NCBI GenBank assembly: GCA_029213195.1 | Contig: JARGNI010000018.1 | Span: 1 to 64,000, forward strand | Source: Verrucomicrobiales bacterium | GTDB taxonomy: Bacteria > Verrucomicrobiota > Verrucomicrobiia > Verrucomicrobiales > DEV007 | Direction: 5' to 3' | DNA: 64,000 nt | Shown: positions 1-64,000 of the stretch, one piece after another | Layout: each line of letters starts with the position of its first letter | Numbering within the stretch: position 1 is the first letter of the stretch | Notes under the pieces: generated by a model | What the model was told of the DNA's origin: nothing | Databases searched by the model: none | What the model saw: only the letters and a program-made list of their open reading frames with translations | Made by a program: the position numbers and the translations under genes

Positions 1-31
1 ATTTTTTTCAGTCTCTACCCTGCATCCTGAT

Positions 32-2815
32 ATGTTCAATCCCTGCATCCCTACCCGCTTTGCCGTTCTCGGTAGAGCGAGGGCATGCTTGCTTCTCTCT
101 TTTTCCCTGATGGCAGGGCTGGGCGCCCCCCTCTCGGGACAGGACTTCTCCGCAGCTTTCGAAAACTTTCGCAAGCTCGGACTACCCGATACCAAGGGCG
201 CCGAATATGGCACGGTCAGTCCAGCCGCCAATGCGAACTACTATGGCGCACAGGATCCCTACTCTCAGTTCCCCGGTTTCTACGATTTCAAGACGAAAGG
301 AAATGCTTGGCGGATTGCCCAGTCCGAAGAGAACGAATCCTTTCACGTCATTCTTTTCCAAACCCGGGAACAGGAACTCTCTCTGAATCCCAAAAACGAA
401 GAGACTCCATCAGCCAGCTTCAAGCCCGTCAAACTCGAACAGGATTGGAAATTGCTCCGAGCCCGGTTCGAAGACGAGAATTTCTTGTCCAACCTGGAGA
501 GCAACCCCTCCAATGCAGCTGATCTCATTCTTTTTGCCGCCCACCTCGATCGCCGGGGAATGGGAGCGGAAGCAACCGAGTTGGTCCAGAAAGTTCTCTC
601 CCACAGCGACAATCCGGAGTCCACGATCACCGCAACCATCGGCAAGCTGGCCACCAGCCAATATCGCACGGCCCTCCGAGAAGCCTACGAAGACTCCGAC
701 TGGAAAACGTTCTCGGAGCAGGTGGTCGCCATCGCGTCCCGCTTTGGTCGCGGATGGCCGGCAGAAGCTGGGGCTCGTCGGCTCGCCGAAATCGCCGCGA
801 AGCAAGCCTCCGAAACTTCTCTCACTCTTGCAAACGGTGAGCCGCCCTCTCCCGAGCAGCAGCAACTCCTCGCTCAGCTCGCCAAACTCGAGAATCCGCA
901 GATCCTCCAGAGCTTCACCTACTACGCTCCCTGGATCCTACCCGGGAATCCCATCGTCGAGCAGATGCAGGAAAGTCCGGACCCAGGAATGGAAGCCCTC
1001 CGCGGCCTGATCGGATCGGGAAAGGAGAGCATTCCCCTTCTCCTCGCCATGCTGGAGGACGAAACGTTTCTCCCATTTGCGACCCCGCAGGCCGACCATA
1101 TCGCGACCGCACTCGACCAGCAGGTTTCGGAAGCCTACCAGAGCCTGGGACAATCCGATTTCCAACGCCCCGCGACTTACTCCGACGTGGCCACCTTTCT
1201 TCTCGCCACGCTCGTCCCCGGTTTGGAAACCTACGATCTCGCTCGCGAGGAATTCACCCCCATTGTCGCGGATTGGTGGGAAGAGGCAAAGGATCAGTCT
1301 CCACTGGAGATGGCGAGAACCTATTTTCGCGAGGGCGGTGACGGACAGGCCCAAGTCGGGATCCAATACCTCTCCGAGCACGGAACCGAGGAGGACTTTG
1401 CCAAGGTCGAAGACCAACTCATCGATCAGGCATTTTCCTCGCCATGGGCCGATTTCTCTCTCATCCAGGGCTATCTCTCCGCCCGAGGGGAATCCGCGGC
1501 TCCTTTCTTCCAACGAATCAAGAAGGAGTCCGGAGAACTGCTCGCGGAGATGAAAGAGCGAAAGGATGAAGAACTCGAGTCCTACCAGGACAACTTCGAT
1601 CGCAACCTCAAGAACCTCGAAGCCTATGTCTCGAATGAGGGGGCCGAGGAAATCCTCGCAAAGATCGCTGACGGAGACACCGAGTTCTACGAAGTGCAGG
1701 AGGTCTTGTTCGAGAAACTGGCAGAACTCCCCTTCGAGGAGCAGATCCGGCTCATGCTCACCACGATCGCCCAGATCGAGGAAGTCGAAACCAAGTCCTC
1801 TCTGCTCGGATATCTCAGTTACCTGGAAAGATCCGAAGACACCGAGCTCGACCCGAAAGCCCATGAATCGCTTTGGAAGCCGTTCCTCGATGACACCACC
1901 GACATTGGAAACGGCAACACGATTCAGCTGAATGCCGCCTGGATTGCCGAAAACCTCTATGCACCCGAAGCCGCCGAAGAGCTCTCCGTTTTCTGGAGGT
2001 CGGCGGGAGAGTTTGGTTCCGAACTCCTTCTCGACCGGATTCGGAAACGACTGGCCGGGGTCAGCGGAGATGAACTTCCGCGCTATCCTTCCACCGATGA
2101 TGTCTCCGAGGATCGCCGCAAGGGGCTTGAATCGGAGCTGCTCGCGCTCGAAGAGGAGGCACTCCGCACGAGACTGAACGAGCTCACTCTCGCCGAGCGG
2201 ATCTGGGCTGTAGGCACGGCACGAAGCCCACAAACCGAAGAAGACTCCGATAGCACAGGACAGCCTTTGCAAGAAGCCATCGAGAAATTGCAATTCACCC
2301 TGACCTTGGGAGAAATTCCCGATGGATGGAACGAACTGCGCGCTCTAGAAGACCAGGTCATGTCCAAGGAGGCGTTCGATGCTCTCCTCGAAGCCGCGCT
2401 ATCTCATGTCAGCACCGAGAAAAGCTTTCTCCTTGAACTCTCTCGGGAATCGGGATTTTCCCCTTTTCACCTCTCCGTGAAGGAGATGGATCTCGATGCC
2501 CTGCTCAAGGAAGATGAGTCGCTGCTTATGGCGACGAACACCGTCTATCAGTTCCTGGAGAAAGAAGCGCCCTTTGTCGCGCTCTCATTCAACAAGCGAG
2601 GATACGGAAACTATTGGTTTCCTGAAATGGAGACCGACTCGATGGAGGATTACGCAAGACGATCTCTCGAGCAAATGGAAGCGCGCGGCAAACAGGTTCG
2701 TGACAGTCTCGACCAATGGTTCCAGGCACCGCTCGGATTCCCACGCGGATTTTCCATTTCCTTTGCCGGATTGACCTCCCTCCCCCCAGAAGAAGAAACA
2801 TCCGAAGAGCCCTGA
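32..2815 (+). CDS. Large exported protein of unknown function, first gene of the MoxR/vWA operon
   Basis: A 927-residue protein with a basic N-terminus and a hydrophobic stretch (about residues 18-36) that looks like a signal peptide ending near a Gln-Asp junction. The rest is hydrophilic, acidic and apparently helical, with no further membrane segment and no catalytic motif I recognise. It carries many Glu/Leu-rich helical segments, which would fit an alpha-solenoid or scaffold, but I cannot identify a repeat unit. The stop lies 28 bases before the MoxR gene, so the two are probably co-transcribed. By inference it is a periplasmic partner or client of the downstream MoxR/DUF58/vWA proteins. 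The ATG is only 31 bases into the window, so an upstream gene in the same operon cannot be excluded. Confidence 0.75.
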   Translation: MFNPCIPTRFAVLGRARACLLLSFSLMAGLGAPLSGQDFSAAFENFRKLGLPDTKGAEYGTVSPAANANYYGAQDPYSQFPGFYDFKTKGNAWRIAQSEENESFHVILFQTREQELSLNPKNEETPSASFKPVKLEQDWKLLRARFEDENFLSNLESNPSNAADLILFAAHLDRRGMGAEATELVQKVLSHSDNPESTITATIGKLATSQYRTALREAYEDSDWKTFSEQVVAIASRFGRGWPAEAGARRLAEIAAKQASETSLTLANGEPPSPEQQQLLAQLAKLENPQILQSFTYYAPWILPGNPIVEQMQESPDPGMEALRGLIGSGKESIPLLLAMLEDETFLPFATPQADHIATALDQQVSEAYQSLGQSDFQRPATYSDVATFLLATLVPGLETYDLAREEFTPIVADWWEEAKDQSPLEMARTYFREGGDGQAQVGIQYLSEHGTEEDFAKVEDQLIDQAFSSPWADFSLIQGYLSARGESAAPFFQRIKKESGELLAEMKERKDEELESYQDNFDRNLKNLEAYVSNEGAEEILAKIADGDTEFYEVQEVLFEKLAELPFEEQIRLMLTTIAQIEEVETKSSLLGYLSYLERSEDTELDPKAHESLWKPFLDDTTDIGNGNTIQLNAAWIAENLYAPEAAEELSVFWRSAGEFGSELLLDRIRKRLAGVSGDELPRYPSTDDVSEDRRKGLESELLALEEEALRTRLNELTLAERIWAVGTARSPQTEEDSDSTGQPLQEAIEKLQFTLTLGEIPDGWNELRALEDQVMSKEAFDALLEAALSHVSTEKSFLLELSRESGFSPFHLSVKEMDLDALLKEDESLLMATNTVYQFLEKEAPFVALSFNKRGYGNYWFPEMETDSMEDYARRSLEQMEARGKQVRDSLDQWFQAPLGFPRGFSISFAGLTSLPPEEETSEEP

Positions 2816-2843
2816 CAAAACCTCTTTCCATCTTTCACCGAAA

Positions 2844-3839
2844 ATGACCGACACCCCACAAACCAGCGAAGCCCAATGGCAGAACGTTCGCGACAAGATC
2901 GACGAACTCAAGAAGGAGACCGCTCGAGTGATCGTCGGTCAGGATGAGATCGTCGAGCAGATGCTCGTCTCGTTGCTCTGTCGAGGACACTGCCTCGTCA
3001 TCGGGGTGCCAGGGCTTGCCAAGACCCTTCTCGTCAGCACCCTTGGAAAGATCCTCGGACTGCATTTCAACCGGATTCAGTTCACTCCCGACCTGATGCC
3101 AACCGACATCGTCGGAAGTGAAATTCTCCAATCCAACTCCGATGGCGGACGGGAGTTCGAATACGTCGAGGGCCCCATTTTTACCAACCTTCTCCTCGCC
3201 GATGAGATCAACCGAACGCCTCCGAAAACCCAGGCCGCTCTACTCGAGGCGATGCAGGAAAAGCAGGTCACCGTGGCAGGCAAAAGCCGCACCCTCGAAG
3301 AACCCTTCATCGTCTACGCCACGCAGAACCCCATCGAGCACGAGGGCACCTATCCTCTCCCGGAAGCCCAACTCGACCGATTCTTCTTCAACCTTCTCAT
3401 CGACTACCCCGACATGGAAGAAGAGGAGCAGATCGTGCGACTGACCACGACCCGGGAAGTTCCCCAGGCCAATTCCATCCTCACCCCCCAGGAAGTGATC
3501 CAGCTTCAGGATGCCACGCTCGATGTTCCCGTTCCCGATCATGTCCTCCACTACATTTTGAAACTCACTCATTCCTCCCGTCCTGCCTCCGAGCATGCTC
3601 CGGATTTCGTGAAAGAATATGTTGCCTACGGTGCCGGGCCCCGAGCTTCGCAGAACCTGACCCGCGCCGCTCGCGCGCTGGCGCTTCTCCGTGGAACGCC
3701 GTCCGCCTCCGTCGAGGAAGTTCAGGATCTCGCCAAGGCCGTCCTCCGGCACCGCATCATCCCGAACTACAACGCGACGGGCGAAGGAATCACCGTCGAG
3801 GACCTCATCGACCGTCTCCTCGAGCACGTCGACGCCTGA
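2844..3839 (+). CDS. MoxR-family AAA+ ATPase
   Basis: This 331-residue AAA+ ATPase belongs to the MoxR group, whose members act as chaperone-like machines that assemble or activate partner proteins, usually together with vWA-domain proteins. The Walker A motif GVPGLAKT is at residues 54-61. The Walker B segment LLLADE ends at Asp120-Glu121 and is followed by the family-typical INRTPPKTQAALLEAMQE. The LPEAQLDRF signature follows further on. Length is normal for the family and the protein should be cytoplasmic. The DUF58 gene starts five bases after the stop, and BatA-like and vWA genes follow, which is the classical MoxR context. No Shine-Dalgarno sequence is visible before the ATG. Confidence 0.95.
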   Translation: MTDTPQTSEAQWQNVRDKIDELKKETARVIVGQDEIVEQMLVSLLCRGHCLVIGVPGLAKTLLVSTLGKILGLHFNRIQFTPDLMPTDIVGSEILQSNSDGGREFEYVEGPIFTNLLLADEINRTPPKTQAALLEAMQEKQVTVAGKSRTLEEPFIVYATQNPIEHEGTYPLPEAQLDRFFFNLLIDYPDMEEEEQIVRLTTTREVPQANSILTPQEVIQLQDATLDVPVPDHVLHYILKLTHSSRPASEHAPDFVKEYVAYGAGPRASQNLTRAARALALLRGTPSASVEEVQDLAKAVLRHRIIPNYNATGEGITVEDLIDRLLEHVDA

Positions 3840-3844
3840 CCTGT

Positions 3845-4720
3845 ATGGCTGGTCATCGCTATCTCCGTCCGGAGGATATCCGCAAACTCCAGACCTTCGA
3901 GTTCGCTCCGAAGGCCCTGGTCGAAGGGTACCTCCAGGGGCGCCATCGCTCCCGTTCGCGTGGCTCGTCGATCGAGTTTCACGAGTATCGGGAGTACACG
4001 CCTGGTGATGATCTCAAGCTGATCGACTGGCGCGTCTTTGCTCGGAGTGACAAGCATTTCCTCCGCACCTTCGAACAGGAGACCAATCTCGAGTGCCACA
4101 TCTTTCTCGACAGCAGCGCCTCGATGGGATTCGACGGGGGATCGGAAATCTCCAAGCTCGAATACGGCTCCTTCTTCGCCGCCGCCCTGAGCTACCTCGT
4201 CGTTCGCTACGGCGACCGGGTTTCCCTGCAGACTTTCGACGAAACGATCCGCGAGTATTTCCCACCGGGCAGTACGAATACGCACCTGCACCGCATCCTC
4301 GGCGCCCTCGAGCGCAATACTCCCGGGAAGGAAACCTCGGTAGCTGAGGCGCTGATGAAAGCCGCTCCCCTTCTCACCCGAAAAGGCATCCTCGTGGTTG
4401 TCTCCGATTTCTTCGACAACCCGGCCGACATCTTCCAGGCCCTAAGTCCGTATCTCCACCGCGGATTTCGAGTTCACCTCTTTCACCTGCTCACTCCCGG
4501 AGAACTCGATCTTGAGCAACGCGGACTCACCACCTACCGCGACCTCGAAACCTCGACCCGCCTCATCGCCCATCCGTCCGCGCTGAAAGAACGCTACAAG
4601 GAAGCAATCGAAGAACACATCGGCAGCCTCCGTCAACTCGCCCAGCGACGCAGTGTCGACTACTCGCTCCACCGAACCGACTCCCACTTCTTCCGACTCT
4701 TCGACAAACTCATCGTGTAG
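3845..4720 (+). CDS. DUF58 domain protein with vWA-like metal site
   Basis: A 291-residue DUF58 protein. The family signature is clear: an RSRGSSIEFHEYREYTPGDD segment followed by the IDWRVFAR motif near residues 60-67. A MIDAS-type Asp-x-Ser-x-Ser (residues 89-93, DSSAS) follows, as in von Willebrand A folds. No membrane segment is evident, so it is probably cytoplasmic or peripheral. DUF58 proteins almost always sit next to MoxR ATPases and are thought to be their direct partners. Here the gene starts five bases after moxR and is followed by a 254-base gap with a twin-hairpin element before the BatA-like gene. Confidence 0.93.
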   Translation: MAGHRYLRPEDIRKLQTFEFAPKALVEGYLQGRHRSRSRGSSIEFHEYREYTPGDDLKLIDWRVFARSDKHFLRTFEQETNLECHIFLDSSASMGFDGGSEISKLEYGSFFAAALSYLVVRYGDRVSLQTFDETIREYFPPGSTNTHLHRILGALERNTPGKETSVAEALMKAAPLLTRKGILVVVSDFFDNPADIFQALSPYLHRGFRVHLFHLLTPGELDLEQRGLTTYRDLETSTRLIAHPSALKERYKEAIEEHIGSLRQLAQRRSVDYSLHRTDSHFFRLFDKLIV

Positions 4721-4810
4721 ACCAAATCCAACCCTGACATACTCCTACTAGACTCATCACCCAACCGGAACAGTACAGCATTGAAGATTCGCGCGATACG
4801 TAGCGAACAG

Positions 4811-4871
4811 TCGGAAGATTGGCATCTTCCGCTACAAGCCTCCGACGTAGCGGAACTCGCAAGAGTTCCGA
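4811..4871. repeat. REP-like twin-hairpin element inside the MoxR/vWA operon
   Basis: Two 25-base arms, 4811-4835 and 4847-4871, are inverted relative to each other around an 11-base spacer. Each arm also contains its own hairpin: GGAAGAT-TGGC-ATCTTCC in the first and GGAACTC-GCAA-GAGTTCC in the second. The outer bases (GTAGCGGAA and TTCCGA) are conserved between arms. The inner stem bases differ but still pair, and the second hairpin has a GNRA-type loop. This is the organisation of REP/BIME-type intergenic elements. It lies between the DUF58 and BatA-like genes and could stabilise, process or attenuate the operon mRNA. Only one copy of this sequence was noticed in the window. Confidence 0.6.
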
Positions 4872-4974
4872 CCTAGATGCGCCCCATCCTCCCTTACGCT
4901 CAATTCAATCTTGTTCCCACCCAACCATGTTCATTCCCTGACCTGACCCTCTTGCTTCCGCATTTTTCCTTTCG

Positions 4975-6975
4975 ATGTCTTTCAATTTCCTCAACCCGAA
5001 CCTGCTCTGGCTCCTCGCTCTCGCGTTGGTGCCGCTGCTGCTTCATCTCTTCGCGAGAACGAAGCCGCCGGTCTACGAGTTCAGTTCGGTCGAGTTTCTT
5101 CGAAAGATCATTCGAAAGACGATGCGACTGAAGAAGCCGCAGGATTACCTTCTCCTCGCACTTCGCACCCTCGCCGTCCTCGCCTTGATCGGAGCCTTTC
5201 TCCGACCGCTCCTGTTCTCGCAGGAAAAACTCTCGGGGTTGTTTCAGAAGAAGAGTCTCGTCGCCATTGTCGACGCGTCCGCCTCGATGGCCTATGTCGA
5301 AGGGGCTCAGACCCGATTCGCGACCGCCTGTGCCGAAACCAGCGAACTGCTTTCCGGTCTCTCCGCTCGAGACCAAGCCAACATCATCTGGATGAAGGCG
5401 GAACCCGAATCCGTTTTCCCCGACGAGCTGGCTTCGAATCTCGGATACCTCAAGGACCAACTCCGCCGTGCCTCCGTCACCGTCGAGCGTGGCTCGCTGG
5501 ACAAGTCCTTCGCCCTCGCGCTCGAACTTCTCGCAGAAGCCGAAGGAAAGAAAGAGATCTGCATCGTCTCCGATTTTCAAGCCACCGCCTGGGAGGACTT
5601 CTCTCCTGCCGTTCCCGAGGGAGTCGATCTCATTCATGTGCGCATCGGGAAACGCGAGGCCGGCAATCGCGCCATCGTCGATCTTTCCTTCGAACCCTCC
5701 CGCCCCGTCGTCGGAGAAGAGATCGCGGTCTACGCCGAGATTCAGAATTTCTCCTCGGAAGATGTCGAGACTACGGTCTTCAGCGAAGTCGGTGAGAATC
5801 GCCGATCACAGAATCTTTCGCTTCCAGCAGGACAACGGATCACGACGACCTTTCGTCATACCGTGTCCTCCGCTGGCCCGACACCGATTCGCATCTCGCT
5901 GACAGAGGATGCCTTCCCCGCCGACGACCAACGCATGGCGGTCGCCGAGGTTCGCCCTTACCTGCGACTCGCCATGATCGGCGAACACGATCCTGACACG
6001 GCACGAATCTGGACCCGCGCGGCCCAGGCCCTGCAGTGGGCGGTTCCCGAATGGGTCAGCCCTGCCGACCTCACCACGGAGTCAGTCAACGGCTTCGATG
6101 CCGTCTTCTGGTCGGGCACCCCGAGCGAGGAGGCGCTGGCGCTTTTTGCAGCTGCCGGAGAAACCCTGAAATTCGTCCTCCAGCCAGCTCCGGGTGATTT
6201 ACCTCCCAGTCTCTTTCCTGATTCCACCGATTCAATTTCAGTCGCAAAGGAATCAAGTGGGGATGAGCTCTACTCCATCTCTATCGCCGATCCTGACGCG
6301 GAGCTTTTCGAACTTTTTCGCGGAGATGACCATGGTGACCTCGATGGGCTGAGCGGAAAGGATCGCCTCCGTCTCTCCAACGTTCCCGGAGGAAAATCGC
6401 TCCTCCAGTTTTCGGATGGATCCCCCGCTCTCCTCGAAGCCACCCCACGCCGTTATCTCTGGCTTCTCCCCCTTTCTGGGGAACCGGGTAACTTCGCCGG
6501 TCGGGTCGAGTTTCTCCCCTTCTTCGCCGAGTTCCTCCTTTCAAATCGACTGACTGGTGTCGGGGTGAACCAATACATCTACGAGCCGGGCGATCCTGTT
6601 CTCTGGGAAGCCCCGGAACCCATCGGACGGGACGACCTGCGTCTCCTTGGTCCTGACAAGGAGGAGCTGGAATTCCAAGCCGCCGAGGGACAGCAATGGA
6701 TGGCCCAACCCTTCGATCGACCCGGGATCTTTCCCTGGCAGCTCGGGGACAATCCCATCGGTTATTCGGTCGTGAACTTTCCTCCTACCGAATCCAACCT
6801 CGCCTCGCTGACCCGAGAACAAACCCAGGACTCCGCCTCCGTCGCCGTGGAGGGCGGAAGCGAAGTCCGGCAACTCCGCGATGGCATTCCTCTTTGGCCC
6901 TGGCTCCTCGCAGCGGCCGTTTGCTTCTTTCTCCTCGAGAGTGGCGTCACCTTCTGGGCCGCTCGAACTCCCTGA
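4975..6975 (+). CDS. BatA-like membrane-anchored vWA protein
   Basis: A 666-residue protein with the N-terminal BatA/aerotolerance-regulator signature: a start reading NFLNPNLLWLLALALVPLLL (first membrane helix, about residues 5-26), a second helix at about 59-80, then a vWA fold. Its MIDAS-like DASAS is at residues 100-104. A long periplasmic region follows, and a final membrane helix sits close to the C-terminus (about 640-662). In known systems such proteins work with MoxR and DUF58 in the envelope. The stop is six bases before the next gene. The start was chosen at the ATG directly before the conserved N-terminal helix. Confidence 0.88.
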   Translation: MSFNFLNPNLLWLLALALVPLLLHLFARTKPPVYEFSSVEFLRKIIRKTMRLKKPQDYLLLALRTLAVLALIGAFLRPLLFSQEKLSGLFQKKSLVAIVDASASMAYVEGAQTRFATACAETSELLSGLSARDQANIIWMKAEPESVFPDELASNLGYLKDQLRRASVTVERGSLDKSFALALELLAEAEGKKEICIVSDFQATAWEDFSPAVPEGVDLIHVRIGKREAGNRAIVDLSFEPSRPVVGEEIAVYAEIQNFSSEDVETTVFSEVGENRRSQNLSLPAGQRITTTFRHTVSSAGPTPIRISLTEDAFPADDQRMAVAEVRPYLRLAMIGEHDPDTARIWTRAAQALQWAVPEWVSPADLTTESVNGFDAVFWSGTPSEEALALFAAAGETLKFVLQPAPGDLPPSLFPDSTDSISVAKESSGDELYSISIADPDAELFELFRGDDHGDLDGLSGKDRLRLSNVPGGKSLLQFSDGSPALLEATPRRYLWLLPLSGEPGNFAGRVEFLPFFAEFLLSNRLTGVGVNQYIYEPGDPVLWEAPEPIGRDDLRLLGPDKEELEFQAAEGQQWMAQPFDRPGIFPWQLGDNPIGYSVVNFPPTESNLASLTREQTQDSASVAVEGGSEVRQLRDGIPLWPWLLAAAVCFFLLESGVTFWAARTP

Positions 6976-6981
6976 TCTTTC

Positions 6982-9225
6982 TTGAATCCCAGCTCCGACA
7001 TCTCCTTCAATCCGCCGACCTCGCTTCCTCATCTGGTCCTGCTCTTCGTGATCCTCGCGATCGGACTGGGCTGGCTGGCGTGGAAAAGTTCGGCCCGGGC
7101 GAACCGCTCCGCTCAGGTGCTCGTTGTCGTTTGTCGGATTCTCCTCGTGGGAGCCCTGCTCCTGCTCCTGCTCAACCCTGGGCGCTGGATCGAGAATCGG
7201 GAAGAAACCAAGCAATACTGGTCCGTTCTCGTCGATGAAAGTCTCAGCATGGGGACCCAGGATCCGGGCGAGGACCAGACTCGCTGGGACGCAGCCCAGG
7301 CCCACCTCGATACGATTCTCGATCTTGCCGAAGAACGAGACGACGTGGAAGTCCTGACCTTTGCGGAGAAATTGAACCCGGAAAAAGCGAACAATCTTTC
7401 TTCCCGCAAACCCGAAGGCAACAACACCGACCTGGCATCCTCGAGCGACACGCTCCTCACCATGGCGCGAGGTCGCTCCGATCAGTTTCGAGGAGCGATC
7501 GTTCTCACCGACGGACGCCAGACCCGCGAGGGTTCCGACCTCGAGCGAGTCGCCCTGCGCGCCCGATCGATGGAGTCCCCTTTCTATTTTCTTCCCATCG
7601 GGGGTGAAGTGAAGCCAGTCGATCTTTCCGTGGAACCCGAGCGCCGCCAGTTCGTCGCCTTTGCCGGACAGGAGGCCTCGATTTCTGCCAAGGTTCGTTC
7701 GCAGGGGCTCGGCCCCACCCGCCCCGAGATCACCCTGACCGACGCCAGTGGAAAAGAATGGGGCAAGCAGCAGGTCGAACTTTCCGCCGAGGGAGAAACC
7801 GAGGCCCGCTTCCGTTTCCCCGCTCCCGAGCCTGGAGTGCACCTGCTCCAACTCTCGACCCCGGAATGGCCGGGAGAAAGAATCCTCGCCAACAACGAGG
7901 CGACCGTCACGGTCACCGTTCTCGATGGCACGACGAAGATCTTCATGGCCGAGGGGGCGCCCTACTGGGATTCCAAATTTCTCGCCCAGATGATCCGAAA
8001 CCAGGAGAACATGGAGATCGCCTCGGTCTACCGTCTCGCCGAGGAAAGGTTCTTCCGGGTGGAAACCGGCGACGAGAGACCGAGCCAGGAAACGGAGAAC
8101 ATTTTCCCCTCCACTCCCGAAGCTCTCGCCGAGTATGATCTCATCGTCCTTGGCAAAGGAGTCGAGTATTTCCTCGATGAAAAACGACTCGCGCTCCTCA
8201 GTGAATTCGTCCGAGACCGCGGAGGCTCCATCCTCTTCACTCGGGGCAAACCCTATCGCGCCAACTTTGAAGGCATCGAGTTTCTCGAACCGGTCACCTG
8301 GGGCGAGAAGATCGGAGAACCTCTTCAACTGCGACCGACCCGAGCCGGTGAGGCCGCCGGACTCTTTGGCGATCTTCTCCCGGGCGTCGACGATCCAGTC
8401 TGGGATACTCTGCCCCAGTTGGAAGACTCGCACCAGTGTCTCGAGATCAAGCCATTCACCGAGATCCTTCTCGAAGGTCGCTGGACTCTCGATGGCCGCG
8501 AGCAGGCTCTCCCCTTGCTCATGAGTCGTCGCTTCGGTCGCGGCATGACCCTGACCCTCAACGCCGACGGACTCTGGCAGTGGGATTTCTTTCCCTCCGA
8601 GAAAGGGGTCGAGGGTCAATACGAAGAGTTTTGGAGCCAACTCATCCAGTGGGCGATCACCTTCTCCGAGTTTCTCCCGGGACAGGATCTCTCCCTCCAC
8701 CTCGACCAGTCCATCGTGCGCCCTGGGGAACTGGTCCGCGCACGGATCGGATACCGTGGCGACTCGAATGCAGAATCGCCACCTCAGCCGGGACTTGCCC
8801 TCTATCGCGGCACCGAATTGCTCCGAGAAATCCCCGCCTCGAAACCGGGAGCCGCAGCAGTGCGCTGGGAAGCCTCGATCACCTTGAACGAACCTGGCTC
8901 CTACCGCGTCGCGGCGATCGATCAGAACGACCGGGAAAAACCCGGGCCGAGCCTTCCGCTGACGGTGCTTCCGCCTCCGAGCGAAACGGAGCAGCTCAGT
9001 GCCGATCCCGACTTTCTCACCGCCTTTGCCGAGGTCTCGGGCGGAAGAATCATTTCGGCCGACGAATTTCCCGATATCGTTTCCGAACTTTCAACTCCAA
9101 AGGCCAGTGTCGACCGGGAAAAGGCCGAATGGGAGCCGATTTGGGACCAATGGTACTGGTTCTCGATCGTTCTTTTCATAGGAGGCTTGGAATGGTTTAC
9201 TAGACGAAGATCCGGATTGCTGTGA
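6982..9225 (+). CDS. Membrane protein with vWA-like and glutamine-amidotransferase-like regions
   Basis: This 747-residue protein appears to start at TTG; no in-frame ATG precedes the conserved membrane region. Two N-terminal membrane helices (about residues 18-35 and 45-65) precede a vWA-like region with a DESLS MIDAS motif at residues 85-89. A large middle part resembles the amidotransferase-like fold common in such Planctomycetota-Verrucomicrobiota proteins, where the catalytic residues are generally lost. A C-terminal membrane helix ends the protein. It overlaps the next gene by four bases (GTGA), so translation is probably coupled. It is likely a second vWA partner of MoxR facing the periplasm. 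Confidence 0.8.
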   Translation: MNPSSDISFNPPTSLPHLVLLFVILAIGLGWLAWKSSARANRSAQVLVVVCRILLVGALLLLLLNPGRWIENREETKQYWSVLVDESLSMGTQDPGEDQTRWDAAQAHLDTILDLAEERDDVEVLTFAEKLNPEKANNLSSRKPEGNNTDLASSSDTLLTMARGRSDQFRGAIVLTDGRQTREGSDLERVALRARSMESPFYFLPIGGEVKPVDLSVEPERRQFVAFAGQEASISAKVRSQGLGPTRPEITLTDASGKEWGKQQVELSAEGETEARFRFPAPEPGVHLLQLSTPEWPGERILANNEATVTVTVLDGTTKIFMAEGAPYWDSKFLAQMIRNQENMEIASVYRLAEERFFRVETGDERPSQETENIFPSTPEALAEYDLIVLGKGVEYFLDEKRLALLSEFVRDRGGSILFTRGKPYRANFEGIEFLEPVTWGEKIGEPLQLRPTRAGEAAGLFGDLLPGVDDPVWDTLPQLEDSHQCLEIKPFTEILLEGRWTLDGREQALPLLMSRRFGRGMTLTLNADGLWQWDFFPSEKGVEGQYEEFWSQLIQWAITFSEFLPGQDLSLHLDQSIVRPGELVRARIGYRGDSNAESPPQPGLALYRGTELLREIPASKPGAAAVRWEASITLNEPGSYRVAAIDQNDREKPGPSLPLTVLPPPSETEQLSADPDFLTAFAEVSGGRIISADEFPDIVSELSTPKASVDREKAEWEPIWDQWYWFSIVLFIGGLEWFTRRRSGLL

Positions 9226-12086
9226 ATGCTGAAACCCACATCGAGGACGCCGAGGCCACTCCGGCTCCGCCCCCTCTTCCGAATGTCCGACAATTTCGCG
9301 AGAAATTGGGAGCCTTCCTGCGGACCTGGCGGTTCGGATTGTTCCTCACCTCCCTGTTTCGAATCCTCACCGTTCTTTTCATCGCCATCGCGATCTACGG
9401 GGTGATCGATTACTTTCTCGCGCTCGGACCTGGCACCCGGAGTTGGATCAGCGGCACGCTCGCAGCTCTGGCTCTCTTCGCTATCCTTTGGGAAGCCATT
9501 CGCATCGCCCAACTCGGTGACACCGAGATCGCGAAGCGAGCAGACCGCCTCTCCGCCAATCGACGTCGTCCTGTTCTCAGTGCACTCGAACTCCTGGGTA
9601 GATCAAGATCTTCGTCGAGCACGAAGCTCGAGAGCTATCTCGTTAAACGCAGCATCGATGAGGCCAACACAAGTCTTTCCGGTCTCGATCGGTCCCAGGT
9701 TTTCCCCAGGGATCTCTTTCGTTCCCAGTTGGTCCGCTTTCTCGGATTCGGAGCGGGGATCGTCGTCCTCGCGATCGTCTTTTCCCAGGTCACCTCGGTT
9801 CTACTCTCGCGGATTACGAGCCCCTGGAAAGACATCCCACCTTACAGCCCGCTGACTTTCACGGTCACCCCGACTCAACCCGAAATCTTCTACGGCGACG
9901 ATGCCACCATCAGTGCCGAACTCAGCGGAGCCCCTCTTTCCCAACCCGTCCGTTTCCTGACCCGCGACGGGGACGAGATCTTTGAAACTGTCTGCTTCCA
10001 GGATGGTCCGAATCAGTTCGCCCAGAAACTGGAGCGCGTCGTCAGCCCGACAGAATTCGCCTTCGCCCATGGCAAGGCGAGAAGCGAATGGTATTCCATC
10101 GATTTGCTCATGGAGCCGAAGATCGCTCTCGCTTCGGTCACGGTGACTCCGCCGCCCTACACCGGCCAGCCTCAGCGATCTTTTCTGGTCGGAGAAAAAC
10201 CTCTCGCCGTCTTGAGGGGCTCTCAAATCTCTCTCTCCCTCACCAGCAACCGCCCCCTCCTCGACGGCGAATTGACACGGAACCCTACCGCGGGAACGAC
10301 CACCGCTGGTCGCAGCGTCCAGGGAAGCAAGTCAGGGATGCAGACCGTGCTTTTCGAATGGACCGCGGAAGAGGAATCCGAGATCGAAGCCATCATTCGT
10401 GACGTTCGCGGGACACCGAACCGAGAACCTTTCCGAATCGCACAGCGCATCATCCCAGATCAGCCCCCAAAGCTCACCCTCGAGAAGCCCTCCCTACAGA
10501 TGATGGCGACGCCTTCCATCGAGGTCCCCATGAAGATCGAAGCTTCGGACGATCTCGGGATCAACCGGGTCGAAATGATCCGAACCGTCGTCGGCTATCG
10601 GGACCGGGGAGAAAACATTTCGCCTCCGAACCCGACCAAGACCTTCGATTTTGAATCGAAGATCCCCCTTCCCGAACTGGGCGTCGCGCCGGGAGAAACC
10701 CTCGAAGTCTACTTCCAGGCCATGGACAAGAATCCGTCTCTTCTCGGAGTTGCTTCGTCGGAAGTCGCCCGCATCCAGATCATCTCCGACGAGGAATACG
10801 CCCACATCATCCGGACGAGAACGACGATCGAAGAATTTTCGGAGCGCTTTCGTCTCGCCAATCGCAGCCTCAACGAACTGACCGAAGCGCTGACGGAACT
10901 GGAAGAAGCCGAGAAGGCCGGAGACTCCGAAGAAGCCAAAGAAAAGCGTGAGGCCGCCACCGAAGCTGCCAAAGATGCCTCCGAGCTTTTCCGTCGGCTC
11001 TCCGAAGATTTCGCCGCCTTCGAATTGGAAGAGAACGCGATCGAAAACGCCAAGGAATCCCTCGAGAAACTGGAAGCGATCGAGAAGCAGCTGCAGGGGG
11101 GAAGCCCCCTCTCGCCCCAGCAGATCGCCGAGATGCGGGAGTCCCTCACCGGTGCCCAGCAGGATTCCGCCGAACAACAGAAGCAAGCCGAAGAAGTTGC
11201 CGCCGTTTCCGAAGTGATGAGAAAATCGGTCGAGTTCTCCGCGATCGTCCGCGACCAGGACACCCTGACACGACGACTCAAGAAATTCGAACAGAAAGCC
11301 CGCAGCAGCGACCTGCCCTTCCTCGAAGCTCTCGGCCAGGATCAGAAGGCCATGGAAGAGCGGGTCGAAGAATTGATCGAGTCTCTCGAGGAGTCGATCG
11401 CCGAGTTACCCAGCGGTTACGAACAACTCAAGGCCGGTGCCGAGAGCTTCCTGTCCGCCTTGAAGCAATCCGGCGCCCAGCAGGACATGGACACATCGGC
11501 GGATGCCGCGGACAAGGAGAATGGTCCGGAATCCTACCAGTTCAGTTCCCTGGCTCTTGAGAAATTGAAAGCCCTGCAGAACGGCGACGGTCAAAGCGGA
11601 GATGGCTTCTGCCAACTATCGGAAGGAGATTTGAAATTCCCCGTTCCCGGTGAACTCGAACCGACCCTTTCCCAGATGCTTTCCGCAATGTGTTTTGGTC
11701 AGGGAAATCAACCAGGGAACCAACCGGGAAGCAATCCCGGTCGTGGTGGCTCAGGCGGTGGCGGACTGGGAATGGGTGGCAATTCCGAAGACGGCTACTC
11801 CATGGCCGGCTACAGCGCGCTCGACATCCCCGTCCTCGGACCACCCCGAATGCGCCTCGAAGATCTTCCGCAGTCCCGGCTTGCCGGAGATGATCGAAAC
11901 AACGACCCTGGCAAGGGCCCCACCAACACTTCCGTCAATGAAGCCGACCGGGTCGCCGTCGAGGAAAAATCCGCTCCTGCCGGCACCCCGCTCGACTTTG
12001 GCAATGTGCCTGAAAAATACCGCGACGCGGTGAAACGCTATTTTACTCCCAGCGAGTCTTCCACCCCAACCAACGAGTCCCCATGA
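9222..12086 (+). CDS. DUF4175-like membrane protein with long coiled coil
   Basis: A 954-residue protein starting at GTG inside the previous stop. Two membrane helices lie near residues 42-66 and 72-92 and a third near 168-190. A beta-rich periplasmic section follows, then a strongly charged Glu/Lys/Ala-rich coiled coil (about residues 525-750) and a Gly/Asn/Gln-rich low-complexity tail. This matches the architecture of DUF4175-type proteins found in MoxR/vWA operons. Function is unknown; by inference it forms an elongated periplasmic scaffold. It ends in a four-base overlap with the DUF4159 gene. Confidence 0.75.
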   Translation: MNAETHIEDAEATPAPPPLPNVRQFREKLGAFLRTWRFGLFLTSLFRILTVLFIAIAIYGVIDYFLALGPGTRSWISGTLAALALFAILWEAIRIAQLGDTEIAKRADRLSANRRRPVLSALELLGRSRSSSSTKLESYLVKRSIDEANTSLSGLDRSQVFPRDLFRSQLVRFLGFGAGIVVLAIVFSQVTSVLLSRITSPWKDIPPYSPLTFTVTPTQPEIFYGDDATISAELSGAPLSQPVRFLTRDGDEIFETVCFQDGPNQFAQKLERVVSPTEFAFAHGKARSEWYSIDLLMEPKIALASVTVTPPPYTGQPQRSFLVGEKPLAVLRGSQISLSLTSNRPLLDGELTRNPTAGTTTAGRSVQGSKSGMQTVLFEWTAEEESEIEAIIRDVRGTPNREPFRIAQRIIPDQPPKLTLEKPSLQMMATPSIEVPMKIEASDDLGINRVEMIRTVVGYRDRGENISPPNPTKTFDFESKIPLPELGVAPGETLEVYFQAMDKNPSLLGVASSEVARIQIISDEEYAHIIRTRTTIEEFSERFRLANRSLNELTEALTELEEAEKAGDSEEAKEKREAATEAAKDASELFRRLSEDFAAFELEENAIENAKESLEKLEAIEKQLQGGSPLSPQQIAEMRESLTGAQQDSAEQQKQAEEVAAVSEVMRKSVEFSAIVRDQDTLTRRLKKFEQKARSSDLPFLEALGQDQKAMEERVEELIESLEESIAELPSGYEQLKAGAESFLSALKQSGAQQDMDTSADAADKENGPESYQFSSLALEKLKALQNGDGQSGDGFCQLSEGDLKFPVPGELEPTLSQMLSAMCFGQGNQPGNQPGSNPGRGGSGGGGLGMGGNSEDGYSMAGYSALDIPVLGPPRMRLEDLPQSRLAGDDRNNDPGKGPTNTSVNEADRVAVEEKSAPAGTPLDFGNVPEKYRDAVKRYFTPSESSTPTNESP

Positions 12087-12748
12087 GATCCCTTCTTTCT
12101 CCCCTACTCATCCTCAGCGTCCTCGCCTTTCCCCTCTTCTCGCCGCGATCAACGCAAGCCGAGGAGAGTATCGTCCAATGTGCGAACCTGATCTACGCGG
12201 GCACCAAGACCTCCCGTTGCTTCAGCGACCAGTTCCTCACCAACATGCAGCAGAAAACGGCGATCCCGGTCGAACGTCGCTTTCGAAGTGTCAAGCTGGC
12301 TTCCGACGAGCTCTTTGATTACCCCTTTGTCATGATGACCGGCGAGTCGTCTTTCTTTTTGACGACGAAGGAACGCGAGAATCTGAAACGCTACCTCGCC
12401 AACGGTGGGTTCCTGCTCGCCTCCGCGGGTTGCTCGAACAAGGACTGGGGGCGCTCCTTTCGCTCCGAGATGAAAAAGATCTTCGAAGATGATCTTCTCA
12501 AGGAGATGAAATTCGATCACCCCCTCTTCCGCACCGTTTACAACATCGATCAGCTCGAGCTCTCGAAGAGCAGTGGGGAAGGTTCGCTCGAAGGAATCGA
12601 GGTGAACGGAAAAATCGTCGTTGTCTTTTCCGAGGAAGGATTGAACGACTCGTCCAACCGCGCCGGCTGTTGCTGCTGCGGTGGCAACGAAATTCAGAAT
12701 GCGATGGAGGTCAATGTGAACATCCTCGCCTACGCCCTTCTCTACTGA
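12083..12748 (+). CDS. DUF4159 domain protein, exported
   Basis: A 221-residue protein with a signal peptide (about residues 1-28) and a DUF4159-type domain, a catalytically dead amidotransferase-like fold usually encoded beside MoxR and vWA genes. Recognisable parts are the VMMTGE segment, an LKRYLANGGFLL helix-strand, and a C-terminal VNILAYAL segment. Four consecutive cysteines occur at residues 196-199 within a GCCCCGGNE context, which would suit a metal or disulfide site. Translation is coupled to the preceding gene by ATGA overlap, and the next gene starts eight bases after the stop. Confidence 0.85.
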   Translation: MRSLLSPLLILSVLAFPLFSPRSTQAEESIVQCANLIYAGTKTSRCFSDQFLTNMQQKTAIPVERRFRSVKLASDELFDYPFVMMTGESSFFLTTKERENLKRYLANGGFLLASAGCSNKDWGRSFRSEMKKIFEDDLLKEMKFDHPLFRTVYNIDQLELSKSSGEGSLEGIEVNGKIVVVFSEEGLNDSSNRAGCCCCGGNEIQNAMEVNVNILAYALLY

Positions 12749-12756
12749 TCGCCACG

Positions 12757-15700
12757 ATGGGTCGCTTTCTGATCATCACCGGCATTCTTGTCGCACTCTT
12801 TTCTCCCACGGGAGAGATCGTGCATGCCGCTCCCGGTGACCGCGTCCCCAACCTCATCCCCGAAGACAGTTCTTTCGTTCGGCAGGGGGAGATCCAGGAG
12901 TCACTCGCCTGGTATGACGATCTCGACAACGCGCTTGGCGTTGCGAAGGAAGAGTATCGGCCCGTGCTCGTCTTTTTTTCCAGCCCCACCGATGGCTGGT
13001 CGAATCGAATGAAGGCCCAGGTCTTCAACGATGAGGCTGTTCGTCGCGAGATGGAGCACTATGTCAGGGTCGAGGTAACCGTCGAAGACAATCAGGAAAC
13101 TGCGGGCAATTACCTAGTCCGTGGAATCCCCGCCATCCGCATCCTTTCTGCGGAAGGGAGGGTGCTCCAGGGCCGAGACGGGTTCATCAATACACCCGAG
13201 ATGGTCCGTATGCTTCGAGCCTCGCTCAATGCCGAGTTCCTCAAGAAGTCGGATCCCGAATTCCTGAAGCTGGTGACCGTCCTCGAGAACCAGGAAACGG
13301 AAGAATTGGATTGGTCGAGTGTCATGATCCATCTCGGGGAACCGCAAAAGCGCGAGAGCCTCCGACAACTCATCCTCCAACTCGACCCGTTCCCACGAAG
13401 CGAGATGGTTACCCTGCTCTCGGACGATCGCCTTGCGGTCCGACTGGGTTCCCTCGAAATTCTCGAAGAGATCGCGGGCAACGATTTCGGATTCAACCCC
13501 TGGAAAAAGGATTCCTCGGATCCTGCCAATCAGGCTGCCCTCGAAAGCTGGTCCAAGTGGCTCGAAGCTTCGAAGGGCGAAGCGGTTTCTCAAGTTTTCA
13601 GCGTTCTTTCCGAAGAACAGATCGCTTCCTACATTCGCGACATGATCGGTGAGAACCGGGAACGCTCCCTGCGTGCCAAGGCGATGCTTCGCAACGGCGG
13701 GGACAATGTCGCCAAGGCCTTGCGGAACTTTCTCGATCATAACAATGAGCTCCCCATTGATGCTCGGAATCGAGTTCGCGAACTCTACTACGCTCTCTCC
13801 GTCCCATCGATCCAGGGAAGCGATCCCGATTCCGTCGCCTATCGGCTCATCCACGGAAATCTTGACGCGAGGCTGGAAGCCATCGCCGCCCTCAAGGAAA
13901 TGGGGCGACCTTCGCTTTCGGTCCTTTTCGACTTCCTCGAGGATCCCGACCCCCTGATCCGAGAAACCACGATCGATGCCGTTCTTACGGCAGGGATGAG
14001 TGCTGCAGTCCCTGCAGTTGAGCAGCATCTTGCCGAAGAGGAAGATCAGGCGGTCATCCTTTCCGCGCTCCGCGCGATCGGGGTGAACGAAATCCGGCGA
14101 GCCTCGAAACTGGTTGCGAGCTACGCCGGCCACGAAGAAGAAGATCTCGCCGTGATGGCGTTGGAGGCTCTGGGAGCCCTGCGTGCCAGTGACCAGCCCG
14201 AAGTCATTGCCGCCCAACTGCAGGATGATCGGTGGCGGGTTCGAGTCGCCGCCCTCGAGACGATCGGGCGGATCAACTCTCCCTCCTTTGGCCCCAAGAT
14301 TCGACCCCTGCTTCAAGATGAGGATGAGTTCGTCCGCGCCGCAACGATCCAGACCATCGCAAAGTTGGGAGACAATGGAGCGCGTGACGATCTGTTGAAG
14401 CTCTACCAGGAAAACGAAGAACTTCGAGGACCGGTCATTCAAGCGCTGCTCTCGATGCGCCAGACCCTTCCTGGGTCCCTCCGCGCCGATCTTGCCAAGA
14501 GCAGCGCCGACACGGTTCTGCAGGTCATCGACGCCGTCGGGAATTCCCGTGGAAGAGATCTGACCGTGGTCGCACCTTTCCTCGATCACGAGAACCTCGA
14601 CGTCGCCTGTGCCTCGATCCGACTCGTCGGTCGCTATGGTCTTCAGCAGATGACCCATCAGCAGGCCTTTGCGAGCATTCTCGAAGAGGGAACACCTGAG
14701 AAAGTCACTGCAGTCCTCGAGTCCGCCAATTTCGACCAAGGCCAGTTCCGTCGCTTCGAGAGTCAGCGATCTTCCGGAGATGCCAGTTCGGGCATCCCTC
14801 CCGAAATCCAGGAGATCTACGATGTGCTCCTCGAACGAAAGCCGACTTCTGGAAGTTCCAGCGAAAGATCTCGAGACCCTCTCATCGCCATTTTCGAGTC
14901 GGCTGAAGACTATCTTTCCGAAGGGGCGGATCCCGCTCTTCGGCAGCACGCTGCCCTCCTTCTCGCCAAGGCCGGCGTCCCCGAAGCGCTTCGCATTCTC
15001 GAAGAGGCGCTGCCGACCCGAAACATCAGCCAACGAAAGACCATCGCACTGGCACTCGACGAAGCCTCGGAAGGCGCGATCCCTTTGTTGGTCACCCTGA
15101 TGCGGGACCCTTCGGATGAAGTCCGAACTGCCGCTTCCTCGTCGATGCTGGAACATACCAACGAAAAGAAGTTCATCGCGGCCTTCTTCGATGAACTGAC
15201 CCGTCCCGCCAGCAAACTGCAGCCTCACGAAGTCTCAACCGGCTATCTCCGCAGTGCGGTCCGCTCGGGCACGACCAAGCAGATCGCAAACGAAACCGCC
15301 AAGGAAATCCTCCAGTCTTCGATTCGTCCCTCTCTCCTTTCCTTCGCCGCCCTGACCCTGCGTTATTCCTGGAAATACGGAGACGAAGACGAGCTCCTCC
15401 CGCTGACTGAATCCGAGCATGCCGAAATCCGCCGCGCTGCCTGGTTTGCAATGGGGCGGAATGACGAAGACCTGCTCCTTCCTCACCTTGATCGAATCGT
15501 CAATGACCCGTCGGAAAAAGTGCGAGCCATCCTTCCTTACATTCTCGGAAAGCAGGACGGATATGTCATCCATTACTACGACTCCGAGAATTCCCAGAGG
15601 ATCAGCGACTACCTCGATCATAACTTCGACAGCATGCGGAGTCGCCTCGACGAAAACGCGCTTTCGGCGCTGGAAACCCTTTCCCAGGATTCTTCTCCCA

Positions 15701-17139
15701 TCGTGCGGATCGACAGTTCTTTCGTGCTGATGGCCAACGGAAAACAACCCGACCCGGCATTCCTCGAGACGACCCTCAGCGCCTTTCCTGACCGAGACAG
15801 CATCCAAAGAAAAGTCAGCGACTACCTGGAGGAAAATTTCCAAAAACTTCCAAAGGAATATTCCTTCCTCATTCAACACATGGATCCCAATCGGATCGGG
15901 GCTTCTGAAGTCGAGAGAATCTATGCTCACTTCGGATACTCGGAAGATGGGGAGCGAGGGGCCAACCTCGACTGGAAGCCGCAACAGGAAGACTCCCTCG
16001 AACCGCGGGTCGCGCTCCCCGGCAACCAGGAAGAACCGGCTCGCCCTGTCGATGACGACGGGACGATCGAGCTGGTCTACTTTCTCAACCCGGGATGTAA
16101 GGAATGTGACCGCGTCAGGGAGCATCTCGACGAACTTGAGGCTGCTTTCCCTCGGCTCCGCATCGTCTCCCACAATATGCGGGACTCCGCCTCGGCCCGA
16201 CTCAATGAAGCCCTGTCCGAACGCTTCGGAGTCCCCGAGCGAATTCGCATGGTCGCTCCGGCTGTCTTCTCGGGGGATGGATACCTCATCAAGGAAGAGA
16301 TTTATCCGACCAAGCTCGGCAACATGATCATGGAATCCAGCGCGAGCGGAAACTCCGCCTCGGGCTGGTCTGCGCTCGAAGCTGCCGAGATCGCCTCGGC
16401 AGGCTCGGCGATCGAGAGTCGTTTCTCTACGGTCGGAGTCGCCGTCATTTTCTCAGCAGGCATTCTCGACGGGATCAATCCGTGCGCCTTTGCCACCATC
16501 ATCCTCTTCCTGAGTTATCTCCAAATCGCGCGTCACGGCCCACGCCAGATCCTCATGGTAGGACTCTCCTTTATCTCGGCAGTCTTCCTGACTTACTTCG
16601 CGCTGGGGCTTGGTCTCGTCGAACTGGTGACTCGACTGCAGTTCCTCAAGGGGGTCGGAGTCGCCCTCAACGTCGGGCTCGCGATCTTTGCGCTGGTCAT
16701 CATGTTCTACAGTCTCCGCGACGGCGTCCTCTGTCTCCAGGGGCGCCTTGCCGACACCACCCTGCAACTCCCCACCTTCTTGAAGGACCGGATTCGCAAG
16801 GTGGCACGCAAGGGCGCGCGTCATCATCGCTATGTCATCGCTGCTTTCCTCAGTGGGGTCGTCATCTCCGTCCTCGAGCTGGCCTGTACCGGCCAGGTCT
16901 ATCTGCCCACGATCAACTACATGGTGCAGGAAGGAAAATCTTCGGCCTACGGGCTGCTTCTCATTTACAACCTCGCTTTTGTTCTCCCGCTCATCATCAT
17001 CTTCATCCTCGCCTTCTACGGCTTGCGGAGTGAAGCACTCATCGAGTTTCAGAGAAAACACAGTGCGGTGATCAAGTTTGCCACGGCAGGACTCTTCCTC
17101 GCCCTGTTCCTTCTCCTGATGTATCAGGTGTTGCGGTAG
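12757..17139 (+). CDS. Thioredoxin-HEAT-thioredoxin-CcdA/DsbD fusion protein
   Basis: A 1460-residue multidomain envelope protein. The ATG at 12757 is chosen because it begins a good signal peptide eight bases after the DUF4159 stop; the frame stays open further upstream. Domain order: a thioredoxin-like domain (about 45-135) with no CxxC; a very long HEAT/armadillo-like solenoid (about 190-1000); a second thioredoxin/glutaredoxin-like domain with a CKEC pair at Cys1114 and Cys1117; and a six-helix membrane domain (about 1225-1460). The membrane domain has the CcdA/DsbD hallmark cysteines, Cys1243 in GINPCAFA and Cys1377 in LELACTGQ. The known CcdA/DsbD role is to carry electrons from cytoplasmic thioredoxin to the periplasm. 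By inference this protein reduces a periplasmic client held by its HEAT region. It is the last gene of the MoxR/vWA operon. Confidence 0.88.
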   Translation: MGRFLIITGILVALFSPTGEIVHAAPGDRVPNLIPEDSSFVRQGEIQESLAWYDDLDNALGVAKEEYRPVLVFFSSPTDGWSNRMKAQVFNDEAVRREMEHYVRVEVTVEDNQETAGNYLVRGIPAIRILSAEGRVLQGRDGFINTPEMVRMLRASLNAEFLKKSDPEFLKLVTVLENQETEELDWSSVMIHLGEPQKRESLRQLILQLDPFPRSEMVTLLSDDRLAVRLGSLEILEEIAGNDFGFNPWKKDSSDPANQAALESWSKWLEASKGEAVSQVFSVLSEEQIASYIRDMIGENRERSLRAKAMLRNGGDNVAKALRNFLDHNNELPIDARNRVRELYYALSVPSIQGSDPDSVAYRLIHGNLDARLEAIAALKEMGRPSLSVLFDFLEDPDPLIRETTIDAVLTAGMSAAVPAVEQHLAEEEDQAVILSALRAIGVNEIRRASKLVASYAGHEEEDLAVMALEALGALRASDQPEVIAAQLQDDRWRVRVAALETIGRINSPSFGPKIRPLLQDEDEFVRAATIQTIAKLGDNGARDDLLKLYQENEELRGPVIQALLSMRQTLPGSLRADLAKSSADTVLQVIDAVGNSRGRDLTVVAPFLDHENLDVACASIRLVGRYGLQQMTHQQAFASILEEGTPEKVTAVLESANFDQGQFRRFESQRSSGDASSGIPPEIQEIYDVLLERKPTSGSSSERSRDPLIAIFESAEDYLSEGADPALRQHAALLLAKAGVPEALRILEEALPTRNISQRKTIALALDEASEGAIPLLVTLMRDPSDEVRTAASSSMLEHTNEKKFIAAFFDELTRPASKLQPHEVSTGYLRSAVRSGTTKQIANETAKEILQSSIRPSLLSFAALTLRYSWKYGDEDELLPLTESEHAEIRRAAWFAMGRNDEDLLLPHLDRIVNDPSEKVRAILPYILGKQDGYVIHYYDSENSQRISDYLDHNFDSMRSRLDENALSALETLSQDSSPIVRIDSSFVLMANGKQPDPAFLETTLSAFPDRDSIQRKVSDYLEENFQKLPKEYSFLIQHMDPNRIGASEVERIYAHFGYSEDGERGANLDWKPQQEDSLEPRVALPGNQEEPARPVDDDGTIELVYFLNPGCKECDRVREHLDELEAAFPRLRIVSHNMRDSASARLNEALSERFGVPERIRMVAPAVFSGDGYLIKEEIYPTKLGNMIMESSASGNSASGWSALEAAEIASAGSAIESRFSTVGVAVIFSAGILDGINPCAFATIILFLSYLQIARHGPRQILMVGLSFISAVFLTYFALGLGLVELVTRLQFLKGVGVALNVGLAIFALVIMFYSLRDGVLCLQGRLADTTLQLPTFLKDRIRKVARKGARHHRYVIAAFLSGVVISVLELACTGQVYLPTINYMVQEGKSSAYGLLLIYNLAFVLPLIIIFILAFYGLRSEALIEFQRKHSAVIKFATAGLFLALFLLLMYQVLR

Positions 17140-17163
17140 GGGTATCACGGAATCCATGGGTTC

Positions 17164-17226
17164 GGAGGACTTCTGCAAGCGGGTGATTCGAACTCTTATC
17201 TTCACAGCTTCGTAGCAAAGTCCGCC
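17164..17226. repeat. Imperfect inverted repeat, possible small REP-like element
   Basis: In the 153-base gap before cvfB, GGAGGACTTCTGCA (17164-17177) is imperfectly inverted in the segment 17208-17226, whose complement reads GGCGGACTTTGCTACGAAG. The enclosed sequence includes a TTCGAA core. It resembles a degraded intergenic repeat rather than a gene. No second copy was noticed in the window. Confidence 0.3.
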
Positions 17227-17281
17227 TACCGGTGCCCGCAAGCCCACACGAAAAACGGCAGCAATCCCCTGGCATTCGGTC

Positions 17282-17287
17282 TACAAT
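17282..17287 (+). promoter_or_regulatory. Possible -10 element just upstream of cvfB
   Basis: TACAAT lies only five bases before the cvfB ATG, with no convincing -35 box at the usual distance. If used, the transcript would have almost no leader. Weak call, based on similarity to the TATAAT consensus alone. Confidence 0.3.
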
Positions 17288-17292
17288 GCGGC

Positions 17293-18126
17293 ATGGCAGA
17301 ACTGGGACGGAGCAATGATCTCATGATCGTTCGGGAATCGGACAACGGATTCTATCTCGATGGAGGAGATCTTGGGGAGATCCTTCTCCCCTCTCGAGAA
17401 GTTCCCGAAGATGTTGAACAGGGCGATATCGTCGATGTTTTCGTCGCCCGCGATTCGGAAGACCGACTCATCGCGACAACGACGAAGCCAGTCTGCGAGG
17501 TCGGTGATTTCGCCGCCCTGGAAGTAACCACGGTCAATCCAAGGATCGGTGCCTTTCTCGACTGGGGTCTCGCCAAGGATTTGCTCCTACCGTTTCGCGA
17601 GCAGGTCTTCAAGGTGAAGCCCGGCCAGCGCGTCATCGTTCGCGTGCTTCTCGACGAAGTTTCCAATCGAGTCGTGGCCACGGCTCGGACGAATCGTTTT
17701 CTCAACAACCGATCTCCCCGGGTCCAGCCGGGCCAGGCCGTTACCCTGCTGATCCAGGAGCGGACTCCGATGGGATACATGGCCATTGTCGACCAAAGCT
17801 TTCGTGGTCTCCTGCACGAGAACCAACTTCATCGCCCACTCCAGGTCGGCGAGACACTTCCGGGATATGTGGCCGCGGTAAAGGAGGATGGCAAAGTCGA
17901 TCTCTCCCTCGAACCCGTCGGCTACGGCCGAGTCACAGGACTGGCCGGAGAAATCCTCGAGAAACTGAAGCAAGCTGGAGGTCGCCTCGAGATCGGCGAC
18001 AAGAGCGACCCGGAGGACATCAAAAGGACTTTCGGAACGAGCAAGAAAGCGTTCAAACAGGCCGTCGGAGCTCTCTATCGCAGCCGAAAGGTCAAGATCT
18101 CTGGCGACTCGATCGAACTGGTCTGA
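17293..18126 (+). CDS. cvfB: CvfB/YitL-family S1-domain RNA-binding protein
   Basis: A 277-residue cytoplasmic protein with the CvfB arrangement: consecutive S1-like OB folds followed by a C-terminal winged helix. The second fold begins with the family-typical GDFAALEVTTVNPRIGAFLD and continues with a DLLLPFREQ segment. The C-terminal winged helix contains RTFGTSKKAFKQAVGALYR (about residues 248-266). CvfB proteins bind RNA and affect virulence-factor or stress gene expression in Firmicutes; the role here is unknown. Length matches the family (about 280-300). A later in-frame ATG at codon 11 is an alternative start. Confidence 0.92.
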   Translation: MAELGRSNDLMIVRESDNGFYLDGGDLGEILLPSREVPEDVEQGDIVDVFVARDSEDRLIATTTKPVCEVGDFAALEVTTVNPRIGAFLDWGLAKDLLLPFREQVFKVKPGQRVIVRVLLDEVSNRVVATARTNRFLNNRSPRVQPGQAVTLLIQERTPMGYMAIVDQSFRGLLHENQLHRPLQVGETLPGYVAAVKEDGKVDLSLEPVGYGRVTGLAGEILEKLKQAGGRLEIGDKSDPEDIKRTFGTSKKAFKQAVGALYRSRKVKISGDSIELV

Positions 18127-18207
18127 GCGTCTTTCCGCAAATTTGCGGCCACCAAGACGGGGCTTGGCAGCCAGCGCCTTGCAGTCCACTATGGATTTTG
18201 AAACCCT

Positions 18208-19509
18208 ATGAAACGTCGCGATTTCCTTCAAATCTCCGGTTCCGCCGCTCTTGGCGGTTCTCTTGTTTCCCCTCTCGCCCAGGCACAGGATGCCGATATC
18301 CTGAAGTATTCGGAATACTTTGTCCCAACTCGGGCGATCACCTCAGGGCCGAAGTATCACTGGTTCGGCTACTACGACAAATTGCAGTTCAACCCCACAA
18401 ATCGATTTGTTCTCAGCAACCAGGTCAGCTTCGAGGGCCGAACCCCGACCGCTGGCGATCGTATCCAGGTCGGAATGGTCGATCTTGAGGAAAGGGATCA
18501 GTGGATCGAGCTCGGCAAGAGTGATGCCTGGGGATGGCAGCAGGGCTGCATGCTGCAATGGCGTCCCGGTTCAGCCAACGAGGTCGTTTGGAATGATCGC
18601 GAGAAGGACAAATTCGTCTCCCGCATCAAGAACATCGAAACCGACGAGGTCCGCACAGTTCCTCGACCGATCTATGCTTTGTCCGCCGATGGGAAATGGG
18701 GCGTGTCTGCTGATTTCGCCCGAATCCAGAATCTCCGTCCCGGCTACGGATACCAAGGCGTCGCCGACCCGGTGCGAGCCGAGAAGAACCCCGCGTCCTC
18801 TGGAATCTGGCGGGTCAACATGGAGACCGGGAAATCAGATCTCGTCATTTCCCTCGAGCAACTTTCCGAGATCCCCTATCGAGGGGCGCCTCTCACCGAC
18901 AAGTGGAACTATGTGAATCACCTCCTCGTAAGCCCGGACAGCAAACGGTTCATTTTCCTGCATCGTTGGCGTGACAAAGGGCCGGATGATCCGGACTTCA
19001 AGGTCAACAATGGATTCGTGACACGGATGTTCACTGCGAATCTCGATGGCAGTGATCTCTACGTCCTCGACCCTTCGGGATTCACCTCCCATTTCATCTG
19101 GAAAGACCCCAAGCATGTCTGCGCCTGGACAAAACCGGACGGCCAGAAGTCCGCTTTCTACCTCTTCCAGGACAAGACCGATCAGGTCGAGATCGTCGGG
19201 GAGGAGAAGATGCCGGTAAATGGGCACAACACCTATCTGCCAGTCGGAAACGGGGTCGATTGGATTCTCAACGACACATATCCCAGGGGAGTGAGAAGGC
19301 AGCAGACTCCCTACATCTATCATGTGCCCACCGATACGAGGCACGACATTGCCCATCTCCATTCTCCGGCAGCCTACAAAGGCGAGTGGCGTTGCGACGC
19401 GCACCCCCGCTCCAGCAACGATGGCCACACCATCTGTGTGGATTCTCCCCATGGAGGGAACGGTCGCCAACTCTGGATCCACGACATCTCCGAACTTGTG
19501 GCTGGCTAG
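18208..19509 (+). CDS. Tat-exported beta-propeller-like protein, possibly oligogalacturonate-lyase related
   Basis: A 433-residue protein with a Tat-type signal (MKRRDFLQ, then a hydrophobic stretch to about residue 26). The mature part has repeated beta-strand/turn patterns with SADGKW, SPDSKR and SSNDGHT turns, as in WD40-like/TolB-like propellers. The C-terminal EWRCDAHPRSSNDG segment with conserved His resembles the oligogalacturonate-lyase/TolB-type propellers common in Planctomycetota and Verrucomicrobiota, but catalytic function is not certain. The next gene follows after 17 bases, suggesting a pair acting on the same, probably carbohydrate, substrate. Confidence 0.6.
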   Translation: MKRRDFLQISGSAALGGSLVSPLAQAQDADILKYSEYFVPTRAITSGPKYHWFGYYDKLQFNPTNRFVLSNQVSFEGRTPTAGDRIQVGMVDLEERDQWIELGKSDAWGWQQGCMLQWRPGSANEVVWNDREKDKFVSRIKNIETDEVRTVPRPIYALSADGKWGVSADFARIQNLRPGYGYQGVADPVRAEKNPASSGIWRVNMETGKSDLVISLEQLSEIPYRGAPLTDKWNYVNHLLVSPDSKRFIFLHRWRDKGPDDPDFKVNNGFVTRMFTANLDGSDLYVLDPSGFTSHFIWKDPKHVCAWTKPDGQKSAFYLFQDKTDQVEIVGEEKMPVNGHNTYLPVGNGVDWILNDTYPRGVRRQQTPYIYHVPTDTRHDIAHLHSPAAYKGEWRCDAHPRSSNDGHTICVDSPHGGNGRQLWIHDISELVAG

Positions 19510-19526
19510 ACCCACCGAACCCTATC

Positions 19527-20582
19527 ATGACCACAAGAAACATCCTTGCCGCAATTTCTTCCCTCCTTGCCATCACTCCTGGCCTGGCAGAATCATCGGA
19601 TTTCGAATTTCGTGATCCCAACCCCAAGCGCTACGAGTTTTCCGAGAGAGCCAGCAAGATCGATCCCCGGGTCAAAGCTCATCCGGATATCAATTTCCTG
19701 ATCGAGAACAAGGACGGGAAACCAGCGGACCTACAACAGGCCTCGGTCGACACCTCCGTGGCACCACGCGGAAAGCTTGTCATCTGGTTGATGGGACACA
19801 ACGAAGCCCTCTTTCAGCGACTCAATCGCTACGGCCTCCACGCGATCCGTCCTCACTATGCCAACAAGTGGTTTGGGATCGTTTGCCAGGAAAAACCGGT
19901 CGGTCCCCACTGCCGGGGTAACGTGAGACTGGAAGCGGCGACGGGCGAGGATTTCAGCGACGAGGTTACCATCCCCAAGCCCGATGGCATGATGGAACGC
20001 AGCTTCCAGTTTGTGAAATGGCTCGACCAGAAACACCCGGAAGGCAATTGGGGCTACTTCCTGAATGATCGCGGGGACGGACTGCGATGGACCGATGTGA
20101 TCGTGGCAGGATCCTCCCATGGCTCGACCACGGCGACCCGGTTTTCCAAGCATGTCGAGGTCAGTCGCGTCGTTGCTCTCTGTGGTCCACGAGACCAGCA
20201 CCAGCAATGGCAATCCCTCCCCTCCGCGACTCCGGCCAATCGCATCTTCGGTTTTTCCCATGTGCTCGACGGAGGCTGGACCGCGGATCACTATTGTCGC
20301 TCTTGGGAAATGCTTGGGCTTCACGAATACGGGCGCATCGTCAATGTCGACAAGACCCCAGTTCCGTTCGAGAACACCCGGCGACTGATCACGGATTTCG
20401 ATGTGAAGGGCGATGCCAAGAAAGCACACAGTGCGGTGACCCCCGGAAAAGCATCGGCAAAGGACAAGCAGGGGAACTTTCTTCACGAGAAAGTCTGGGA
20501 GTATCTCTTCACCCATCCCGTCGACCAAGTCGGAGGTGCAGTAGCGATGGACAACGACTGCGACAAGGTCCAGGCCCAGTAG
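19527..20582 (+). CDS. Exported alpha/beta-hydrolase-like protein
   Basis: A 351-residue protein. The ATG at 19527 gives a signal peptide (about residues 1-21) and follows the previous stop by 17 bases; the open frame itself extends further upstream inside the neighbour. A strand-nucleophile-helix motif GSSHG at residues 195-199 places Ser197 as candidate nucleophile, and the surrounding WTDVIVAG and VVALCGPRD strands fit an alpha/beta-hydrolase core. It resembles the uncharacterised BPSS1187-type hydrolase-like proteins, but this is recognition by eye only. Substrate unknown; probably acts with the preceding propeller protein in the periplasm. Confidence 0.6.
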   Translation: MTTRNILAAISSLLAITPGLAESSDFEFRDPNPKRYEFSERASKIDPRVKAHPDINFLIENKDGKPADLQQASVDTSVAPRGKLVIWLMGHNEALFQRLNRYGLHAIRPHYANKWFGIVCQEKPVGPHCRGNVRLEAATGEDFSDEVTIPKPDGMMERSFQFVKWLDQKHPEGNWGYFLNDRGDGLRWTDVIVAGSSHGSTTATRFSKHVEVSRVVALCGPRDQHQQWQSLPSATPANRIFGFSHVLDGGWTADHYCRSWEMLGLHEYGRIVNVDKTPVPFENTRRLITDFDVKGDAKKAHSAVTPGKASAKDKQGNFLHEKVWEYLFTHPVDQVGGAVAMDNDCDKVQAQ

Positions 20583-20669
20583 TTTGGCATTTCCACGTCC
20601 AGGGACGGAACTTTCCTTCGCAACTTGTCGAGGCTTCGAGTCAGCTATACAGTCCCGCCAATCTCCCTC

Positions 20670-21296
20670 ATGAGCGAAGAACCCACGCCTCCTCTCGATC
20701 CCATGTCTCTCCGACTCGCGGCAGCGAATGCACTGATCCGTCGCCGTCGCACGATCAAGCCGCGGGACATGTCGGACAAACCGGTCGAGCCGAAGGTGCT
20801 TGCTGCCATCCTCGAAAACGGAAACTGGGCGCCCACTCATGGCATGACCGAGCCATGGCGATTCTTTGTCTTCACGGGCGAAGGTCGTCAACGCCTTGCC
20901 GATTTCTGTGCAAACCTCTACGAAAAGATCACACCAAAAGACCAGGTTCGCCCGGATAAGCTGGAGAAGCTCAAGACCCAGCCTCTTCTCGCTCCGGTGG
21001 TGATCGCGATCGGCATGAAGCGCCAGGAGATCGAAAAAATCCCCGAGATCGAGGAAGTCGAAGCGGTCGCCTGCGCCGTCCAGAACATGCACCTGACCGC
21101 TTCCGCGGTGGGCATGGCCGCCTTCTGGTCTTCTCCTCCGATTTCCTACACCGATGAGATGCGCTCGTGGCTGGGGCTTTCCGATGAACGCGACAAGTGT
21201 CTCGGATTCTTCTATCTCGGTTGGCCGGAGTCCGAGGAATGGCCGGAAAGCACCCGTGGGGACATCACCGAAAAGGTGACCATGGTTGCAAACTGA
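20670..21296 (+). CDS. Nitroreductase-family FMN oxidoreductase
   Basis: A 208-residue protein of the nitroreductase/YdjA-like group. The start region has RRRRTIKPRDM (Arg cluster for FMN phosphate binding), followed by the typical ENGNWAPTHGMTEPWRFFVF segment, and a C-terminal GFFYLGWPE strand similar to the family GflPlGyP motif. Such proteins are cytoplasmic flavin-dependent oxidoreductases of broad substrate range. The ATG at 20670 is preferred over an upstream in-frame TTG at 20625. The queE gene begins 17 bases after the stop, so the two may be co-transcribed. Confidence 0.9.
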   Translation: MSEEPTPPLDPMSLRLAAANALIRRRRTIKPRDMSDKPVEPKVLAAILENGNWAPTHGMTEPWRFFVFTGEGRQRLADFCANLYEKITPKDQVRPDKLEKLKTQPLLAPVVIAIGMKRQEIEKIPEIEEVEAVACAVQNMHLTASAVGMAAFWSSPPISYTDEMRSWLGLSDERDKCLGFFYLGWPESEEWPESTRGDITEKVTMVAN

Positions 21297-21313
21297 TCGG
21301 TAGCCAGCGCCTC

Positions 21314-22054
21314 ATGAAAATCGCTCGGATGCCGGACGGGAGTCCCGAGATCTTTCACACCCTGCAGGGAGAGGGAAGAAACACGGGCACTCCTTCCGTA
21401 TTCATTCGCTCATCCCTCTGCAATCTTTCCTGCTATTGGTGCGATACGCCCTACACCTGGAATTGGGAAGACTCGGACTACGAGCACGAATCCCCAGAGA
21501 AGTTCCGACGCGAAGAGGAGATTCTCTCGCTCTCCCCCCTCGAAGTCGCGGAAACAGCAGCAGCCTTCGGATGTCCAAACTTTGTCTTCACCGGCGGAGA
21601 ACCATTGCTGCAGGAGAAGGCATGGCTCGAGGTCATGGACCGGCTTGCCACTGCTTTCGAAAACGCGTATTTCGAAATCGAGACGAATGGAACGATTGCG
21701 CCTTCCTCGGAGTTTCTCGACCGGATTCACCAGGTCAACGTTTCTCCAAAACTGGCGAACTCAGGTGTCCTGGAAACGAAGAGAATCAATACCGAAGTCC
21801 TGGCTTCGCTCGCAGCTTCGGGCAAGGCCGACTTCAAATTTGTGGTGGAGCAACCGGAGAACCTAGAGGAAATCGAAACGCTTCAGGCCCTTAGCCAGAT
21901 CCCGAAGAGCCGAGTTTTCCTGATGCCTGCCGCATCCTCTCTCGACACCCTCGAAGAGAACCAGGGGTGGGTCTCCCGAATCGCCCTGAAGCAAGGCTAT
22001 CACTACTCCGATCGCCTCCACCTGCGGCTCTACGGGGCGAAACGCGGAGTGTAA
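21314..22054 (+). CDS. queE: 7-carboxy-7-deazaguanine synthase (radical SAM)
   Basis: A 246-residue radical-SAM enzyme that converts 6-carboxytetrahydropterin to 7-carboxy-7-deazaguanine in the queuosine pathway. The N-terminal EIFHTLQGEGRNTGTPSVF segment and the iron-sulfur motif CNLSCYWC (Cys36, Cys40, Cys43) followed by DTPYTW are diagnostic. VFTGGEPLLQ supplies the SAM-contacting GGEP motif. ATG at 21314 is chosen because it lies immediately before the conserved N-terminus. No other queuosine gene is seen in the window. It ends four bases before the end of a convergent gene. Confidence 0.95.
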   Translation: MKIARMPDGSPEIFHTLQGEGRNTGTPSVFIRSSLCNLSCYWCDTPYTWNWEDSDYEHESPEKFRREEEILSLSPLEVAETAAAFGCPNFVFTGGEPLLQEKAWLEVMDRLATAFENAYFEIETNGTIAPSSEFLDRIHQVNVSPKLANSGVLETKRINTEVLASLAASGKADFKFVVEQPENLEEIETLQALSQIPKSRVFLMPAASSLDTLEENQGWVSRIALKQGYHYSDRLHLRLYGAKRGV

Positions 22055-22058
22055 CTTT

Positions 22059-22940
22059 CTACCAGGTGACCCGATAGGTCACGTCCCAGAGAACCTTGCC
22101 GGTTTCCTGGCATTCGGGGCAGGCTTTTTTGCCATCAGGAGCACGCTGCCCAAACGGCAAATCGGTCTGGACTCGCTTGAAGCCCCCGCAGTTCTGACAC
22201 CTTCGCTGCTCCTGTCGGTTCAGTTCGTAGAGTTCACCATTCTTGATCGCACTGAGAAAGAGATCCTTGGAAAATACCGGTGGCTTCTCCAATACGACCT
22301 GGGAGGATGCCGCCTGAAACTTGGAGAGACTCTTGACCTCGGTAACTCGCTTGCGTTTGAATTTCGGCTCAGAGCCGGACTCCGGCTCTGACGGAGTCGA
22401 AGCGGCTCCCCCAACCGGAATTCCGAAAAAGGTCGCGCCCCCGGTATCCGCCGTCTCCAGGCTGGGACCACCTCGATCATCGATTCGCTCGACCTCGATG
22501 CGGGTCACCGTGGTCTCATGCGTTCCAGCTTCCACCACCTCGAGAGCGGGAGTCAATTCCCCTTCCTTCATTTCGAGTGCGCTATCTACAAGAAACACCG
22601 AGGGTTGCCCCTGGTAGGCCACAAGATACAGGGACTTGCCCGCCTCTTCTTCCCCCAGGTCTTCGATGACCCGAACCCGGCTTCCTGCAAAGGCCTGCTC
22701 TTGCTCTCGAAATTCCCGAATCGCCTGCTCGTTGAATCCGGCTTCGATCTCGCGATAGAAATCGATCAGTGACTCTCGTGTCTCGGCAGCATTCGCTCGA
22801 CCGACACGGCTGACATGGAAGAGCTCCGTCGTCTCGCGCGCTTCCGGTCCCAGGGGCTGCTCCGCCCCTTCCTCGACATCCTGGCTCCTCGCAAAAGAGA
22901 TGAAGAGCAAGCAGAGAAGAAAGTGAGGCAGGATCTTCAT
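22059..22940 (-). CDS. Exported protein with C-terminal zinc-ribbon-like cysteines, unknown function
   Basis: A 293-residue protein. The ATG at 22940 gives a clean signal peptide (MKILPHFLLCLLFISFA) and is preferred over one 39 bases upstream. The middle is a beta-rich region of no family I recognise. Two CxxC pairs near the C-terminus, in CQNCGG (about residue 247) and CPECQETG (about residue 273), look like a zinc ribbon or a DnaJ-type cysteine motif. It lies 31 bases downstream of the threonylcarbamoyl-AMP synthase gene on the same strand, so it is probably co-transcribed with it, though a functional link is not obvious. Confidence 0.7.
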   Translation of the reverse strand: MKILPHFLLCLLFISFARSQDVEEGAEQPLGPEARETTELFHVSRVGRANAAETRESLIDFYREIEAGFNEQAIREFREQEQAFAGSRVRVIEDLGEEEAGKSLYLVAYQGQPSVFLVDSALEMKEGELTPALEVVEAGTHETTVTRIEVERIDDRGGPSLETADTGGATFFGIPVGGAASTPSEPESGSEPKFKRKRVTEVKSLSKFQAASSQVVLEKPPVFSKDLFLSAIKNGELYELNRQEQRRCQNCGGFKRVQTDLPFGQRAPDGKKACPECQETGKVLWDVTYRVTW

Positions 22941-22971
22941 GCCCACAAAGTGATTCCGAAAAGTTGGTTTG

Positions 22972-24018
22972 TCATGCATTCAATTCCTTCACGGCCGCCT
23001 TCCGCAACTTATCGAGAATGGCTTTTCCCACCCCGCGATCTGGAACGGGTTCGGCGATAATCTCATCGAAGCCCCCCTGATCGAGCTGTCTCATGAGATG
23101 AAAAAGGCGAATTCCCGCCTCGGCGACACGCCCCGATCCTGGGCTCAGGACGACTACCTCATCCCAATCATGGAGATCGAGGTATCCATCCTTGGGTTGC
23201 CCGCGATAACTCAGGAGAGCGTAGCGCTTTCCTTCTTCGGGATGAAACTGGGCCGGATCCGAGAGAAGGCGAAGAGCTGTCCGGGGGGCATAATGGTTTT
23301 CGAGCATTCCAGGCGCCTCGGGGGCGGACTCTTCCACCTCCGTATTTCGTTCTGCGAAAATCACCTTCCCGAACTTCTTGAGATCGATCTCCGTGACCGG
23401 ACCGGGACGAAGAATGACCAGTTCGGGTTTGTGTTCCCCTGGCTGCACACGAACGATGGTCGACTCGAGCCCCTGAGAGCATGCTCCGCCATCCACGATA
23501 AAGGGAATTCGCCCGCCAAGCTGGTCGAGGACTGCCTGCGCCGAGGTCGGGCTGAGTAACCCAAAGAGATTGGCACTGGGCGCTGCCACGGGACCTCCGA
23601 AATTTCGCAGGATCCGATGAAACACCGGATGATCGCATTGACGCACCGCAACCGTTGGGAGTCCTCCCGTCACGATGTCGGGAATAATGGGTCGGCGAGG
23701 GAGAACCAGGGTCAACGGTCCCGGCCAGAAGGTCTCGATCAACTGTGTCACCGTCTTCTGAATTTCTTCGGGAATATCCGCCACGTCCCGAACGGCATCC
23801 TTGTGGGGCAAATGAACGATGAGTGGATCGAAAAGGGGCCGCTCCTTTGCGGCAAAAATGGACTCGACCGCTTCTGGATTCAGCGCATCCGCCGCCAATC
23901 CATAGACGGTCTCGGTCGGCAAGGCGATGAGCTGCCCGGATTGCAAAGCTCCCACCGCGCTTCGCACGGTTTCGTTGGTATCTTGCTCGGTATCGGTTCT
24001 CAGAATCTCCGTTTCCAT
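22972..24018 (-). CDS. tsaC: L-threonylcarbamoyladenylate synthase (Sua5-type)
   Basis: A 348-residue enzyme that makes threonylcarbamoyl-AMP from threonine, bicarbonate and ATP for the t6A tRNA modification. The YrdC domain is clear: LIALPTETVYGLAADALN (about residues 32-49), a KERPLFDPLIVHL segment, and GPVAAPSANLFGLLSPT. The length and a second domain (about 230-348) identify it as the longer Sua5 form rather than the short TsaC. It is cytoplasmic. It is divergent from aroK with 54 bases between the start codons. Confidence 0.95.
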   Translation of the reverse strand: METEILRTDTEQDTNETVRSAVGALQSGQLIALPTETVYGLAADALNPEAVESIFAAKERPLFDPLIVHLPHKDAVRDVADIPEEIQKTVTQLIETFWPGPLTLVLPRRPIIPDIVTGGLPTVAVRQCDHPVFHRILRNFGGPVAAPSANLFGLLSPTSAQAVLDQLGGRIPFIVDGGACSQGLESTIVRVQPGEHKPELVILRPGPVTEIDLKKFGKVIFAERNTEVEESAPEAPGMLENHYAPRTALRLLSDPAQFHPEEGKRYALLSYRGQPKDGYLDLHDWDEVVVLSPGSGRVAEAGIRLFHLMRQLDQGGFDEIIAEPVPDRGVGKAILDKLRKAAVKELNA

Positions 24019-24072
24019 CAGTTTCGTGGGTGCCTCAAGGGGAAAAGGTTGGGAATTGGCGCTATTCTCGCT

Positions 24073-24627
24073 ATGCTGGCGCTAGTGCATACGACAGACC
24101 AGAAGTCTCGCAATCTGATTTTGATCGGATTCATGGGAACGGGCAAGACCACAATCGGAAAGCGAGTCGCCAGCAGTCTCGGCTTCCGCTTCGTGGACAC
24201 GGATGCGAGGATCACCAAGGCTGCCGGCAAACCGATCACGAAGATTTTTGAAGAGGATGGCGAGGAGGCCTTTCGCGCTCTGGAAACGAAAATCCTGCAA
24301 GCCTGTGCCGAACAATCCGATCAGGTCATCTCGACGGGAGGAGGCATCGTGACCCAACCAAAGAATCGCGAGATTCTCGCGAGAGCAGGATTCGTCATTT
24401 GGCTGAAGGCTTCTCCCGAAACCATCTACGAGCGCATCCGTCACAACCGGAGCCGCCCCCTTCTCAAGACGACCGATCCGCAGGCGACGATCCGCGATCT
24501 CCTCGCGGAGAGAAGCGATCTTTATGATGCCTCGAAAAACCTGGCGGTGACCACCGATGGATTGACCCTCGAAGAGACCTGCTTCGGGGTCACCGAATCG
24601 GCGCGCGTGGCTCTCGGGATGATCTAG
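24073..24627 (+). CDS. aroK: Shikimate kinase
   Basis: A 184-residue shikimate kinase catalysing ATP-dependent formation of shikimate-3-phosphate. Walker A GFMGTGKTT is at residues 19-27, the DTD shikimate/Mg motif at 42-44, and the STGGGIV shikimate-binding motif with Gly89-91. A lid segment with RSRPLL follows. Length is normal for the family. The frame is open far upstream, but the ATG at 24073 fits the family N-terminus. The promoter must lie in the short 54-base divergent gap shared with the tsaC-type gene. Confidence 0.95.
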   Translation: MLALVHTTDQKSRNLILIGFMGTGKTTIGKRVASSLGFRFVDTDARITKAAGKPITKIFEEDGEEAFRALETKILQACAEQSDQVISTGGGIVTQPKNREILARAGFVIWLKASPETIYERIRHNRSRPLLKTTDPQATIRDLLAERSDLYDASKNLAVTTDGLTLEETCFGVTESARVALGMI

Positions 24628-24738
24628 ACCGCGATTCGATTCGGATCGCATTTTCCGTGAGAAGCCAGACCTCGCAGGAAACGGCGGAACGCTTTGCGCG
24701 CTTCGTTACGGGAGGACGCGCAGGTGTTTTCTCTGCAT

Positions 24739-25596
24739 CTATTTCCCGGGCTCCTTGAGAGTTTCCAAGACCTGCTCCAAGCCCTCCAGGTTCTCCAGGA
24801 GGGTTTCCCTGGTATCCGTTTCGTTCCGATGATCGAGGATCCCAATCGGTCCCTCGTAGCCGGAGCGCAGGACGGCATTGATCATATCGCTTTCCTTTGT
24901 TCCTCCTCCCAAACGAAGAATTTTTTTCCCTTCCCGATCCCCCCCGGGAACCATCCCGTTGAGATTGAGACAGAGCAAAAAGGGCTTCATGACTTCAAAA
25001 TCCGCCGCCCAGGAATCGATTCGGTCATGGGCATGATGAAAGTTGTAGACGATCCCGACATGCGAGTCGCCTCGCTCACGAAAGGCTTTGCAGATAGCGA
25101 CCAAGTTCTCCGGTTCCCCGCCCCAACCTCCGTGATTGTAGAGACCAAAAGCACACCCGGCCTCCCCAGCCCGCTTTACGAGTGGCTCCAGTTTTCGAAC
25201 AGCAGCGGAGACCCGCTCCTCCTGCGTCTCTCCCTCCGGGGATGGGACCGTTTTCCAGATCTGGGGATGAATCCCATATTTCTTGAAGAGACGAAACGCC
25301 TCCTCGTGTCCCGACCAGAAGGCAAACATCTCGATCCCGTGACGCTGATAGGCGAGGATCTCCTTTTCAAACTCCGGGATATGATTCTGACGCCAGTCGT
25401 AGGCGCTGCGGGTCAACCCCAGCTCCTTGAGCATCCGGGCTCTTTCCTCCGGGCCTCGCTTCTTCGCATCGAACGGGACGATGCACCACGCGACGAGGTT
25501 CTCCTTTTCGAACGAGGGAGGAACCGGCGTATCGGCCTCGAGCGAGCCGAGCCCTCCGAGTGCGACAAAAAGAACAAGTCCGACGAGACGAATCAT
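24739..25596 (-). CDS. Exported sugar phosphate isomerase/epimerase-like TIM barrel protein
   Basis: A 285-residue protein with a signal peptide (about residues 1-22) followed by a xylose-isomerase-like TIM barrel: WCIVPFDAKKRGPEERARML near the N-terminus, a GLYNHGGWGGEP strand, VGIVYNFHHAHD, and a C-terminal GPIGILDHRNETD strand with metal-ligand-like residues. Such exported epimerase-like proteins are frequent in Planctomycetota and Verrucomicrobiota and are usually linked to carbohydrate breakdown. Its start overlaps the stop of the upstream gene by four bases, so the pair is translationally coupled. Confidence 0.85.
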   Translation of the reverse strand: MIRLVGLVLFVALGGLGSLEADTPVPPSFEKENLVAWCIVPFDAKKRGPEERARMLKELGLTRSAYDWRQNHIPEFEKEILAYQRHGIEMFAFWSGHEEAFRLFKKYGIHPQIWKTVPSPEGETQEERVSAAVRKLEPLVKRAGEAGCAFGLYNHGGWGGEPENLVAICKAFRERGDSHVGIVYNFHHAHDRIDSWAADFEVMKPFLLCLNLNGMVPGGDREGKKILRLGGGTKESDMINAVLRSGYEGPIGILDHRNETDTRETLLENLEGLEQVLETLKEPGK

Positions 25597-26108
25597 TTCT
25601 TCTCGGAATCGGTTTCCCTTTCCGCAGCCGTCTTTTCCTCTGATTCCCGGGGAGGCATCTTGGTGAAAGAGGCCGCTTCGACGATGCGTTCGATCTCGAT
25701 CTGGTCATCATCGACCAACTGCTCCTTGGGATACTCCACCGGCTTCGATTTTCCAGGAATGAGAAAGAGGACCTTCCCTTCGCGCAGAACTTCCGCTGCC
25801 CCCGTCGTCCCCGGTCGAGGAACCGAATAGGCGAGGAGTCGAGCCGAGATCTTCTTTCCTTCGAGGTTGGTCCACTCTCGCAGGGTGCTCACGGCATGAT
25901 ACTGGACGACGATCGTCTTGGTCTCCCTCGTTTTCCCAGAGAGTCCCGCTTCGATCCCACCTGTTCCTCCGCCGAGGTTCCGGGTGGAACGCTTGATAGA
26001 ATCCTTGGGAACAAGCGGATTGGCGGGGATCGTCTGCGCGAGAAGCTCCCCGGTAAACGCCCCGGTCACGATGAGGAACAGCAAGGAAAGGGGGATTTTT
26101 GTCTTCAT
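25593..26108 (-). CDS. Small exported protein, unknown function
   Basis: A 171-residue protein. ATG at 26108 begins a signal peptide (MKTKIPLSLLFLIVTGAF) and is preferred over the upstream in-frame ATG. The mature part is short and beta-rich with a charged Glu/Lys/Arg C-terminal tail. I do not recognise a family. It resembles in style the other small exported proteins in this window that carry short beta domains with an embedded 'VEYPKEQLVDDDQ' segment. It overlaps the TIM-barrel gene by four bases and lies 43 bases downstream of the AIM24 gene on the same strand. Confidence 0.7.
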   Translation of the reverse strand: MKTKIPLSLLFLIVTGAFTGELLAQTIPANPLVPKDSIKRSTRNLGGGTGGIEAGLSGKTRETKTIVVQYHAVSTLREWTNLEGKKISARLLAYSVPRPGTTGAAEVLREGKVLFLIPGKSKPVEYPKEQLVDDDQIEIERIVEAASFTKMPPRESEEKTAAERETDSEKK

Positions 26109-26151
26109 GTTCTCGAGGGTGGGGATGCGATAGAAAAGTAAGGAGGAGTCG

Positions 26152-26895
26152 CTACCCCGCCTGGGCACCGAGGATGATTTCTTCGTAGGGCTGAATCACG
26201 ACAAACCCGTCGCCCTGGAAGAGCATCTGGATGGATTCCCCACTGCCGCGACCGACAAAGGTTTTCAACGAGACATCCTTCTTGAACTCGGGGGAGAGAT
26301 TTCCGGACCAAGCGATGGTCGCATTCGGGTCGGTGCAAACCGGCATATCCGGGGTCACCCGCAGCGTGATCGGCTCGTAGTGGGAGGTGAACGCAATCAT
26401 GCCGGATCCGCTCAGGCGAATATTGAAAAGTCCGCCGGCCAGCATCGCCCCGAGCTTTTTCATCATCGTAATCTTGTAATCGACGCTCGTTTCGAACGCG
26501 AGAAGGTCATTCCCGTTCACGATAATCTCCTCATTCTGCAACTGAACGATGATGACTTTCTTCCCGGAATCCGCCAGGTAGACCTGCCCCTGTCCCTGCG
26601 CCTTGGTGAGGGAAGCCCCTTCCCCGCTGACCGCCTTCTTGAGCAGATTGCCCATCCCTTGTTCGAGGATCCCCTCGCGGACGAATTTCACGTTCCCGCG
26701 ATAGGCGACCATCGAGCCCATCTTGGTCCAGATTTCGCCATTGAGATTGAGCTCGAGGAGACGTGGGGTTTCAAGTTCGAAGATCCCTTCGCCTCGGTCG
26801 CGCTGGGCAGAAGCCTCGACAAATTCCTGAAGCGAGTAGCGATTCGCTCCGGAAGCAGGCTGGGATGGAATGGGAGGAGGTGCAGATGAATCCAT
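26152..26895 (-). CDS. AIM24 family protein (TIGR00266/DUF124)
   Basis: A 247-residue AIM24-type protein built of repeated beta-strands. Recognisable parts are the TKMGSMVAYRGNVKF segment, the GQVYLADSGKKVIIVQLQNE strand pair and the C-terminal GSGESIQMLFQGDGFVVIQP. The family has a trapezoid beta-fold and unknown function; a yeast member is needed for mitochondrial inner-membrane architecture. Start is ambiguous between 26895 and 26919; the shorter form is chosen because the extra eight residues look non-conserved. It heads a three-gene minus-strand unit with the exported proteins at 25593 and 24739. Confidence 0.88.
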   Translation of the reverse strand: MDSSAPPPIPSQPASGANRYSLQEFVEASAQRDRGEGIFELETPRLLELNLNGEIWTKMGSMVAYRGNVKFVREGILEQGMGNLLKKAVSGEGASLTKAQGQGQVYLADSGKKVIIVQLQNEEIIVNGNDLLAFETSVDYKITMMKKLGAMLAGGLFNIRLSGSGMIAFTSHYEPITLRVTPDMPVCTDPNATIAWSGNLSPEFKKDVSLKTFVGRGSGESIQMLFQGDGFVVIQPYEEIILGAQAG

Positions 26896-27084
26896 ATCCG
26901 CAACTCTACCCCGAACCATCCCGGCAGCCCAGAAAAATCAAGAACTCGGGAGCATTTCTCCCCACCATGAGTTCGCCATACTTCGCACAATCGGGAGACA
27001 AAATTCGCGCAAGATTTCGCAATCGGAAGATGGGACAGCTGATTCTGAAATGAGATCATAGAGTCGAACCCCAAAGTTACGATT

Positions 27085-27501
27085 ATGGCTACAGAACTAC
27101 TACCTATTGCAGAAGATCGCCCCGAGTGCGTCGAAGTGAAGATATCGGGAAAACTCCACGGCGAGGACTACGAGGCATTCGGATCCGCCATCGACGATCG
27201 GATCAAGGAACACGGAAACCTGAAAATGCTGGTCTGCCTGCGCGATTTCAGCGGATGGGATCTCAAAGCACTCTGGGAGGACCTCAAATTCGACCTCGCT
27301 CATTTCTCTGACATCGATCTGCTCGCCGTGGTGGGAGACAAGACCTGGGAGAAATGGATGGTGACCTTCTGTCAGCCCTTCACCACCGCCGAAATCCGCT
27401 ACTTCGATGCGGCAGAGTATGACGAAGCGAAGGATTGGATTCTCACCGGCGAGAAGACAGAACCCCATACCGGACTGGGTGAACAAGTCACCCCGTTCTA
27501 A
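27085..27501 (+). CDS. SpoIIAA-like (STAS/SEC14-type) protein
   Basis: A 138-residue small cytoplasmic protein. The pattern VEVKISGKLHGEDYEAFGSA, LKMLVCLRDFSGWD, ALWEDLKFDLAHFSDIDLLA and a VVGDKTWEKWM segment matches the SpoIIAA-like family (PF11964), related to STAS domains. Family members may bind lipids or nucleotides; the function is not established. It is divergent from the AIM24 gene, with about 190 bases between starts, and stands alone. Length is normal. Confidence 0.85.
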   Translation: MATELLPIAEDRPECVEVKISGKLHGEDYEAFGSAIDDRIKEHGNLKMLVCLRDFSGWDLKALWEDLKFDLAHFSDIDLLAVVGDKTWEKWMVTFCQPFTTAEIRYFDAAEYDEAKDWILTGEKTEPHTGLGEQVTPF

Positions 27502-27559
27502 GGGGCGTGTTGTCTTGCCGCAGGACGCGCATACCTTCGATGTCGGGGGCATGAGCGAC

Positions 27560-27576
27560 CCACGGATGTCCCGTGG
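27560..27576. other. Short hairpin in the convergent gap after the SpoIIAA-like gene
   Basis: CCACGG-ATGTC-CCGTGG forms a six-base stem. No T-run follows on either strand, so it is at best a weak terminator. The rest of the 200-base gap shows nothing convincing. Confidence 0.25.
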
Positions 27577-27701
27577 ACGAGCGCATGCCGCTGGACAAAC
27601 GTGTCGCCCCTTCGTCATTCCCTAAAGAGGCGGCGGCCCGTGAGCCCCTTTATCCAAACGGACCTTCCGGCGAGGGGAAGAGCGAGTGCCCTCGCCCGGT
27701 C

Positions 27702-29264
27702 TCAATCCATCAGTTCGGACAGAATCTCAGGGATGGAACGATCCTTCTCGGACTGACCATCCACGATCACGAGCCGATCGGCTTCACTGGGTTCGGGCCT
27801 TTCGTATTCCGCTTTCAATTGTCGATAGACCGCGATATCGGCATCGCTTGCCTCGCGGTTTTCCTCTTTCCGTTCCGCCAGCCTCTCGATGGCAAGGGAC
27901 TCGGGAAGTTCGATCTGCAGAATCGCCAGTTTCAGATTCCGGGCCCCTGCCGCCTCTCGGGCCATCTTCCGCAGGGACCGGGTCCGAAAATTGGCATCCA
28001 TCAGGGCCACTCCATGTTGCTCGGCAGTATCGATCCCCCTCTCGATCAATTCCCGGTAGACGCCCTCGGAGAAGGACGGGCCGTAGAATTGGGGATCCAG
28101 GCGTTCGTGGGGTTCCACGCCGGCCATTTCCTTTCGGACCCGGTCACTGCCAAAGGTGGCCCAGCCTGTTTCCTCCCCCATCGCACGACAAAGACAGGAC
28201 TTGCCCGATCCCGGCAATCCGCAGCAAATGACCAACCACGACTGATCCCCAATCGCAGAGGCCGCCGAAAAGTGGAAGTATCGTCGGGCTTCGGCAGACG
28301 CGGATTTCTTTTCTTCCCCACTCAACTCCTCTTCGCCGGCGGCAATCGCGGAAACCTTGGCCCGGACCATAGCCCGATAACGAACCAGCGCTGGCATGAG
28401 CGAACCCTGCTCCCCGTCGCCACTGGACTCCACATAGGCATCGAGATAGGTCGCGGCCAGTTCAGGATGCCCACGGTACTGCAAATCCATCACGAGAAAG
28501 GCATTTTCCAGCGCGGTGTCAGAACAGCGAAAGTCGCGATTGAACTCGATGCAGTCGTAGATTGCCATGGGATCGCTGAGACAGATATTCCTCGCGTGGA
28601 GATCTCCATGGCCATCGACGACTCGACCCTCGCCAACGCGACGCCCGAGATCCGGTATGAGCTGCTCGAAATCCCGCCTCGTTTTCTCCTCCAATTTCCG
28701 GTGAAGCGTGGGATCGAAAATGGTTCCGACAGCCGACCGGGTTTCCTCGAAGTTCTCGAGGGCAAAGCGAGCCAGGTGTTCCGGATTGCCGCAAGCATCG
28801 ACCTCCCTGCCACGCTCTCCGGTTCGATGAAAGGAGGCGACCTTGTACGCTACCTCACGAATCTGACCTGAGGTGACCGCACCGTCCTCGAGCAATCGGT
28901 CCAGCATCCGATCCTCGGGCAGAAGCACCATCTCGACCGCGTAGTCGATGATCTCGCCATTCGATTTCCCCTCTCCCCCCCCAATGCGAAGCGCCCCGTC
29001 CGGAAGCCTTACCAGAGAGACGACGTCGAGATAGATCTCGGGACAAAGCCTGCGATTGAGCCGAACTTCTTCACTGCAGAATATCTTTCTCCGGGCAAGT
29101 GTGGAGTAATCGACGAAATCCAGTTTGATCGGTTTCTTGAACTTGTAGGCTCGCCTACCCGTCAGGCAAACGACGGAGAGATGGGTTTGCAGGACCGCAA
29201 CGGAATCGCCCGGGTCGGGAAAAATCGAGGAATCATGGAGTTGCTCAAGAAACTGCGGGTCCAT
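27702..29264 (-). CDS. Fusion of aminoglycoside-phosphotransferase-like kinase and P-loop ATPase
   Basis: A 520-residue two-domain protein. The N-terminal kinase-like domain (about 1-320) has a YKFKKPIKLDF strand and the catalytic-loop motif HGDLHARN starting at His219 with Asp221, followed by a YDCIEFN metal-binding segment. The C-terminal domain is a P-loop kinase with Walker A GLPGSGKS at residues 349-356, then TFGSDRVRKEM. This arrangement is a known but functionally uncharacterised bacterial family, often named AAA family ATPase. Small-molecule phosphorylation is likely; the substrate is unknown. It is probably monocistronic. Confidence 0.87.
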   Translation of the reverse strand: MDPQFLEQLHDSSIFPDPGDSVAVLQTHLSVVCLTGRRAYKFKKPIKLDFVDYSTLARRKIFCSEEVRLNRRLCPEIYLDVVSLVRLPDGALRIGGGEGKSNGEIIDYAVEMVLLPEDRMLDRLLEDGAVTSGQIREVAYKVASFHRTGERGREVDACGNPEHLARFALENFEETRSAVGTIFDPTLHRKLEEKTRRDFEQLIPDLGRRVGEGRVVDGHGDLHARNICLSDPMAIYDCIEFNRDFRCSDTALENAFLVMDLQYRGHPELAATYLDAYVESSGDGEQGSLMPALVRYRAMVRAKVSAIAAGEEELSGEEKKSASAEARRYFHFSAASAIGDQSWLVICCGLPGSGKSCLCRAMGEETGWATFGSDRVRKEMAGVEPHERLDPQFYGPSFSEGVYRELIERGIDTAEQHGVALMDANFRTRSLRKMAREAAGARNLKLAILQIELPESLAIERLAERKEENREASDADIAVYRQLKAEYERPEPSEADRLVIVDGQSEKDRSIPEILSELMD

Positions 29265-29329
29265 GCGGATTGCATCTGACTAACGAAGTCATCTCGCCAG
29301 CAATACCGCTTTCAAGCCTGCGGTACCTC

Positions 29330-29713
29330 TCACGATTCCGGATCACCCGACTTCTCCTTTTCTTCCCCCAGGGTAAAGACGAGCTCCTTGTCGGCTCGGA
29401 ACATCTTCCCGCCCGGCTTGCTGTCGGCCCCCAGCGTTCCGATGGTGACCGTGGTTCCGTCATCACTGACGGAGTAGATAAAGGTCTTCTTGATGATATC
29501 CTGGGTTTCCTCCTCCGGCAGCCCCAGTTCCTCGAGAGTTTCGGGAAGGCTCCCTTTCTCCGCATACCATTCTTCGATCGCGACCTGGATGGCAGCCATA
29601 CGATCTTCGATCTCCACAGAGGGAGGTTTTCGGTCTTTCAGGAAAAACACTCCGGCACCGATCAGGACGAGGCAAATCGTGACGAACGTAATCGTTTTCT
29701 TCTCTTCGCTCAT
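29330..29713 (-). CDS. Pseudopilin-like single-pass membrane protein lacking a prepilin motif
   Basis: A 127-residue protein with one N-terminal membrane helix (about residues 8-25) and a soluble domain. The first part, DRMAAIQVAIEEWYAEKGSLPETLEEL, has the helix-plus-GSLP pattern seen after the transmembrane part of GspG-type pseudopilins. The C-terminal TIGTLGADSKPGGKMF resembles the calcium-binding loop of major pseudopilins (the GADGxPGG pattern). However, there is no Gly-Phe-Thr-Leu-Ile-Glu prepilin peptidase site. The name is inference from these two local similarities. Confidence 0.6.
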   Translation of the reverse strand: MSEEKKTITFVTICLVLIGAGVFFLKDRKPPSVEIEDRMAAIQVAIEEWYAEKGSLPETLEELGLPEEETQDIIKKTFIYSVSDDGTTVTIGTLGADSKPGGKMFRADKELVFTLGEEKEKSGDPES

Positions 29714-30082
29714 GGTAGGTCAGGATATTCAGGTCGCAGGAAAATCAAAGTAATCCCCTGGCAGACATTCTCGCTCACCAGATGACACTCTCGGGTGCCC
29801 ACTCTCAACCGGTGCGGGAACACTCTCAACTACGGATTGCAAGAGGAATGATTTTCAAGGAAGCCGCAAGTTCCTCGGGACAACCTCAAGCCTTTCTCGT
29901 CACTACTTCCCCCCCGGTCTTGCCTCAACTTGATTCACTCCTTCCGAATCAGAGAGAAATCATATCGGGCCGAGGCGAAGGCAAAAAAACAACCGAAGTG
30001 AGGGAAGCAAAGCCGGCATCCGAGTAACATTCGGAGCAGGTCACGCTCTGCCCGGCAGGCATTCCCGGTTTCTCCAGCGCCG
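29714..30082. other. Intergenic region without a convincing gene
   Basis: Between the pseudopilin-like gene and the cytochrome gene, both on the minus strand. It contains a triple ACTCTC motif at 29787, 29801 and 29822 and a small hairpin TCCGA-gtaacat-TCGGA (30019-30035). An open plus-strand frame of 81 codons here has no recognisable features, and I do not call it. Confidence 0.4.
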
Positions 30083-30670
30083 CTACCGCGTCGAATACGA
30101 AAAGTGGCAGGAGACACAGGATGTCTGAAGTTTTTGGAGGGATCGATAACTTTCCAACACGTCTCCCTGGCTCGCCGTTTCCGCAAACTCGGATGCCTTT
30201 TCATGCATATCCCAAGCCAGGGTTCGCATCGGGATGGGCATGTAAAGGCCCGGCCCCTTTCCCTTGTGCTGACCTCTCTCGCTGCGGCCCATGGTGGTTT
30301 CTGCGATTTTTGCCGCTTCATCCAATTTCCCGTCCGCCATCAGCCCCTGGATCTGCGCCAGGGTGACGAGAAATCCTCTCATCTGTTCGCGAAGGATCGC
30401 TTTCTGTTCCGCGGGCATGGGCACATAGATTCTCGAATCGCTTACCGGTTCGGCAGCCTCTTCCTTGGAAACCGCAAGCGGCTCGAACTCCGGCATCTTT
30501 GCCTTCATCCCCGCCCCCGATCCCTTCCCGGCATGCTTTCCCTTCCCTGACACTCCAGGGGATGGGGAATCGGTTTTGTCATCCGCTACAATCGCAGGGA
30601 CAACGAGGTTCAGAAGAATGCCGACCGACGCAATTGCCGCGGCTACAAGGAAGACAGGTTTTCGTTTCAT
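30083..30670 (-). CDS. Exported class II-like cytochrome c
   Basis: A 195-residue protein with a signal peptide (about residues 1-29), a low-complexity Gly/Lys/Ser linker, and a helical domain ending in a heme c attachment motif CVSCH at residues 185-189, six residues from the C-terminus. A single CxxCH very near the C-terminal end of a helical bundle is the arrangement of cytochrome c-prime/class II cytochromes. It should be periplasmic and act in electron transfer or ligand binding; no redox partner is adjacent. The gene stands alone, and an AT-rich palindrome lies about 190 bases upstream. Confidence 0.8.
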   Translation of the reverse strand: MKRKPVFLVAAAIASVGILLNLVVPAIVADDKTDSPSPGVSGKGKHAGKGSGAGMKAKMPEFEPLAVSKEEAAEPVSDSRIYVPMPAEQKAILREQMRGFLVTLAQIQGLMADGKLDEAAKIAETTMGRSERGQHKGKGPGLYMPIPMRTLAWDMHEKASEFAETASQGDVLESYRSLQKLQTSCVSCHFSYSTR

Positions 30671-31039
30671 AACATGAAGAAATTCAAATAATCGATCACC
30701 TTGCTCGCTTTCGAGAGCTGGTCCGCAGGCTTTTCCGAACGGAATCGCCGATTCACCAGAGCAAAATTGTCGGTAACGAGACCGGAAGACTTTGCGCAGT
30801 GGGACAACACTCCTGATAGATCACACGGTTTTCATTCAGCAAATCTATATCACTATATCGCGATATAGCAATTTAAATCCTGATTCTCGTTCTCAGGCGC
30901 CCTCATCGACCTGAGGATTGCCGACAGTGGCTTCGGCAAGGCTCTCCTCAGGCGGACAATCGCAATCGGAGGTGGGGTAGATTTCTCTATTTCCCCAACG
31001 CAGACGAAAAGAACGAAATTCGACAAGCCCGCCGACCTT
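30671..31039. other. Intergenic region with AT-rich palindromic site
   Basis: No gene is seen. The segment lies upstream of the cytochrome gene and downstream of the sulfatase gene, both minus strand. Its notable content is the AT-rich stretch around 30840-30880 holding a perfect 16-base palindrome, listed separately. Confidence 0.5.
30853..30868. promoter_or_regulatory. Perfect 16-base palindrome, operator-like
   Basis: CTATATCG-CGATATAG is a perfect palindrome, preceded by a near-copy of the half-site (CTATATCA, 30845-30852). It sits in an AT-rich island in otherwise GC-rich DNA, about 185 bases upstream of the minus-strand cytochrome start. This suits binding by a dimeric helix-turn-helix repressor, but no regulator gene is adjacent. 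Confidence 0.45.
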
Positions 31040-32548
31040 TCATCGCACTGGCTTGGCGGGTTCTCCGGTCTGAACCGAAACGGGATAGGAGGCATCGTTC
31101 TCATCCAGTTTCGCGATCAGGGATTCTGCCATTTGCTCGAGGAGTTCCGGCATGTCTTCCGCCCGATTCTCCGTTTCCCAGGGATCTTCTTTCAAATGGT
31201 AGAGCTCCCAGCTCTTGGACTCGTAGCTGTAGATTACCTTCCAATCTCCCAGGATGAGGCTGCTGAAGAGGTTGTTCCGGTGAGCATGCGGAAAGTGAAC
31301 GAGGAACTCCTGGGGCCGCTGAGCATCTCGACCAGAGAAATACGGGGAAATATCAAACCCGTCGAGAGTCGAAGGCGAGGGATGCTTCGCTCCGGCGATG
31401 CGCAAAATCGTCGGCATGAAATCGGTGCAGGTTACGATGGCGTCTTCCCGAGTTCCCGCCTCGACGGGCAGTCGCTTTTGCAGCGGATTCTCCGGATCAG
31501 GTTTCGCCCAGGCGACCATGAGAGGAACTCTCGTCCCCCCTTCGTGGCGGGTTCCCTTGATCCCGCGGAGTGGCTTGCTCCCCATGGGATTGGCGCTGCC
31601 ATTGTCGGAGTAGAAAATAACCAGGGTTTCTTCGGCAACACCCAACTCATCCAGCTTCCGGATCATGTCTCCCAGCGACTTGTCCATTCCCTCGATGAGC
31701 GTGGCAAAGGCGAGGGCATGCCCTTTGAGCTGAGGATAATTCTTCGTGAAACGGGAGTCCGGATACAGAAACGGAGCATGGACCGCGTAGTGACTCATGT
31801 AGGCAAAGAAGGGCCGATCTTCACGAACCGCCTCGTCGATCGCGGCATTCATCTCCAGGGTAATCGCCTCGGTCAGAAACGTTTCGCTGCCGTGGTATTT
31901 TTCCAAACCGGGCACATCCCAGACATGGGCACCGGTTCGATGGTTGGCTGAATAGTTGTATTTCCCCCAGTAGCTGCCAGGCCCCCCACCTCCGAATCCG
32001 GCGATATTGACCTCGAAACCCACATTCACCGGATCGCCATTCACGGTATCGTCGGGACCAAAATGGGCTTTCCCGGCAAACAAGGTGGCATAGCCCGCCT
32101 CCTTGAGAAGGCCAGGCAGCGTGGGAAGGTCGGAAGGCAATCCCCTGACCTCCCACTCGGGATTTTTCAAGGTCTTGGTTTGAATTGCCCCCGGTGCGGA
32201 CTTCCAGGTTTTCGGATGGGTCCACTGAGTCACTTTGTGGCGAGGTGCATTCATCCCGGTCATCAGGCTGATTCGGGTGGGAGAACAGACCGAATAGGCG
32301 CGGGCCTGCGTAAACAGCCGCGCATTTTCCGCGAGTTTCTCCATGTTCGGGGTCCGGCAGAGCTGATTCAATTCGGAGATTACCGGTCGCCCCTCGCGAT
32401 CATGGAGAAAGGGAACGGATGTGTCCTGCGTTCCCATGTCGTCGACGAGGAAAAAGAGGATGTTCGGCTTGCCTGCCGCTTGCGCGGCCATGGCGAACAG
32501 GAGCAGGCAAAGGAAAACTGGAATCGAATGTCGACGGACTTGTTTCAT
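31040..32548 (-). CDS. Exported type I sulfatase (arylsulfatase family)
   Basis: A 502-residue sulfatase with a signal peptide (about residues 1-25). The metal-binding Asp36-Asp37 occurs in FFLVDDMG. The formylglycine motif CSPTR is at residues 88-92, where Cys88 would be oxidised to the catalytic formylglycine, followed by SLMTGMN. Later motifs include GKAHFG, YSDNGSA and a C-terminal ELYHLKEDPWETEN segment. It should hydrolyse sulfate esters, probably on a polysaccharide, in the periplasm or outside the cell. It appears monocistronic. Cys88 activation requires a formylglycine-generating enzyme or an anaerobic sulfatase-maturating enzyme not clearly present in the window. Confidence 0.94.
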   Translation of the reverse strand: MKQVRRHSIPVFLCLLLFAMAAQAAGKPNILFFLVDDMGTQDTSVPFLHDREGRPVISELNQLCRTPNMEKLAENARLFTQARAYSVCSPTRISLMTGMNAPRHKVTQWTHPKTWKSAPGAIQTKTLKNPEWEVRGLPSDLPTLPGLLKEAGYATLFAGKAHFGPDDTVNGDPVNVGFEVNIAGFGGGGPGSYWGKYNYSANHRTGAHVWDVPGLEKYHGSETFLTEAITLEMNAAIDEAVREDRPFFAYMSHYAVHAPFLYPDSRFTKNYPQLKGHALAFATLIEGMDKSLGDMIRKLDELGVAEETLVIFYSDNGSANPMGSKPLRGIKGTRHEGGTRVPLMVAWAKPDPENPLQKRLPVEAGTREDAIVTCTDFMPTILRIAGAKHPSPSTLDGFDISPYFSGRDAQRPQEFLVHFPHAHRNNLFSSLILGDWKVIYSYESKSWELYHLKEDPWETENRAEDMPELLEQMAESLIAKLDENDASYPVSVQTGEPAKPVR

Positions 32549-32788
32549 GACGGGGAGTTAGGGGAAAGGAGTAGACCTGGAAGCATAAAGGGTCGGCAGA
32601 AATTACCAATTCCCGAATGCAGGAAAGCGCCCCCTCCGCGGCAAGTTCCTCGGCATCACGATTGAGATAGGCAATCCAGGGCTTTTCGAGGTTCCGAGAA
32701 ATCGTCGCCCTCCAACACAGAAACGGCGACTGCCCGGCAAAACCGAAAGACAATCGCCGTTTGGAGAAAACGAGTTTCTTTTCGAACC

Positions 32789-34291
32789 CTAGAGAACTTC
32801 GGGAACCACGAAGGGCGCTCGATATTCCCGAGTTGCGAGACGGTTCGCCGGCTCGTCGAGATCACCATTGCCTTCGGCCCACTCCGTTTCGGGATTGAAC
32901 TTCACCATCGGTCCGAGAACGACCTTCTTCTCGTCGATCGCAACCCCATTCGCTCCGAGATGATCTGCCATCGACTGGTAGCGATCGGTCAGGGTCGAAT
33001 CGGACTTGATGCTTTCGAGAATCTCATCGTTCGACATCCGCACGCCAAGACGATGGGAAATCAAGCCAGTGTGACAAAGAGCACTGGAAATGTGAGTCTC
33101 CTCACAATCGGCATACTGATCCTCGATATTCCGGGATTTCACCGCGGTGATGAAGTTGGTGAAAATATCCTCCGTTTTCACGGACTTGGGAGCGTCCATG
33201 GACTTGCCATCACGATCCTTGATCTTCACCGATCCACCCGCGTTGGTGTAGACGTAACCGCCTTCGCACACGACCACGACGGAGATTCCACTCTCTTCCG
33301 GGAACTCATCCGGACGGTTCATGTTCTTACCCCAGCCACTTTCCTGCGACTTCTTGTCTTTGGGCAACCCCCGGGTTTCGAAGATCAGCGGAGCGGTATC
33401 GTAGTCGTGATAGACAATCTGCGTATTGGGCGTCTCTCCATCATCATCGTAACCGAGGCGACCACCGATGCTCATGGAACGAGGAGCGATCTTGTCTTCC
33501 CCGAGATACCAGCGCGCAACATCCATCTGGTGGATGCCCTGGTTCCCCATGTCACCATTGCCGTAGTCATAAAACCAGTGCCAGTCGTAGTGGAAACGCT
33601 TCCGCCCGAGGGGAGACTCCTGCTGTGCCGGACCACACCAGAGATCGTAGTCAACCCCGTCGGGGATGCTGCCACCTCCGCCTTTTCCAATGGAAGTCCG
33701 GGGTTTGTAGCACATCCCCTTGACGTATTCGATCTTTCCGAGATTTCCTTCCTGGACGAACTTCACGGCCGCCTGGATCGACCCGCTGGCACGACTCTGG
33801 GTTCCGCCCTGGCAGATCTTCTGATTCTTCCGAGCCAGCTTCACGAGCTGGCGACCTTCCCAGACGTTGTGAGAAATCGGCTTCTCGACGTAGGCATCCT
33901 TGCCCGCCTGGATCGCCCAGACCCCGGCAAGGGTATGCCAATGGTTGGGAGTCGCCGTCGACATCGCATCGATATCGCCGTTCTCGAACATATCCCGCAT
34001 GTCGGCAAACCCGGCGACACTGATCTTCTGCTGATCGGCCATCTTGTTGACCCGAGCGTCAAGCACCTTCGGATCACAATCACAGAGCGCGGTGACGCGG
34101 ACCCCCTTCATCTTGGCGTAGGCATCCATGTGAGACTTGCCTCGCCCGTTCACCCCGATGACCCCAACACGGATATCCTCGTTGGCTCCGAGAACACGAG
34201 AATTGGGCCAGGCAAGAGCGAGACCGAATCCGGCTCCATACTTGAGGACTTTACGACGATCGACGTTCGCGGGAGATTGGGGTGTTTTCAT
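32789..34291 (-). CDS. Tat-exported Gfo/Idh/MocA family oxidoreductase
   Basis: A 500-residue NAD(P)-dependent oxidoreductase. ATG at 34291 is chosen because the following DRRKVLKYGAGFGLAL is a Tat-like signal; another in-frame ATG lies 39 bases upstream. The Rossmann fold begins IRVGVIGVNGRGKSH, and the EKPISHNVWEG segment contains the conserved Lys of the family. A long C-terminal domain with DLWCGPAQ and a WHWFYDYGNGDMGNQGIHQM segment is typical of the exported Planctomycetota-Verrucomicrobiota members. Substrate is probably a sugar derivative and unknown. It is followed by the sulfatase gene after 240 bases on the same strand. Confidence 0.93.
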   Translation of the reverse strand: MKTPQSPANVDRRKVLKYGAGFGLALAWPNSRVLGANEDIRVGVIGVNGRGKSHMDAYAKMKGVRVTALCDCDPKVLDARVNKMADQQKISVAGFADMRDMFENGDIDAMSTATPNHWHTLAGVWAIQAGKDAYVEKPISHNVWEGRQLVKLARKNQKICQGGTQSRASGSIQAAVKFVQEGNLGKIEYVKGMCYKPRTSIGKGGGGSIPDGVDYDLWCGPAQQESPLGRKRFHYDWHWFYDYGNGDMGNQGIHQMDVARWYLGEDKIAPRSMSIGGRLGYDDDGETPNTQIVYHDYDTAPLIFETRGLPKDKKSQESGWGKNMNRPDEFPEESGISVVVVCEGGYVYTNAGGSVKIKDRDGKSMDAPKSVKTEDIFTNFITAVKSRNIEDQYADCEETHISSALCHTGLISHRLGVRMSNDEILESIKSDSTLTDRYQSMADHLGANGVAIDEKKVVLGPMVKFNPETEWAEGNGDLDEPANRLATREYRAPFVVPEVL

Positions 34292-34395
34292 AGCTATGTA
34301 ATGGGAAGGCGTTTCTGCTTGCCGACTCAAAACTAAAAAATCACGATCCTCCCGGCAATGCGGAAATGTCCCGTGGATGCGCGGTATTCATGCGC

Positions 34396-34423
34396 AAAAA
34401 AGCCGTCGGGGCTCCGACGGCTT
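34396..34423 (-). terminator. Rho-independent terminator after the Bax inhibitor-1 gene
   Basis: AAGCCGTCGG (34400-34409) pairs with CCGACGGCTT (34414-34423) around a four-base loop. On the minus strand it is followed by a T-run (A-run at 34396-34400). It lies about 40 bases past the stop of the minus-strand gene ending at 34465. Confidence 0.85.
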
Positions 34424-34464
34424 CTGCGTTTCCTGGTCAGAAAACCAAAAGAAAGGGATCCGGA

Positions 34465-35166
34465 TCAATCCCGGTTCATGAAAATCTGGAGGATATACCA
34501 GAAGAGGAGCGCCACACTCGCAAAGAGCGAAAGGGAAGCCGAGACATACTGATCGGTCCGATAGTGATGAATAATGTTCGAGGTGTTGTAAAGAATCGCC
34601 ACCGACGCAAAGATCGCCATCGCTCCGGCAAAGATCGTCCCGAGGTCGAATCCGAAAAGAATCGAAACCACGATGATCCCGATCGCGACGAATCCCCCAA
34701 CCATGAGGAAACCTCGAAGAAAGGAAAAATCCTTCTTCGTCGCGAAGGCAGCAAACGTCAGCCCTCCGAAAACAAAGGCCGTCGTGATACCTGCTTTCAT
34801 GATGACTCCTGGATCCTTCGCATAGTAGGCGGCCATGTAGAGCAGAGGCATGAAGATGATCGCTTCCGCAACGATGAACAGACCGAGACCGGCATACTGC
34901 ACGCCTCTGGACGTATCGGAAGAAGCGAGGCGATCCGCGAGAAAAGAAACTCCCATGAAGGCACCGAGGACGACAAGCCAACCCATGCCGCCGGTCATTT
35001 TTCCAATGAGAGCCGGAGCCCAACTCTGCTGGAGGAGAAACCATTCCACCCCGATGAAGGCGAGAATCGCGAAACCAAGGTGTAAGTAGGTCTTACGAAT
35101 AAACGCGGCACGCTCGTTGGGAGCAGCCTGCGCGACGGTATAGGGATTGGCGTATCCGGTATTCAT
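34465..35166 (-). CDS. Bax inhibitor-1/YccA family membrane protein
   Basis: A 233-residue integral membrane protein with about seven hydrophobic helices. The N-terminal RAAFIRKTYLHLGFAI, the LLYMAAYY segment, the TTAFVFGGLTFAAFATKKDF helix and the C-terminal YNTSNIIHHYRTDQYVSASL loop are characteristic of the Bax inhibitor-1/YccA family. Members act as pH-sensitive calcium leak channels or FtsH-associated proteins; the role here is not known. ATG at 35166 is preferred over one 36 bases upstream. It is followed by a good terminator and is divergent from the secretin-like gene. Confidence 0.93.
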   Translation of the reverse strand: MNTGYANPYTVAQAAPNERAAFIRKTYLHLGFAILAFIGVEWFLLQQSWAPALIGKMTGGMGWLVVLGAFMGVSFLADRLASSDTSRGVQYAGLGLFIVAEAIIFMPLLYMAAYYAKDPGVIMKAGITTAFVFGGLTFAAFATKKDFSFLRGFLMVGGFVAIGIIVVSILFGFDLGTIFAGAMAIFASVAILYNTSNIIHHYRTDQYVSASLSLFASVALLFWYILQIFMNRD

Positions 35167-35361
35167 AGTGAGTCTTGTATCAGAGGATAAGCTTTGCAGC
35201 AAATAGAGATTCCTTCAGCTCTCCGGGAAAATTCCTGTTCTGGTCTCCTTTGACGCCTGACGGTTTCATCCGTTCAAACGATTCCAGTTCCCACCTCCCA
35301 AGGTTTCTGCTTCAAAAGCCTCCCCAATCCTGACTATGCTCTGCAAACGCTCCAACAGATC

Positions 35362-37416
35362 ATGACATCCCCCAACTCCTTTCCATCGCTCCTCTTTTCC
35401 GGCGTCCTTGCGCTCTTCTGCATCGCCTTCCCTGCCTCGGTTTCGGCACAGCAAGAGGAAGCCAAAGAAGAACTCGATCCCTACGAGTGGGTGATCGAAA
35501 CCTATTCCTTTCCGGCCTACGAACTCATCGGAGGATTCGCGAGTGAAGAACGCGGAGCCCTGAAACCTCCAGCCCTTCCCGATTCCGATGCGAGCGAGGA
35601 GGAGATCCAGGATTTCATCAAGAAAAGCAACAGTGTCGTTTCTCACTACCTTGAAATGCAGGGACTTTCATTTCCAAAAGGATCCCTCATCCTCTTCGAT
35701 CCCGAGTCGCTGACCCTGACAGCCCGACTGCCTCGTATTGCTCAGAGCTCAGTCGCTTTCACCTCAGACGCCTATCTCAGCAATATCGAGATGATCGTCG
35801 AACTCCAGCCAATCATCATCGAGGCGCCTGCCGATACCTTGCGGGAAAAACTCGAAAAGATTTCTGGAGTATCGGATCACTCCGAAATCCTAACCGAACT
35901 CGAAGGCCTCGTGGCCCAGGGGGACGCCACACTTATCAACCAGACTCGCATGCAAACCCGCAGCGGACAGCGAGCCAAGATTGAACAGGTGCGGGAGACG
36001 GCCGTACCGGTCGATCTCGCTCTGAACGACGAGGCGGTGGTGGAGTACGAGGCTGAGTTCATGCAGGAAGGAACAGTCTGGGAGACCGACCCCGTGATCG
36101 GAGCCGACGATGAGACACTCGATCTCAACATTGGCCTCAAGCACAACTACGCTCCCAATCAACGGGTGCAGAAACTACTCACCACCGACAAGAACATGAC
36201 GTATTCCATCGCGCAGACCGAGACCTACCTTGCCGGGCTCACTTCGCAATACACGATGCTCTCGGGCACGGCACGGCTCCTCGCGGTCTGGAAACCCGAA
36301 ATTCCCGGTGCCGACCAACCGGACAACCTCCAGGCGGCCTTTGTCCGAAACGAGCTGGTCCGGGTGCTCCCCCTGACCACTCCAATCCTCGCTGGCTACC
36401 TGGAAGAACACGGAGAGAAAGTGCTCCCCACCCCAGAAGGAGCGCCCGAGTTCGAGCAAGTCGCCGAGGAGATCCCCGAGGGGATGATCGTTCGACGCTA
36501 CACGATCCCTCCCACCTTCATGAGCACGATGGGGAGCAGTGGCGGCGGGGCTGCGGCCGATCCCTTTGCCGATCCCGTCGCCAGCGAGCCGCGTTTCATG
36601 ATTCGAGCGACCGCGAAAGACATCCTTCAGTCTGCCGGAATCAGCTTTCCCGAGGGTTCCTCCGCGAACTACATCCGCCAGAGCTCGACCCTGGTCATCC
36701 GAAATACCCCGGAGCAGATCCAACTCGTGGAGGCCTACATCATGTCGCTCAGAGGCGGAGTGGAAAAGGCAGTCGCCATCACCATGCACATCGTCGAGGG
36801 GCCAGGAGACCTCATTCGCGAGGCCGAAGCGAACACTCGAGGCGTCATTGATCACAAGGCAGAGTGGGCCCGGATCCAGGAGATCGAAGATTTTTCCATC
36901 GTGACAACCAACTGGATCGAGGCGCGAAGTGGACAGCGAGCCAAGGTCGAGGCGAACCAGAGTTTTTCCTTTCCCGCTTCTGCCTACGCCTTTGCGAAGG
37001 CTTCCAAGACGGAGAAAAAGGAAGGCGAGAAGAACGAGAACGATGCCAAGGTCACAAGCAATCTCGCCGGAGACTACGAAACCATCCTGATCGGCACCAC
37101 GTTCGAAGTCGACCCGGTCCTCGGCGCCGATGAACGAACCATCGACCTCAACCTCTCGGTCGAGCATCACTACGCGCCTCCCACGACAGCGGGGACGGCA
37201 GTTCGCGGAGAAAACCAACTGGGGCTGGAAGGACCGACGACCACCTTTCACAAGGCAACGGTCACGACCCAGATCACCACTCTCTCCGGGATGATTCGGA
37301 TGCTGGGAATCTGGGAGCCGAAGGGCACCGAAAAATTCGACAACGGCGACATTCTCCAGGCCGTTTTCCTCAAAGCCGAAATTGTTTCCCTGAACCGAGA
37401 AGGCGAGGAAGAGTGA
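35362..37416 (+). CDS. Exported protein with two secretin-like (Amuc_1098-type) modules
   Basis: A 684-residue protein with a signal peptide (about residues 1-29). Two related modules are visible. The first has RSGQRAKIEQV at residues 200-210 and later DPVIGADDETLDLNIGL. The second has RSGQRAKVEAN starting at residue 522 and later DPVLGADERTIDLNLSV. In both, the motif pair is followed by HNYAPN or HHYAPP. The GxDxxTIDLNL strand is the signature of secretin-type domains and of the Amuc_1098 family of Verrucomicrobiota pilus-associated proteins. There is no standard secretin pore domain or T2SS/T4P neighbour. I infer an outer-membrane or periplasmic structural protein. It stands alone. Confidence 0.65.
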   Translation: MTSPNSFPSLLFSGVLALFCIAFPASVSAQQEEAKEELDPYEWVIETYSFPAYELIGGFASEERGALKPPALPDSDASEEEIQDFIKKSNSVVSHYLEMQGLSFPKGSLILFDPESLTLTARLPRIAQSSVAFTSDAYLSNIEMIVELQPIIIEAPADTLREKLEKISGVSDHSEILTELEGLVAQGDATLINQTRMQTRSGQRAKIEQVRETAVPVDLALNDEAVVEYEAEFMQEGTVWETDPVIGADDETLDLNIGLKHNYAPNQRVQKLLTTDKNMTYSIAQTETYLAGLTSQYTMLSGTARLLAVWKPEIPGADQPDNLQAAFVRNELVRVLPLTTPILAGYLEEHGEKVLPTPEGAPEFEQVAEEIPEGMIVRRYTIPPTFMSTMGSSGGGAAADPFADPVASEPRFMIRATAKDILQSAGISFPEGSSANYIRQSSTLVIRNTPEQIQLVEAYIMSLRGGVEKAVAITMHIVEGPGDLIREAEANTRGVIDHKAEWARIQEIEDFSIVTTNWIEARSGQRAKVEANQSFSFPASAYAFAKASKTEKKEGEKNENDAKVTSNLAGDYETILIGTTFEVDPVLGADERTIDLNLSVEHHYAPPTTAGTAVRGENQLGLEGPTTTFHKATVTTQITTLSGMIRMLGIWEPKGTEKFDNGDILQAVFLKAEIVSLNREGEEE

Positions 37417-37444
37417 CCGGAGCGATCCACTCTCTCACGAGCTC

Positions 37445-38044
37445 CTACTCAAACGCGCGCTGCCGCACCGATTCGTAGAGACAGACGGCCGCAGCATTGG
37501 ATACATTGAGGCATTCGACCTGCCCCGCCATGGGGATCCGAATGAGTTCGTCGCAATTCTCCTTGGTCAACCGACGCATCCCCTCCCCCTCGGCTCCGAG
37601 AACGAGCGCGAGCGGGCCGGTGAGATCGCAATCGTAGAGATCCGTATTCGTCTCGTCCGCCGTACCGACGACGCGAAGAGAGTATTCCTCCCGAAGCTTC
37701 GTCAGGAAGCGGGCCATGTTGCCGACGGAAACGACAGGAACATTCTCCGCGCCACCGCAGGAGATTCGCACCACGGTCTCGGTGACTGGGGAAGCCTTGT
37801 GCCGCGGCACCACCACGGCATGGATTCCCGCCCCTTCCGCCGATCGCAGACAGGCCCCGAGGTTGTGGGGATCCTGGACTCCGTCGAGCACGAGGAGAAA
37901 AGGCTCGACGCCATCGGGATTCTCAAGGAACTCGCAAAGAGACTCCTCGGTAAGCCGAGCAACTTTCTGGATCCCACTGGAATGGACATTTGCCCTCGCT
38001 CCAGGATTGCCGCCTCCGGATCGAGGTCTTCGCTTTCTCGCCAT
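37445..38044 (-). CDS. SpoU/TrmH-family RNA 2'-O-methyltransferase
   Basis: A 199-residue SPOUT methyltransferase that transfers a methyl group from SAM to a ribose 2'-OH of rRNA or tRNA. Motif 1 is LDGVQDPHNLGACLRSAEG, motif 2 LVLGAEGEGMRRL, and motif 3 IPMAGQVECLNVSNAAAVCL, completing the trefoil knot. It has no N-terminal L30e-like substrate-binding domain, being shorter than RlmB (about 245 residues), with only a basic Arg/Gly-rich N-terminus. Motif 3 has Cys where Ser is usual (ECLNVS). The target cannot be told from sequence. It follows the DUF533 gene by 27 bases on the same strand. Confidence 0.9.
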   Translation of the reverse strand: MARKRRPRSGGGNPGARANVHSSGIQKVARLTEESLCEFLENPDGVEPFLLVLDGVQDPHNLGACLRSAEGAGIHAVVVPRHKASPVTETVVRISCGGAENVPVVSVGNMARFLTKLREEYSLRVVGTADETNTDLYDCDLTGPLALVLGAEGEGMRRLTKENCDELIRIPMAGQVECLNVSNAAAVCLYESVRQRAFE

Positions 38045-38071
38045 GGCACTATCAAGGTCCTTAAAAAAGAC

Positions 38072-39022
38072 CTAGGAAAAGATCTCGGGCTGCCCCAACT
38101 GCTTGTGAATCCGATTGCAGGTGTCGCCGTCCATCCCCAATCCATTGGCGAGCTTGCCGAAATACTGGGCTTCCGCCTGGGTGTCGAGTTTGATCGCCAT
38201 CGAGGAAAATGCGTAAACCTGCTCGTCCATATCGTCGGGAACCTGGGAAGTAAATCCCTGGAGGTCGACCTCACCTTCGAGGTGCTCCTTGAGATAGGCA
38301 ATCTCCTCGTCATCGAGATCCCCGAGCCGACCGAGGATGGCCTCTTTCTCGCCGGCATCGATGTGTCCATCGGCCTTTGCCGCGTAACACATCGCCTGGA
38401 TCAAGAGCTCGGCTTCGTCCTGCGCTTCCTGCGGGGGGGCGGCCGGAGTGCCTCCTCCGAGCAAAGCTCCCAGGAGTTCGGATCCGTTGGCATTCCCGCT
38501 CGAGGCGGTCGCCCCGAGAAGATCGGTCAAGGGGTTCCCGCCACCCCCACTACCGGAAGCGGCTCCGAGAAGAGATCCGAGAAGTCCGCCCGCTCCACCG
38601 CCCGAAGGCTGGGGGGCTGTCTTCTTGCCTCCGAGAAGCCCACCAAGCATCCCGCCGATACCACCTCCGCTGCTCTGCGACGGTGACTGTCCGCCTCCGA
38701 GAAGACTTCCGAGCAAATCGCCTGCGCCACCGCCTCCTCCTCCAGCGCCGGAGAGAAGGGATCCCAACATGTCCATCCCCGAGCTGCCACCACTTCCACT
38801 TTTGGAAGCCGCTGCGGCAGCGAGAATCCCTCCAAGAGCACCGAGACCTCCTGAGCCCCCACGCTTCTGACCTCCCAGGAGGGTTCCGAGGATGTCACCA
38901 GCCCCCGATGAATTGCTCCCGCCGCCTCCTCCGCCGAGAAGGGAATCGAGAATGCTACCACCAGTTTGGGAACCCATGGCGTTGTTGCTGAGAAGGCTTC
39001 CGAGAATTTTGACTGCGTCCAT
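38072..39022 (-). CDS. DUF533/TerB-like protein with Gly-rich repetitive N-terminus
   Basis: A 316-residue protein. The C-terminal third (about 205-316), starting ELLIQAMCYAAKADGHIDAGEKEAI, is a TerB/DUF533-type helical domain with a DGHIDAGEK metal-binding-like loop. The N-terminal two thirds consist of about eight imperfect repeats around a DLLGSLLGGG core separated by Gly/Ser-rich linkers. The ATG at 39022 starts directly at the DUF533-like MDAVKILGSLL. DUF533 proteins are uncharacterised, often membrane- or inclusion-associated. It is probably co-transcribed with the methyltransferase gene downstream. Confidence 0.82.
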   Translation of the reverse strand: MDAVKILGSLLSNNAMGSQTGGSILDSLLGGGGGGSNSSGAGDILGTLLGGQKRGGSGGLGALGGILAAAAASKSGSGGSSGMDMLGSLLSGAGGGGGGAGDLLGSLLGGGQSPSQSSGGGIGGMLGGLLGGKKTAPQPSGGGAGGLLGSLLGAASGSGGGGNPLTDLLGATASSGNANGSELLGALLGGGTPAAPPQEAQDEAELLIQAMCYAAKADGHIDAGEKEAILGRLGDLDDEEIAYLKEHLEGEVDLQGFTSQVPDDMDEQVYAFSSMAIKLDTQAEAQYFGKLANGLGMDGDTCNRIHKQLGQPEIFS

Positions 39023-39209
39023 GTAAGTAGAAAGGAGAGGTTGAGGGAAAGGTGCTTTCGCGTCTGGAGAGCACGTCGACCGTAAAACCGTCTTCCAAGA
39101 TTTCCGAGAAGTTTCTTCCACTTTCCGAGAAGTCCGGCGGTCGGGAATTGCCTGTATCTGTGCCGCTCTTGGATTGACGAAGAAACGGATCCCGTCCCAG
39201 ACTCAAAGG

Positions 39210-40391
39210 ATGCAGCCAGAGGACGCGCCTGAAGAGAACCTCCCCGCTTCGGACCGAGTCCCTTCGGACCGAGTCCCTTCAGATAGAATCCTCTCCCTCG
39301 ATGTCTATCGGGGAATGGTCATGCTCCTCCTCGCCACCTCCGGCCTCGGCCTGGCGCGTGCGGCACGGAATTGGGAGGGTGGATTCGCCGAGTTCCTGGT
39401 CTTCCACGGAACCCATCCCGAATGGAACAGCCAGTTCGCGATCTTCGGGGTCGCGCTCTGGGATCTGATTCAGCCGGCCTTCATGTTTATTGTCGGGGTA
39501 TCGATGCCATTCTCCTATGAGAAAAGAGAACGCCTCGGAGAGAGCTATCGCAAACGCCTTCGCCACGCCTGGACGCGAGCCCTGCTCCTCACCCTTCTCG
39601 GAGTGTTCCTGCAATCCCTTCGAAAACCGGAGACCTTCTGGATCTTCACCAACGTCCTCAGCCAGATCGGTCTCGGATACGGATTTCTTTTCTTTCTCCT
39701 CGGAAAGTCCTGGAGAGCCCAGTTTGCCACCGCGTCGGTCGTGCTCGTCGGCTACTACTTCTTGATGCTGACGCTGCCCCGCGGACTGGATTCCTGGAGA
39801 CTCCATTTCGAAAATGGGACCAGTTTTCCCCAAGCCTTCGATCTCTGGTTTCTCAATCTCTTTCCACGCGAGCAGGCATTCGAGGGTCATGCCTATGCGA
39901 CGCTCAATTTCGTCCCTTCCTTTGTCACGATGCTGTTCGGACTCATGGCAGGGCAGGTTATCAAGAGCAAAGGATCCCCCCCTTCGCAGAAGTTGAAACG
40001 ACTCTGGCTCGCAGCCGGCCTCCTTCTCGTTGGCGGAGCCATCCTCGGACTGACAATCTGCCCGGTTGTGAAGAAGCTCTGGACGCCTTCCTGGGTTCTT
40101 TTCAGCGGTGGATACGTGGTGGCTCTCCTCGCGTTCTTCTATTGGGTCATCGATGTCCGAAAGTGGAATCGATGGGTCTTCCCTTTCGTTGTCGTCGGGC
40201 TGAACCCACTCGCCATGTATCTCATGGGAATGATGTCGAAACGCTTCGTCCTCGACAACCTGCATCGTCACCTCCCGGACGCTCTCTTCCCGAAATCGGT
40301 GGCCCCCATCATCGATGCCTCTCTCGTCGCTTTGATCTTTTGGCTCATCCTCTGGTGGATGTATCGCAACCGAATCTTTCTCCGACTCTGA
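39210..40391 (+). CDS. Heparan-alpha-glucosaminide N-acetyltransferase-like membrane protein (DUF5009)
   Basis: A 393-residue multi-pass membrane protein, about ten helices, with the family start RILSLDVYRGMVMLLL (about residues 27-42), IQPAFMFIVGVSMPFS and a C-terminal VVGLNPLAMYLMG segment. It belongs to the HGSNAT/DUF5009 acyltransferase group, in which the human enzyme acetylates the terminal glucosamine of heparan sulfate across the lysosomal membrane. Start is uncertain: ATG 39210 (chosen) or TTG 39174. The next gene, a sulfatase, begins four bases after the stop, so the pair is certainly one unit. Confidence 0.85.
   Translation: MQPEDAPEENLPASDRVPSDRVPSDRILSLDVYRGMVMLLLATSGLGLARAARNWEGGFAEFLVFHGTHPEWNSQFAIFGVALWDLIQPAFMFIVGVSMPFSYEKRERLGESYRKRLRHAWTRALLLTLLGVFLQSLRKPETFWIFTNVLSQIGLGYGFLFFLLGKSWRAQFATASVVLVGYYFLMLTLPRGLDSWRLHFENGTSFPQAFDLWFLNLFPREQAFEGHAYATLNFVPSFVTMLFGLMAGQVIKSKGSPPSQKLKRLWLAAGLLLVGGAILGLTICPVVKKLWTPSWVLFSGGYVVALLAFFYWVIDVRKWNRWVFPFVVVGLNPLAMYLMGMMSKRFVLDNLHRHLPDALFPKSVAPIIDASLVALIFWLILWWMYRNRIFLRL
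39247..39291 (+). repeat. Three tandem 15-base units within the acetyltransferase N-terminus
   Basis: CTTCGGACCGAGTCC occurs exactly twice (39247-39261, 39262-39276), followed by a degenerate third copy (39277-39291). In frame the units encode the repeated Ser-Asp-Arg-Val-Pro pentapeptide just before the first membrane helix. It is probably a replication-slippage expansion. Confidence 0.8.
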
Positions 40392-40395
40392 CTCG

Positions 40396-41781
40396 ATGAA
40401 ACATACGCTCACTTTCCTCCTCTCTCTCCTCGCAAGCCTCGGCGTGGCCGAAGATTCGCGGAACATTCTTTTTCTCATCTCCGACAACCACACCTGGACC
40501 GATGTCGGATGCTACGGTCATCCCGTCGTCCGAACCCCAAACCTCGATCGGCTCGCCGAAGAAGGTGTCCGATTCGAGCAGGCCTTCGCGACAACGGCAT
40601 CCTGCGGACCGAGTCGAGCCGTCATGTATACCGGTCTCCTGACCCACGCGAATGGGCAATACGCGCACCCGCATCGCGAACACAATCAACAACTGCGCGC
40701 CGACGTGACCTCCGTCTTCGCGATGTTGAAAGGAGCCGGGTATCGCACGGGACTGATCGGCAAAGACCACATCAAGCCACTTGAGAAATACCCGATCGAC
40801 TTCAAACCCCGTGCCCGGTCTCGGGACGTCATAGCGATGGCAGAACACGCCGGAGAGTTTCTCGACGAAACCGAAGCCCCCTTCTTTCTTGTCGTTTCCT
40901 TTTCCGACCCCCACCCCGTCTCCATCGACGGCCCTGGATGGGGTATCGAAGAGACGACCAATGGATACACCCCATTGAAGTACGATCCCACCGAGGTGGT
41001 CGTCCCGCCCTTTCTCCCGGATACTCCCGAAGTCCGCGAAGGCATCGCGGGCTACTACCAGCAGATCAGTCGGATGGATCACGGTGTCGGTCTCGTCCTC
41101 GAGAAATTGGAACAGGTGGGACACAGCGAGGACACGCTCGTCGTTTTCATCTCGGATCACGGAACCTCGGAGCCGGGCGCGATGGGCACCCACTACGAAC
41201 CCGGAGTGCGAGTCCCTTTCCTCGTGCGCTGCCCGGGCCTGGAGAATCCCGTCTCTCCTCATCGTGCACTCGTTGCCTTCACAGATCTCACCCCCACTTT
41301 TCTCGACTGGGCCGGAGTTCCGTTCGAAGACTATCCGCTTCACGGGCGAAGCATCCTTCCCATTCTAGAAAACAAAAGTCCCGAAGATTGGGACGAAGTC
41401 TTGCTCAGCCATGTCGGCCACGACATCTTTGCCTACTACCCGATGCGCACCCTGCGAGAGCGCCGGTATAAGCTCATCTGGAACCTGACCCCGGGTACCG
41501 AGTACCCGCTCCCGATCGACACCGTGCAGCGTCGGACCTGGGTCGATCTCCGCGCCCGTGGAGACCAGAAAATCGGAGACCGAAACGTCGAGGACTACCT
41601 CCACCGTCCACGCCTGGAACTCTACGACCTCGAAGAAGATCCCTGGGAAACGAAAAACCTCGCCGACAGTTCGGAGCATGAGACCATTCGAGATGCCATG
41701 GTGGAGCGACTCATGGAGAGACTGGAGGAACAAAGCGATCCGTGGATTCGAAAGTATCACCCCCTCGGACGTGAGCAATGA
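40396..41781 (+). CDS. Exported sulfatase, sulfamidase-like
   Basis: A 461-residue sulfatase with a signal peptide (about residues 1-18). The N-terminal LFLISDNHTWTDVGCYGHP with Asp30-Asn31 and the formylglycine motif CGPSR at residues 70-74, followed by AVMYTG, are clear. The S-x-x-CGPSRA form and overall look resemble the N-sulfoglucosamine sulfohydrolase (SGSH) side of the family more than the arylsulfatase at 31040, but that sub-assignment is inference. The C-terminal ELYDLEEDPWETKNLAD is typical. It is directly coupled to the HGSNAT-like gene. It ends two bases before the stop of the convergent transporter gene. Confidence 0.9.
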   Translation: MKHTLTFLLSLLASLGVAEDSRNILFLISDNHTWTDVGCYGHPVVRTPNLDRLAEEGVRFEQAFATTASCGPSRAVMYTGLLTHANGQYAHPHREHNQQLRADVTSVFAMLKGAGYRTGLIGKDHIKPLEKYPIDFKPRARSRDVIAMAEHAGEFLDETEAPFFLVVSFSDPHPVSIDGPGWGIEETTNGYTPLKYDPTEVVVPPFLPDTPEVREGIAGYYQQISRMDHGVGLVLEKLEQVGHSEDTLVVFISDHGTSEPGAMGTHYEPGVRVPFLVRCPGLENPVSPHRALVAFTDLTPTFLDWAGVPFEDYPLHGRSILPILENKSPEDWDEVLLSHVGHDIFAYYPMRTLRERRYKLIWNLTPGTEYPLPIDTVQRRTWVDLRARGDQKIGDRNVEDYLHRPRLELYDLEEDPWETKNLADSSEHETIRDAMVERLMERLEEQSDPWIRKYHPLGREQ

Positions 41782-41783
41782 CA

Positions 41784-42701
41784 TCAACGGGGCGTCGACT
41801 TGCCTCGAATCGCAAGAAAGAGCCCTGTCACGACGATGGCCGCCCCGATCATCTGGATCGAAACAAGGGGTTGCCCAAGAATTAGAATCCCGAGGAACGC
41901 GGTCGCAACGGGTTGCACCAGCAGGGTCACCGCAGCGAGACTCGCCGGCACCCCTCCCAGCCCATAGGCAATGAGCCCCTGGCCGCAGGCATGGGACAAG
42001 ACGCCGAGTCCGATCAGGGATCCCCAGACTTCCGTGCTCCCTGGCCAGAAAGGATCGGAATGAAACCAGGCCAGCGGAAACAGCACCATCGCGGCCACCA
42101 GGCTCGCCCAGAAAAGCAGGAGAGGCCCGGAGTGCTCACGGCGGAAATACTTGATCAACAACTGGTAGGATCCGTAGAAGAAAGCCGTCAAGAGTGCGAG
42201 GAAATCCCCGAAAATGGGATCCCCGTCCGTCGGAGGTTCTCGCGTCGTCGAACTGAGCATCAGCATTCCCATTCCCACAAAGGCAAGCGCGGCCCCGATC
42301 AGGAAGAGACGCGAGAGCTTTTCCTTCCAGACCCACCAGGCAAACAGCGTCACCCACAGAATCGAAGTGTTCGCGAGCAAGGTTGAGTTGGCGACGGAGG
42401 TGTGCTCGAAGGACCAATGCCAGGCCCAGAAATCAGCAGCAAAAGCCACCCCGGGAAGCCAGAGCCAGTGATACCCACCCCGAAACTCCTCGCGACGGGG
42501 AACAATCCGCTTCCTCTGCGCACCAAAGAGAATCCCGAGCGCGATCGCCCCCAGGAAGACCCGCCAGAACGCCGAATCCCACATCCCCACCTGGCCTTCG
42601 CCCTGCCGACTCAGCACCGCAAAAATCGGAGCAAAAGCGATACACAGGGCGCCTGCGATCAGTCCGATCAAGTGTCGGGGTGAAACGTTGGTATGACTCA
42701 T
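41784..42701 (-). CDS. EamA/DMT-family transporter
   Basis: A 305-residue integral membrane protein with about ten helices arranged as two EamA repeats: HLIGLIAGALCIAFAPIFAV near the N-terminus, NSTLLANTSILWVTLFAWWV in the middle, and SLAAVTLLVQPVATAFLG in the second half. EamA proteins are drug/metabolite exporters or permeases of varied substrate. The gene is convergent with the sulfatase and divergent from the esterase-like gene, sharing an intergenic region of about 150 bases with the latter. The substrate cannot be predicted. Confidence 0.92.
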   Translation of the reverse strand: MSHTNVSPRHLIGLIAGALCIAFAPIFAVLSRQGEGQVGMWDSAFWRVFLGAIALGILFGAQRKRIVPRREEFRGGYHWLWLPGVAFAADFWAWHWSFEHTSVANSTLLANTSILWVTLFAWWVWKEKLSRLFLIGAALAFVGMGMLMLSSTTREPPTDGDPIFGDFLALLTAFFYGSYQLLIKYFRREHSGPLLLFWASLVAAMVLFPLAWFHSDPFWPGSTEVWGSLIGLGVLSHACGQGLIAYGLGGVPASLAAVTLLVQPVATAFLGILILGQPLVSIQMIGAAIVVTGLFLAIRGKSTPR

Positions 42702-42853
42702 GGAGCACTGTGAACCTACTCCACGCCGAACGGTGTCCCAGAGATTTTCTCACCGGATCGGAAACACCATTGCGGATCCCTTCTCTCGAATTCCCCCGTT
42801 TCCGCCAAGAGATTGCTCTGGCCAGCGTTCCGAATTTGCCTAGGCTACCTCTC

Positions 42854-43768
42854 ATGATGAAATCCCTGCCTTGCTTGCTCGCCTTTGCGATTCCCCTTTC
42901 CGCTTCCCCTCTCCTCGCAGAAACGGAAGCGCTCAAGATTTCCGGAGCTGCGATCGAAGTCTACAAGGAGGCTTCGGGAGACAAGCTGAGAGTCTATCGG
43001 ATCGATCCCCCCAAGCATGATCCGGAAACCGCCCAAGCTCCTGCCGTCGTCTTCTTTTTCGGTGGAGGATGGAATGGAGGAAGCCCGACCCAATTCGAGC
43101 CTCATGCACGGTATCTTTCTCAGCGGGGAATGGTGATCTTCCTGGCCGACTATCGGGTCAAGTCACGCCAGGGAACCACTCCGAAGGAGTGCGTTGCCGA
43201 TGGAAAATCAGCGATACGCTGGGTCCGGAAAAATGCGGAGCGCCTCGGAGTCGATCCCGACCGCATTCTCGCCGGAGGCGGATCCGCAGGTGGGCACGTC
43301 GCAGCGGCCACGGGTATGTGCGACGGATTTGATGAAAAGGGGGAAGACCTTTCGATCAGCTCTCGACCAGCCGCCCTCCTTCTCTTCAATCCGGTCTACA
43401 ACAACGGACCGGAAGGATACGGTCACTCGCGTGTGAAAGAATGGTTTCCGGCCATTTCTCCAGCGCACAACATCAGCAAGGATGACCCTCCCACGATCGT
43501 TTTCCTCGGAACCAAGGACAAGTTGATCCCTGTGAGCCAGGCCGAGGACTTCCAGAAGCAACAGGAGAAGCTCGGCATCTCATCCGAACTCCATCTCTAC
43601 GAAGGACAGCCCCACGGCTTTTTCAATCTCAAGCTGGGCCAGGGAAAACCCCAGGCCTTCCGAGACACCATCCTGAAGACGGACGCCTTTCTCACTTCGC
43701 TCGGCTACCTCGAGGGAGAGCCAGATATCAAACACCTCGACCGCATCGTTGCCGGAGAGAAAGAATGA
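42854..43768 (+). CDS. Exported alpha/beta hydrolase (esterase/lipase type)
   Basis: A 304-residue protein. The chosen ATG gives a signal peptide (about residues 1-22), although the frame is open well upstream. FFFGGGWNGG forms the oxyanion-hole region of hormone-sensitive-lipase-like esterases. The nucleophile elbow GGSAG places Ser144, and the C-terminal GQPHGFF carries the likely catalytic His. Such enzymes frequently deacetylate or de-esterify carbohydrates in these bacteria. The next gene (TauD-like) overlaps the stop by four bases, so the two are translationally coupled. Confidence 0.88.
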   Translation: MMKSLPCLLAFAIPLSASPLLAETEALKISGAAIEVYKEASGDKLRVYRIDPPKHDPETAQAPAVVFFFGGGWNGGSPTQFEPHARYLSQRGMVIFLADYRVKSRQGTTPKECVADGKSAIRWVRKNAERLGVDPDRILAGGGSAGGHVAAATGMCDGFDEKGEDLSISSRPAALLLFNPVYNNGPEGYGHSRVKEWFPAISPAHNISKDDPPTIVFLGTKDKLIPVSQAEDFQKQQEKLGISSELHLYEGQPHGFFNLKLGQGKPQAFRDTILKTDAFLTSLGYLEGEPDIKHLDRIVAGEKE

Positions 43769-44688
43769 GGCCTTTCCTCGACCATCCTGCCGTCTGGAAA
43801 GGAGAAGAACTTTCCCGGCATTCCGAGTGGAGCGCTCCCTTTGGTTCGCTCTCGGTCGAAGAAATTCGCAATCGGCTCGAATCGGGTCCGGGCGCCATCC
43901 TTCTGCGCGGCTTTCCGATCGGAGACCATACGAAAGACAGCGCCAGGGAAGCTTTTCGAGAGTGGAATCGCTCGCTCGGAACCCTGCTCTCGCAAAACGA
44001 GAAAGGAGACACCGTCTTCGATGTCTCCGACGCCGGATTTGGAAAGAATGATCCAAGAACCCGCGGTCCCAACACCAACCAGAAGCTCTCTTTCCACACC
44101 GACCGCTGCGATGTGATCAGCTTCCTCTGCTGGAAACAAGCCATGTCGGGAGGAGAGAACGAGCTCATCAGCTCGATGCATCTTTACAATGAGATCGCAA
44201 GCCGGCGCCCCGAGCTCCTCACAGTCCTGAATGAGTCTTTTGTCTACAAGCGTCACTCGGTGGACCTTGGGAATGCCCAGCCCTTTTGCGAGCAGCCGAT
44301 CATCTCTTTTGAACAGGACCACTTCGCCTGCAGCTTTCTCCGCGTCCTCATCGACCGCGCCCATGCCGACCCGGAACTCCCCGATCTGATGCCGGAGCAG
44401 ATCGAGGCCATGGACTTTCTCGAATCCATTGCCAACGAACCCGGCCAGGCCTTTCATTTCCGCCAGGAGCCGGGGGACGTCCTCCTGCTCAACAACTGGG
44501 TCACTCTTCATCGGCGCTCCGCTTTCGAGGACTTCGAAGATCCCGAAGAGAAGCGTTGCCTCTTCCGGATCTGGCTCTCGATGCCGAACAGTCGACCTCT
44601 TGATTCTCGATTCCGAGCCAACTTCGGCGCAACCGGAGCCGGGGAAATACGAGGAGGCTTCCCCGTCGAGTCCTCGTCTTCGCCTTGA
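43765..44688 (+). CDS. TauD/TfdA-family 2-oxoglutarate/Fe(II) dioxygenase
   Basis: A 307-residue non-heme iron dioxygenase. The iron-binding triad is visible as HTD (His111, Asp113) and the distal His249 in NNWVTLHRRSAF, followed by FRIWLSMP with an Arg suited to binding 2-oxoglutarate. Such enzymes hydroxylate diverse small molecules. No signal peptide, so cytoplasmic. It overlaps the esterase gene by four bases and precedes the DHDPS-family gene, suggesting a role in funnelling a sugar or acid into the same pathway. The substrate is unknown. Confidence 0.88.
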   Translation: MRPFLDHPAVWKGEELSRHSEWSAPFGSLSVEEIRNRLESGPGAILLRGFPIGDHTKDSAREAFREWNRSLGTLLSQNEKGDTVFDVSDAGFGKNDPRTRGPNTNQKLSFHTDRCDVISFLCWKQAMSGGENELISSMHLYNEIASRRPELLTVLNESFVYKRHSVDLGNAQPFCEQPIISFEQDHFACSFLRVLIDRAHADPELPDLMPEQIEAMDFLESIANEPGQAFHFRQEPGDVLLLNNWVTLHRRSAFEDFEDPEEKRCLFRIWLSMPNSRPLDSRFRANFGATGAGEIRGGFPVESSSSP

Positions 44689-44764
44689 TTGCCCGCTCGA
44701 CTCTTGCTTGGCATTTCCCCCATCTCGCGCTACACCATCTGACCAGAACTCCCTTCATTTCCAC

Positions 44765-45673
44765 ATGCAAACCCGACCTGTCACCCCAGACGATCTCGCT
44801 CAATCGGTCATCGCCGTGCCTCCGATGGCCCGGGATGAGAACCTTGTCTTTCACCCTGCCGAAAACGAAAAGATCATCCGCCACATCGAAGCCGGAGGCA
44901 CCTCCACGCTGCTCTACGGAGGCAATGCCAACTTCTACCACATTGCCCTGAGCGAATACGAATCCATCCTCGGTCAACTCGCCGAGCTCGCGGGACCGGA
45001 GACACTGGTCATCCCCTCCGTCGGTCCTGCCTACGGCATGATGATGGACCAGGCCGCGATCGTCAAAGAGACGGACTACCCCACCGTCATGGTCCTCCCC
45101 CAACAGGGACTGACGACCTCGGAAGGTGTCGTGACCGGGCTCCGAAAGTTCGCCGAGAAAGTGGGGAAACCCATCGTGCTTTACATCAAGTATGGAGACT
45201 TCATCACCGTCGAAGGAGCTCGCCAACTCGTCGAGGACGGGATCATCTCGTGGATCAAATATGCCATCGTCCAGGAAGACCCCGCAGCGGACCCCTACCT
45301 GGCCGACCTCGTGGAGCAAGTCGACCCAAGGTTGATCGTCAGCGGAATTGGAGAACAGCCGGTCGTCGAACACCTGAACGACTTCGGGGTGAACGGATTT
45401 ACTGCCGGCTGTGTCTGTATCCGTCCCGACCTGAGCGAGGAACTCCGGGAAGCCGTCCAGAGTAAGGACCTGATCCGAGCCCGAGAGATTCAAAAAATCT
45501 TTCGGCCTCTCGAGGATCTCCGCAACGGGATCAACCCGGTCCGCGTTCTCCACGAAGCAGTGCGCCTCGCCGGGATCGCAGATACGGGACCTGCTCTCCC
45601 CCTTCTCAGCGGCATCAGCGAGGAAGAGGAAAAGCGGGTAGAGGAAGCGGCCGAGGCGCTCCTCGCAACGTAA
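44765..45673 (+). CDS. DHDPS/NAL-superfamily aldolase or dehydratase, sugar-acid type
   Basis: A 302-residue TIM-barrel enzyme of the dihydrodipicolinate synthase superfamily. Lys165 in SWIKYAIVQ is placed as the Schiff-base lysine and Tyr140 in VLYIKYGD as the catalytic tyrosine. The usual GGTGE loop is replaced by GGNANFYH, so it is not a true DapA. Its direct neighbour, ten bases downstream, is an aldehyde dehydrogenase of the 2-oxoglutarate-semialdehyde type. This suggests a 2-keto-3-deoxy sugar-acid dehydratase or aldolase, a prediction from context. The ATG was chosen by family N-terminus; the frame is open upstream. Confidence 0.85.
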   Translation: MQTRPVTPDDLAQSVIAVPPMARDENLVFHPAENEKIIRHIEAGGTSTLLYGGNANFYHIALSEYESILGQLAELAGPETLVIPSVGPAYGMMMDQAAIVKETDYPTVMVLPQQGLTTSEGVVTGLRKFAEKVGKPIVLYIKYGDFITVEGARQLVEDGIISWIKYAIVQEDPAADPYLADLVEQVDPRLIVSGIGEQPVVEHLNDFGVNGFTAGCVCIRPDLSEELREAVQSKDLIRAREIQKIFRPLEDLRNGINPVRVLHEAVRLAGIADTGPALPLLSGISEEEEKRVEEAAEALLAT

Positions 45674-45683
45674 CGGAATCGAC

Positions 45684-47276
45684 ATGGCTCTGACAGGACA
45701 GCACTACATTGGAGGGATCCCTTCCGCCGAATCGGCCGACGTTTTTCACTCTCGGAATCCGGCCACCGGAGAAATCCTCGCGACCGAGTTTCACGAAGCG
45801 ACCCAAGGCGAAATCGATGCCGCCGTCTCCGCAGCGGTAACGGCCTTCAATCCCTATCGGCAAAAATTGGCGGAATCTCGAGCGGACTTTCTCGAGGCCA
45901 TCGCCGAGGAAACGATCGCCCTTGGCGACGCCTTTCTCGAGCAGACCTCCAGCGAAACCGGCTATCCGCTACCTCGCTGCAGTGCAGAGCGAGATCGAGC
46001 CGTAGGACACACCCGCCAGTTTGCTCAGTTGATCCGGGAGGGCTCCTGGGTCGACGCGAGAATCGACAGCGGTGATCCCGGCAGGCAGCCGATGCCCAAG
46101 CCGGACGTCCGCTCCTTGATGCAGCCGATCGGACCGGTTGCCATTTTTGGAGCGAGCAATTTCCCCATCGCCATCTCCGTGCTCGGAGCCGACACCATGT
46201 CGGCCCTTGCCAGCGGATGCCCGGTCGTCATCAAGGCCCACCCCGCCCATCCCGGCACCTGTGAAATGGCGGCACAAGCTGTTCTTGCCGCGGCCGAGAG
46301 AACAGGAATGCCATCGGGTATTTTCTCCCTTTTGCACGGGCGAGGGAACGAAGTCGGAACGGGACTGGTCGAGCACCCAGGAATCACCGCCGCCGCGTTC
46401 ACCGGCTCGCTCGCCGGAGGACGAGCCCTCTTCGACGTGGCCAGCCGACGCGATGTCCCGATCCCGTTCTATGCCGAGATGGGAAGCGTCAATCCGCTCT
46501 TCGTCCTTCCAGGTGCACTCGAGGAACGTTCCGAAGCCCTCGCCAGGGGCTTCGTCGCAGCCCTGACTCAAGGCGTGGGACAATTCTGCACCAATCCCGG
46601 TCTCGTCGTCGGTTTGCAGTCGGAAGCCTGGGAGAACTTTGCCCAACTGACATCAGAAGAAGTCACCGCGACCAGTCCGGCAACCATGCTGCATGCCGGA
46701 ATCCATCAGGCCTATCTCAATGGTCTCACCGCGAGAAAAAACAGCCCCTCCGTCGATCTCCTCGCCTGCTCCGACGAGGCTCCCGATGTCAACCGGCTCG
46801 AAGCAGCGCCCCACCTCTTCTCCACCAATCCACAGGGCCTCCTCGACGACCCGATGCTCCTCGACGAACTCTTCGGCCCCGTCTCCACTTTCGCCTCCTG
46901 TGGAGAACCCGAGGAACTTCTCACGATCGCAAACGCCCTCGAGGGATCGTTGAGTGCCACGATTCACGGAACCGAAGAGGATTTGCGCGAACATCACGAA
47001 CTGGTGTCAATCCTTCAGAAAAAGACCGGGCGCCTCATTTTCAACGGTTTCCCGGTAGGGCTGGAGGTCTGTCATAGTATCCACCACGGGGGTCCCTACC
47101 CTGCGACGACCCACAGCCACTACACCAGCGTGGGCACTCGTGGAATCGAGCGTTTCGTCCGACCGGTTTGCTACCAGGACTGGCCCGATTCCCTCCTCCC
47201 GATCGAGCTTCAGGATGCCAATCCCCGCGGGGTCATGCGCCTCGTCAATGGAGAGCGGACGCGGAGTGAAGTCTGA
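45684..47276 (+). CDS. NADP-type aldehyde dehydrogenase, probable 2,5-dioxovalerate dehydrogenase
   Basis: A 530-residue aldehyde dehydrogenase. The catalytic Cys302 lies in GQFCTNPG and the general-base Glu265 in YAEMGSVNP. The segment GPVAIFGASNFPIAISVLG and the overall length (about 525-530) match the 2-oxoglutarate-semialdehyde (2,5-dioxovalerate) dehydrogenase group, which yields 2-oxoglutarate at the end of the oxidative pentose and hexarate pathways. It is tightly linked to the preceding DHDPS-family gene (ten bases), supporting a sugar-acid degradation role. An N-terminal substrate-binding difference cannot be judged by eye. Confidence 0.9.
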   Translation: MALTGQHYIGGIPSAESADVFHSRNPATGEILATEFHEATQGEIDAAVSAAVTAFNPYRQKLAESRADFLEAIAEETIALGDAFLEQTSSETGYPLPRCSAERDRAVGHTRQFAQLIREGSWVDARIDSGDPGRQPMPKPDVRSLMQPIGPVAIFGASNFPIAISVLGADTMSALASGCPVVIKAHPAHPGTCEMAAQAVLAAAERTGMPSGIFSLLHGRGNEVGTGLVEHPGITAAAFTGSLAGGRALFDVASRRDVPIPFYAEMGSVNPLFVLPGALEERSEALARGFVAALTQGVGQFCTNPGLVVGLQSEAWENFAQLTSEEVTATSPATMLHAGIHQAYLNGLTARKNSPSVDLLACSDEAPDVNRLEAAPHLFSTNPQGLLDDPMLLDELFGPVSTFASCGEPEELLTIANALEGSLSATIHGTEEDLREHHELVSILQKKTGRLIFNGFPVGLEVCHSIHHGGPYPATTHSHYTSVGTRGIERFVRPVCYQDWPDSLLPIELQDANPRGVMRLVNGERTRSEV

Positions 47277-47334
47277 TCGTTCGATCAGTCGCCCGCCAAT
47301 CGGTCTCATGGCCCCGTTTCGACGCGATCACGGA

Positions 47335-47365
47335 TTGACGAGCCGACGCGCTCCTTGCCTATAAT
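47335..47365 (+). promoter_or_regulatory. Strong sigma-70-type promoter close to the start of a TIM-barrel gene
   Basis: TTGACG at 47335-47340 and a consensus TATAAT at 47360-47365 are separated by 19 bases. The ATG of the next gene is at 47373, only seven bases past the -10 box, so transcription should begin at or next to the start codon, giving a nearly leaderless mRNA. Confidence 0.65.
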
Positions 47366-47372
47366 CCGAAAC

Positions 47373-48224
47373 ATGACCGATCGACGACGCTTTCTTTCCA
47401 CAACCGCCCTGGCTTCGGCTGCGGCGATCCCTGGTTTATCCGCCTTGCCCTCTCGCGCCGGCGAAATGGATGGGATACTCAAGAAGGGGGTCAAATTCTC
47501 CATGGTCAAGGAACCAGACCTTTCCGTCCTCGATCGCTTCAAGATGCTGAAAGAAGTCGGATTTCATGGTACGGAGCTCCGCACCGAGAACCGGGTCGAC
47601 TACCAGATGTATCGAGAAGCCGTCGACAAATCCGATCTCCCCGTCCATGGAATCGTCAACTCGAACAAGCCGGATCTCGAAACCGCCGTCAAATTCGCCA
47701 GTGATATCGGAGGAGACTCGGTCCTCTATGTCGCCAGTTACGATCGGAAACGCCCCCTCATGGAGAGCTGGAATGAGACGATCGAGATCATTCGCAAGGG
47801 GCTGCCTGCTGCCGAAAAGCACGAGGTGAAAATCCTCGTCGAAAATGTCTGGGCCGGTTTTCTCATCAGCGCCCTCGATATGGAACGCTACGTCGATGAA
47901 GTGAATCACCCCTGGTTCGGCGCCTATTACGACGTGGGAAACAATGTCCGGTGGGGAGTTCCTCAACATTGGATCCAGATTCTCGGTGACCGGATCGGAA
48001 AGCTCGACATCAAGGAATGGGACGAGCGGAAACATGGAAAAGAAGGCCTTCGAGCCGGATTCAGCTCTCCACTGGGTGAAGGAACGATCGATTGGGCCGC
48101 AGTTCGGGCCGCCCTGCGCGAGATCGGATTCCGGGGATGGGCCACCGCCGAAGTGGGTGGTGGTGATCGTACCAGACTGGCTGAAATCTCCAGAAGAATG
48201 GATGATATCCTTGGTCTGGGGTAA
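47373..48224 (+). CDS. Tat-exported sugar phosphate isomerase/epimerase-like TIM barrel protein
   Basis: A 283-residue protein. Start MTDRRRFLSTTALASAAA is a Tat-type signal sequence. The mature part is a xylose-isomerase-like TIM barrel with metal-ligand-type segments: VKILVENVWAGF, FGAYYDVGNNV, KLDIKEWDE and a C-terminal GWATAEVGGGD. Such proteins are abundant in this bacterial group and act on sugars or sugar derivatives, but activity is rarely established. It follows the dehydrogenase gene by 96 bases and has its own promoter, so it may be independently expressed. Confidence 0.88.
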   Translation: MTDRRRFLSTTALASAAAIPGLSALPSRAGEMDGILKKGVKFSMVKEPDLSVLDRFKMLKEVGFHGTELRTENRVDYQMYREAVDKSDLPVHGIVNSNKPDLETAVKFASDIGGDSVLYVASYDRKRPLMESWNETIEIIRKGLPAAEKHEVKILVENVWAGFLISALDMERYVDEVNHPWFGAYYDVGNNVRWGVPQHWIQILGDRIGKLDIKEWDERKHGKEGLRAGFSSPLGEGTIDWAAVRAALREIGFRGWATAEVGGGDRTRLAEISRRMDDILGLG

Positions 48225-48410
48225 TTTTTCGCGTCCCTCTTTTCCTCCGAAAGGGCTTGGCTAACGGCTATTTCTAGACGATTGTGAGGTGCCCGTCCCC
48301 GCTGGTTTCCCACTTTCTCTTGCTGAATGCCTTCGACTCACGTCCTCTGCTTTCCCTGGACAGAGCCAAGAACGGACGGATTGATTCGGGCAATTTAAGT
48401 TTGAGAAGTT

Positions 48411-48824
48411 ATGAAATTGTATATTGGCAATCTGCCCTACGAAACCTCGGAAGTTGAACTACGTGAGTTCCTTTCCGATTACGAACCCATCGTCGATCTC
48501 CACATGCCCCTAGACCGGGATACGGGACGACCCCGTGGATTCGCTTTTGTCACCCTTTCCAGCCGGGAATCCGGCGAAGCCGCGATCGAGAACCTCGATG
48601 GTGCTGACTGCAGTGGAAGACCTGCCCGCGTCCGCGAAGCCGAAGACCGTCCCCGTGGCGGTGGCGGTGGCGGTGGCGGTGGCGGCGGAGGTGGTGGAGG
48701 CGGCGGCTACCGTGGTGGCGGTGGCGGCGGAGGTGGTCATCGCGGAGGCGGTGGCGGAAACCGAGGTGGTGGCGGTGGATACCGCGATGATCGAGGTGGC
48801 GGTGGCGGTGGCGGATACCGCTAA
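48411..48824 (+). CDS. Glycine-rich RNA-recognition-motif protein
   Basis: A 137-residue RNA-binding protein. The RRM occupies about residues 1-80, with RNP2 LYIGNL (residues 3-8) and RNP1 RGFAFVTL (about 43-50). The C-terminal 50 residues are almost pure Gly with interspersed Arg, Tyr, His and Asp, encoded by a (GGTGGC)-rich tract. Such proteins are found in cyanobacteria, planctomycetes and verrucomicrobia and are often cold-induced. The tail may bind RNA non-specifically. It is followed by a clear terminator and appears monocistronic. Confidence 0.95.
   Translation: MKLYIGNLPYETSEVELREFLSDYEPIVDLHMPLDRDTGRPRGFAFVTLSSRESGEAAIENLDGADCSGRPARVREAEDRPRGGGGGGGGGGGGGGGGGYRGGGGGGGGHRGGGGGNRGGGGGYRDDRGGGGGGGYR
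48655..48818 (+). repeat. GGTGGC-type simple repeat encoding a glycine-rich tail
   Basis: A run of GGTGGCGGT-like hexamers, interrupted by Arg, Tyr and His codons, encodes the glycine-rich tail. It opens long shadow frames on both strands that are not genes. Probably prone to length variation between strains. Confidence 0.85.
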
Positions 48825-48834
48825 AGCAAATTTG

Positions 48835-48865
48835 AACGGGTCCCTTCGGGGGCCCGTTTCCCTTC
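48835..48865 (+). terminator. Rho-independent terminator after the RNA-binding protein gene
   Basis: AACGGGTCCC (48835-48844) pairs with GGGGCCCGTT (48849-48858) through a stable TTCG tetraloop, with one U-G wobble, followed by a pyrimidine-rich TTTCCCTTCC run. Confidence 0.8.
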
Positions 48866-48946
48866 CTGACTTCTTCCGAAGACCAGGAAACACCGAACCT
48901 GAACACAAACCCATCAACCCAAGCAAAAACTCACTCCCTGTTTGAC

Positions 48947-50068
48947 ATGTTTTCCAATATTCCATTCGACCGCGTGAATTGGTTCACCAGTGGCTTTCTC
49001 GTACTGACCTTCCTGGCCGCATTGATCGGCACGCCGCTCTACATCATCTATTTCGGATTTGATCCTTTCTTTCTCGCTCTTTTCGCAGGCTTTTTCATTG
49101 CCACGGGAATGAGCATCACGCTCGGATACCATCGACTTTTCGCTCACAAGGCCTTCAAAGCGAAGAAGCCTGTGAAAATTCTTACCCTTCTTTTCGGTGC
49201 CGCTGCCTTCGAAGACTCAGCGCTCGACTGGGCTTCGGATCATCGCCAGCACCACAAGCACGTTGACGACGAACATGACGATCCCTATGCGATCTCCAAA
49301 GGATTCTTCTGGGCACACATGGGATGGATCTTCTTCAAGCTCTACCCTCGTGAACTCACCAACGTGAACGATCTCAAGAGAGACCCCATCGTGATGTGGC
49401 AGCATCGCCATCATCGCATCATCGGAGTCCTCGTCGGTCTCGTCCTCCCCACCCTGATCGGACTGGCCTACAGCGGCTGGGTCGGTGCCTTGGGCGGTTT
49501 TATCTTTGGTGGACTGACTCGTCTCGTTTGTGTGCAGCACTGTACCTTCCTCATCAACTCGCTCTGCCACACGATCGGGAATCGCCCCTATGACTCGACG
49601 ACGAGTGCTCGTGACAGCTGGCTCATGGCGATCTTCACTTTCGGAGAAGGCTACCACAACTATCACCACTCCTTTCAGCATGACTACCGGAACGGGGTCA
49701 AGCCCTGGCAGTGGGATCCCACAAAGTGGGCGATCTGGACCCTGAAGAAGCTCGGGCTCGCCTCCGACCTCCGCGAGGTTGCCGAAGAAAAAATCATTCT
49801 TGCCGAGTTGCGCGAGACGCAGAAGCAGGCGGAAGTTCAGCTCAAGAAGAGCTGGAGCATCACTTGCCCGAATCGTGAAGAAGCGATGCAGAAGCTCGCC
49901 GAACTCTCCGAAAAGCTGAGCGAAGGCTACACCGAGCTCGAGCAAGCGGTTTCCGATCGCATGGAACTCTCTCGTGAGAAGCTTTCCTACTGGCGTGGCG
50001 AGGTTACCAAGACGGTCGACCAGATTTCGCACCTGCAGCTCCTGCAGCGCCAACCCGCACAGGCCTGA
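48947..50068 (+). CDS. Delta-9-type acyl-CoA/fatty acid desaturase with C-terminal coiled coil
   Basis: A 373-residue membrane desaturase that inserts a double bond into acyl chains using a di-iron centre. The three histidine boxes are present: HRLFAH, HRQHH and HNYHH. Two pairs of hydrophobic segments surround them. After the desaturase core (to about residue 275) a long hydrophilic, heptad-like tail of about 95 residues (EEKIILAELRETQKQAEVQL onward) follows, absent from typical family members. It probably modulates membrane fluidity. Monocistronic, followed by a hairpin. Confidence 0.92.
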   Translation: MFSNIPFDRVNWFTSGFLVLTFLAALIGTPLYIIYFGFDPFFLALFAGFFIATGMSITLGYHRLFAHKAFKAKKPVKILTLLFGAAAFEDSALDWASDHRQHHKHVDDEHDDPYAISKGFFWAHMGWIFFKLYPRELTNVNDLKRDPIVMWQHRHHRIIGVLVGLVLPTLIGLAYSGWVGALGGFIFGGLTRLVCVQHCTFLINSLCHTIGNRPYDSTTSARDSWLMAIFTFGEGYHNYHHSFQHDYRNGVKPWQWDPTKWAIWTLKKLGLASDLREVAEEKIILAELRETQKQAEVQLKKSWSITCPNREEAMQKLAELSEKLSEGYTELEQAVSDRMELSREKLSYWRGEVTKTVDQISHLQLLQRQPAQA

Positions 50069-50071
50069 ACA

Positions 50072-50094
50072 TTCCGGCGGTAGTTCCGCCGGAA
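50072..50094 (+). terminator. Hairpin directly after the desaturase gene
   Basis: TTCCGGCGG (50072-50080) pairs perfectly with CCGCCGGAA (50086-50094) around a five-base loop, four bases after the stop codon. No T-run follows, so it may act as an mRNA 3'-end stabiliser or a Rho-independent-like terminator of moderate strength. Confidence 0.5.
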
Positions 50095-50203
50095 CGACAA
50101 CCGAATTCCCGGAGCTTGCCCGACCGTGTCGAGTGCAGGACCGGGAATTTTTACGTACCCATTCGAAAGATTACGGATTCTCATTGCCGTATACAGTATC
50201 CCC

Positions 50204-50908
50204 ATGAAACCTCTTCTCGCCTCGATTCTCGCCCTCCTGACTGTCCCCCTGCTTTCACCCGCGGATACAGATCCCGCTCCCTCAGGCTTTATCCCCCTCT
50301 TCGACGGGAAAACGCTGGAAGGATGGGATGGAAAGCCAGGCGCTTGGGAGGTCCGTGACGGAGCGATTCACTGCACCGGCAAATCGGAGGGCAAGAACTG
50401 GCTCATCCTCAGGAAAGAAACTCCGGGACACTTCATCCTGAGAATGGAATTCAAATGGGACAAGGGGAACTCAGGGGTCCAGGTACGGAGCGATGACCTG
50501 GGTGATTGGCAGGTTTTCGGATACCAGGTCGAAGTTGCCCAGCAGGACGTCATGGGACTCTGGCATCACTCCCTCTTGCCCAAAGACCACCCCAAGAAAA
50601 AGACCCGGCACCTCCTCGCCACGGCAGGCCAGAAAACCGCCTTCTCAGAGGATGGGACCAAGAAGATCGAGATGATCGCCGATCCAGAGGAAGTCAAAGC
50701 CAACTACCGTGAGAACGAGTGGAACACCCTCGAGATCGTCGCTGCCGGCCACACCTTGACCCAGAGCATCAATGGTGTCGTTTTCTCCATCTTGACCGAC
50801 AAGGACAAGGACATGAGCCGAAACGAGGGCGTCATCGCCCTCCAGGATCATGGCAAAGGTTGCCAGGTCGCCTTTCGCAAGATCGAGTGGAAGCAACTGA
50901 CGCGGTAG
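50204..50908 (+). CDS. Exported DUF1080 (3-keto-disaccharide hydrolase) protein
   Basis: A 234-residue protein with a signal peptide (about residues 1-20) and one DUF1080 domain. The family start GFIPLFDGKTLEGWDG is clear, followed by LRMEFKWDKGNSGVQVRS, VQVEVAQQ-like strands and a C-terminal NEWNTLEIVAAG segment. DUF1080 is a concanavalin-like jelly roll; some members hydrolyse 3-keto-glycosides. A second DUF1080 gene follows 88 bases downstream. ATG is selected by the signal peptide; the frame is open upstream. Confidence 0.92.
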   Translation: MKPLLASILALLTVPLLSPADTDPAPSGFIPLFDGKTLEGWDGKPGAWEVRDGAIHCTGKSEGKNWLILRKETPGHFILRMEFKWDKGNSGVQVRSDDLGDWQVFGYQVEVAQQDVMGLWHHSLLPKDHPKKKTRHLLATAGQKTAFSEDGTKKIEMIADPEEVKANYRENEWNTLEIVAAGHTLTQSINGVVFSILTDKDKDMSRNEGVIALQDHGKGCQVAFRKIEWKQLTR

Positions 50909-50996
50909 CCGGCCACCCAACGAGGATCACTCGAACAGGGTTCGATCCTCTATTCAACAGGGTTGCATGCCCGTTTTTTTCTCGATACAAGGAAGC

Positions 50997-51998
50997 ATGA
51001 CTACGTGCTCCCTTTCCACTCGAAACCTTTTACTCACTTCCTTTCTCGCCGTCTCACTGGTTTGCTCCGCAAACGCTGCCGACAAAAACAAGGCCTGGAC
51101 CGACTCCGCTGTCGCTGCAGCAGAAGATCCTGATTTCCTGATCCAGGGCGAATATGGCTCCCTCGAGCAGGGCGCCGCGTATGCCGCCCAAGTCGTAGCT
51201 CTGGGCGACGGGAAATTTGACGCCTACTTCCTCGAAGGAGGACTACCCGGACTCGGATGGACCCGGGAGAAGTCTCGCACCCATGTCGGAGGAGAGCTGA
51301 TCGACGGCAAGGTCGAGTTCAAGGGAAAGGAACTCCACGCTGTCCTTGCGAACGGACGCATTACCGGCTCATTCGGACCGGTCACCCTTGACCTCCCCAA
51401 GGTGGAAAGAAAAAGCCCGACGCTCGGGATGGCGCCTCCCGAAGGAGCCATCGTTCTCTTTGACGGCACCTCGGCCGAGGGATGGAAGAAAGGCAAGATC
51501 GTGGATGGTTTGCTCGCGGCCACGGGAACCACATCGGAAAAAACCTTCGCCGACTGCACCATTCATCTCGAATTTCTGACCCCTTACAAGCCGCATGCGC
51601 GCGGACAAGGACGAGGAAACAGCGGAGTCTACTACGGGGGGCGTTGGGAAACCCAGGTCCTCGATTCATTCGGTCTCGAAGGAAAGATGAACGAAACCGG
51701 AGGCATCTACTCGATCGCAGCGCCCTCACTGAACATGTGCTTTCCCCCACTGACCTGGCAGACTTATGATGTCGATCTGACCTGGGCGAAATTCGACGAA
51801 AACGGAGAGCGGAAATCCTGGCCCCGGATCACCGTCAAGCTCAACGGAGTCGTCGTCCACGAAGACCAGGAACTGAACAAGACGCATACAACCGCGGCTC
51901 CTGTAAAAGGAGAGTTCGACGAAAAAGGCGGACCGATTTTCCTCCAGAATCACGGGAATCCCGTCTTTTACCGCAACATCTGGGTTCTGCCCCGCTGA
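50997..51998 (+). CDS. Exported DUF1080 protein, second copy
   Basis: A 333-residue protein with a signal peptide (about residues 1-28). After an N-terminal region of about 120 residues, the DUF1080 domain starts at EGAIVLFDGTSAEGWKKGK and has the GRGNSGVYYGGRWETQVLDS strand, a metal- or sugar-facing SFGLEGK loop and a C-terminal FLQNHGNPVFYRNIWVL. This is one of the few genes here with a visible ribosome-binding sequence (AAGGA, five to ten bases before the ATG). The extra N-terminal region distinguishes it from the shorter upstream paralogue. Confidence 0.92.
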   Translation: MTTCSLSTRNLLLTSFLAVSLVCSANAADKNKAWTDSAVAAAEDPDFLIQGEYGSLEQGAAYAAQVVALGDGKFDAYFLEGGLPGLGWTREKSRTHVGGELIDGKVEFKGKELHAVLANGRITGSFGPVTLDLPKVERKSPTLGMAPPEGAIVLFDGTSAEGWKKGKIVDGLLAATGTTSEKTFADCTIHLEFLTPYKPHARGQGRGNSGVYYGGRWETQVLDSFGLEGKMNETGGIYSIAAPSLNMCFPPLTWQTYDVDLTWAKFDENGERKSWPRITVKLNGVVVHEDQELNKTHTTAAPVKGEFDEKGGPIFLQNHGNPVFYRNIWVLPR

Positions 51999-52059
51999 TT
52001 CCGAAAATCCACACTTTTTGATCCCGAAGAGGACGAACTGACTGGGTTTCTCCCCCTTT

Positions 52060-52103
52060 TCAAAAAAGAAATACATTGTATTTACATGGTATTCTTTTTT
52101 TGA
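52060..52103. promoter_or_regulatory. AT-rich dyad between a DUF1080 gene and a prepilin-like gene
   Basis: TCAAAAAAGAAATAC (52060-52074) and GTATTCTTTTTTTGA (52089-52103) form an inverted repeat with 13 of 15 matches around a 14-base centre. Inside, AATACATTGTATT (52070-52082) is itself palindromic. It may be the terminator of the upstream gene, an operator, or part of the promoter of the gene starting at 52116. Base composition is strikingly AT-rich for this window. Confidence 0.45.
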
Positions 52104-52115
52104 TACAAGCGAGGG

Positions 52116-52730
52116 ATGAAAGCTTGTTTCCCCTCTCGTCGTGCCTCCATCTGTTCCAAAACTGGATTTTCTCTCCTCGAACTGCTCGTTGTCATTGGAA
52201 TCATCGGATTGCTTGCTGGAGTGGTCTATCCGGCCACGATGAAGGTTCTTTCCAAGGCCAAGGAACGCCGGGCCACCCATATGGCCATGGCTCTTCACAA
52301 TGCGATCGATGCGTATGTCACCGAGTATCGAAAGTTGCCTCTCCGTCCCGGAGAAATGCAACAGAAGGACGTGGAGATGGAATCCGGTCCCGAGTTGATG
52401 GATGCGCTCACCGCAGCTCCCAGCGAAACCAATGAAAGCGGACTGAATCCACGCTCGATCACCTTTTTCGTAGGGCGCACCGCTCGTCCCATGGGCCAGG
52501 GCCGGTATGCCAATGGCGTTCGTATCGACGAAAACGGAAGCTGCACGCTCTTCGATGAATGGGGAGAGAGATTTCGGGTTCGCCTCGATTCCGACAGCAA
52601 TGGTCGCGTTCAGAAGCCCGCCTGGGACAAGCGAGACAACGGCTCCGAGATTCTCCAATCCATTCTCACCTGGTCACCCGGGCCGGACAAGGATCCGGCC
52701 ACGGGGGCCGACAATATCAAGACCTGGTAG
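52116..52730 (+). CDS. Prepilin-like protein with N-methylation motif
   Basis: A 204-residue type IV pilin/type II secretion pseudopilin-like protein. A short basic leader is followed by the prepilin peptidase/methylation site GFSLLELLVVIGIIGLLAG (about residues 17-35), with the conserved Glu five residues after the cleavage point. The mature part begins with an extended hydrophobic helix and then a soluble domain with a C-terminal SPGPDKDPATGADN loop. It resembles the GspG/H-like proteins very common in Planctomycetota and Verrucomicrobiota. No assembly genes are adjacent. It is convergent with the P450 gene. Confidence 0.92.
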   Translation: MKACFPSRRASICSKTGFSLLELLVVIGIIGLLAGVVYPATMKVLSKAKERRATHMAMALHNAIDAYVTEYRKLPLRPGEMQQKDVEMESGPELMDALTAAPSETNESGLNPRSITFFVGRTARPMGQGRYANGVRIDENGSCTLFDEWGERFRVRLDSDSNGRVQKPAWDKRDNGSEILQSILTWSPGPDKDPATGADNIKTW

Positions 52731-52764
52731 CCCCTTTGTCGGACCGTCCCGTTTTCCGGCCTCA

Positions 52765-53901
52765 TCAACTCACCGAAACGAGCAACGAATCGTAACCGAC
52801 CGAACGGGTATATTCGGGCTCCGTCTCGACGTGTTCGACGGCTTCGAGAATTTCGATCGAGAGGTTCTTGTCGCAGATCTTCTCGAGGAGAGTTCGGACG
52901 ATGAGCCGGGCATGCGCGGCCCCGAGGCAGAGATGAGCCCCGAATCCGAAGGCGACGTGAGGATTGGGCTTCCGATCGAGCCGGATTTCCTCCGGGGAAT
53001 CGAAGACCGTTTCGTCGTTGTTGGCCGAAGCCCAGCAAAGCGAGACCCTCCCTTTCGGTTTCACCTCGAAACCATGGACATCGCTCGACACGGGACAGAC
53101 GCGACCGATATGAGTCAACGGCGTAACCGCTCGGAAAAACTCCTCGCTCGCGGTGACGATGTGTTTCGGACTTTCCTTGAGGTATTCCACGGCCTCGGGA
53201 TTCCCTGCGAGATAGGCGAGAATGGAAGAGATCGAGTGAATCACGGTATCTCGCCCACCCGCAAAGGTCAGGTTTCCAAATCCCATCATCTCTTCCCGGG
53301 TCAGGGGGCGTCCCTGGTAAGTGGCTTTTGTCAGGGCGGAGAAAAAATCGTCTCCCGGATCCTGCTCGGCGCGATCGAATTGGGATTCGAGATACTGCTC
53401 AAGAACGTTCCCCTTTTGTTCTCCGTCTTCCCCATCCTTGAAAACATGAATGCCCCACCCGATCCAGGTCTCGGCTTCGGATTCGGAGACATCGAGGAGA
53501 TAGGTCAAGGCATGGGACTGGATCGGTAGCGCAAAATCCCGGACCACTTCGATGCTCTCCTGCTCTTTTGCCTCGTCGAGAAACGACTCGATCAAGGTTT
53601 CCACCCTGGCAATGAGCTCGGGATCCTTGGCGCGCTTGAAAAACGGTTCGACCAGCTTTCGGTATTCGGTGTGCTCCGGTGGATCCGTCTCGATGGGAAG
53701 CTGCCGCATCCGTCGCAACTCTTCCTCGGAAGGAATCGGCACGCGAAACGGAGCATCGGAACTGTAGGTCTGCCAATCTTTGCAAGCCGTGCGCAGATCC
53801 GCATGGCGAAGAATCATGGGAACCTTCTCCCCCTGGAATTCACAGGGGAGAACAGGCGATTCTTTTCGCGCTTTTTGGAAAGGGTCACTGGGCTGCTTCA
53901 T
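52765..53901 (-). CDS. Cytochrome P450
   Basis: A 378-residue bacterial P450 monooxygenase without membrane anchor. The heme-ligand Cys325 lies in FGFGAHLCLGAAHAR. The I-helix oxygen-binding motif is TFAGGRDTV and the ExxR pair is in EEFFRAVTP. ATG at 53901 is preferred to the longer open frame, which would overlap the DUF1552 stop. The gene lies 34 bases downstream of the DUF1552 gene on the same strand, an unusual neighbour. Redox partners (ferredoxin, reductase) are not in the window. Substrate unknown. Confidence 0.94.
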   Translation of the reverse strand: MKQPSDPFQKARKESPVLPCEFQGEKVPMILRHADLRTACKDWQTYSSDAPFRVPIPSEEELRRMRQLPIETDPPEHTEYRKLVEPFFKRAKDPELIARVETLIESFLDEAKEQESIEVVRDFALPIQSHALTYLLDVSESEAETWIGWGIHVFKDGEDGEQKGNVLEQYLESQFDRAEQDPGDDFFSALTKATYQGRPLTREEMMGFGNLTFAGGRDTVIHSISSILAYLAGNPEAVEYLKESPKHIVTASEEFFRAVTPLTHIGRVCPVSSDVHGFEVKPKGRVSLCWASANNDETVFDSPEEIRLDRKPNPHVAFGFGAHLCLGAAHARLIVRTLLEKICDKNLSIEILEAVEHVETEPEYTRSVGYDSLLVSVS

Positions 53902-53935
53902 CACGCCCCAACCTAGGGATACGCTGCCCCGGGAA

Positions 53936-55276
53936 TCAAGCCAAGAGATCCTTGATGATCCCCGGACTGTCCTGGAAATTCTCTCCGACGGGAACATCGA
54001 GCCGGTTCAGCATCGTGTGCCAGACCGAAGAGAGCGGCGTGTCATTCTTGAGGCGGAGATGCCCCTGGTGATCGATCCCCATGGCACTTCCCCCGAACAT
54101 CGCGGTTGGGAGACGGTTCTTGGAGTGCCCGATGCCCATTCCACTCGAGTATCCGAGCGCACAGTGATCGAGAAGAGAACGTCCATCCGCTTCCTTCACT
54201 CCTTTGAGCCGGTCGAGGAAGTAGGCCCAGTGCTCCTGGTAGATCGCATCGACCTGCGCCAGCTCGTCGAGATTCTTCTGGTCGTTCCCATGGTGACTGA
54301 GTTCATGGTAGCCCTTGGAAACTCCGAACTCGGGAAAAACCCCACCCGAACTTTCCTGGCGAACCACGTAGGTAATGACTCGAGTCGAGTCGGTCTGGAA
54401 CGCGAGGGTGATCAGGTCATACATCAGCTTCGCATACTTCTCGTAGACGAACTGTCCCGCCGGCATGTGGATCGAATACGGTTCGGCATATCGCTCCGCA
54501 CTCTCGGGATTCACCTCGGGTTTCGGCTTCACACTCCAGTCGACATTTCGCTCCAGCTGCTTTTCAACCTCGCGAATCGAATTGAAATACTCGTCGAGTT
54601 TCTCCTTGTCCTGGCTCCCGACTTTTTTCTCGAGACGATGGGCGTCCTCGAGGACGACATCGAGAATGCTGCCTCTTCTCCGAAATCCCTTCTCGCGAGC
54701 CTCGCGCTCCTCGGGACCATCGACCTTGAAGAGACGATTGAAGACGACATGGGGATCATTCTCCGAGGCGAGCGGAACCCCATTCCGATTCCAGCTCAGA
54801 GTACGCAGATTCCCGCCAAATCCCGTGCCTCGCTGGATACAGAGCTGAAGTGAAGGAAAGCGCGTGTCCCGCCCGATCGCCTCTGCCGCGATCTGATCAC
54901 AGGAAATCGTGTTCTTGATCGAGCCCCCCTTCTTTGCCTCCACCCCGGTGAGAAAAGTATAGTCGCCATGATGACCTCCTCCATGCTCGAGACAAGTGCC
55001 GGAAAAGACGGTGAGGTCATCACGAAAACTTTCGAGCGGCTTGAGGATGCGAGGAAACGTGAAGTTCTTTCCTTCGTCCGCTGGCTCGAATTGCCGCATA
55101 TTCATCCCCGTGCCGAAGTAGAACCAGGCGCCCCGTCGTGGGATCGCATTTCCGGCCTCGACCGACCCCAGGGCCGTCTTGGGCAGCATTGCTTCGAGAA
55201 AGGGGAGAGAAAGGGTGGCCCCCATCCCTCGGAGTGCAGTCCGGCGGGAGAGAGAAGTATTCTTGAGAATGTTCAT
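53936..55276 (-). CDS. DUF1552 protein, Tat-exported
   Basis: A 446-residue protein with a Tat-type N-terminus (LSRRTALRGMGATLSLPFLEAM, a family hallmark). DUF1552 proteins are encoded next to DUF1587/1592/1588/1585 cytochrome proteins in Planctomycetota and Verrucomicrobiota. Their function is unestablished; they resemble DUF1501-type alkaline phosphatase superfamily proteins. Here the partner gene lies immediately upstream (15 bases between the stop and this start). A C-terminal FQDSPGIIKDLLA segment ends it. Confidence 0.93.
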   Translation of the reverse strand: MNILKNTSLSRRTALRGMGATLSLPFLEAMLPKTALGSVEAGNAIPRRGAWFYFGTGMNMRQFEPADEGKNFTFPRILKPLESFRDDLTVFSGTCLEHGGGHHGDYTFLTGVEAKKGGSIKNTISCDQIAAEAIGRDTRFPSLQLCIQRGTGFGGNLRTLSWNRNGVPLASENDPHVVFNRLFKVDGPEEREAREKGFRRRGSILDVVLEDAHRLEKKVGSQDKEKLDEYFNSIREVEKQLERNVDWSVKPKPEVNPESAERYAEPYSIHMPAGQFVYEKYAKLMYDLITLAFQTDSTRVITYVVRQESSGGVFPEFGVSKGYHELSHHGNDQKNLDELAQVDAIYQEHWAYFLDRLKGVKEADGRSLLDHCALGYSSGMGIGHSKNRLPTAMFGGSAMGIDHQGHLRLKNDTPLSSVWHTMLNRLDVPVGENFQDSPGIIKDLLA

Positions 55277-55291
55277 AACAGAGGTTCTCGA

Positions 55292-57841
55292 CTATTTTTC
55301 GACAAAGGTTTCAGAGGTGACGATTCCCCGGATGAGACTGCGAAGCGTGTGATCACTGTTCTTCATGGTCGTTACGAGGGAGTCGATGGTTCCACGGTCG
55401 GTCGCTTCCACGCCACGCCCCAGGGCAAAGGTCAGCATCTTCTCGGACAATCCCCGGAGGAATCGATCACTCTGCTCGACGAGCCCCTCACGGAACTCTT
55501 CTATGGTAGCAAAAGGTCGCCCATTGGGAAAGCTTCCGCTGGCGTCGATCACGGCATCATCAGGCCACCGAATTCGTTCTCCATCCTGCTTCGTCCGCCA
55601 TTTCCCGACGACGTTGAAATTCTCCAGGGCGAGGCCGTAGGGATCGATCCGCGCGTGACAGGCACGACAGCTTTCGATCTCGCGATGCAGATCGAGACGT
55701 TGACGCACGGTGAGATTCTCCCCGCTCACATTCGGCTCGACCTCGCTGACGTTCGGCGGCGGTGGCAAGGGCGGGTCATTGAAGAGGACTTCGAGCACGT
55801 ATTTCCCCCGCTCCACCGGCTTGGTGCGATTGCCGTCGCTGCCCCATTTGTGAACCGCCGCCATCGAGACGAGCCCTCCCCTTCTCGATTCCGCCGGGAG
55901 AGAAACTCTTTGGAACTCCTCCCCCTTCACCCCCGGGACCCCATACCAGCCCGCGAGGGTTTCATTCAGCATCGTCCAGTCCGAATCGAGAAAACTGAGG
56001 ACACTGAGATCCTTTTCCAGGATTTCTTCAAAGAAAGCGAGGGGCTCGCGATTGATGGCCTCGTTCAGCCCGCTGTTCTCGACGGCATGAAAGTCCTTGT
56101 AGAGTTGATTGTCGATTTCGAAGCGGTCGAACTCTCCTGCCTTGAGCCACTGAGCGGCAAACCCTTCCACGAAGGCCACCGCCTTCTCGTCACCGAGCAT
56201 GCGATCGACCTGGTCAAGACGCACCGACGGGTCGGACAATTTGCCCTCGGCGGCGAGAGAAAAGAGCGTTTCATCGGGCATCGAACTCCATAGAAAATAA
56301 CTGAGCCGGCTCGCGATCTCGTAGTCGTCGAGGGGTCTCATCTCCTCTGCTTCCTCGCTTCGTTCTTCGAAGAGCATCAGGAAACTCGGAGAACACAGGG
56401 TAGCAATGATCCCCGCCTTGATCGACTCGGGAAAAGGCTCCCCAGCCTCCTGCTCGGCGGATACGACCCGGAGGATGCGATCGACCTCTTCCTCGGAAAC
56501 GGGGCGTCGGAACGCCTTGGGAAGCAATTCGGAGAAAATTTCTCGCGCATAGTCTTCCGTCTCGACCGCAGGGTCTTCCAGTCCGCGGGAAAAGAGTTGC
56601 TCCGTACTCCGGGGAGGCCATTGCTCGTAGAGCGGTCCTTCCATCTCGATCCAATCGAAGAAAAGCCGCGGATATCCCGAGGTGTCGATACTGGCCGGCT
56701 GAGGCCGCCCCTGACCGATCATTCCTTCCGCAAAATTCCGTGCCCGGATCTGACCACCCTCGGTTGCCCTCCCTTCCTTGATCGCTTCGTCTGCTCTCTT
56801 CCGCGTATCGGAAGCAAAGTAGTTGACCCGGGTAAACGACTCCGGATTCACGAACTTCACCTGGATCTCATCGCTCCCGGGCACATCGAAAGGGCGAGTG
56901 ACCTCGATGATTTGCGGTTCGGTCAGGGTTCCCGTGACGCGACCGGACCAGATTTCCCCATCGCCATTCCGATTGACCTGGATGTAAAGCGGTTCTCCCC
57001 GCTCTCCCGGATCCGCTCCGACCCGGAGACGCATCGTGTAGGTCCCGCGAATCGGAATCAGCTTCCCGTTCCAGGGATGCTTCAACATCTCATCGGAACG
57101 CATTCCGGAATTCATCGAGATCAGGCCGGTATCCGTGACGATGGTGTCGCGACCATGCTTGATGTATTCGATGCCGCCCGAGATGTGTTCATACTCCATT
57201 CGGTTCGTCCGGGTCGGAACCGGCGGAGGCCCGATCACCACCGCCTTGTTGGCGACCGCTTCCGCGATATCGAAATACTGCGACATCAGGGATGGATCGA
57301 GAAGGAGTGCTTTGCTCAGCTTGTCGAATCCATCAAGCTTACCGTCAGGTGGCAGCAAGTCGGCGGGACCTTCTCCCGGTAGAAAATTCACGTGAAGCAA
57401 ATCCCGAACCGTGTTCGCATACTCGGTCCGGTTGAGTCGGCGGATCATGACCCGTCCCCCGGTACTGCGAGCCATCTTCTCGGCATGCCGAATCTCCGAA
57501 GCGATCCACTCGGTCACCGGCCCCAACTCCTCCACGGTAGGGATCGGCTCGTCCTCGGGAGGCATGTCCCCAAGATTGATGTTGTCCATCACCTCGATCC
57601 AGTGCCCCAGGGCCGAAGTGTTCGCGAAATCGATCTCCAGCGTATCCAGGCGAAGATCTCCCTTTTCCTTTTCGGGTCCATGACAACGATAGCAATGTTT
57701 CTCGAAAAATGGAACGACCGCCGACTCGTAAGTGTCGCGATCCGCCACGAGGGGCTCCGCAGAAACTCTCCCGGTCGCGAGAACAAAAAAGAGAAATCCA
57801 ACCCCCATCGCGAGGGCGAATCTGAAACATCTTGGATCCAT
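55292..57841 (-). CDS. DUF1587/DUF1592/DUF1588/DUF1585 protein with N-terminal cytochrome c motif
   Basis: An 849-residue exported protein. After a signal peptide (about residues 10-28) there is a planctomycete-type cytochrome c domain with CYRCH at residues 50-54 followed by GPEKEKGDLRLD. DUF1587-type (RRLNRTEYANTVRDLL), DUF1592, DUF1588 (KPVERGKYVLEVLFNDPPLP) and DUF1585 (C-terminal FALGRGVEATDRGTID) parts follow in the usual order, with a CRACH heme-like motif in the DUF1588 region. The role in electron transfer or oxidative polymer breakdown is not established. The start overlaps the upstream FGE-like gene's stop by one base. Confidence 0.93.
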   Translation of the reverse strand: MDPRCFRFALAMGVGFLFFVLATGRVSAEPLVADRDTYESAVVPFFEKHCYRCHGPEKEKGDLRLDTLEIDFANTSALGHWIEVMDNINLGDMPPEDEPIPTVEELGPVTEWIASEIRHAEKMARSTGGRVMIRRLNRTEYANTVRDLLHVNFLPGEGPADLLPPDGKLDGFDKLSKALLLDPSLMSQYFDIAEAVANKAVVIGPPPVPTRTNRMEYEHISGGIEYIKHGRDTIVTDTGLISMNSGMRSDEMLKHPWNGKLIPIRGTYTMRLRVGADPGERGEPLYIQVNRNGDGEIWSGRVTGTLTEPQIIEVTRPFDVPGSDEIQVKFVNPESFTRVNYFASDTRKRADEAIKEGRATEGGQIRARNFAEGMIGQGRPQPASIDTSGYPRLFFDWIEMEGPLYEQWPPRSTEQLFSRGLEDPAVETEDYAREIFSELLPKAFRRPVSEEEVDRILRVVSAEQEAGEPFPESIKAGIIATLCSPSFLMLFEERSEEAEEMRPLDDYEIASRLSYFLWSSMPDETLFSLAAEGKLSDPSVRLDQVDRMLGDEKAVAFVEGFAAQWLKAGEFDRFEIDNQLYKDFHAVENSGLNEAINREPLAFFEEILEKDLSVLSFLDSDWTMLNETLAGWYGVPGVKGEEFQRVSLPAESRRGGLVSMAAVHKWGSDGNRTKPVERGKYVLEVLFNDPPLPPPPNVSEVEPNVSGENLTVRQRLDLHREIESCRACHARIDPYGLALENFNVVGKWRTKQDGERIRWPDDAVIDASGSFPNGRPFATIEEFREGLVEQSDRFLRGLSEKMLTFALGRGVEATDRGTIDSLVTTMKNSDHTLRSLIRGIVTSETFVEK

Positions 57842-60285
57842 TACGCTCCCTCCCCTTTCTGTTCTGCTGGCTCCGGTCGATCCCAGTCCACCGTGTAGGG
57901 GATCACACTGGTCTTCTTCATTCGCTGATTCAAATCCTCGATCGCCTCCTCGGTCAGACCGGTGTCGTTCCTCGGCAGCCACAACTCCGACAGCCAGGTT
58001 GCATTCGCGATCGCCTCCATTCCCGAATTGGAAAGTCGTGCTGGAGGTTGCCATCCTCGCTCGACGAGGCGCAACTTTCGCAAGCTCTTGGCTCGAGAGA
58101 AGATTTCGAAGACGACATCGGTCAGCGCGGGAGCGCGGAGGCGGAGATCGTTCAACTCCGGGAGATGGGCGAGCGGGGCAAGTCCGATTCCTTCCATCTC
58201 CGGGACGCCGAGGTCGAGCCGCTTCAGGCGGTTGATGTAACCGAGGTGACGAACCCCTTCATCGGTCGCGGAGCAGGTTTCGATATAGAGATCTTCCAGC
58301 GAAACCAGTTTCCCGAGCTCGATGAAGCCTCGGTCCGTCAGGTTCGGCGAACCGAGACGCATCGACTTCAATCGGGGGATCCCGGAAATCGACCGGAGCG
58401 CCGCATCCCCCGCCGCGGTACCCTGCAGGTTGAGAGAACGCAGCTTCTCCAGTTTCCCGAGAATTGCCAACCCCTCATCCGTCAGCGCGACACAGCCCTG
58501 GAGGGTGAGTCCCTGCAAACCCTCCAGGTTCGCAACAGTCAACAGGGTTGAGTCGGTGAGCAAACCCTGCTGATTGAGGTAGAGAAACTCCAACTCGGGG
58601 AAGTCGGTCAACTGCTTCGCAAATCGGTCCTCGAGAGATTTTTCCGCCGAGTGAAGTTTTGTCAGGGAGAGATGCCGTAGCGGACAACCAAGAAAAGCGG
58701 AGAGAAATTCCCCCGTCGCATCCACTTCCGAGACACGAAGAGTTTCCAGTTCGCGATTGCCGCCGAGATAAGACAGCCCCTCGTCCGTCAACTGGCCACT
58801 GGTTCCCCACGCTTCGAATGAATGCAATCCGGTGACCTTCGCCAGCTGTCGACAATGTTGATCGGTCAGGGAGGTGGAGCGAGAGAAGGAGAGGGCCTCC
58901 AAAGTGGATGACTGTGCCAGGATCCCGAGATCGCAGGAATCGAGATCGAAGGAGGAGCGGAAATCCAGGCTGATCAGATCCGGCATCGCGACGATGGCCA
59001 TCAGGTGCGAGTCGGTCACCACCAGGGTTTCTTTCGGCACCAGGGAAAGTCGCTCGATCCCCGGCACCCGGGCCAGTTTCGCAAACACCTCTTCAGGAAT
59101 CTCCTGCCCCTCGAATCGGAGAGAGAGGTTCAAACCACCACTCGAAGTGATTTCTCCCCCGGCAGCCTCGATGGCTCTCCAGCCGTCGTCCTCTCTCTCG
59201 TAGGCTTCGCGGGCCACTGTCGAGATTCCTTCCTCGGCCTCGCGCACCACCCGGAAACCGATATAGGCGGCGGCATCCGGTTCATCCCAGCCCACCCGAC
59301 ACGATGAACGACAGATGATGGGACCGTTGTACCAACTTCCTCCTCGGATTGTCCGAAACTGATTCGTCGAAGTCTGCGGCTCGCTCAGGTTCACCGGGTC
59401 GACGGCGATCCTCCTCGGCTCCCCCCGCTTGGGCCAATCGTACTGGTTGTAGAAAGTGTCGAGCCAGTGATCCTGGCACCACTCCCAGACATTGCCGTGT
59501 AGATCATGCAGGCCAAAAGGATTAGGCTCGTAGCTGCCCACCGGAGCGGTGAAGACATGGCCATCCTCCGGGTCCTTCTCCCAGTCGAGGAGCCACTGTC
59601 GTTCGACGCTGTGCTTGCGGTGTTTCTCCAACTCGACATTCCCGATGTTGGCGTGACGATGAATCGTCTCTCGGGGCTGATCGCCAAAGGAAAACCAGGT
59701 CTGGGTACCCGCGCGACAGGCGAACTCCCACTCCGCCTCCGTCGGCAGACGATAAACTCCCTCTCCCTTTCCATTCAGCCAGGTCAGGAATGCCTGCGCA
59801 TCGAGCCAACTCACCCCGACGACCGGATGACTGTCGTCCTGGGGGAACCCGGGATTCTTCCACGAGAAATCCGCCTTTTTCTCGAAGTCATGGGACTGAT
59901 AGAGAGGCTTCTCGACCGGAGTCGGAGACCAACCCACGATCCCGGTTCCGGATTTTTCCGCTGTCGTCACATACCCCGTTTCTTCCACGAACTTCTTCCA
60001 TTGGCCCACGGTGACCTCGGTCGAGGCAATCCAGAAGGGCTTGGTGATCCAGGTCACGTGGGCAGGCGATTCCGGGTTTCCGAAAAACTGGGCGTTTACA
60101 GACAACGGAAAGGCCCGAGAAAGGGCACGTTCTCCCCCATCGGTCCCGCGCAGCATTCGTCCGCCTTCGATCAACCGCAATTCCATCCCCACCGAATTCC
60201 TCTCGACGTGATCGCTTCCTGCAGCAGAAACCACCCCGAAGACGAACAGCGGGCAGAAGATCAGCGATAGAATTTTCCCTGGCAT
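57841..60285 (-). CDS. Exported FGE-like (SUMF1) domain fused to leucine-rich repeats
   Basis: An 814-residue protein with a signal peptide (about residues 1-21). The N-terminal FGE/SUMF1-like domain (about 28-355) shows HPVVGVSWLDAQAFLTWL, YRLPTEAEWEFACRAG and DLHGNVWEWCQDHW. True formylglycine-generating enzymes have Cys-x4-Cys in the RGGS region; here it reads GGSWYNGPIICRSSC (Cys325, Cys329, three residues apart), so the first catalytic Cys is not in its usual place. The C-terminal part (about 400-790) is a run of leucine-rich repeats. It could be a binding or scaffold protein rather than a sulfatase activator. First gene of the minus-strand operon with the DUF1592 and DUF1552 genes. Confidence 0.88.
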   Translation of the reverse strand: MPGKILSLIFCPLFVFGVVSAAGSDHVERNSVGMELRLIEGGRMLRGTDGGERALSRAFPLSVNAQFFGNPESPAHVTWITKPFWIASTEVTVGQWKKFVEETGYVTTAEKSGTGIVGWSPTPVEKPLYQSHDFEKKADFSWKNPGFPQDDSHPVVGVSWLDAQAFLTWLNGKGEGVYRLPTEAEWEFACRAGTQTWFSFGDQPRETIHRHANIGNVELEKHRKHSVERQWLLDWEKDPEDGHVFTAPVGSYEPNPFGLHDLHGNVWEWCQDHWLDTFYNQYDWPKRGEPRRIAVDPVNLSEPQTSTNQFRTIRGGSWYNGPIICRSSCRVGWDEPDAAAYIGFRVVREAEEGISTVAREAYEREDDGWRAIEAAGGEITSSGGLNLSLRFEGQEIPEEVFAKLARVPGIERLSLVPKETLVVTDSHLMAIVAMPDLISLDFRSSFDLDSCDLGILAQSSTLEALSFSRSTSLTDQHCRQLAKVTGLHSFEAWGTSGQLTDEGLSYLGGNRELETLRVSEVDATGEFLSAFLGCPLRHLSLTKLHSAEKSLEDRFAKQLTDFPELEFLYLNQQGLLTDSTLLTVANLEGLQGLTLQGCVALTDEGLAILGKLEKLRSLNLQGTAAGDAALRSISGIPRLKSMRLGSPNLTDRGFIELGKLVSLEDLYIETCSATDEGVRHLGYINRLKRLDLGVPEMEGIGLAPLAHLPELNDLRLRAPALTDVVFEIFSRAKSLRKLRLVERGWQPPARLSNSGMEAIANATWLSELWLPRNDTGLTEEAIEDLNQRMKKTSVIPYTVDWDRPEPAEQKGEGA

Positions 60286-60460
60286 CGGCGGAAAGTGTGG
60301 CGGATTCCGTTTCGATCCTCAAGGCCAGATCCACGCCAATCAGCCCCTCCCGAAAGAGATCCAGAGTCGGATCAAAGACCGCATCACGCTCCCAATTTAC
60401 TCCCTTATCCACGCATTCGAAATCAGTGGCGAGTGGCCAAGGAGAAGGCATACTATCCCT

Positions 60461-61702
60461 ATGAAACGTGTTTTTCTTTTCGCCCCTCTCCTCTTTCTCG
60501 CTCCCCTCCAGGCCGATGATTGGCCTCAATGGCGAGGTCCTGACGGTCTCAGCATTGCTGAAGCGGCCGACTACCCTACCGACCTCGATCCGGAGAAAGC
60601 CGAGTGGAAAGTCCAGCTCCCCGGAGTCGGCAGCAGCACGCCCATCGTCTGGGGCGACAAGATTTTCGTGACCAGCGGTATCGAGGGACAGGATGGAATC
60701 ACCGCCTTCGACTGGAATGGCAAGAAACTCTGGCAACAGACCCTGGGCAAGGAGCGAGCCGGAAAACACAAGAACGGGAGCGGCTCGAACCCCTCGCCCA
60801 TCACCGATGGGAAACAGCTCGTCGCCTACTACAAGAGCGGAACCGTCGCCTCCCTCACCCTGGACGGAGAACTCAACTGGAAGGTCAATCTCCAGGAAAA
60901 ATACGGAGAAGACACTCTCTGGTGGGATCTTGGAACCTCCCCGGTTTTTGCCGGTGGAAACATCGTCATCGCGGTGATGCAGGAAGGCGACTCCTACGTC
61001 GTGGCACTCGATCCCGAGGATGGAAGCGAAGTCTGGAAGACCGATCGTACCTTTCCCGTTCAGAAAGAAACCGGTCAGTCCTACACGACCCCCTATGTCA
61101 CCGAAATCGATGGGCAGGAAACGATCGTCATCTGGGGTGCTGACCGTCTAACCGGACACGACCCGAAGAATGGCAAAACCCTCTGGACCTGCGGAGGCTT
61201 CAATCCGGAAGACAAGGCGATGTGGCGAGTCATCGCCTCTCCGGGATTCACCGGGGATATTGCGGTCGTGCCTTACGGACGGACCAAGTTTTCCGCCGGA
61301 GTCCGCATGGGTGGCAGCGGTGACATCACGGATTCGGCTCGCCTCTGGGAGCGGGATGACATCGGCGCGGACTGCCCAACTCCCGTGGGACGCAACGGGA
61401 TGATATTTCTCCTCAACGACCGCGGTAAGATCCACTGTCTCAGCGCAGAATCGGGAGAAGATCTCTGGGTCGACGCCATTCCTCGCGCTGCCGCCAAGTA
61501 CTACTCCTCCCCCATTCTCGCTGGAGATCTTCTCTACTGCGCTCGGGAAGATGGCATGCTGACCGTCGTTCGGGTCAGCGCAAAAGGCATGAAAGTGGTT
61601 TCCCAGAATGAAATGGGAGAACGCCTCGCCGCAGCGCCGGTACCCGTGAACGAAAAACTGCTCGTGCGTGGAGTCGAGCACCTCTACTGCTTCGCGAAAT
61701 AG
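60461..61702 (+). CDS. Exported PQQ-like beta-propeller protein
   Basis: A 413-residue protein with a signal peptide (about residues 1-18) and repeated beta-propeller blades. Characteristic segments are DWPQWRGPDGLS at the mature N-terminus and FDWNGKKLWQQTLGKE, LDPEDGSEVWKTDRTF and LSAESGEDLWVDAIP in successive blades. This is the quinoprotein-alcohol-dehydrogenase-like/BamB-like propeller widespread in this bacterial group; the family often lacks PQQ and enzyme activity. It is divergent from the FGE-like gene and followed by an excellent terminator, so monocistronic. Confidence 0.92.
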   Translation: MKRVFLFAPLLFLAPLQADDWPQWRGPDGLSIAEAADYPTDLDPEKAEWKVQLPGVGSSTPIVWGDKIFVTSGIEGQDGITAFDWNGKKLWQQTLGKERAGKHKNGSGSNPSPITDGKQLVAYYKSGTVASLTLDGELNWKVNLQEKYGEDTLWWDLGTSPVFAGGNIVIAVMQEGDSYVVALDPEDGSEVWKTDRTFPVQKETGQSYTTPYVTEIDGQETIVIWGADRLTGHDPKNGKTLWTCGGFNPEDKAMWRVIASPGFTGDIAVVPYGRTKFSAGVRMGGSGDITDSARLWERDDIGADCPTPVGRNGMIFLLNDRGKIHCLSAESGEDLWVDAIPRAAAKYYSSPILAGDLLYCAREDGMLTVVRVSAKGMKVVSQNEMGERLAAAPVPVNEKLLVRGVEHLYCFAK

Positions 61703-61740
61703 CTCGCGAAACCCATTCTCGGGGAGGCCGACTCCCCTGC

Positions 61741-61783
61741 GAAAACTGGCCCTCGAATTCGAGCGGCCAGTTTTCTCGTTTTT
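61741..61783 (+). terminator. Rho-independent terminator after the PQQ-like propeller gene
   Basis: GAAAACTGGCC (61741-61751) pairs perfectly with GGCCAGTTTTC (61765-61775), the loop itself containing the palindrome CTCGAATTCGAG, followed by a TCGTTTTT run. Confidence 0.95.
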
Positions 61784-61852
61784 GCAGTGCAGGCCAAGAT
61801 GGAATTCGGTATACCTGAAAGCTTCGGTTGTGTCTTCTCACCTTCTCCACTC

Positions 61853-63487
61853 ATGAAAAATCGCGCAGTTCTTTCCGCCCCCTTGCTCTTTGTCTTGCTC
61901 GTTTCCTTACTGCTCCCAGTATCGGCTCAAAATGACAATCGAAAGGACTTCATCGAAGGCCTTTTCCGCTCCATCATCGAATCGCGGACTCAACCAAACA
62001 ATCCACCGGGACTTACGGTTCCTGGCCAGACTTTTCCAAGCCAGCCTCTCCCACCGGGAGGACAGTTCACCCCCGTCCCCCCGAACCAGACCAATCAGCA
62101 GGTCGCTCGATACCGCACCCTCATTGGAAATTATTCCCAGCAGGCCAACGCCCTCGCGAACAATCTCCATCAGGCTTCAACCAAGACCCCCAACCTGCGG
62201 GCCTACTTGTCCGACATCTTTACGATTCGCTCCCAAGCTCTCCAGATGCAGCAAACCAGTGACTCGGTGACCTACCTCTCGATGGTCGAGCCTCAGTTTC
62301 GAACCCTCGATACCGCTTGGAGAGATCTCTTGTTTCGTCTCCAGCATGAGCCAGCCCTGGATGTGGCCAGCACCCAGAGTGTCCAGGCGCTCGATCAATA
62401 TGGCTCGCAACTCTGCGAACTGTTTGGGGTCCAGGCCGACTTCGACCGAACTCGGGCCGTGTTTATTGCGGGACAGGCAACGGCTTACACTTCTGCACTG
62501 GTGGATCTCCTCCAGGAGCAGATGCAGGGGCAACCAGCAACGATTGGCATCCTTCAAGAGGGGCGGCAGTTGGTCGGACTCGCGAATCAGTTCGGTCTCA
62601 GCGTTGCCGACATGACGCTCCCTCAAGCAGAAGAGTCTTTTCAACAGTGGGGAAATGCCTGGGCCGTGTTCGAAGCCAAGTTGCGAACCATTCAAAATCC
62701 TTCGCTTGCCCATGCCATGAGCCGAGTAGGCACCTGCAAGAGCGAACTCTACGACCTCATGCGGATCCAGAGACCCATGGACTACAGCTACCTGCAGCAA
62801 CTCTCCGCACAAATGCAGATTTCCATACAAACGCTCTTCAACCAGCTCTCGCTGCATTCGCTGGGCGGGCTTTCTCCCAATCAAGTCCAGAACCTCATCG
62901 CGGCTCAACAATCGGTGTCCAGTCAGATGCAGATTTTTCAGTCTTCCCTCCAGAGAAACCCGGGGCAGCAGCGAATCGTGAACAACTTTGTGAACCTCTA
63001 CAGCTCATGGAAAAATGTGGACCGCTATCTGGGAACCCTGCACGGCCAAGCCGCCAATTCCCGCGCCACGGTCCAGGCCCAGATGAGACAGATCAGAGAT
63101 TTTCTCCAAGTTCCTGACACGCTGGATCTGAACCTGACCATGACTCACGCCGCCGCCCTGGAGGGGCTTGCCAGCAATCTCTACATGGTCCTCGCCCAGA
63201 GGGCTCAATTCATCCCGAACCGGGGCTACCGCAACCAGCTCTTCACGCAGACCCAGCAATTCCTGCAAAATACGAAGATCTTTCATGCGCAAGTCGCCAA
63301 CGGATCGAATCAGGCAGCGCTCGAGCAAACATGTGGCACCCTCATCGATTCCTGGCAGAGCTGCTCTCAGTTGATTCAGGGCCTTCCTTCTCGCGGGGTG
63401 CAACCCCAGATCTACCAGTCCATCGACCGAGTTCGCGCTCAGATCGATCCGGCCATAGCAGAAATCGCCGTCGTTCTCAGTCCCTGA
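61853..63487 (+). CDS. Exported Gln-rich helical protein of unknown function
   Basis: A 544-residue protein with a signal peptide (MKNRAVLSAPLLFVLLVSLL, cleavage near Ala-Gln-Asn). A Pro/Gln/Asn-rich linker follows (about residues 40-85), then a predominantly helical domain with many Gln residues and no Trp-rich or catalytic motif I recognise. The ATG at 61853 is chosen by the signal peptide over an in-frame ATG 66 bases upstream. It stands alone between two terminators. No family could be assigned. Confidence 0.75.
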   Translation: MKNRAVLSAPLLFVLLVSLLLPVSAQNDNRKDFIEGLFRSIIESRTQPNNPPGLTVPGQTFPSQPLPPGGQFTPVPPNQTNQQVARYRTLIGNYSQQANALANNLHQASTKTPNLRAYLSDIFTIRSQALQMQQTSDSVTYLSMVEPQFRTLDTAWRDLLFRLQHEPALDVASTQSVQALDQYGSQLCELFGVQADFDRTRAVFIAGQATAYTSALVDLLQEQMQGQPATIGILQEGRQLVGLANQFGLSVADMTLPQAEESFQQWGNAWAVFEAKLRTIQNPSLAHAMSRVGTCKSELYDLMRIQRPMDYSYLQQLSAQMQISIQTLFNQLSLHSLGGLSPNQVQNLIAAQQSVSSQMQIFQSSLQRNPGQQRIVNNFVNLYSSWKNVDRYLGTLHGQAANSRATVQAQMRQIRDFLQVPDTLDLNLTMTHAAALEGLASNLYMVLAQRAQFIPNRGYRNQLFTQTQQFLQNTKIFHAQVANGSNQAALEQTCGTLIDSWQSCSQLIQGLPSRGVQPQIYQSIDRVRAQIDPAIAEIAVVLSP

Positions 63488-63506
63488 TCGAATAACACAC
63501 GATACG

Positions 63507-63542
63507 AAAAAGGGCTTTCTCCCGATACTCGAGAGAAAGCCC
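63507..63542 (-). terminator. Terminator for the minus-strand peroxiredoxin gene
   Basis: GGGCTTTCTC (63512-63521) pairs with GAGAAAGCCC (63533-63542). On the minus strand the stem is followed by a T-run (A-run at 63507-63511). It may also stop plus-strand transcripts from the preceding gene, though no T-run lies on that side. Confidence 0.85.
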
Positions 63543-63579
63543 CTGGGATGGAAAATAAATCCGTCTTCCTCGTACTTTT

Positions 63580-63999
63580 CTACTTCTTGTCGACGCCAAG
63601 TTCCTCAAGCTTGGCCGCAACGTCGGAACCATGGTTCCGAGCTTTGACGGCTTTGTCGATATAGAGAATCTTGCCGTCTTTCCCGATGTAGAAAGTGTGC
63701 CGCGCCGGCATCCCTTTCTTGTTCTTCACGAGACCATAGGCCATCGCAGCTTCTCGATCGGGGTCACTGAGGATCGGAAAATCGAGTTCCAACGACTCCG
63801 CAAATTCTTTGTTGGTCTTTTCCTCGTCGCAGCTTGCTGCAAAGTAGGCGACGTCGAACTTCTGGATCTCTTTGCCACTCTCACGGAGCGACTTGCACTG
63901 GGCCGTTCATCCCCCCGTGAAGGCCTTGGGATACCAAGCCACGACCATGGCCTGCTTTCCCTTGAATTCGGAAACCCGGTACATTTTCCCATCACTTCC
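63580..63999 (-). CDS. Peroxiredoxin, probable selenoprotein (Sec in place of peroxidatic Cys), 5' partial
   Basis: The 3' part (139 residues visible) of a Bcp/AhpE-like peroxiredoxin, running off the window edge. An in-frame TGA at 63909-63907 (codon 31 of the visible part) interrupts an otherwise continuous domain: upstream VAWYPKAFTGG, downstream TAQCKSLRE, then DFPILSDPDREAA, ARHTFYIGKDGKI and the C-terminus. The motif PxxxTxxC of peroxiredoxins is matched as PKAFTGG followed by TGA exactly at the peroxidatic Cys, so TGA probably encodes selenocysteine. A Cys four residues later (Cys35) may be the resolving thiol. The enzyme would reduce hydroperoxides with thioredoxin-type electron donors in the cytoplasm. 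Alternative: a nonsense mutation. Confidence 0.85.
63874..63906 (-). promoter_or_regulatory. Candidate bacterial SECIS element after the in-frame TGA
   Basis: Starting 14 bases after the TGA, GUCGCUC (63892-63886) pairs with GAGUGGC (63880-63874) in a seven-base stem with two G-U pairs, closing the loop CGUGA (63885-63881). The loop contains the G-U pair of bases important in bacterial SECIS loops, at positions 23-24 after the TGA, within the distance range usual for these elements. It lies inside the coding region, as expected for bacteria. Confidence 0.6.
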
Positions 64000-64000
64000 C

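Follow-up and report, generated by a model that had tools for sequence, protein, structure and literature searches.

Is the minus-strand reading frame at the end of this stretch of DNA, which resembles a peroxiredoxin gene interrupted by a stop codon at its active site, broken, or does it encode an intact selenoprotein? The window, i.e., the whole 64,000-nucleotide stretch that was analysed, corresponds to positions 1-64000 of the 106,635-base contig C32 of genome G000, a 95.4% complete draft assembly of a Verrucomicrobiales bacterium (5.9 Mb, 115 contigs). We conclude that this seemingly stop-broken antioxidant gene is almost certainly intact and that its stop is read as selenocysteine (Sec) at the catalytic position. 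To the joint reading, in which the gene encodes a Sec69 selenoprotein, an exported Bcp/PrxQ-like AhpC/TSA thiol/selenol peroxidase whose UGA is read by SelB through a hairpin, we assign a probability of about 95%. Sec-containing peroxiredoxins, whose existence a previous sequence-only reading of the locus had noted, form an established family of selenoproteins with a TxxU motif (PMC1088965, PMC13188914), and the window gene is a real selenoprotein gene within this family.

A peroxiredoxin gene with TGA at the catalytic codon

On the minus strand, the frame from 63999 to 63583 is open, contains a sole TGA at 63909-63907, and terminates at a TAG at 63582-63580. The gene exceeds the window by 113 bases, with its ATG at position 64113 of C32 and the first 38 codons outside the window. 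Reading the window together with the next contig bases gives a full-length protein of 177 residues in which the TGA is residue 69; in the 139-residue window part it is residue 31. The features of the locus are:

63580..63999, minus strand: 3' portion of the gene for the Sec-peroxiredoxin (codons for residues 39-177, plus the TAG stop), from translation, Pfam and orthologues
63907..63909, minus strand: TGA, Sec codon (U69) at the peroxidatic position of PKAFTGGU (PxxxTxxU), from translation and orthologue codons
63895..63897, minus strand: TGC, Cys73 (Sec+4), candidate resolving cysteine, conserved in relatives
63874..63892, minus strand: SECIS-type hairpin GUCGCUC-CGUGA-GAGUGGC, 7 bp, from folding and orthologue pairing
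63829..63831, minus strand: TGC, Cys95 in an SCD motif, kept near the window gene but not across the wider clade
63580..63582, minus strand: TAG, real stop codon, from the sequence
63507..63542, minus strand: terminator-like hairpin GGGCTTTCTC ... GAGAAAGCCC followed by TTTTT, 3' of the gene, recognised by eye

The sequence-only reading had described the TGA as flanked by good peroxiredoxin sequence and as falling exactly at the cysteine of PxxxTxxC. Both statements hold: in the 139-residue window part, the Pfam AhpC-TSA model (PF00578; 97 bits, cut-off 26) matches residues 3-113 and thus spans the TGA, which occupies the last position of P-K-A-F-T-G-G-U. The Redoxin model (PF08534) also matches this part (70.4 bits, cut-off 26.6). 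None of the NCBIfam models claims the window part over its cut-off; the closest is NF006960 (Bcp; 73 bits, cut-off 140), and NF040737, which we take to be the model of PrxU of Eubacterium acidaminophilum, scores 39 bits (cut-off 270), placing the window protein in a different subfamily. An alignment of 21 orthologues shows P62, T66, U/C69 and R138 to be invariant, the last of which is presumably the catalytic Arg of peroxiredoxins. The AlphaFold2 model of the 175-residue orthologue L161, with Sec modelled as Cys, adopts a Prx fold (pLDDT 92.7) in which the Sec and +4 Cys positions both lie within helix 65-76. Its best Foldseek match in the PDB is 3drn (Sulfolobus Bcp1; E 6e-16, 32% identity), and each of the 50 listed PDB matches has a title that names a peroxiredoxin. 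The N-terminal ~25 residues resemble an export signal, and the protein is accordingly predicted to be exported. Standard annotation would split such a gene at its active site; the truncated gene call anticipated from the sequence alone is right in principle, although 68 residues, not 70, precede the TGA.

TGA and cysteine exchange at the catalytic codon

A family search across 74 genomes yielded 24 close orthologues, the window gene included, of which 18 carry TGA and six Cys at the catalytic codon. Codon-level data cover 21 of the 24, and the 20 others in the alignment of 21 orthologues share 50-75% identity with the window gene. The GTDB-220 collection contains 537 stretches with a candidate relative; among the best 80, some of which come from the same organisms as the family search, the codon is TGA in 57 and Cys in 23, even though one of the two search patterns required a Cys codon at the site and was therefore biased against the TGA form. 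Cys homologues, which the sequence-only reading had singled out for comparison, are thus present in both sets. By record title, the TGA forms among these best 80 belong to Verrucomicrobiota, Planctomycetota and Acidobacteriota, with one titled only 'bacterium', and two of the records are titled as chromosomes (L232, CP036526.1; L228, OX638355.1). Since 57 of the best 80 of 537 candidate relatives carry TGA, many genes of the clade are probably misannotated.

The aligned part of the 24 family orthologues and of the best 80 loci contains no further in-frame TGA; L225, one of the 80, has a TAG 107 codons past the catalytic codon. Codons downstream of the TGA are under purifying selection: dN/dS is 0.06-0.12 in the five of eight pairs with the window gene that have a computable dS, values that are rough given a dS of 1.9-2.8 (the other three pairs are saturated), and 0.04 between L069 and L070. 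The partial rows L082, L089 and L091 were left out of this comparison. A phylum search of 387 genomes gave a match at E <= 1e-20 in 33; its other matches with an internal stop (L033, L036, L144, L145) carry Cys at the catalytic codon, and L042 matches with its C-terminal half only, the catalytic codon lying outside the match. In the family search, L140 and L141 have Cys at this codon and a TGA elsewhere, and weak matches with an internal TAG or TAA (G452, G465) were left out of the codon reading. No relative was found among viral contigs. The plasmid collection returned 72 records and the phage collection 11, all below 60% identity among the five matches listed for each.

A conserved hairpin follows the TGA

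The hairpin downstream of the TGA has a 7-bp stem and a 5-nt loop, beginning 14 and 21 nt after the UGA, respectively, and a bare folding energy of -7.7. It lies within all published limits for bacterial SECIS elements, i.e., a loop of 3-9 nt with a G in the first two positions, a stem of 4-16 bp, a spacing of 16-37 nt and an energy of -7.5 kcal/mol or lower (PMC13188914). Taken alone, the structure is unremarkable: single-sequence folding detected no significant energy (z-scores -0.3 to +1.6), and an equally strong hairpin occurs at 684 of 9387 coding positions (~7%) across 19 window ORFs, although after the terminal TGA in none of these 19. Its evidential weight therefore rests on conservation and on the comparative test.

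All 18 TGA orthologues of the family form seven of seven pairs (126 of 126 pair cells), with compensatory double-sided changes in six cells of two pairs. Among 500 shuffles, none matched the count of double-changed cells or the covariation score, two matched the number of pairs with double changes and 30 the number of further pair types, and sliding the partner strand out of register lowered pairing to 29-64%. Neither the loop nor the Arg codon varies among the 18: every gene has CGUGA and CGT, the latter being a minor codon for Arg in these genes. When synonymous codons were shuffled, 0.7-2.2% of the trials for each gene reached seven pairs. Only one of the six family Cys genes retains all seven pairs. 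In the best 80 of 537 loci, at least six of seven pairs form in 57/57 TGA genes versus 3/23 Cys genes (p 5e-16, kinship ignored), and all seven in 46/57 versus 0/23.

Selenocysteine machinery in the genome

The sequence-only reading had proposed a look for the decoding genes in the rest of the genome. Sec machinery is not wholly absent from it: selA (521 bits, cut-off 268), selB (301 bits, cut-off 242) and selD (380 bits, cut-off 125) form one cluster on contig C21, with open frames save for an in-frame TGA of selD's own (SSCAGUASK), which is followed by a 9-bp hairpin. This selenium cluster occupies 4852-15423 in L021 (G000:C21:5001-25000). Its further members are a senA-like gene (400.5 bits, slightly below the cut-off of 420) and senB (309.8 bits, cut-off 300), both divergent from selD, as well as an ABC transporter with an ATPase, two permeases and a binding protein that scores 259.3 bits against a cut-off of 250 for TIGR04553, 'putative selenate ABC transporter'. 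Such a cluster would connect selenoneine and Sec synthesis via a single SelD. Rfam scans of L021 and L022 returned one match only, at chance level.

Across the 74 family genomes, a TGA orthologue occurs in 18 of the 46 with selB or tRNA-Sec versus 0 of the 28 without (Fisher p 5e-5, kinship ignored). None of the 18 TGA genomes lacks both: selB was detected in 17, the exception being G420, which has tRNA-Sec, and tRNA-Sec in 14, a count that includes two pattern-only matches at or near contig ends. Among the six Cys genomes, four contain both selB and tRNA-Sec, so Sec is not indispensable, and in two (G400, G387) neither was detected.

The missing tRNA-Sec and alternative readings

That the TGA is decoded as Sec in this organism, the central proposal of the sequence-only reading, is supported by selA, selB and selD, by the Cys homologues, by the shared TGA and by the conserved hairpin; tRNA-Sec is missing in the draft. 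Rfam scans and two patterns did not find it in the G000 assembly, one of four such genomes among the 18, and the expected selC gene is thus seen in most of the family's TGA genomes but not in this draft. In relatives, ARAGORN identified a tRNA-Sec with anticodon TCA in 12/12, 20/20 and 3/8 loci of three sets, the last including L152, which is L061 counted again. Rfam missed the tRNA-Sec of G423, truncated at the end of a contig, and that of G449, close to such an end, while the pattern search found both; failure to detect it in a draft assembly is therefore weak evidence. The two one-mismatch pattern matches in G000 (C30, C74) both proved to be tRNA-Trp, with an identical sequence at the ends of two contigs, over which the tRNA-Trp of this assembly is split.

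Of 19 tRNA-Sec loci inspected in relatives, 11 (L058, L061-L065, L067, L110, L131, L154, L156) contain a cysteine desulfurase gene, directly upstream of tRNA-Sec where gene order was read. These desulfurases share 61-88% mutual identity, and the best match in G000 reaches 46-48% with no adjoining tRNA. The whole tRNA-Sec/desulfurase segment thus seems to be absent from the assembly. As the tRNA-Sec-associated desulfurase is missing too, and as the G423 tRNA-Sec and the G000 tRNA-Trp are located at contig ends, an assembly gap is the likely cause. We can only guess that this desulfurase has a role in selenium delivery. In L061, the ORF next after tRNA-Sec is tyrosine-recombinase-like by eye, and G449 has a second copy of only the 3' part of tRNA-Sec (L159). 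The tRNA-Sec may be an integration site (L061, L154, L156, L159), which could account for its absence in draft genomes. One genome has two tRNA-Sec candidates ~700 bases apart (G396:C73:119883-119977 and 120585-120679).

The missing tRNA-Sec leaves room for a reading in which the lineage reads Sec but the trait is decaying in this organism, tRNA-Sec having been lost and the product now being truncated. The trait does get lost in the family, as the Cys-form genomes G400 and G387 indicate. Against this stand the clustered selA, selB and selD, open apart from selD's own TGA, the seven of seven pairs kept by the window hairpin, and the likely assembly gap, which would also have removed the tRNA-Sec-linked desulfurase; we regard ongoing decay as very unlikely. 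Less probable still, to the point of being barely credible, is a pseudogene with a nonsense mutation or a miscall of TGC or TGT. A single TGA in a single draft genome in which tRNA-Sec was not found would look alike, but the TGA is shared with 17 other family genomes and 57 of the best 80 of 537 loci (organisms partly shared), the downstream codons are under purifying selection and the hairpin covaries. Nonsense mutation was rejected on this conservation, and sequencing error is excluded because dozens of other assemblies hold the same TGA, which settles a doubt that the sequence-only reading had raised itself. A genome-wide reassignment of TGA (e.g., to Trp or Gly), which would require no Sec machinery and has nothing besides the open frame in its favour, was rejected as having next to no probability, as TGA serves as a normal stop in the rest of the window, terminating 25 of the 48 non-overlapping ORFs with 100 aa or more, and as homologues have Cys, not Trp or Gly, at the codon. 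A readthrough scan of the window, with candidates assessed by eye, revealed no second convincing selenoprotein.

Proposed mechanism and relation to known peroxiredoxins

In the preferred reading of an intact Sec69 peroxidase, SelB and Sec-tRNA would read UGA codon 69 owing to the hairpin just downstream, and the Sec69 selenol would attack the peroxide. A selenenyl-sulfide would next arise between Sec69 and Cys73, which lies four residues further along the same helix, and a thioredoxin-like partner would reduce this bond. Cys73 is conserved in 21 of 21 family orthologues and in 80 of 80 loci (best 80 of 537), whereas Cys95 is invariant in the 21 but replaced in part of the best 80; since Cys73 is kept in all these relatives and Cys95 is not throughout, we infer that the selenenyl-sulfide links Sec69 to Cys73.

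The Bcp/PrxQ group provides both the closest solved fold (3drn, for orthologue L161) and the closest NCBIfam model. The window protein differs from this group in falling below the NF006960 cut-off, in the presence of Sec in most of its near relatives inspected, and in the position of its second Cys, at +4 rather than the +5 seen in E. coli Bcp and in Cys paralogues such as L092 (CTKQAC). PrxU of Eubacterium acidaminophilum is likewise a Sec-containing peroxiredoxin (cited in PMC13188914).

Published counts of Sec-peroxiredoxin genes are 43 for the Sargasso Sea set (COG1225; PMC1088965), 253 for the GOS set (PMC2398784) and 91, from 78 organisms, for a survey of 2016 (PMC5029168), and the table of a 2026 review places the family ahead of the group 'Predicted with high confidence' (PMC13188914). 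As described in PMC1088965, PMC2398784 and PMC13188914, the Sargasso and GOS proteins (pfam00578/COG1225) share with the window gene an AhpC/TSA domain, a peroxidatic Sec in PxxxTxxU, a bacterial SECIS directly downstream and Cys homologues. This likeness is one of description rather than sequence, and they may belong to the same clade. Selenoproteins of Planctomycetes were reported in 2016 (PMC4807772), in a main text from which the word 'peroxiredoxin' is absent, and the main text of PMC2398784, like that of PMC13188914, contains neither 'Verrucomicrobi' nor 'Planctomycet'. Among the papers listed for selenocysteine and peroxiredoxin in Verrucomicrobia or Planctomycetes, none describes the clade in its title or abstract opening.

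Evolution of Sec/Cys switching

On a 43-row tree (without L143 and L146, and with L091 cut to 120 residues), the Sec/Cys label changes at least five times inside the clade, and keeping the clade's TGA rows together is rejected (p-AU 0.0002). A larger tree with 89 clade members, obtained by a quick tree search without the partial L082, L089 and L091 and without family rows that duplicated the last 100 residues of a row already included, shows 11 changes; counting the outgroup, its starred branches force at least six of 12. At equal costs, a Sec root requires 11 changes and a Cys root 13, while 11 losses suffice from a Sec root if only losses are allowed, compared to 34 gains from a Cys root if only gains are. 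As the outgroup branch is very long, these counts suggest the direction of change rather than fix it. Judging from their sequences, the Cys genes L084, with a full hairpin, and L073, with six pairs and CGUGA as its loop, appear to have changed from Sec to Cys recently.

We would give even odds to the broader proposition that these genes form a large exported UxxxC Sec-peroxiredoxin clade of Verrucomicrobiota, Planctomycetota and Acidobacteriota that lacks a dedicated NCBIfam model, and that its ancestral Sec has been replaced by Cys many times, with decaying SECIS hairpins left as fossils. An ancestral Sec would be the opposite of the trend in a 2006 study, Table 1 of which gives five Cys-to-Sec and no Sec-to-Cys conversions for Prx (PMC1794560). 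Closely related Sec and Cys forms, in some cases from a single genus and in others from genomes retaining Sec machinery, represent natural variants for testing why bacteria keep or drop Sec.

Further Sec candidates in relatives

Other genera of the family contain a second PrxQ-like group, mostly with a TGGUTxQAC motif (L094, L097, L132-L139, L142). Its peroxidatic codon is TGA in 11 of 11 loci, which were selected for a flagged TGA, and the lowest-energy fold includes a hairpin of their own in five of the 11. Two of these TGA genes are in genomes without detected selB or tRNA-Sec, both of which are incomplete (G432, 58%; G440, 53%). As this group is placed beside Cys PrxQ rows on the tree, its Sec probably arose separately. 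In a congener, L143 (G420:C296) encodes a Prx-like protein whose motif is UxxC (FWUPFC), which by its sequence is probably another selenoprotein class.
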